A DNA stretch of 24,032 nt from a virus: positions 1 to 24,032 of IMG/VR virus record IMGVR_UViG_3300025286_001447. One strand, written 5' to 3'. The notes below the pieces were generated by a model. It searched no databases. It was not told the origin of the DNA and saw only the letters and a program-made list of their open reading frames with translations. Of this stretch, positions 1-24,032 are shown one piece after another (within the stretch, counting starts at the first letter, position 1; every line of letters begins with the position of its first letter). A program made the translations under genes and the position numbers.

Positions 1-63
1 GGCTTGGGGGTCTTATTATAAGATTATTGATACCCATGCCAGAATTTTACGTGTTCTAGGCCT

Positions 64-106
64 CTTGTACAGATCTTGTACATATCGTGTACACATGTAT
101 ACACAT
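64..106 (+). repeat. Tandem 11-bp repeats, core TGTACA
   Basis: Three consecutive 11-mers begin at 64, 75 and 86 (CTTGTACAGAT, CTTGTACATAT, CGTGTACACAT). They are followed by a degenerate 10-mer GTATACACAT at 97-106, which recurs at 141-150. The 11-bp period is close to one helical turn, so a bound protein would face the same side of the DNA. This is typical of iterons or cooperative operators (inference). Confidence 0.75.
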
Positions 107-126
107 TGCTTATTTCGTAGCTGATA

Positions 127-140
127 CATGTAATTACATG
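127..140. repeat. Perfect 14-bp palindrome CATGTAATTACATG
   Basis: The 14 bases equal their own reverse complement. The half-site CATGTA is the same word found throughout the leader, so this is likely a dimer-binding site of the same system (inference). Confidence 0.65.
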
Positions 141-158
141 GTATACACATGTTTTTCT

Positions 159-200
159 AGAGGTGTGACGGAGCCCGTAAGGTTAGCGAGTTACGCCTCT
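159..200 (+). other. Potential stem-loop element in the leader
   Basis: AGAGGTGT (159-166) can pair with ACGCCTCT (193-200) over 8 bp with one G-U. Inside it, ACGG (168-171) pairs with CCGT (175-178) around a 3-base loop. An alternative stem CGTAA (176-180) / TTACG (191-195) would compete with both. The element lies about 275 bases upstream of the predicted promoter at 474, so if transcribed it must come from another promoter. No known riboswitch or tRNA is recognised. Confidence 0.35.
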
Positions 201-216
201 CGTGTACTTCTTAGGA

Positions 217-228
217 ACATGTACATGT
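217..228. repeat. Perfect 12-bp palindrome ACATGTACATGT
   Basis: Self-complementary 12-mer built from overlapping ACATGT and GTAC words. It is repeated 24 bp downstream as the 10-bp palindrome at 241-250. Confidence 0.65.
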
Positions 229-240
229 ATTGTTTATGGT

Positions 241-250
241 CATGTACATG
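241..250. repeat. Perfect 10-bp palindrome CATGTACATG
   Basis: Second copy of the palindrome core at 217-228, spaced 24 bp (about two helical turns) from the first. A further 8-bp palindrome, GTCATGAC, follows at 257-264. Confidence 0.6.
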
Positions 251-332
251 TTTAGGGTCATGACTATACTGGTCGATACACGTCACTCCCTCTTATGGGT
301 CGCTCCATGTATCTCTCATGTATTTATAGTAT

Positions 333-365
333 ATGTACTGTTCATGTACTGTTCATGTATTGTTA
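333..365 (+). repeat. Tandem 11-bp repeats ATGTACTGTTC
   Basis: Three head-to-tail 11-mers begin at 333, 344 and 355. The first two are identical and the third is ATGTATTGTTA. They have the same 11-bp period and GTAC core as the array at 64-96 but different flanking bases, so this is a second array facing the first. Confidence 0.75.
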
Positions 366-473
366 TACCGATTTTTGGCGAGATTTTTTTAGTGGATATA
401 GGCTTTCTGTCGCTCTGTCACACTATTTATCGTTAATGTTGGTGATTGATAGTGAAAATACGTGGTACATAGT

Positions 474-502
474 TTGACACTTTTGGCATTTTGCGGTACG
501 TT
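474..502 (+). promoter_or_regulatory. Sigma70-like promoter for the packaging operon
   Basis: TTGACA at 474-479, a 17-bp spacer, then TACGTT at 497-502 (matches TAnnnT). Transcription would begin near 509 and give a leader of about 27 bases before the ATG at 536. GTAC words overlap the -10 and the start region (496-499, 509-512, 528-531), so a GTAC-binding regulator could block it (inference). Confidence 0.55.
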
Positions 503-535
503 TGGTAGGTACAATTTCGTATTGCCAGTACAATT

Positions 536-742
536 ATGGGAAACACCAAGGTTTTGAACCTATTCGGGAATACTGGAAAGATGACCAGTCAGTCATTGGA
601 CATAGCTCATATTGTACTTAGGAATCCGCATATTAGTTATCAGGCAATGGCGGATCAGTATGGAATTTCCAGGCAGAGGGTTGGCCAGATAGTTCGTAAG
701 ATGGGTGTGGCGAGGAGAGACAGGGATGGCGAAGCAAACTAA
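536..742 (+). CDS. Small helix-turn-helix DNA-binding protein
   Basis: A 68-residue protein. Residues about 33-55 read as a helix-turn-helix: a first helix with YQAMADQYG, a turn at GIS, and a recognition helix SRQRVGQIVRKMG, much like the SRERVRQI pattern of sigma-factor region 4 and related HTH proteins. The tail is very basic (ARRDRDG). It is the first gene after the GTAC-rich leader and overlaps the probable start of terS by 17 bases, so it is co-transcribed and probably translationally coupled with terS. A role as autoregulator of the leader or as part of packaging-site recognition is plausible but inferred. There is no clear Shine-Dalgarno before 536; an in-frame ATG at 581 has a purine tract placed too close to serve well. 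The gene itself is likely real; its function is open. Confidence 0.7.
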   Translation: MGNTKVLNLFGNTGKMTSQSLDIAHIVLRNPHISYQAMADQYGISRQRVGQIVRKMGVARRDRDGEAN

Positions 743-1208
743 ACGGGAATTATTAGAAGACCAGAGAGCTTTTTGTGCTTCTTTTGCAGAGCATGGAGTT
801 CCTGGTATTTCTGCGAAACTAGCTGGCGTGTCTATCGAAACTATCGAGAAGTGGACTAAGGGTAATATTGAGGGGTTTAAGGATAAGTACAAACAGGCAA
901 AGGTAGATTTTAAGGAATCTTTGCATCGTCTTATTTTGGAAAGAATTAAACTGCAAAAGCCAGGAGATAATCCGACATTACTTGTGAATCTACTTGCAGC
1001 TCACATACCTGAGATGTTTGGTAGAAATAATAACATCACAGATTCTACAGCCGTTGATCTTATGGCTGAACTGAAGCAGGTGTTCAGGAAAGCTAAAAGC
1101 CTTAGCACACCTGTAAAAGAAATAAACGATGGCAAGAAGGCCGTAAGCGAAGCAGAAAATATTATCGCCAGAAAAGGTGGAGAAAATAACTACTCAAACA
1201 CTGGCTGA
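726..1208 (+). CDS. terS: Terminase small subunit (probable)
   Basis: From the ATG at 726 the product is 160 aa. This start is preferred over the upstream in-frame start at 705 because GAGGAGAG lies 8-12 bases before it. The N-terminal third has a helix-turn-helix (ISAKLAGVSIETIEKW, residues 28-43), as in small terminase subunits that bind the packaging site. Next comes a long charged helical region (FKDKYKQAKVDFKESL) and the phrase LLAAHIPEMFG, which resembles the L-KAH-PE-Y ending of many phage TerS core domains. The C-terminus is lysine/glutamate-rich and probably contacts TerL. The gene overlaps TerL by 32 bases. The assignment rests on motif style, size and its place directly upstream of terL. 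Confidence 0.75.
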   Translation: MAKQTKRELLEDQRAFCASFAEHGVPGISAKLAGVSIETIEKWTKGNIEGFKDKYKQAKVDFKESLHRLILERIKLQKPGDNPTLLVNLLAAHIPEMFGRNNNITDSTAVDLMAELKQVFRKAKSLSTPVKEINDGKKAVSEAENIIARKGGENNYSNTG

Positions 1209-2541
1209 AAATGAGCTGGTTAGTGACTTTATATTCTCAAGACTTGATTTTGAACCCACACCGCTACAGCTAGACATCCTCAAGTCGAGAAAAAGATTCG
1301 TACTTGTCGCTGGCGGTGAACAGGCTGGCAAGTCAATGGTAGCCTCAAAGTATCTGGTATCAAGATTCCTTGAAACCGATGGGGCAGGACTCTACTGGCT
1401 GGTCGCAGCAGACTACGAAAGAACTCGTGCAGAGTTCGATTACCTGGTAGAAGACTTTGCGGCACTTGGGATACTGTCTGAAGTAACTAAAAGAGTAGAT
1501 CCAGGCAGAATGATCCTGGCAGATGGAACCAGAATAGAAACTAAGTCCGCCAAAGATCCCAGAACCCTGGCAATGAGAGCCCCTAATGGAATTATTGGAT
1601 GTGAAGCGTCACAGTTGGATATGGATTCGTATCATAGACTTAGATCCCGTGTGGCTCCAAAACGTGGATGGCTGTTTTTATCTGGAACCTTTGAAGGATC
1701 TTTAGGATGGTATCCGCAATTGTTTGCGTCATGGCAGGTTGGCAAAGAAGACGAACAGTCCTTCTCCCTGCCGTCATACTCAAATACAAACCTGTATCCA
1801 GAAGGCATGAACGATCCGGAAATCAGAAGACTTAGGGCTATGGCCTCCGATGAGTTCTTCATGGAACGGATACAAGGCATCCCATGCCCGCCAGTTGGAC
1901 TGGTGTTCGGAGAGTTTAGAGCAGATATACATGTGGATGACAAAGCAGAATATATCAAAGGAGAACCAGTATACCTGTGGATGGACCCAGGTTATGCAGG
2001 AGCATATGCGGTAGAAGCAGTACAGATAATTAATGACCAGATATGCGTGTTCGATGAAGTATACGAACGAGGACTTACCACAGAAGAGGTAATAACCGCC
2101 ACAACTAACAGACCGTGGTGGCCTGATGTCCACTCAGGAACAATAGATATAGCCGGATATCAACACCAGGCCATGTCAGCGCCCGCAGAGATGTGGATGG
2201 ACGTGACAGGGATATATCTGGACGCTCATAAGATACGAATTAATGAGGGAACAGAAAGATTAAAGGGATTTATGAAGATAGATCCACTAACAAATAAGTC
2301 CAATGTTGTGTTTAATCCGTCATGTAGAGGTATACTGTCAGAATTCGGTGCGGTTCCAAGTCCGTTTGATGGACAAACTAGAGCATACAGATGGAAAACC
2401 GATAGAGACGGGAATATCGTGGGAGAAACACCGGACGATAAAAATAATCATGCTATAAAAGCTGTTATATATGGGATCGTTAGTAGATTCGGATACGGTG
2501 TGGTAAATAACAGAGAGTTTATAAAGGTCAAAAGGCACTAA
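1177..2541 (+). CDS. terL: Terminase large subunit (ATPase-nuclease)
   Basis: DNA-packaging motor of 454 aa that translocates DNA through the portal and cuts the concatemer. The ATPase half has a Walker A-type loop GGEQAGKS at residues 46-53, an arginine-containing segment LVAADYERTRAEF after it, and a Walker B-like strand GIIGCEAS with the likely catalytic Glu at 143. A coupling-type segment with LSGTFEG follows. The nuclease half shows the first acidic strand YLWMDPG (Asp270), a second acidic strand TIDIAGYQ (Asp324) and the closing helix motif DDKNNHAIKAVIYG near residues 420-432. These are the three metal-site regions of the RNase H-like TerL nuclease. The start is GTG at 1177, inside terS. 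No other in-frame start with a better ribosome site is seen nearby. Length is normal for the family. Confidence 0.93.
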   Translation: MEKITTQTLAENELVSDFIFSRLDFEPTPLQLDILKSRKRFVLVAGGEQAGKSMVASKYLVSRFLETDGAGLYWLVAADYERTRAEFDYLVEDFAALGILSEVTKRVDPGRMILADGTRIETKSAKDPRTLAMRAPNGIIGCEASQLDMDSYHRLRSRVAPKRGWLFLSGTFEGSLGWYPQLFASWQVGKEDEQSFSLPSYSNTNLYPEGMNDPEIRRLRAMASDEFFMERIQGIPCPPVGLVFGEFRADIHVDDKAEYIKGEPVYLWMDPGYAGAYAVEAVQIINDQICVFDEVYERGLTTEEVITATTNRPWWPDVHSGTIDIAGYQHQAMSAPAEMWMDVTGIYLDAHKIRINEGTERLKGFMKIDPLTNKSNVVFNPSCRGILSEFGAVPSPFDGQTRAYRWKTDRDGNIVGETPDDKNNHAIKAVIYGIVSRFGYGVVNNREFIKVKRH

Positions 2542-2544
2542 ATT

Positions 2545-4398
2545 ATGGCCCGTCTAAAACCAGAAGATATTATCGACAAGGTAGAATCACAATGTGAGGC
2601 TACTAATACCCTGCGAGATCGTATGGATGCAGACCATCAACTGTATAAACTCATGCCATTTGATGCAGGAGATGGATATCAAAGCTATACCTCTAACGAA
2701 CCACAGACATTTGCAGATAAAATTGTAGCCTGGCTTACCTCGTCAGATATGATAATCAGGATTCCACCTAACGGTAATCCAAGAAATAACAGAGAGGTTA
2801 ATAACGATAAAGAACGATTTATTATCGGAGCCCTGAAATCTGCGGACGAAAGATTAACCAAAAACCTGGTTCCACCACTTAAAGATCAGCTTGCATGGCA
2901 TATTGCAGTCAGAGGCTGGTATGCAGGCAGAGCCCTTCTATCAAAAGATAAAGATAGTAAGACAAATATAGACATCACACCCTGGGACCCGATGCATACT
3001 CATTGGGGAGTTGGGGCTAACGGACTGGCATGGGCCTGCTATAGAATTAAGAAAACCCAGGACGAGATAGAAGCTCAGTATGGAGTTAGACTAGGTGAAT
3101 CACGAACAGATATAGACGGAATAACAGTATATGACTACTACGATACAGAACATAATACCGTAGTTATACCAGGTAGGTTTATTAAAAAGAGAACTCCACA
3201 TGGAACTGAAGGGCAGGTTCCGGTATTTATCGGCCCAGTTGGATCAACACCACTGGTCCAGTCACTGGAATGGTCTTCAATAGAAGATACACTGGAAGAT
3301 TATGGCGAATCAGTATACAAATCCACAAGAGAACTATACGACAAACATAATCTTATGATGTCCGTGATGCTTGAGCTTACAGCACGAGCAAGAAAACAAG
3401 GTCTTAAAGTTAAATCCAGAGATGGAACAAAAACACTGGAAGAAGATCCATATCAGGAAGGAACAGAAATATCGCTAGGCCAGGGAGAAGATGTAGAACC
3501 CCTTGGCCTTATGGAGATGGCTCGTGAGTCAGGAGCCTTTATGGGCCTTGTCTCAGGAGAGATGCAAAGAGGATCTATCCCACATACGGTATACGGAGAA
3601 ATTCCGTTCCAGTTGTCCGGATTCGCTATCAATACTCTTAGACAAGGTGTGGAATCCGTATTAGTACCACGTATTGCAGCTATGCAAAGAGCCTATACGC
3701 AGATAGCTAATTTGTTATGCGACCAGTATCGGTCTGGAGCATTTGAAGCTGTTGAGCTATCAGGACAGGATAATAACCGAATGTATTTTTCTGAGAAGAT
3801 AACTCCAGAAAGAATACGTGATGGTGGAGATCCTGAGATAAAACTAGTAACAAATCTTCCTGAAGATGATATGTCTCGATACGGAATGGCCCAGATTGCC
3901 AGAGAGGGTCAGACTCCTCTACTGCCAGATCTGTGGATACGAGACAATATCTTGGGTATACAGGACTCGGACCAGATAGAAGATGCGGTCAAGGAACAGA
4001 TAGGAGAAAGAACTCTTCCAGAGGCTGGGATATGGTCTTTATATCAAGCTGCTGTAAAGCAGGGCAGAGATGACCTGGCTCAGTTATATCTTGGAGAGTT
4101 GATGACTATGCTATTTGCGAAAGCTCGTGAAATGGCCCAAACTATGGGAGGGGCGGCGGGCTTACCGCCAGGGGCTCCCTCTCCTGGGCCAGGATCTGCT
4201 CCTCCTGGTATGGCAGGTCCGCCGCCTATCCCACCAATGCCGCCACCAGGCGTTATGCCACCTGCTATGGCAGGAGTTCCACCACCAATGCCAACACCAC
4301 AGGGAGGTCCGGTAGTTCCGCCAGGGCAGCCTAGACCAGGAGCCCTATCGGAAGAAGAAAGGCTTCGTAGAATAGGATTGGCAGGACCAAGGGGCTAA
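2545..4398 (+). CDS. Portal protein
   Basis: A 617-aa protein right after TerL (3-base gap), in the standard place for the portal, the dodecameric ring through which DNA enters and leaves the head. The N-terminal half has the mixed helical/beta wing-region style of large podovirus-type portals (NEPQTFADKIVAWL, ITPWDPMHTHWGVG). Around residues 350-400 a segment PFQLSGFAINTLRQGVES and a following amphipathic helix match the crown/stem region style. Residues about 535-600 form a low-complexity Pro/Gly/Met tail (PPGMAGPPPIPPMPPPG), which is unusual for a portal and probably disordered. The start ATG at 2545 is preceded by AAAAGG. Identification rests on position, size and general sequence style rather than one diagnostic motif. 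Confidence 0.85.
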   Translation: MARLKPEDIIDKVESQCEATNTLRDRMDADHQLYKLMPFDAGDGYQSYTSNEPQTFADKIVAWLTSSDMIIRIPPNGNPRNNREVNNDKERFIIGALKSADERLTKNLVPPLKDQLAWHIAVRGWYAGRALLSKDKDSKTNIDITPWDPMHTHWGVGANGLAWACYRIKKTQDEIEAQYGVRLGESRTDIDGITVYDYYDTEHNTVVIPGRFIKKRTPHGTEGQVPVFIGPVGSTPLVQSLEWSSIEDTLEDYGESVYKSTRELYDKHNLMMSVMLELTARARKQGLKVKSRDGTKTLEEDPYQEGTEISLGQGEDVEPLGLMEMARESGAFMGLVSGEMQRGSIPHTVYGEIPFQLSGFAINTLRQGVESVLVPRIAAMQRAYTQIANLLCDQYRSGAFEAVELSGQDNNRMYFSEKITPERIRDGGDPEIKLVTNLPEDDMSRYGMAQIAREGQTPLLPDLWIRDNILGIQDSDQIEDAVKEQIGERTLPEAGIWSLYQAAVKQGRDDLAQLYLGELMTMLFAKAREMAQTMGGAAGLPPGAPSPGPGSAPPGMAGPPPIPPMPPPGVMPPAMAGVPPPMPTPQGGPVVPPGQPRPGALSEEERLRRIGLAGPRG

Positions 4399-4401
4399 GA
4401 C

Positions 4402-5889
4402 ATGGCAATAAACAATGGTATTAATCCTGAAGATATCCTAGGTGCGTTTGCAGGATTGCCCTATACATTAAGCAATATGCAGGCACAGATGGACCCTGTT
4501 AAAGCAGTTCTATCAAGCATGGGACAGGAACCGTTTGATGGCACAGCTAATCGTACAGATGGTGGGTTCCCAACATTTGAAGAATTCCAAAGGGATCTTC
4601 GTAAACAAGAACCACCGAGTTTGCCGCAAGGTGGAGTTTATAATACTTTAATTGATCGAGGTCTTTCTCCAGAAAAAGCGGCAGAGGTATCTAGAATTAG
4701 TAGCGATATCGCATGGAATTCAGCAAAGAAAGAGGAACAAAAAGAAAACCTTAAATCTCCAGAAGTTAAGTCTAAGTCTGTTATGGCAGATTTTCTTAAT
4801 AATAATCTTGAGATTATAGAAATGGATTTTGATAGATGGAAACAGTCTCCTGTAAATACAGAAGCTAATTCTATGCTAGAAAGCAATCTATCTAGAGAGG
4901 GAATTAGTATAGAACTATTTAGACGTGAACTTGAAGATGCAAAGAAAACATATAATCAGAAGCTACTAGAAGAAGAACGTACTCCTGAAGAAACACTACT
5001 TCCGCCTACTCCTACTCCTACCCCAACTGTTACTCCAGCTCCTCCTACTGAACTTCCTGAATTCTTTCCTCAAGGCTCTGTACAAGATCAAGGATTATTT
5101 CAAGGTAGAAGACTGAAAGAATCTATGGGCTATGAAGAGGCAAAAAGTATTTTTGAAGAAGATATTCCTCCTACTCCTACTCCCACCCCAACTGTTACTC
5201 CAGCTGAAACAGGCGAAGAACCCTCCACTTACTGGGATATCAACGTTAGTATTCTGGGGGCACCAGATCAAGTACAGAAAAAACAAGAGTTAAAAGAATT
5301 ACTTTATAATAGAGAGATCTATAGCCCAAAAGAACAATATAAACTTATGGCAGGAAAAACACTTGGTTATTTAGCTAGAGATCCTATTGTACAGTCTGCT
5401 TTAGATAGGAGATTTGACTATACTTATGGTAATTGGTTTTTAGAAAACGTGAATAAAGAACTTATATCTGTGGATGGGATAATGAGTGGTATGGAAGAGT
5501 TTCCTGACTTTGTTGCTAGAAGTTTTAGTACTCCTAAAAATCAAGCCGAATTAGATAGTAATTGGAAAAAGTTAGTACAGCATAGTCAATCAGATGAATA
5601 TTATCTAGAAAAAATGAGTGCCCTTGGTGGTGTATCTATTCTGTCAGAAAATCGATATTCTCCAGCTCAATCAGAACTTATGGCTGCAAAGGCAAAGGCA
5701 GGAATGACAGGACGAGGCACATATGGGCGTATGAGAGAACGGGTTTTTGATGGTCTAGTAAAACAATATAGAACAGAAATGGCCTTTACTAAACAGGAAG
5801 AAGATTTTATCCCTCAAACAGGATTTGCCGCATGGTTAAGTGAAGAAGTTGGTGGGCCTTGGGCAATTAGTGAAAATGGAGGTATGTAA
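4402..5889 (+). CDS. Uncharacterised structural-block protein with two Pro-Thr linkers
   Basis: A 495-aa protein I do not recognise. It is hydrophilic with no signal peptide or membrane segment. Two near-identical linkers, PPTPTPTPTVTPA, fall near residues 201-213 and 256-268 and separate an N-terminal helical region, a short middle segment and a C-terminal helical domain. The C-terminal part (residues about 440-490) runs from YSPAQSE through TYGRMRERVF to TGFAAWLSEE. That pattern recurs in the next three gene products. It overlaps the following gene by one base (TAATG), and a GGAGGT at 5878-5883 inside it is the ribosome site of that gene. Located between portal and scaffold, it may be a virion internal or vertex protein (inference). 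Codons are more AT-rich than in terL/portal. Confidence 0.75.
   Translation: MAINNGINPEDILGAFAGLPYTLSNMQAQMDPVKAVLSSMGQEPFDGTANRTDGGFPTFEEFQRDLRKQEPPSLPQGGVYNTLIDRGLSPEKAAEVSRISSDIAWNSAKKEEQKENLKSPEVKSKSVMADFLNNNLEIIEMDFDRWKQSPVNTEANSMLESNLSREGISIELFRRELEDAKKTYNQKLLEEERTPEETLLPPTPTPTPTVTPAPPTELPEFFPQGSVQDQGLFQGRRLKESMGYEEAKSIFEEDIPPTPTPTPTVTPAETGEEPSTYWDINVSILGAPDQVQKKQELKELLYNREIYSPKEQYKLMAGKTLGYLARDPIVQSALDRRFDYTYGNWFLENVNKELISVDGIMSGMEEFPDFVARSFSTPKNQAELDSNWKKLVQHSQSDEYYLEKMSALGGVSILSENRYSPAQSELMAAKAKAGMTGRGTYGRMRERVFDGLVKQYRTEMAFTKQEEDFIPQTGFAAWLSEEVGGPWAISENGGM
5005..5205 (+). repeat. 36-bp direct repeat encoding Pro-Thr linkers
   Basis: Copies at 5005-5040 and 5170-5205 differ at one base in 36 and are 165 bp (55 codons) apart, so both are read in the same frame. 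The near-identity of a codon-degenerate sequence suggests a recent duplication or gene conversion of the linker. Confidence 0.8.
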
Positions 5890-7145
5890 TGGCATTTATT
5901 TGGAATCCTGAAACTTTAGAATATGAATACGTTCCAAGGACGGAAGATGATCCTTCAATTGGTTTTGGCGGTCTTCCATCACAATTCCCAGAGGCAATAA
6001 AAGAATTTTTACAACCTGAGCTTGGCCCTCAAACGCAGTTTGATATTGCGTCTGGAAGAATGTTCCCAGAGTTTAGAGACAGTCCATATCTTTCTAGCTA
6101 TTTAGGCCGTGTTCAAAATCCTCTTTATGGACAATTTCTTACTAATCTGTATTCTGATGATCCTTTTGCTGCTGGTATTACTGAAGAACAACAGCCGACT
6201 TTTGCTGAATGGCTTACAGGCCAACAGATAGCTGGCAGACCAGAAGATCCTTCAGGTACAATGCGACTATTAGATGTTCCTACAGGTGTTCCTGAAAATT
6301 GGGGAGATATTGTTAGAACGGCTAGAGCAGGCTCCTATCAGCCTAATCCTAATATTTATGGAGTTCCTGGACTTTCTTCTTTGCCAATGACAGGGATGCC
6401 TGGTGGCCCTACAGCAAGAGCATATGATACATGGTTTGATATTCTTAAAAAAGAAGGACAGGCTGAGTCACTTGCACGAATGGCAACATTTGATCCACAA
6501 TCTCGTGGCATTCTTGGTCGTCTTAGAGCGCAGGGAATGGAACGAGCAAGACAAAGATGGTTAGCAGAAAATGCTCCTGGGAGTCAACGTCAGTGGGCTG
6601 ACTGGCTTGGGTATATTACATCACCTGGGGTATCTGGATATGTTAGACCTGAGTGGAAGATAGGATTTGGACTTGGAGATGAGCCAGGACCAGGGCCGTC
6701 AGAGGAGTACGGCGATCCACAAAATCCTATGACAGGGATGACATATCCCGAAGGATATGGTGGTTTAGGACCATTTATAGCACCAGATGATGTTCCAAAT
6801 CCGTCGGCATATCCCAACCAAGGAGAGGAGTACGGCGATCCACAAGATCCTACGACAGGGATGACATATCCCGAAGGATATGGTGGTTTAGGACCATTTA
6901 CAGTAAATCAAGCCACCCCAGGGATAACAGGTGGCGTAGATTCTTGGTTCGATCCAAATACTAGATATACATGGAACTTACAACGCAACCCAATAACAGG
7001 TGGCCCTCTTACCACAGGTCCTCTTGGAGAAGGCTCTCAATGGATACCATATAAAGAAACTGAAGTTCCAGGACAAAGGGATCAGGTAGTAAATCTAAAT
7101 ACATGGTTCCCTACTGGATACACACCCCAAAGTATATATGGATAG
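5889..7145 (+). CDS. Uncharacterised Gly/Pro-rich protein with an internal 41-aa duplication
   Basis: A 418-aa protein without a recognised domain. It is rich in Gly, Pro, Tyr and Trp and has no membrane segment. Two copies of the block-wide F/W-x-x-W-L motif are visible: PTFAEWL at residues 103-109, preceded by SPYLSSYLGRV and LYGQFL, and QWADWL at 235-240, preceded by GILGRLRAQGMERA. Residues about 271-296 and 312-337 are near-identical copies beginning EEYGDP and containing TGMTYPEGYGGLGPF. The C-terminus has NTRYTWN, echoing ATRYMY at the end of the next protein. Strong ribosome site GGAGGT 5 bases before the ATG. Located between portal and scaffold; a role in the virion is inferred only. 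Confidence 0.75.
   Translation: MAFIWNPETLEYEYVPRTEDDPSIGFGGLPSQFPEAIKEFLQPELGPQTQFDIASGRMFPEFRDSPYLSSYLGRVQNPLYGQFLTNLYSDDPFAAGITEEQQPTFAEWLTGQQIAGRPEDPSGTMRLLDVPTGVPENWGDIVRTARAGSYQPNPNIYGVPGLSSLPMTGMPGGPTARAYDTWFDILKKEGQAESLARMATFDPQSRGILGRLRAQGMERARQRWLAENAPGSQRQWADWLGYITSPGVSGYVRPEWKIGFGLGDEPGPGPSEEYGDPQNPMTGMTYPEGYGGLGPFIAPDDVPNPSAYPNQGEEYGDPQDPTTGMTYPEGYGGLGPFTVNQATPGITGGVDSWFDPNTRYTWNLQRNPITGGPLTTGPLGEGSQWIPYKETEVPGQRDQVVNLNTWFPTGYTPQSIYG
6701..6900 (+). repeat. 77-bp near-perfect direct repeat in frame
   Basis: Copies at 6701-6777 and 6824-6900 match at 75 of 77 bases and are offset by 123 bp (41 codons), so the reading frame is kept. Both encode the EEYGDP...GGLGPF unit. With so few silent differences the duplication looks recent. 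Confidence 0.9.
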
Positions 7146-7154
7146 GAGAAAATA

Positions 7155-7556
7155 ATGCCTACAACACCAAATAATATGGATAATTTCTGGCAAGAACATG
7201 TTTTGCCACAAGCTCCGCAGGCAGCATATTTTAGTGCTGCTCCATTTGGGAGTAGAGTTACTGCTGAAAATCCATTTGGGAGGGCAACATTTGGTAAAAC
7301 CGGGCAAGTAACACCAGGTGCTTCTGGTTTTTCCCCTGCTGCACAACGATATTGGACTGGTCAGTATGGAAATGTAATGAACCAGTTTATGGGAGAAGCA
7401 GGAAGAAGAATGAGATCAGGCCAGGACCCAACATCTTTGTCTTTTATGGACTTCCTTGAAGAGTATCCCTGGACTCAAAGATATACATCTCTTAGCCCAA
7501 GACTTAGATCAGGAAGTACTACTAGATTTAATCCAGCAACGAGATACATGTACTAA
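7155..7556 (+). CDS. Small uncharacterised protein related in style to its upstream neighbour
   Basis: A 133-aa protein with GGAG 6-9 bases before the ATG and a one-base overlap with the giant gene downstream. It carries SPAAQRYWTGQYG followed by SFMDFLEEY (residues 96-104), the same order SP ... YG ... F-x-x-W/F-L seen in the two preceding proteins. It ends FNPATRYMY, like NTRYTW in the 418-aa protein. It may be a shortened paralogue of that protein. No catalytic motif, signal or membrane segment is visible, and no function is assigned. Confidence 0.7.
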   Translation: MPTTPNNMDNFWQEHVLPQAPQAAYFSAAPFGSRVTAENPFGRATFGKTGQVTPGASGFSPAAQRYWTGQYGNVMNQFMGEAGRRMRSGQDPTSLSFMDFLEEYPWTQRYTSLSPRLRSGSTTRFNPATRYMY

Positions 7557-10500
7557 TGACTTTTCCAGTTACTACTCCGGCATTTCCATACCGTAGTAAA
7601 CCAGAAAGCGAATTAGAAAAACGCCTAGAAAGACTAAAAGAAGCATGGTCTGTAGCTGTACGCTCACATCCTGAACTTAAAAAGTTTGGTAAAGCTCCTT
7701 GGAATGAACAGGGAGAAGTTAACCCAGATGCACTAAAAGAGTTTAGAAGTCTTCCTGCTCCTACTCCTACTACTACTCCTGTAACTCCAATTACTCCTCC
7801 AACTCTTATTACTCCTACAGCTCCTATTGCTACTAGTACACCAAGAGGGGTTCCTGATTTGGGATATGGTAGTGGCAGGCAAGAATCTTTTACAGATTTT
7901 TTGAAAGCTATGGGTAGGATATCTGCCCCTGCTGCTACTGCTGCATTAGGAACATTAGGAAAAGGATTTGATTGGGTATCTGAAAAAGGAATTAAGCCTG
8001 GTTTGGCACCATCTTTTAGAGCATCACCACTTGCATGGGAGAAGTCTGAAGAGGTTTCTCCAGAAGGTGAAGTTACAGAACTAAGCCCTTGGGATAGATT
8101 CAGACGAGGGGAATTCAAAGATGCTTTAGATCAGCTTACTACATTTGATGCATATCTATCACCAGAAGGTCGTTTTAGTCCCCAGGCAACAGCACAAACT
8201 ATCTTAGGGGGTTTAGGCCCACTAGCTCCTCCTCAATCTTTTCCGAAAGTACCTACTTTACGATCAGCAAATGTAGAAGAAGCGATAAAAGTAAAAGAAG
8301 CAGAACTTGGGCGACCACTTGATAAAAGAGAGAGAAGAGAAGTAGAAGAAGATATATATACGTTACCCCCAGGCATGAGAGGATTAGCAGAAGAATTACC
8401 TTGGTTTTTGATTCCTCCTGCAAAAGTGGCGAGGACTGGCATACAGGGATTGAGACTGGGACAAGCAGCACTTGCAGGTAAAGGGCTTGCTCCTAGAGTG
8501 GGCCGAGGTGTGCTACGTGCAACAGAAATGGGACTAAAACCAATTGAAGTTGCAGAAGAAGTAGCGTCTAAGGCTATAACACTCCCATTTAGAGGGCTTG
8601 GACAAATACCAAGGATTATGCGTAGGGCTATTGGTAGAGATCCTACTGGTCCTACTACACCGCCCACAGCAGCCCCCACCGCACGGGTTGGTGAGGAAGC
8701 CGCTGCCAAACAGGTACGGATTGGTGACGACGTTGTTTTTGAAGGAGTGGATGGCACGACAGGTGCTGGCAAGGTTGTAGGCGAAGGGACGATAGAGATA
8801 AATGAAGTAAGTAAGCCTTACTTCACTGTAAGGACTGCTACTGGAGAAACAGTTCAAAGGCCAATAGAGGCGGTTAGATTACGAGCTGCTGATGTTCCTG
8901 CCGCCCCCACCGCACGGGCTGCTGATGCTGCTGTACCTGGTGTAGCTAGAGACCTTCCTGTTGAGGAAGTTATTCCTCCTCTTTCTACTGCACAGGCTGC
9001 TAAAGAGATTGTTGAGCCTACTGTACAAACTGGTGTATCTATGGCTCCGGCTGTTAAAAAATCAATAGATAAGGCGAAACAATTCCGAGAGCTTGATGCA
9101 CCTGGGGGATTTTCTCGCTTCTTGGACATGATACCTGGTATAAGACTCTTACAACGATATATACGTCCGGGTGCTGATGAGACTCCAGTTCATATACAGA
9201 CTGCATATGTAGCATCTAGGAGTGAAAGGGCTCTTTTCTCTACTAAAACATCTCTTGATCGACATAATATATTTAATGAAGCTGATCGTTTATTCGGATC
9301 GGGGTCAATTGATGGTGAGATAACCAACGCCCGTTTTATTGGTGCGGCTAATGAGTCAAGCGATATTAATGGTTTGCTATTAGATGTAGCCCAACGTCCT
9401 CATCTATATGATTTAACACCTCAACAGAGTATGTTTCTAACTAATGTCTGGCAACCTCATAACTCAAAATTTATAAGACAGCTTATAGGAGAATATGGTT
9501 CGGGTGTAAGAGAGTATCCAGCCCCTAAAGGTGGTGTATTCCTGTCAAATATAGATGTTGCTGATGATGCGCTAAAGGCTCTTGGGACTACAGAGTCTGG
9601 TGCGGCAATAATAGGAAGAGGCAAACTGCGTGTATTTAAGACAGCAGCAGAACGAATGGCTAAAAACCCTGAGTTTAAGCCTATGACTAATATTCGTCTA
9701 TTACAAACCCGGATGGATGACTGGAAAGCTATTGAAGCAAGTAAAGAAGTGTTTAAACAAGGATCAGGAGGGCTAACACGTATTCAGGTTGTAGACCTAC
9801 TGCATCCTAAGCTTCGTCCTATAAAAGAAATTCTTGCTAGGAAAGTAAAAAACCTAAGAGCTAGGATCGATGCTGCCAGTACTCAGACAGGACGGCTTAC
9901 TGCTCGTGTATCACAGGCTCGTACACAAGCTAGGCAGGCAGAACGTCGAGCCCAACCTATGCTAAAACGCATAGAAGAACTTGACGATGAATATGGTGTT
10001 GAGTTGCCCTACTTATCAGGACAGGTCAGAGAGTTACTACGTGTAGCTTCTCAAGCAGAAAAACGTGGTGTAGATCTTGCATTACGTGTAGGAACTCGTC
10101 GAGGCAAAGCTAAGGCAATGATAAAAGAGTTGGACGAACTTGTGCCTAGGCTTGATAACCTAAGAAGGAGATATGAAGCAGCTAACCTAACAGGTTATAA
10201 ACTTGTAGAGAAAGGTATATTCCGATACTTTCCTTATGATGAGGCTGAAGTAGTACAAGAATTACAGAGTGTCACAAATAGCACGTTAGTCCGACTAGCA
10301 GACGAATGGCGTGGAACAAATTTTGCTGGAGATTTTTCTCCAATTGCTGGTATTCAAATTCCTGTTGGGTTTCTTTTTAATCCCAAGTTGGGTATACAGA
10401 GACTTGTAGGCATGGGTAAGAACTCTATTCAGAGTAGGGATCTTTTGTACGCTTTTAGAAGAAGTACTATGATTGATGCTATATCAAAAGATTTTACTGG

Positions 10501-12508
10501 GTGGAAGGACTTTGCTTATTGGACTGGCCTTGATGTGGTTGGTGATACCCCACAAGAGTTTGCAGGTGGACTGCTACGGTACATACCAGGTTTTACTAAA
10601 GCTAATGAGGCTATGTATACGGTAGTAACACGACAGATGAAGGCATACTATGATAAACAACTATCTTTTCTAGTAGGTACGTTTCCTAATGTAGATAAGT
10701 CATTGTTAAAGATGGCAGCAGCAGATAATGCAACGATGGTGTATCCACTTTGGAACCCTGCTAGAGTTGGCCTTTCACCTGCACGTGCGGCTGCATTTCG
10801 TGCTATGCCAACCTCTATATCATTTGTTACTAGACCAGCCGCTCTTATATCTAAGGCATCTGGAGCTTTTCTCAAGATGGCGGCTAAGGGTGTCCCAAAT
10901 AAGACAGGGATCTCTCCTGCACTAAAGGAACCACTTACGCCTAGTGAGAAGTTAGCTGTTAGATCTGTTATTACAATAGCTGCGTCAACTATGGCTATGT
11001 CTCTGAGTAGTGCAGCGATCTCAGCTTTGGCACGGGATAGAGATCCGTTGAAGGCAATGCTAGAGGTCGTCGATCCTACGTCACCCAAGTTTATAGCTAT
11101 AGTATTTGGCCCCCGTTATATACCTTTGGGTGGAGCATTTAGGAGCATAATAAAGATGATTTATCCTCGTGAGGTAGATTGGGCTCCAATTCCTGTACCG
11201 TTTGCTACGGTAGGTAACTTTGTAAGGAATCGTATTAATCCTGCCTGGAAAACACAGGTAGAGTTAATTGCAAATAAGGACTTCTACGGCAATACAATTC
11301 GTGAAGGGAGTATGCCTGAACAGGTTTGGCAGTCATTACTGTATGAGATAGAAGGACTTATTCCCTTGGCTCTTGGTACTGGTATGGGGGGATTACGTAG
11401 GGGCTTACCTATTGGAGAGATCTTTGAGGAGTCAGCCGCACAATTTACAGGTACTAATATTGGAATTGAACGACCATATGAAAAACGAAAATATATACAG
11501 GCTGGTTTAATATCTGAATTTAATCTTGGTACTTTTAAAAATGTTATAAATGAACTGGGTTATGGGTTGGGTGAAAAATGGAAAACTATGGATAATTTGG
11601 ATGAAACACCAAGTGTATATTCACAAATTGATCCAAAAACAAAGTTAAGAATACAAAATGACCCAGAAGTTAAAGAGCTTACCCAACAGATGAAAGATGA
11701 AATAAGTAGATTGGATACTGACCGAGGAAAGTATGAAAGAGAAGTTGATAAGGAACGAGAAGTGTTGATGGCAAAGTTACATGCGGCCTGGAAAGAAGCA
11801 CAGAAATTAGAACAAGATCCTGAAAATCCTTTATATGAAGGCTATCCCTACATACATTATAGATTGTTAAGGAAGGAAGCGATAAAAGAATTTTATATAT
11901 CAAAAGAGCTGTTAAGAGATCTATTCTTAGAAGATTATGATAAAGAAATTGATACTCCTTTTGAAATAGGCGAAGACGAATATTACAGACTTTTAGTCGC
12001 AGATGATAAAGAATTAGTAGAAAGCATACCTGAATTAGGAGATTATATTTCGCTTGAAACTGATACCGGTGAGATGAATTGGGAAGAATATAATCGTAGG
12101 ACAGAATATTTAAACAAGGCTTGGAGCCCAGAATTTATTGAGGACATTAGAAAACTTTCTATTGCTAAACAAGATCTTCCTGATTTTGAAAGAGAATACA
12201 GAAAAGCTATGAACCATATTCAAGAGAAAGGTTGGTTTGATACTAAAAAAGATGCTGCTGCTAAATTGGGGCTGTCTAACGTATTAGAATCTTGGATAGC
12301 TATGGGTACAACATCTGTTGTAGGTAAAAAATATAAAAAGGATAATTCTGATGTATTTAGAAGGATTGATAGTCAGGAAGATGCAATAAGATTAGTACTA
12401 AGAAGTGAAGATCCAGATCTGCAAAAATATCTTAGGCATTTAGGATTTGTATCTGGAACTGTTGATCAAGATGCTAAAAGAGCCCGTGGGTGGGGCTTAC
12501 CAAGATAG
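7556..12508 (+). CDS. Giant 1650-aa phage protein, candidate internal/ejection protein
   Basis: The largest gene in the window; function not recognised. Approximate order: a Pro/Thr-rich linker at residues 68-100; an SFTDFL motif at 111-116; a helical region with ELPWFLIPPAKVA near 285; a compact beta-rich insert at about 387-447 (VRIGDDVVFEG ... FTVRTATGE), flanked by repeated APTAR segments; a long Arg/Lys/Glu helical, coiled-coil-like stretch at 750-878; a hydrophobic Ala/Ser segment at 1133-1160 that could enter a membrane; FGPRYIPLGGAF near 1184 and NRINPAWKTQVELIANKDFYGN near 1224-1245; and a highly charged C-terminal third. The FGPRY ... GKDFYGN-type order resembles a segment I know from other very large phage proteins, often internal virion or polyvalent proteins (recollection). 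Its place near portal and scaffold supports a packaged protein. Bases become more AT-rich after about 11,460. Confidence 0.75.
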   Translation: MTFPVTTPAFPYRSKPESELEKRLERLKEAWSVAVRSHPELKKFGKAPWNEQGEVNPDALKEFRSLPAPTPTTTPVTPITPPTLITPTAPIATSTPRGVPDLGYGSGRQESFTDFLKAMGRISAPAATAALGTLGKGFDWVSEKGIKPGLAPSFRASPLAWEKSEEVSPEGEVTELSPWDRFRRGEFKDALDQLTTFDAYLSPEGRFSPQATAQTILGGLGPLAPPQSFPKVPTLRSANVEEAIKVKEAELGRPLDKRERREVEEDIYTLPPGMRGLAEELPWFLIPPAKVARTGIQGLRLGQAALAGKGLAPRVGRGVLRATEMGLKPIEVAEEVASKAITLPFRGLGQIPRIMRRAIGRDPTGPTTPPTAAPTARVGEEAAAKQVRIGDDVVFEGVDGTTGAGKVVGEGTIEINEVSKPYFTVRTATGETVQRPIEAVRLRAADVPAAPTARAADAAVPGVARDLPVEEVIPPLSTAQAAKEIVEPTVQTGVSMAPAVKKSIDKAKQFRELDAPGGFSRFLDMIPGIRLLQRYIRPGADETPVHIQTAYVASRSERALFSTKTSLDRHNIFNEADRLFGSGSIDGEITNARFIGAANESSDINGLLLDVAQRPHLYDLTPQQSMFLTNVWQPHNSKFIRQLIGEYGSGVREYPAPKGGVFLSNIDVADDALKALGTTESGAAIIGRGKLRVFKTAAERMAKNPEFKPMTNIRLLQTRMDDWKAIEASKEVFKQGSGGLTRIQVVDLLHPKLRPIKEILARKVKNLRARIDAASTQTGRLTARVSQARTQARQAERRAQPMLKRIEELDDEYGVELPYLSGQVRELLRVASQAEKRGVDLALRVGTRRGKAKAMIKELDELVPRLDNLRRRYEAANLTGYKLVEKGIFRYFPYDEAEVVQELQSVTNSTLVRLADEWRGTNFAGDFSPIAGIQIPVGFLFNPKLGIQRLVGMGKNSIQSRDLLYAFRRSTMIDAISKDFTGWKDFAYWTGLDVVGDTPQEFAGGLLRYIPGFTKANEAMYTVVTRQMKAYYDKQLSFLVGTFPNVDKSLLKMAAADNATMVYPLWNPARVGLSPARAAAFRAMPTSISFVTRPAALISKASGAFLKMAAKGVPNKTGISPALKEPLTPSEKLAVRSVITIAASTMAMSLSSAAISALARDRDPLKAMLEVVDPTSPKFIAIVFGPRYIPLGGAFRSIIKMIYPREVDWAPIPVPFATVGNFVRNRINPAWKTQVELIANKDFYGNTIREGSMPEQVWQSLLYEIEGLIPLALGTGMGGLRRGLPIGEIFEESAAQFTGTNIGIERPYEKRKYIQAGLISEFNLGTFKNVINELGYGLGEKWKTMDNLDETPSVYSQIDPKTKLRIQNDPEVKELTQQMKDEISRLDTDRGKYEREVDKEREVLMAKLHAAWKEAQKLEQDPENPLYEGYPYIHYRLLRKEAIKEFYISKELLRDLFLEDYDKEIDTPFEIGEDEYYRLLVADDKELVESIPELGDYISLETDTGEMNWEEYNRRTEYLNKAWSPEFIEDIRKLSIAKQDLPDFEREYRKAMNHIQEKGWFDTKKDAAAKLGLSNVLESWIAMGTTSVVGKKYKKDNSDVFRRIDSQEDAIRLVLRSEDPDLQKYLRHLGFVSGTVDQDAKRARGWGLPR
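8672..8918 (+). repeat. 16-bp GC-rich direct repeats flanking a domain
   Basis: GCCCCCACCGCACGGG occurs identically at 8672-8687 and 8903-8918, 231 bp (77 codons) apart and in frame. The enclosed segment encodes a self-contained beta-rich domain. In this AT-leaning gene an exact 16-mer of this composition is unlikely by chance. Confidence 0.8.
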
Positions 12509-12528
12509 TCTATGGACATAATCAATAT

Positions 12529-12545
12529 ATACCTACAAAAGGTAT
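12529..12545. promoter_or_regulatory. Possible operator or hairpin upstream of the capsid promoter
   Basis: ATACCT (12529-12534) and AGGTAT (12540-12545) form a perfect 6-bp inverted repeat around a 5-base centre and end 8 bp before the -35 box. There is no T-run after it, so a terminator is unlikely. A regulator site is possible. Confidence 0.35.
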
Positions 12546-12553
12546 CGTGTAGC

Positions 12554-12583
12554 TTGACAACTATAACATATTATATTTATGCT
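12554..12583 (+). promoter_or_regulatory. Sigma70-like promoter for scaffold and capsid genes
   Basis: TTGACA at 12554-12559, an 18-bp spacer and TATGCT at 12578-12583. It sits in the only sizeable gap (95 bases) between 2545 and 14733. The predicted transcript start near 12590 lies after the ATG at 12589, which supports translation from 12604. An upstream CGTG-TA-AG string resembles the one before the promoter at 474. Confidence 0.6.
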
Positions 12584-12603
12584 AAGACATGGAGGGGAAT
12601 ACA

Positions 12604-13380
12604 ATGACAATGGAGCAAACTGAAAAAGTTGATACTGTGCAGGCTGATACTGCTGTAGCAGATCCAGTAGCACCAGATCCAGTAGCACCAGAGACCGGAC
12701 AGCAGTCTGAGTTACCTCTTGGAGATGCCAGTACGGAACAATCTGGACCTAGTCCTGCTATTACAGAGACATCTCCTGGATCGTTACCACCACCTGCTCC
12801 ATCTGAACCTTTTGGATCAACACAGCCTCCAGCTCCACAGGTTCAATATACACCTGAACAGATAACTAAGATGCAACGGGATGCTGCTCAATACGAGCAG
12901 GTCCAGATGAGAATAGCATTACAAAACCAGGCTAATGAGTATAAACAACAATTAGAAGGACAGGGATTTTTACCCGAACAGGCAGAACAAATTTCCAATA
13001 ATCACATGCAGTCGCAGGAGCGACAGGTCACGCTAATGCAGCAGGCCGAACAGTACGGGAGGCATATACAAGAAAAACAATTGGCCGCAGAACAGTTTGT
13101 TAAAAAGTACAGTCTTGGTATCGATGATTTAGCAGCATTAAGAACCCATAATGATCCACAGTCAATGGAAAACGCTGCTAAACAGATGTCTGCGAATCGG
13201 GAGCGGGACGCAGAGTTGACAAGATTGAAACAGGCACAAGTGCCTGCTCAGTCTTTTGATAACAGTCAGGGCAATCCACAAGTGGCTGCCGACGAGGGGG
13301 GCTGGCTGGATCGTTACAATGCTGGTGATAGGTCGTCAAATGCACAGACGGCTGCCAGAAAAGCAGCGGGACTTAGTTAG
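12604..13380 (+). CDS. Capsid scaffolding protein (probable)
   Basis: The product is 258 aa from the ATG at 12604, chosen because GGAGGGG ends 6 bases before it. The in-frame ATG at 12589 would precede the likely transcript start. Residues 1-75 are acidic and Pro/Ala-rich with repeated DPVAP units. A Gln/Glu-rich, helical, coiled-coil-like middle follows (about 80-215), then a loose segment and a basic C-terminus, GGWLDRYNAGDRS ... AARKAAGLS. A disordered acidic start, a long helix and a short basic end directly upstream of the major capsid gene is the usual scaffold layout. Scaffold subunits guide capsid protein into a procapsid and leave before or during packaging. No protease domain is visible. 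Confidence 0.8.
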   Translation: MTMEQTEKVDTVQADTAVADPVAPDPVAPETGQQSELPLGDASTEQSGPSPAITETSPGSLPPPAPSEPFGSTQPPAPQVQYTPEQITKMQRDAAQYEQVQMRIALQNQANEYKQQLEGQGFLPEQAEQISNNHMQSQERQVTLMQQAEQYGRHIQEKQLAAEQFVKKYSLGIDDLAALRTHNDPQSMENAAKQMSANRERDAELTRLKQAQVPAQSFDNSQGNPQVAADEGGWLDRYNAGDRSSNAQTAARKAAGLS

Positions 13381-13402
13381 TTAACCTAGGAGGTAAAAGG
13401 TT

Positions 13403-14278
13403 ATGGCCCAGACAGCTACAACGGGTAATTTGGAAAATGCCCAAAAAATTATTCTTGCGGCGAGTAGATATACTGAAGAGCATAATGCTCCAGCTCTAGC
13501 TTTGATAGAGCCCTTCAGTCTTCCAAAGGGCGCAAAGCAAGTATCAGTTCCTAAAGTGGGACAGATGACGATAAGTGATGTAGGTGATGGTCAGGATATT
13601 GTGGATGAGGAAGACATCGGGATGACCACGGTTGACCTTACAGCTAGTGAGGTTGGTGCAAAGGTTATCTTGACCGACAAGCTGGTACGACAGGCTGCTG
13701 ATAATGTATTCAGCATGATTGGGCGACAGCTTGGTGATGGTATGGCGAGGAAGAAAGACACAGATGTTATTGCTCTGTGGCCTAGCCTTAATGGTAGTAC
13801 GGTACTTGGTGCAGATGGACGTGATATGAATACAGCAAACACACACGCTGTTATATCTAATGCAAAAGCTAACAAGTTCGGAAACCAACTGTATTTCATT
13901 CACCACCCTAATGCAGTCGCAACACTTTCAAAGCAAGCTGCTACAACTGCTGATACAGCGGCTGGAGGACTCTCCAGTGGATGGAGTGTAGACTTACTAC
14001 AGAATTTCTATAGCGGGTTAAGGCCAATCAATAATGTTCCTATATTTGAAGATGGGAATATTGAGAAGGTGTCCGGTGTTGACTCTGGATATGGTGTTAT
14101 CGCTGATAAAACAGCGATGGCTTATATTTCCAGCGTTGATACCCGTACTGAGAGACAGAGGGATGCTTCTCTACGAGCAACTGAACTTGTTATGACTGCT
14201 GATTACGGTGTGTTTGAGCTTGATGACAGCCGTGGCGCAGCGGTACAGTTTGAGATTGGCGACCTTTCAACTTCATAA
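13403..14278 (+). CDS. Major capsid protein
   Basis: A 291-aa protein with the best ribosome site in the window (AGGAGGT at 13388-13394, 9 bases before the ATG), as expected for the most abundant virion protein. It follows the scaffold gene and has the all-soluble alpha/beta profile of HK97-fold capsid proteins: an N-terminal helix (NLENAQKIILAASRY), a beta-rich E-loop-like region (VSVPKVGQMTISDVGDG), the spine-helix-like DKLVRQAADNVFSMIGRQLGDGMARKKDTD, and a C-terminal domain with YGVIADKTAMAYISS and YGVFELDDSRGAAVQFEIGD. No separate prohead protease cleavage region is evident. The fold itself is inferred from context and pattern. Length is at the compact end of the family. Confidence 0.88.
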   Translation: MAQTATTGNLENAQKIILAASRYTEEHNAPALALIEPFSLPKGAKQVSVPKVGQMTISDVGDGQDIVDEEDIGMTTVDLTASEVGAKVILTDKLVRQAADNVFSMIGRQLGDGMARKKDTDVIALWPSLNGSTVLGADGRDMNTANTHAVISNAKANKFGNQLYFIHHPNAVATLSKQAATTADTAAGGLSSGWSVDLLQNFYSGLRPINNVPIFEDGNIEKVSGVDSGYGVIADKTAMAYISSVDTRTERQRDASLRATELVMTADYGVFELDDSRGAAVQFEIGDLSTS

Positions 14279-14292
14279 GCAGGGAGTAATTA

Positions 14293-14733
14293 ATGGTAGG
14301 AGTAAGTGAGCGCAATCAACAGAAGCTAGAACTTGCTAATGCAGGATTCTCGCTAAAGTACATAGATGAGTGGCAGTCTAAGACTTCACTTTATCGCCAT
14401 AAGCCTAGCTATAATATAGAAGGCAACGTGTCAGAAGGTATTGGCACTGTAATAAAGGGAGTCCCAGGAAACCCAGACTATGTGTTGCGTAAGGCTCGCA
14501 TCGGACTATTTCCTTGGCTACCTGGTGACACATGTGAGTGTCGGTGGTGTAGAGAAAAAGCAGTTAAAGCTGTAAAGGAAAAGCCAAAGGAAGAAGTTAA
14601 AAAAGAGATCCTTACTTCTCAAAGTGAAACTACTGTTAAGTTGAAGTGTCCAAATTGTGACTATATAGCTAGTGGTACATCTGGCGTGAGTGCAACCTCA
14701 AGTTTGAGGGCTCATGCCAGTGTACACAAGTAA
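14293..14733 (+). CDS. Zinc-finger-like small protein next to the capsid gene
   Basis: A 146-aa protein with a GGGAG ribosome site. It has a cysteine cluster CECRWC at residues 81-86, a charged Lys/Glu linker at about 88-107, and a C-terminal C2H2-like finger: Cys119, Cys122, His141 and His145 (CPNCDY, then SLRAHASVHK). The C-x2-C and L-x2-H-x3-H ends match classical fingers, but the gap between the Cys and His pairs is 18 instead of about 12 residues. The N-terminal half (FSLKYIDEWQSKTSLYRH) is unassigned. The position between the major capsid protein and a probable capsid-surface protein suggests a late role, for example a virion or late-regulatory protein; neither is proven. Confidence 0.75.
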   Translation: MVGVSERNQQKLELANAGFSLKYIDEWQSKTSLYRHKPSYNIEGNVSEGIGTVIKGVPGNPDYVLRKARIGLFPWLPGDTCECRWCREKAVKAVKEKPKEEVKKEILTSQSETTVKLKCPNCDYIASGTSGVSATSSLRAHASVHK

Positions 14734-14741
14734 GTAGTACT

Positions 14742-14777
14742 CCAAGTAACTGTAAAGATTGGCCGAGGTTACTTTGG
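14742..14777 (+). other. Possible stem-loop between late genes
   Basis: CCAAGTAAC (14742-14750) can pair with GTTACTTTGG (14768-14777) with one bulged base and a 17-base loop. It lacks a following T-run, so it is at most a weak terminator or processing site. Its right arm overlaps the spacer of the promoter at 14759-14787. Confidence 0.35.
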
Positions 14778-14787
14778 GTAATATAAT
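14759..14787 (+). promoter_or_regulatory. Promoter with a perfect TATAAT -10
   Basis: TTGGCC (14759-14764, four of six consensus bases), a 17-bp spacer and TATAAT (14782-14787), in a 110-base gap before the next gene. Transcription would start near 14794 and leave a leader of about 50 bases. That leader contains AACCT (14823-14827), able to pair with AGGTT (14834-14838) and partly cover the AGGAGG ribosome site (14831-14836). Confidence 0.5.
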
Positions 14788-14843
14788 ATTCGGCTGATCG
14801 CAGGGCTTAGAACCTGTAGAATAACCTTTAAGGAGGTTTAGAA

Positions 14844-15584
14844 ATGTCTTTTAGTGCAATTCAGGGTGGAAGGTATGGTTTTGAAAAACAGACCACATCC
14901 TCCAAGAAACAGATCTATGGAGCGACAATGGCTCTTTCAGACGGAAGAGTATTTCGCTACGTGGAAAATGGTGGAACTGCTATTGGAGAAGGGCTAGTTG
15001 TAGCTAGTGAGGCTCCAGCAGGAAATCATGATGAAGACTTGGTAGTGGCAACTAGCGGTTCTGCTGGCGGTCTTACTATTGGTGTTACCCTTGGCGGTAC
15101 TGCCGCAGCGAAGAATCTTTACGCAGAAGGATTTCTGTTTTCCAACTTAGCTTCTACAACTCCACACGAGATGTACAAGATTAGGTCTCATCCTGCTATA
15201 GCTTCAAGTGGAACTGGAACAATCACGATAGATGAGGGTGATGGATTCCAGACTGCTATTACAGCAGGCACGGATACTGTGGGTCTTATCAAGAGTCCTT
15301 ACAAGGATATTGTTGTTGCTCCCGCAGCCGTTGCAGGACGATTTGTTGGCGTTACCTGTGCAGATCTTGAGGCTGATTACTTTGGCTGGGTCCAGGTATC
15401 AGGTTTAGCTTCTGTTAAAATTGACGGAACTCCAGCATTTGGCACATTGGTTGGAGCAAGCTCAAATCACGCAGGACAGCTTCTTGCTATAGGTGCCGAT
15501 ACAACTCCTGCTCTGGCAAGGATACATGGGAAAGCTGGTGTGGACAACGAGTTCCATACCGTATTCCTAATGAATCTAGCTTAA
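14844..15584 (+). CDS. Probable capsid-surface or minor structural protein
   Basis: A 246-aa protein, rich in Gly, Ala, Thr and Val with regular short beta-type segments and no membrane region. The ribosome site is AAGGAGG (14830-14836), and the gene has its own likely promoter, which points to a high-copy product. It begins MSFSAIQGGRYGFEKQ and continues with repeated glycine turns (VVATSGSAGGLTIGVTLGG), a middle TPHEMYKIRSHP segment and a second beta region (VSGLASVKIDGTPAFGTLVG). Two genes downstream of the major capsid protein, head decoration is the most likely role, but that rests on position and composition only. A minor coat component or assembly chaperone would look similar. It overlaps the next gene by one base. 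Confidence 0.7.
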   Translation: MSFSAIQGGRYGFEKQTTSSKKQIYGATMALSDGRVFRYVENGGTAIGEGLVVASEAPAGNHDEDLVVATSGSAGGLTIGVTLGGTAAAKNLYAEGFLFSNLASTTPHEMYKIRSHPAIASSGTGTITIDEGDGFQTAITAGTDTVGLIKSPYKDIVVAPAAVAGRFVGVTCADLEADYFGWVQVSGLASVKIDGTPAFGTLVGASSNHAGQLLAIGADTTPALARIHGKAGVDNEFHTVFLMNLA

Positions 15585-15982
15585 TGGTAAGCGAACTATG
15601 GACCCCACAGGAGGTAGTTGATCATACGGTATCTTCTGTGGGGTCCAATGCTGAAACTGGCGATTCTGTAGAGCAGCATATTTTCTGGGTGAGTGATCCG
15701 GTTACAGGTAAAAAACATAAGTTTTGTATCTTAACTGATGATGAAACTTCACAGGCTCATCTGGAAGATATGGGAGCAAATGCAATAGATCGGTGGTTAT
15801 CAGAGGTTAGGCAAAAAGATCATAAGCCTGCCCCTACGATTGAGCAGCGTAAGGAAATAGGCAAGATCCTGGACGAGATAAGAATACATAGACTAAAGAG
15901 AAAAGAAAGCTCTAATGGGCAAATATATTATTCTGGATTAGAGGGAGCGCAAAATGGCGATCACAGACATAGTAATAAATGA
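15584..15982 (+). CDS. Uncharacterised 132-aa late protein with hairpin in its first codons
   Basis: Soluble protein with a mixed N-terminal half (EQHIFWVSDPVTGKKHKFCIL) and a basic helical C-terminus (EQRKEIGKILDEIRIHRLKRK). No known domain is recognised. Translation probably depends on coupling, since the ATG overlaps the previous stop (TAATG) and no good ribosome site precedes it. Codons 6-21 contain a long inverted repeat (15599-15647) that would fold in the mRNA. The end overlaps the next gene by 29 bases. Between capsid and adaptor genes, it could be a head-completion or assembly protein; this is a guess from position. Confidence 0.65.
   Translation: MVSELWTPQEVVDHTVSSVGSNAETGDSVEQHIFWVSDPVTGKKHKFCILTDDETSQAHLEDMGANAIDRWLSEVRQKDHKPAPTIEQRKEIGKILDEIRIHRLKRKESSNGQIYYSGLEGAQNGDHRHSNK
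15599..15647 (+). promoter_or_regulatory. Strong intragenic RNA hairpin
   Basis: TGGACCCCACAG (15599-15610) and CTGTGGGGTCCA (15636-15647) are perfect reverse complements. The stem extends inward for 6 more pairs (two G-U) to 15616/15630, leaving a 13-base loop: 18 pairs in all. The stem's left arm contains AGGAGG (15609-15614). There is no T-run after it, so it is not a standard terminator. It could limit read-through of ribosomes or polymerase or be an RNase III-type processing site (inference). Confidence 0.7.
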
Positions 15983-16178
15983 AAAAGATTTAGCATCCGT
16001 GTTACAGAAAAAGATTGGAGAACTAACCAATCTTCAGCTTCAGGTGGAAGCATTATCACGAACAGTTTCTGAACAAGATGCTAAAATTGCTGAATTAGAG
16101 GGACAAGAACAGAGTCCCAATGGCAAGGAGGCACAAAATGCCGATGGTAGGAAGGAAGAAATTCCCGTACACATCTAA
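15954..16178 (+). CDS. Small coiled-coil protein
   Basis: A 74-aa protein with GGGAG 7-11 bases before the ATG. Residues about 8-50 form a heptad-type helix (DLASVLQKKIGELTNLQLQV, then ALSRTVSEQDAKIAELEGQ). The rest is a polar, probably loose tail ending EEIPVHI. It overlaps the end of the 132-aa gene by 29 bases and the next tiny gene by 41 bases in another frame. Such small coiled-coil proteins are common in head-tail regions, but I assign no function. Confidence 0.65.
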   Translation: MAITDIVINEKDLASVLQKKIGELTNLQLQVEALSRTVSEQDAKIAELEGQEQSPNGKEAQNADGRKEEIPVHI

Positions 16179-16248
16179 AGGTAAGAAGGCTGCCAAGGCA
16201 TACGGCAAACGAACCAAGAAAAAAGTTCGTAAAACTAAGAAATATTAA
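16138..16248 (+). CDS. Tiny, extremely basic 36-aa protein
   Basis: An ideal AAGGAGG (16125-16131) lies 6 bases before the ATG at 16138. The 36-codon frame ends TAA at 16246-16248 and the next gene starts 12 bases later. The sequence starts MPMVGRKKFPYTSKGKKAAK and ends KTKKY; 18 of 36 residues are Lys or Arg and none are acidic. A start MPMVG-KKFPYT followed by Lys/Ala repeats is one I recall from small genes in other phage structural modules (recollection, not a search). Likely roles are DNA or RNA binding in the head or a positively charged virion peptide (inference). It is easily missed because of its size and its 41-base overlap with the upstream gene. Confidence 0.75.
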   Translation: MPMVGRKKFPYTSKGKKAAKAYGKRTKKKVRKTKKY

Positions 16249-16260
16249 AGGGGGCTAGTC

Positions 16261-17523
16261 ATGCCTATAGTACAAGGTAGGACTCGAGCCCAGATACGCC
16301 AAAGTATTGGATATAATCTAGGGGCTATATATGTATCTTCATCTAGTGGGAATGGATCTACTACAACAATTGTAGATAACACTCTTATTGGTGCAGATGA
16401 CAACCATAATGGCAAATGGGTTGTTTTTAATGATGCTAATGGGACATCTGGTCAGGTAACTAGAGTATCTGATTATACGTCGAGTTCAACTACTCTTACT
16501 CTATCTCCAGCAGTTGCTGCATCTTCAGCAACTGATGATACTTATGAGCTGTGGGATCATGAATACAATCCAGCGGCTATAGATGAATTTATTAATCAGG
16601 CAATAATAGACTCTTCAGATAGGATATTTGATCCTGTAGAAAGTCTAGCCTTACACACAGATGGTAAACAGTTACGGTTTGATGTACCGTCTGGGTTTTC
16701 TATGTTACGAAATATCTATTCCCGTGAGAGTGTTGAATTTACTAGTCTTCATAACTGCAATAGTGTATTTGATGAAACAATTGATTCTGACTTTACAGTC
16801 TCGGTAGATACCCAAGATAAAAAGCAGGGAACATCTAGTAATAAGTTTGTAATTGCTGTTGGTGCTAGTGCTGGAGATATAGCTACTGACTCAATAACAA
16901 GTAAAGATATAAGTAAGTATGATTATCTTGAGTGTTGGGTTAAAAGTACGGTAGCTACTTCTGCTGGAAACCTAAAAATCCTTTTAGATGATACGGCTAG
17001 TTGTGCTAGTCCTCTAGAAACATTAAGTGTTCCTGCACTATCTGCTGATACCTGGACTTATGTTCGTATGGCATTGTCTACCCCAGAGTTAGATACAGCA
17101 ATAATCTCTGTGGGCTTAGAGTATGACTCGGATTTGGGTGCATGTACAGTGTGGCTAGATGACATCAATGTAGTTAGGAATGACAGTGCAGTATGGGAAA
17201 GTATCCCAAGAAATCTGTGGAAGATTGACCAAGAAGCATCAGATATAGTATTCGATAAATATTTTCACGGTGTGGCTCCATACAAGTTACTCAAATTAGT
17301 AGGTGGAGATAAGCCAGCTCTTCTAACTTCTGATTCTGGCACTCCAGAGATCCCTGATCAATACTTGATATCTCAAGGAACAGCTCTGGCATTTGCAGCT
17401 AGTTCTGGTGGTCCTGGGACTGATCCTGACCAGAGAAGAAACCAGGCAGGTTTCTGGTTTGGCAGAGCCTCTTCTGATAGGCGAGCTTTCCCCCTACTAA
17501 CTAATGTACGACTGGTGCAGTAA
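16261..17523 (+). CDS. Head-tail adaptor-like protein with inserted jelly-roll-type domain
   Basis: A 420-aa protein. Residues 1-110 begin RTRAQIRQSIGYNLG and then form a small beta domain (GKWVVFNDANGTSGQVTRVS ... YELWDHEYNPAAIDEFINQAI), a style seen in phage adaptor and connector proteins. Residues about 170-304 look like a carbohydrate-binding or concanavalin-type jelly roll: DKKQGTSSNKFVIAVGA, ISKYDYLECWVKS, DTWTYVRMAL and the closing CTVWLDDINVV. After it the adaptor-like part resumes (WESIPRNLWKID ... YKLLKLVGGDKPALLTSD ... EIPDQYLISQGTALAF). A GGGGG run precedes the ATG by 6 bases, and the gene overlaps the next by one base. The adaptor role (joining portal to tail) is inferred from position and pattern; the jelly-roll reading is from the strand pattern. 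Confidence 0.7.
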   Translation: MPIVQGRTRAQIRQSIGYNLGAIYVSSSSGNGSTTTIVDNTLIGADDNHNGKWVVFNDANGTSGQVTRVSDYTSSSTTLTLSPAVAASSATDDTYELWDHEYNPAAIDEFINQAIIDSSDRIFDPVESLALHTDGKQLRFDVPSGFSMLRNIYSRESVEFTSLHNCNSVFDETIDSDFTVSVDTQDKKQGTSSNKFVIAVGASAGDIATDSITSKDISKYDYLECWVKSTVATSAGNLKILLDDTASCASPLETLSVPALSADTWTYVRMALSTPELDTAIISVGLEYDSDLGACTVWLDDINVVRNDSAVWESIPRNLWKIDQEASDIVFDKYFHGVAPYKLLKLVGGDKPALLTSDSGTPEIPDQYLISQGTALAFAASSGGPGTDPDQRRNQAGFWFGRASSDRRAFPLLTNVRLVQ

Positions 17524-19589
17524 TGGCTGCAAAAGTCGAAACTGATAATGAGATCAGTCTAAACGGTGTTTATTACCCTCTAACAAAACCTGTTCAGAGC
17601 GTACTTTCTTCTTTATATCCCGCAAAGGTTGTTATCGGGGATACTACTAAAGATTCTCAAGCTAGGACTTCCATTGTTGCCTGGTCTGACTGGCGTGGTG
17701 GTGTGGGTATAGACCGAATGGAATCTGCGGGTGATGTTAATCGGGCATGGTGGAGTGAGTGTCAGCTACGATATAAAAACCACCTAGTATTAGGCAATCT
17801 TGCTAACAAGACAGATACTATAGGCCATAGCCTTGCTACTTCTGGTGCAGGTACTGGGATAGCAACTATTAATGAATTTGGTGACAAGATTTATGCTGTA
17901 TGGAATGGAGCTGCTACTAATGCATCAAAACTATATGTTTATAACAATACTGAAGATTATTGGTGGGATGGCAGAACTGAAGATGCAGCTATAGGATCTC
18001 ATGCCAGTGATACTGGGCTTGAGGGTGTATCTACACAGGTTACAGACAGTATCAATTTTGTGAAGAATGATGGTACGAATTATCTAATCTTAGCTCATTA
18101 TGATTCTGGAGCATCTAGCTATAGTTATGCTACTGTTCCTAGCTATGATGGCAGCAATGCTGGAGTGTGGGCAAATGATAGTACCGATACCAAGTTTTTA
18201 GCCCAGTGGGATAATAGATTGTGGGGTATATCACATGGGGGTCAGCTTTGGTATGCGCTAACAGTTGGAACAGAGGTTTTAGATGCTCAGTTACCTCTTC
18301 CTGCTGGATATTGTACTGGTATGTTTATAGCTCGTGATGCAGGCGGAGATCCAATTATTTATGTGTCTACCAAAGAGGGTTTGTGGGCTCACGATTCAGC
18401 ACATGCCAGATTTATAAAAACTGAGGTAGAGTTTCCTTTCCATCCACATGCTGGTAAGGGCGCACAAAGGTGGAGAGATAGTATTTATTTCCCTAGTGGG
18501 CTTGGTTTATATAGATATATTAATGGGGCAAATGCTGCGGTATTAACTGTAGTAGGGCCAGATAGAGATGATGGGTTACCTGATGATAATAGAGGAACCA
18601 TTATGCTGACAGTAGGAACACATAATGAGTTTCTGGTTGGTGTAGATGCTACTACTTCTCCTACTATAACAAGTTCGGATAGTATCCCATTCCAGTGGAA
18701 ATCAGGTTCTGCGGTTGGAGGGCATGGAAGCCAAGTTATAGATCCTGGTACTGGGTATAGCAGTATTATGGGATATAACGAGCTAGGCTGGGAGACTAAG
18801 TGGGTAGCAGATACAGTAGGTAGAAGAATAGATTCTATGCATGTTTCAAATGCCTATTCAGATGTTAACGAGAACTATCGTCTATGGTTTGGGTTTGATG
18901 ATTATGTTTACTATATGAAACTGCCTGTAGATATTATTAATCCGTCCAGAGTAACAGAGTTTGAGTATACTTCTTCAGGATTACATGAAACTCCTTGGTT
19001 TAATGCAGGTCAAAGTGAGGTTGATAAACTTGCTTTAAAGCTAAAGGTAGAAGCACAAGATTTATCTACAACTGAAACAGTAAGAGTTGAATATGCTACT
19101 GATTATTCAGAAAGTTATTCAGTTTTTAATAATTCTGACGGTGATGATATTAGTACTATTACCAGTACAACGCTTGGTGCAACATCAGGTATAACAACAT
19201 TTACATTTGGTTCTAGTGTAGGTACATCATTTCGTGCTATTAAGTTTAAGTTAACATTAGCTCGTACTACAAATACTTCTACAGCAAACTATAAGAAAAA
19301 GACTCCTGACGTGGTTTCATTAACACTTGAATGGCGCAAGAAACTAGAAGCTAAGTGGGGACATCAGATCCAAATAGATCTAAATAAAGAATATAAAAGT
19401 AAGAGCCCGAAAGATTTAAGAGCTGCATTACTATCAGCTATTGAAAGTACTACATTAGTAGAATTTACATTTAGAGATGATGGTGGTGGAACTCGTAATT
19501 TTTATGTGGATATTGCTAGTGCATCTGGATTGGAATATAGCGCATATGATGAACGTGGTGTAACTACAATTAATCTGGTGGAACCATGA
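17523..19589 (+). CDS. Propeller-like tail protein (nozzle or hub candidate)
   Basis: A 688-aa protein in the position of a tail nozzle/tubular B protein in short-tailed phages. The first 340 residues contain repeated short units with the feel of a beta-propeller: YAVWNGAATNASKLYVYN, FLAQWDNRLWGISHGGQLWY, PIIYVSTKEGLWAHD and RWRDSIYFPSGLGLYRY. Residues about 490-600 form a second beta-rich region (TVRVEYATDYSES ... SFRAIKFKLTLART). The last 90 residues (LEAKWGHQIQIDLNKEYKSK ... TLVEFTFRDDGGG ... YVDIASASGLEY) look like a small alpha/beta domain of tail-associated type. The ATG overlaps the preceding stop and has no clear ribosome site, so coupling is likely. A 4-base ATGA overlap links it to the next gene. 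Function is inferred from repeat pattern and order. Confidence 0.7.
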   Translation: MAAKVETDNEISLNGVYYPLTKPVQSVLSSLYPAKVVIGDTTKDSQARTSIVAWSDWRGGVGIDRMESAGDVNRAWWSECQLRYKNHLVLGNLANKTDTIGHSLATSGAGTGIATINEFGDKIYAVWNGAATNASKLYVYNNTEDYWWDGRTEDAAIGSHASDTGLEGVSTQVTDSINFVKNDGTNYLILAHYDSGASSYSYATVPSYDGSNAGVWANDSTDTKFLAQWDNRLWGISHGGQLWYALTVGTEVLDAQLPLPAGYCTGMFIARDAGGDPIIYVSTKEGLWAHDSAHARFIKTEVEFPFHPHAGKGAQRWRDSIYFPSGLGLYRYINGANAAVLTVVGPDRDDGLPDDNRGTIMLTVGTHNEFLVGVDATTSPTITSSDSIPFQWKSGSAVGGHGSQVIDPGTGYSSIMGYNELGWETKWVADTVGRRIDSMHVSNAYSDVNENYRLWFGFDDYVYYMKLPVDIINPSRVTEFEYTSSGLHETPWFNAGQSEVDKLALKLKVEAQDLSTTETVRVEYATDYSESYSVFNNSDGDDISTITSTTLGATSGITTFTFGSSVGTSFRAIKFKLTLARTTNTSTANYKKKTPDVVSLTLEWRKKLEAKWGHQIQIDLNKEYKSKSPKDLRAALLSAIESTTLVEFTFRDDGGGTRNFYVDIASASGLEYSAYDERGVTTINLVEP

Positions 19590-19879
19590 TTCTTGATGCT
19601 GGGACTACGACTGTTAGCACTGCTGGTACTGAACAGCAGTTATCTAATACTGCCAATAGAGTATTATGGCTCAAGGCCAAGGCACTCGCAGCTAATTCTG
19701 GAATAACATATCTTGGAGTTAGCGATGTAACTGCTACCAATGGGTATGAACTATCTGCTGGTAACGAGATAGAGATAAACTTTGCAGATGTTGGGGGGTC
19801 TATAGCATTTAGTACTGTATATGTAGATGCTGCTACTAATGGAGATAAAGTTTGTTGGGCTGTAATTCTGGAGGGGTAG
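19586..19879 (+). CDS. Small beta-sandwich-like virion protein
   Basis: A 97-aa protein starting within the stop of the previous gene (ATGA), so translationally coupled. It is almost all short beta strands with polar turns: GTTTVSTAGTEQQLS, RVLWLKAKALAANSGITYLG, YELSAGNEIEINF and a final VCWAVILEG. The pattern 'AGT-x-x-L ... A-x-N-x-G-I-x-Y-x-G ... L-x-x-G' is familiar to me from small tail or decoration proteins of environmental phages. No catalytic residues. A role as a tail-surface or fibre-attachment protein is a guess from its place just ahead of the fibre. Confidence 0.65.
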   Translation: MILDAGTTTVSTAGTEQQLSNTANRVLWLKAKALAANSGITYLGVSDVTATNGYELSAGNEIEINFADVGGSIAFSTVYVDAATNGDKVCWAVILEG

Positions 19880-19880
19880 A

Positions 19881-20261
19881 ATGACTACTCAACAGGTAGC
19901 TGTACCAGATAACTGGAGAGGTAGTGAAGCATCATATATGGCCTTTGAGGCTTTAATACGTGCTGGAAAGGAACCTGGAAAAGATTTTAGTTACCAGCCT
20001 CGTACTCAGGGAAGGCGTTTGGGAATGGATGTCGAAATAGACTTTGTGTTTCAAAATCCACCTGATCTAGCTATGCAGGTACAGGAATCTTTTTATAGCC
20101 ATCATGACGGAATAGAAACAAGAGGCACAGATATTATGGCAAGGGCTCAACTTGCGGGTCAGGGCATAAGTCTTATAATGTTACCTTATGATAAGTTAGT
20201 TCAGGACCCAGACTGGCTTATTCAAGAAGCACTTCAGTATCAGGATCATTCATGGGAGTAA
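19881..20261 (+). CDS. Vsr/DUF559-like nuclease-fold protein in the tail module, probably degenerate
   Basis: A 126-aa protein with GGAGGGG before the ATG. The order matches the small restriction-endonuclease-like fold of Vsr/DUF559 relatives: a first helix (SEASYMAFEALIRAGKEPGKDF, residues 15-36), then GRRLGMDVEIDFVF with Asp54 at the expected metal-binding position, then PPDLAMQVQESFYSHHD. In this last segment the usual acidic E-x-K/D-G strand reads QVQ (66-68). An alternating helix-strand end follows (RAQLAGQGISLIMLPYDKL, then DPDWLIQEAL). If the fold call is right, loss of the acidic residue makes catalysis doubtful, and Asp50, Glu52 and Asp54 would be the only nearby acidic residues. It may have been kept for structure or DNA contact. 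Fold assignment is pattern-based. Confidence 0.6.
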   Translation: MTTQQVAVPDNWRGSEASYMAFEALIRAGKEPGKDFSYQPRTQGRRLGMDVEIDFVFQNPPDLAMQVQESFYSHHDGIETRGTDIMARAQLAGQGISLIMLPYDKLVQDPDWLIQEALQYQDHSWE

Positions 20262-20264
20262 ATT

Positions 20265-23200
20265 ATGAGTGTTAATTTTAGAGGCTACTTATTTCAAGAT
20301 GATGGAGATGCTGTTAACGGGGCTACTGTTCAGCTTCTTGAGACTGGGACAACTACCGTTGAGGCATCTACGACTACCGATTCTGACGGGCTTTGGTATT
20401 TTGCTGAAGCAGATCAAGATAGATACGATGTAAAGATCACTTCTGGTACATCTGTTAGATATATTCGGTGGGACGACCAGGTATCTTTCAAAGAGATTGA
20501 TGTTCGTAATAATACTGCTGCTGGGACACCTACTGCTACATTTACAAACCTAACTAATAGTACGGCTAATCAAGTAGCGGTGTTTAGTGGTGCAAATTCC
20601 ACTAAGGCAGATAATGATGAGATTTATCTTTCGTTTAAGATGCACGATTCTGCTGGAAACTTAGACGAGTTTGCCCGTATAACCGTAGTGGCAACAGATG
20701 TAACTTCAGGGTCTGAAGACGGACAGATTGAATTTGATGTGCTAAAAGGCGGTAGCCATATCAAAGCGTTCACAATTTCATCCTCTGACGCAGGGGCTCA
20801 ATCTATAGACTTCAACCAAGACTCTATAACATTTGGTACTGGTACAGCAGCTACAGATATAACACTAACCTTTGATGCAGAAAGCGCAGACGGTGTAATC
20901 ACCTGGATGGAAGACGAGGACTACTTCAAGTTCTCTGATGACATCCTGATGAACAGCACTGAACGCATTAACTTCTACGATACGGCTATATATATTTATT
21001 CATCTGCTGACGGACAGTTGGATCTAGTTGCTGATACAGAGATACAGATAGCTGCTACTACGATAGATATAAACGGAGCTGTAGCGTTTGACGGTGCTTT
21101 AACAGGCATTACGAATATCACATTATCAGGTACATTATCAGACGGAAACTACACATTTGATACAAGTGGAAATGTGTCAGGGCTAGGCACAGTAGGATCT
21201 GGGGCAATCACCTCATCAGGAATCATCAAAACCGATAATGCAACTGAAGCAACATCAACTACAGATGGTTCTCTTCAGACAGATGGTGGCTTGAGCGTGG
21301 TAAAGGATGCCGTGTTCGGTGATGACGTAAAGCTACTATCTGACAGTGCAGTTATTGCGCTTGGTGCTGATGGAGATACCACTCTTACTCATACAGACGG
21401 AACTGGTCTGACATTAAACTCAACTAATAAGTTGACATTTGGCGATGTCGCTTCATTCATACAGCAGTCGGCTGATGGCACATTAAGAGTAGATGGTGAA
21501 GCTATAATTGACCTCAATGCCAGTACACGGGTAGATGTATCCGTAGCTTTGACAGTAGGTACTGACGTAAATATAGGAGATGACCTTAGCCTTACCTCTG
21601 ATTCATCCGTGTTTAATATGGGAGCAGGCAATGACTTCACTATTACTCATGATGGTTCTACAGGGGCAACTCTAGCTGGTAACCCGATTACTATAACATC
21701 GGCTGCTGCAGCTACTTGGTCTACCGCAGCAGGGGCATTAACCATAGATGGCGATGATGGTATTACTCTCCAGACTACAGGGTCAGGCAATGTAACTGTA
21801 GCTGAAATTCTAGACATCACAGATGCTACCGATTCATCAGATGCTACTGGTGATACAGGAGCATTAAGAACAGAAGGTGGAGCAAGTATAGCTAAGAAGC
21901 TATATGTAGGTACTGACTTAGATGTAGACGGTACTACTAACCTAGATGCCGTGGATATAGATGGCAATGTACAGGCTGATGGAACCATCACTGTAGGGGT
22001 AGACAATACAGGATATGATGTAAAACTTTTCGGTGCCACGGCAAGTGCTTACATGCTATGGGATGCATCTGAAGACGATCTCGTTCTAGCTGGAGCTGCT
22101 GGCATTGATTTGGCAGGAGATATAGATGTTGATGGCACTGCCAATTTAGATGCTGTTGATATAGATGGTGCGGTCCAGATAGATGCCACATTTACATCTG
22201 GTGTTGATGGTCAGGGGTATGACACTAAGTTATTTGGAGATACTTCTGGAGCATACATATTATGGGATACTTCCGCTGACAAGCTACTAACAGCAGGTGG
22301 TGCCTTGGTTGATATTGTCAAGGACAAACTGCTAATTGGTGGAACTGCGGTCACAACAACTGCTGCTGAACTGAACCTACTCGATGGAGGTACTTCAGTA
22401 GGCAGTTCTATAACCGTTGCTGATGCTGACGGTATCGTTGTCAATGATGGCGGGACTATGAAAACTATACCTGCATCAGATCTTAAAACGTATGCAGGTG
22501 GTACTATAACCGCACTTAACAATGCAACTGCTAATGAACTTGTAACTGTTGGAGCTACTACGACCGAGTTGGATGCAGAAACCAGCCTGACATTTGATGG
22601 CAACAATATGTTTATCGCCACTGGTGGCGGACTTGTTGTTGGGCATACCAGCCAGGAGGCTATTTCTACTAACGGTGTATCTGGCCTTGTTCCAGAGGTT
22701 CAGATACTAGGAACCGCTACGGCAGATGCTTCCATTATGTTGGCAGCGTTCTCTACTACAGCAACCATAGATGCTGCCCCAATCGTAGGACTTGTTAAAG
22801 GTGGCAATGCAAGCATTGGAAGCCATACCGTAGTAACTGACAATGAGATACTTGGAGCTATCATGGCCTACGGGGACGACGGATCAGACCTAGGGGCTAT
22901 AGCTGCCAAGATTCATTTTGAGGTAGACGGCACACCTGGAACTGGCGATATGCCTGGGGCAATAGTTTTCTCAACCACTAAGGATGGAGCAGAAGTTCCA
23001 ACAGAGTCAATGAGAATTGCAACCAATGGAGCCGTTATAGTTACCGATGTGGCGGTAGATGCTGACTGGGTTGATATTCCTAATAACCTTGAAGGTGAAC
23101 CAGCAGGTGGAGATGGTGGTCGGGGTCCAGGTATGTTGATATCATTTGACTATGTTCAGGATTCTTACTCTGGCGGTATCATATGGCGTACTGCGGATTC

Positions 23201-23618
23201 TAACGGAGACAAGGCAAAAGCAGCGATAGGACTACAGGTAACTAGCGGTGGAAGCAAGTTGTTCTTTGGAACCTCCAACGGCTACTCCACAGGTATAACA
23301 AATGCACCATATATCAACACAGTTGGTGCCTTTGTAGACAGCTCCGATTCCAGTCTAAAAACTAGCGTGGCAACGATAAGTAATGCCACCGATACGGTCA
23401 AAGCCATGCGAGGAATTACATTTAACTGGATTTCTGGGGGCAGGGCCGATTCTGGCTTCCTTGCTCAAGAGGTTGAGACTATCAGTGCGTTGGCACATAC
23501 GGTGGAATCGTCTCGTGTAGCTGGTGGTGACAAAAAGTATATAAACCACAAGTCTATATTGCCTTATCTTGCAATGGCAATTAAAGAGCTTGATGCCAGG
23601 ATAACGGCATTAGAGTAG
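20265..23618 (+). CDS. Tail fibre with C-terminal self-cleaving S74 chaperone domain
   Basis: A 1117-aa protein. Residues 1-85 form a carboxypeptidase-regulatory/CNA-B-like beta domain (GYLFQDDGDAVNGATVQLLE ... TDSDGLWYFAEADQDRYDV), probably the tail-attachment end. Next is a long low-complexity beta shaft (about 90-780) rich in Asp, Gly, Thr and Ser, with two 68-aa tandem repeats and the fibre phrase TAAELNLLDGG. A globular region near 785-925 follows (VGLVKGGNASIGSHTV ... PTESMRIATNGAV). The last 90 residues are a Peptidase_S74/intramolecular chaperone domain: SDSSLK with the predicted Ser1027-Lys1032 dyad, GFLAQEVE, YINHKSILPYLAMAIKELD and a final helix. In characterised members this domain trimerises the fibre and then cuts itself off. 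Both dyad residues are present, so cleavage should work. It is the likely host-recognition protein. Confidence 0.88.
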   Translation: MSVNFRGYLFQDDGDAVNGATVQLLETGTTTVEASTTTDSDGLWYFAEADQDRYDVKITSGTSVRYIRWDDQVSFKEIDVRNNTAAGTPTATFTNLTNSTANQVAVFSGANSTKADNDEIYLSFKMHDSAGNLDEFARITVVATDVTSGSEDGQIEFDVLKGGSHIKAFTISSSDAGAQSIDFNQDSITFGTGTAATDITLTFDAESADGVITWMEDEDYFKFSDDILMNSTERINFYDTAIYIYSSADGQLDLVADTEIQIAATTIDINGAVAFDGALTGITNITLSGTLSDGNYTFDTSGNVSGLGTVGSGAITSSGIIKTDNATEATSTTDGSLQTDGGLSVVKDAVFGDDVKLLSDSAVIALGADGDTTLTHTDGTGLTLNSTNKLTFGDVASFIQQSADGTLRVDGEAIIDLNASTRVDVSVALTVGTDVNIGDDLSLTSDSSVFNMGAGNDFTITHDGSTGATLAGNPITITSAAAATWSTAAGALTIDGDDGITLQTTGSGNVTVAEILDITDATDSSDATGDTGALRTEGGASIAKKLYVGTDLDVDGTTNLDAVDIDGNVQADGTITVGVDNTGYDVKLFGATASAYMLWDASEDDLVLAGAAGIDLAGDIDVDGTANLDAVDIDGAVQIDATFTSGVDGQGYDTKLFGDTSGAYILWDTSADKLLTAGGALVDIVKDKLLIGGTAVTTTAAELNLLDGGTSVGSSITVADADGIVVNDGGTMKTIPASDLKTYAGGTITALNNATANELVTVGATTTELDAETSLTFDGNNMFIATGGGLVVGHTSQEAISTNGVSGLVPEVQILGTATADASIMLAAFSTTATIDAAPIVGLVKGGNASIGSHTVVTDNEILGAIMAYGDDGSDLGAIAAKIHFEVDGTPGTGDMPGAIVFSTTKDGAEVPTESMRIATNGAVIVTDVAVDADWVDIPNNLEGEPAGGDGGRGPGMLISFDYVQDSYSGGIIWRTADSNGDKAKAAIGLQVTSGGSKLFFGTSNGYSTGITNAPYINTVGAFVDSSDSSLKTSVATISNATDTVKAMRGITFNWISGGRADSGFLAQEVETISALAHTVESSRVAGGDKKYINHKSILPYLAMAIKELDARITALE
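21921..22328 (+). repeat. Two adjacent 204-bp repeat units in the fibre shaft
   Basis: Units 21921-22124 and 22125-22328 each encode 68 residues beginning DVDGT-NLDAVDIDG and containing GYD-KLFG and A-Y-LWD. The proteins align throughout, but the DNA has diverged at many third positions. This is an older duplication than the one at 6701-6900. It lengthens the trimeric shaft. Confidence 0.75.
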
Positions 23619-23629
23619 CCTAACATTAA

Positions 23630-23812
23630 ATGAATAGCTCGGAAAAACAGGACCAGCGACTGGAGCATATAGTAGAAACTATAAGTTTTCGGGTCATACC
23701 TGAGATTAAAAGAATCAGGAGATCATATAAGACAGTAGTCACGTTGCAGGTAATAGAGATCTGTCTTATCGTGATAATATTAGGTACAATTCTTAGTATG
23801 GTAGGCACATAA
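23630..23812 (+). CDS. Small single-span membrane protein
   Basis: A 60-aa protein. A charged N-terminal helix (SEKQDQRLEHIVETISFRVI, then PEIKRIRRS) is followed by one hydrophobic span at about residues 38-58 (VVTLQVIEICLIVIILGTIL). With the positive cluster before the span, the N-terminus should face the cytoplasm. It lies 11 bases after the fibre gene with no obvious ribosome site. A holin or other lysis-cassette protein is possible from position and topology; an uncharacterised membrane anchor is equally possible. Confidence 0.55.
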   Translation: MNSSEKQDQRLEHIVETISFRVIPEIKRIRRSYKTVVTLQVIEICLIVIILGTILSMVGT

Positions 23813-24032
23813 TGAAATTGAGATTCGATTTGGTTCTCTGGTCATGGATTAAGTCTGTGGGTACATGGATCACGTCCATATTCATGTGGTTTATAGCTCT
23901 GCCAGGAAGGATCTGGCGTGGCTTCTGTCGAGTAATGAAAGCGATTGGTAGATGGTTCGTTGCCCAGTGGAGACTGCTTCTTTCATCTCCTCGAAGATTC
24001 TATCAGTCCTTGATCCGAAGGAGAGATTGGAT
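23812..24032 (+). CDS. Trp/Arg-rich membrane-active-looking protein, cut by the window end
   Basis: Begins at the ATG overlapping the previous stop (TAATG) and stays open for 73 codons to the window edge. Eight of 73 residues are Trp (10, 12, 19, 26, 35, 48, 53, 73), and basic residues cluster after residue 33 (PGRIWRGFCRVMKAIGRW, SPRRFYQS, IRRRDW). Residues about 7-31 form one hydrophobic Trp-lined stretch. There is no domain I recognise. It may be membrane-associated and belong with the preceding small membrane protein, for example in a lysis region; the C-terminus is not visible, so this is tentative. Confidence 0.45.
   Translation, partial: MKLRFDLVLWSWIKSVGTWITSIFMWFIALPGRIWRGFCRVMKAIGRWFVAQWRLLLSSPRRFYQSLIRRRDW

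Follow-up and report, generated by a model that had tools for sequence, protein, structure and literature searches.

A palindromic word cluster before the terminase genes of uncultured phages lies in a hairpin-rich leader that resembles a structured RNA or a hairpin region more than a series of protein sites

Introduction

Several described phage elements can be set beside a non-coding leader that precedes terminase genes. The phi29 pRNA is a packaging RNA in which self-complementary loops are possible, and which works with an ATPase and without a terminase small subunit (TerS) of the type considered here. Phage cos and pac sites are single-copy, conserved sites that adjoin the terminase genes. 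The putL and putR RNAs of phage HK022 are cis-acting antiterminators located downstream of the early promoters (PMC9378689), and the ornate RNAs ROOL and GOLLD are long, elaborately folded phage non-coding RNAs whose functions are largely unknown (PMC12286853). Repeated short words are the hallmark of iteron origins and of cluster A stoperator arrays (PMC6550527, PMC9283540).

The DNA analysed here (the window) represents an entire IMG/VR contig, 24,032 bases in length, whose first 535 bases (1-535) constitute the leader. The TGTACA and CATGTA words of this leader had been read in an initial annotation as an operator cluster, a replication origin or a pac/cos region. The cluster is part of a hairpin-rich leader that lies between a conserved bipartite motif and the promoter of the HTH, terS and terL genes, at the junction of leftward and rightward genes in uncultured, mostly deep-sea phages. 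The special and conserved junction implied by the earlier reading stands, as does a possible origin or pac/cos role, while the regular row of protein sites is unsupported; the region rather resembles a new structured viral RNA or a hairpin region. Computational comparison of the relatives documents the motif, an excess of hairpins, words restricted to clades, covariation and strand asymmetry in a middle hairpin, and the promoter.

Repeats and palindromes in the leader

Two repeat arrays frame the word cluster:

63-93, no strand assigned: 11-bp triple array with unit TCTTGTACAGA (TRF: period 11, 2.8 copies; word counts)
333-364, no strand assigned: 11-bp triple array with unit ATGTACTGTTC (TRF: period 11, 2.9 copies)

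TRF thus recovers both of the separate arrays that had been placed at 64-96 and 333-365, and the three perfect palindromes reported earlier (127-140, 217-228 and 241-250) are present as well. These palindromes represent 3 of the 8 perfect palindromes of at least 10 bp in the contig, and on their own three in the leader are unexceptional (shuffle mean 0.66, maximum 5). The count of 12 GTACs in 1-535 is also correct, amounting to 22.4/kb against 3.7/kb in the rest of the contig, and the GTAC/CATGTA density of the leader is reached nowhere else along the whole 24 kb. Specifically, 21 words fall within 60-365 and 20 in the densest 306-base segments, against 5 in the best segment away from the leader. 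The 12 GTACs include four outside 60-365, and the separate conserved promoter at 464-502 accounts for two of these. Dinucleotide shuffles of the leader never gave counts of GTAC, CATGTA+TACATG, ACATGT or TGTACA as high as those observed; for CATGTA+TACATG, 13 occurrences compare with a shuffle mean of 1.1 and a maximum of 5 (2000 shuffles). The words are non-random, as had been proposed, and cluster directly before the HTH gene and terS, at a junction that is itself special and conserved.

Relatives, neighbouring genes and host

Relatives (given below as L numbers) were collected with the terminase large subunit (TerL) of the window, which yielded 69 viral loci, and with a TerL alignment, which yielded 80, partly on the same contigs. 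Many of them share sample-series numbers, presumably reflecting deep-ocean sampling. Among cultured phages, the best TerL match (tblastn) reaches about 28% identity and the leader DNA has no match (blastn), and the annotated phage records held no similar leader. TerL relatives in cellular genomes show 41-53% identity, with 13 of the 14 loci in Chloroflexota MAGs and one labelled Bryobacterales; because these relatives are mostly found there, a Chloroflexota host is plausible.

Upstream of the motif genes mostly run leftward, while the HTH, terS and terL genes run rightward. Among the leftward genes by the junction are ArdC-like anti-restriction genes (L032:507-1421 and L048:912-1844, - strand), and the upstream genes scanned otherwise comprise an AAA ATPase (L023), a GP88 family protein (L161, L049) and unknowns. 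In one relative, L032:423-494 (- strand) matches the Type II hammerhead ribozyme with 47 bits (Rfam gathering score 37, E=1.7e-6), about 2 kb upstream of the bipartite motif.

A conserved bipartite motif at the 5′ end

TerL relatives in IMG/VR resolve the leader into three parts, namely the bipartite motif, a hairpin-rich stretch and the promoter. The motif extends over about 74 bp and reads GGGGGGYATGKCTTRG-N22-RRTACCCRTGMCAGAAWTTTT, followed by a short gap and then roughly TAAAGGCC. The window begins inside it, with about 12 bases including a G-run missing, and the element is thus 5′-truncated:

1-62, + strand: 3′ part of the bipartite motif (CTTG 3-6, N22 7-28, GATACCCATGCCAGAATTTT 29-48), supported by spacer matches, PWM scores and copy count

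Over the fetched loci the spacer measures 22 bases in 68 matches and 23 in one. PWM scores range from 25 to 82 in 111 loci, against about -23 to -38 in 14 cellular control loci, and the scan found the motif absent from the Chloroflexota loci with related TerL. Every record carries one copy (0 for the reversed-pattern control). Nearly all relatives whose sequence reaches far enough upstream have the motif next to terS or terL, whether or not CATGTA words are present, and it stays beside one of them even where terS is upstream. The latter arrangement occurs in L072, L087, L101, L106 and L112, in which the motif lies between terS and terL and the terS stop TAG falls inside the CTTAG of the motif, unlike in most relatives, where terS comes after the leader.

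A spacer of fixed length and free sequence is characteristic of a DNA site with two points of protein contact. The motif (1-62), which the initial annotation had left unnamed, is the strongest candidate for recognition by a protein, and its role would be that of a pac/cos site, an origin or a late promoter. Like cos/pac sites, it is single-copy, near the terminase genes and conserved in relatives. The density of contig ends rises around the motif, yet these ends are scattered rather than at one base, and contigs such as L009, L026, L052, L069 and L083 span it; as a sign of a physical terminus the ends are suggestive only.

Other readings of the motif were tried and set aside. An RNA stem (YATGK with CCRTG) had, by eye, too many mismatches as well as the constant 22-base spacer, and the motif was treated as DNA; a sigma-70 promoter was rejected because no consistent -10 is present, and N22 is GT-rich in L078/L082. 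PF00940, sought as a phage-specific RNA polymerase that might read the motif, had no match in 7 partial relatives nor in the control genomes, making this negative uninformative.

The behaviour of the motif bears on an explanation of the whole leader at the DNA level, in which double-stranded or cruciform hairpins would accompany the motif at a replication origin or packaging start. A single-copy motif that keeps its place beside terS or terL even with terS upstream, and whose N22 spacer is fixed in length and free in sequence as in a protein-DNA site, would fit such an explanation, as would the upstream genes, mostly leftward and ArdC-like ones included, which rightward packaging, were it to start at the motif, would deliver to the cell first. 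On the same grounds the motif may be suggested to have a pac/cos role, since anti-restriction genes on its left side would be the first to enter the host. The scatter of contig ends, with contigs spanning the motif and no terminus at a single base, speaks against this explanation, which is a possible but doubtful one; the strands of the hairpins, considered below, bear on it too.

Promoter and HTH protein

The 3′ end of the leader and the genes that follow contain these features:

464-502, + strand: promoter-like element GGTAC-N5-TTGACA-N13-GCGGTACGTT (TTGACA 474-479, N17 to TACGTT 497-502), in 12 distinct versions
536-742, + strand: 68-aa KorA-like HTH protein (family profile against PDB KORA-domain chains, E=6.6e-8)
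726-1208, + strand: terminase small subunit (phrog_4044, E=1.2e-6)
1177-2541, + strand: terminase large subunit (phrog_2, E=2.6e-20)

The spacer of the promoter-like element is exactly 13 in all 12 distinct versions. Against Pfam, the HTH protein stays below the cut-off for both KORA and HTH_24. KorA represses promoters, its own among them, by way of palindromic operators, and binding of the TGTACA/CATGTA words by the 68-aa protein had been considered. This is unsupported, as the core of the recognition helix (S/T-R-Q-R-V-G) is almost invariant, irrespective of whether a relative has CATGTA words, while the words turn over; an operator of this protein is improbable for the same reason. The HTH protein probably does not read CATGTA and, since its helix hardly changes while the words do, would be expected to act at the 464-502 promoter instead.

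The hairpin-rich stretch across relatives

Between motif and promoter lies a hypervariable, hairpin-rich non-coding stretch (about 63-440 in the window), with three hairpin features:

88-152, + strand: 5′ hairpin domain of TGTACA/CATGTA/GTATAC words, including the palindrome 127-140 (inverted pair 91-102/141-152; MFE fold)
159-200, + strand: middle hairpin of type A, AGAGGTGTGAC-GGA-[hairpin]-GA-GTTACGCCTCT, arms 159-169/190-200 (covariance model hit, covariation, strand folds)
215-253, + strand: 3′ hairpin with arms AACATGTACATG (216-227) and CATGTACATGTT (241-252), including the palindromes 217-228 and 241-250 (arms 100% complementary, z=-4.24)

Across 47 distinct leaders, 74 long stems were counted against 0-8 in dinucleotide shuffles, and stem density is 2.66/kb in leaders against 0.27/kb in the terL/portal region. 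The whole leader of the window folds with z=-4.08, and its words, which like those of the relatives are mostly hairpin arms, have a mean pairing probability of 0.84, compared with 0.56 for other bases, self-complementary words pairing in any fold. Rfam covariance models gave nothing credible in the leaders of the window and 15 relatives, and a tRNA/tmRNA search found none.

CATGTA words occur mainly in the terL clade of the window (11 of 12 rows, with two more scattered elsewhere), and other clades have other palindromic words (CTTAAG, GTGTAATTACAC, TTTCATTGAAA and TAACATGTTA). On the terL tree the words show high turnover, with gain and loss. Such turnover, as well as the frequent contig breaks around the junction, could be produced by neutral or selfish palindromic repeats piling up in a fast-changing intergenic region, an account made quite improbable by the compensatory changes and the middle hairpin that recur in otherwise unalignable leaders.

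Word spacing varies both between and within relatives (6, 11, 15, 17, 20, 24, 40, 77 ... bp), and the spacers of the arms change together. The one-helical-turn spacing from which cooperative protein binding had been deduced is therefore unsupported. An iteron-type origin was rejected because repeat length and helical phasing are inconstant in the same way and because no replication initiator is adjacent, the neighbours being the KorA-like HTH protein, TerS and TerL, and the scanned upstream genes ArdC, an AAA ATPase, GP88 and unknowns. More broadly, the words might constitute an operator array bound by a dimeric repressor that changes its specificity from clade to clade, as in mycobacteriophage stoperators and immunity operators; the palindromic and clade-specific words, the two 11-bp arrays and operator-like arrays in other clades (e.g. 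four copies of ATTTCATTGAAAT in L172) are consistent with this. It is nevertheless an unlikely explanation, given that word spacing is unconserved, that the HTH recognition helix is constant across clades with different words, that arm spacers co-vary and that no integrase was found in 7 partial relatives. The four copies in L172 (about 825-905) lie directly after the motif, ~21-25 bp apart, and are more operator-like than the words of the window.

The 3′ hairpin, which comes after the middle hairpin, holds CATGTA words in its arms, and hairpins occupy the matching place in L006, L017, L019, L022 and L032. Between the close relatives L032 and L022, two pairs differ on both sides (CAACATG/CATGTTG to CCACATG/CATGTGG, and GATT/AATC to GATC/GATC). 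In the L072/L101 group the leaders are short, and the middle hairpin is missing. L019, L020 and L021 contain an insertion between leader and promoter (about 480-790 in L019) that is absent from L023 and appears, by eye, gene-like on the minus strand. The leaders of L163 and L172 share a strong hairpin whose core reads C-run/TAAA/G-run (CCCCCCCTAAAGGGGGG) and whose flanking pairs differ between the two.

The middle hairpin

The middle hairpin recurs over leaders that are otherwise unalignable, in two permuted forms. Type A has the consensus GGTGTRAY-GA-[hairpin]-GA-GTTACGCC, plus an outer stem that varies while remaining complementary, and is found in the window, L006, L015, L017, L022 and L032. 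Type B has the strands in reverse order, GAGTTACGCMC-[hairpin]-GGGTGTRACGA, and is found in L019, L023, L026/L104, L040, L131, L144, L146 and L150. For type A, 92.9% of cells are paired and 7 pairs have changed on both sides; none of 500 shuffles matches the paired percentage or the covariation score, and slid controls are 37-50% paired. Covariation in type B is weak, its sequences being too invariant to show much. A covariance model built without L015 places the hairpin correctly in L015 (E=2.4e-6), where the outer stem differs in sequence and is still complementary; both covariance models find few sequences beyond their own building set.

In the window this hairpin folds with -20.3 kcal/mol on the + strand against -10.5 on the - strand, and the + strand fold is the more stable in 13 of 13 related (not independent) sequences, by a mean of 9.2 kcal/mol. 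G-U pairs and an RA/GA-type internal loop are, by eye, kept in both types, and together with the 13/13 strand stability they are signs of a + strand RNA. This strand bias, with conserved G-U pairs and RA/GA mismatches, is unlike a cruciform and argues against an explanation at the DNA level. Such an explanation is favoured by the lack of strand bias in the stems overall: counts of G-T (52) and A-C (28) over all stems are as composition predicts, the z-scores of whole leaders tend, if they differ at all, to be lower on the - strand, and stems other than the middle hairpin show no strand preference. The CATGTA arms could therefore act as DNA inverted repeats, and the missing strand preference of these other stems is the main weakness of a reading in which the entire leader is RNA.

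A structured RNA beside the terminase genes

The best explanation, to which a probability of about 0.5 is given, is that the leader may be a structured RNA beside a packaging or early/late-junction element. More specifically, the leader would be transcribed on the + strand and fold into a structured RNA whose functional core would be the middle hairpin, with the GUUACGCC/GGUGURAC helix and RA/GA internal loop in two permuted forms, and the CATGTA words would serve as interchangeable, self-complementary building blocks of the long arms. Such an RNA would most likely act in cis on the packaging/structural transcript, like an antiterminator or attenuator, with the bipartite motif as a putative DNA target of a protein, serving as pac/cos site, origin or late promoter. 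A bolder proposal, and a long shot, is that an undescribed family of phage structured RNAs beside the terminase, together with a bipartite packaging motif, serves DNA packaging or its timing, with a permutable GUUACGCC/GGUGURAC helix as core and arms that each clade would build anew from a self-complementary word.

If right, this would (i) give abundant uncultured ocean phages both a family of structured RNAs and a bipartite site that is conserved, and (ii) imply that a clade-specific palindromic word can mimic an operator array while its actual role is in hairpin arms. With its fixed N22, the motif offers a handle for mapping packaging starts, origins or late promoters from existing reads.

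Comparison with known systems

The HK022 put RNAs resemble the proposed element as cis RNAs in a phage leader, with a putative action on downstream transcription; the window leader is longer and lies before the packaging operon, and antitermination is here putative. Like ROOL and GOLLD, it would be a long folded non-coding RNA of phages, yet it has no Rfam match to them, lies outside a tRNA island and is poorly conserved overall. The phi29 pRNA is likewise a phage RNA tied to packaging in which self-complementary loops are possible, but differs in that the window leader has no Rfam match and that the TerS type of the window is absent from the pRNA system. Iterons and stoperators share with the leader their repeated, clade-specific short words; in the window, however, the words are hairpin arms, of no constant iteron length or phasing and with no adjoining initiator gene. 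Finally, the bipartite motif, in sequence unlike any element found and known here from sequence rather than from a mapped terminus, resembles cos/pac sites in being single-copy, conserved and adjoining the terminase genes.
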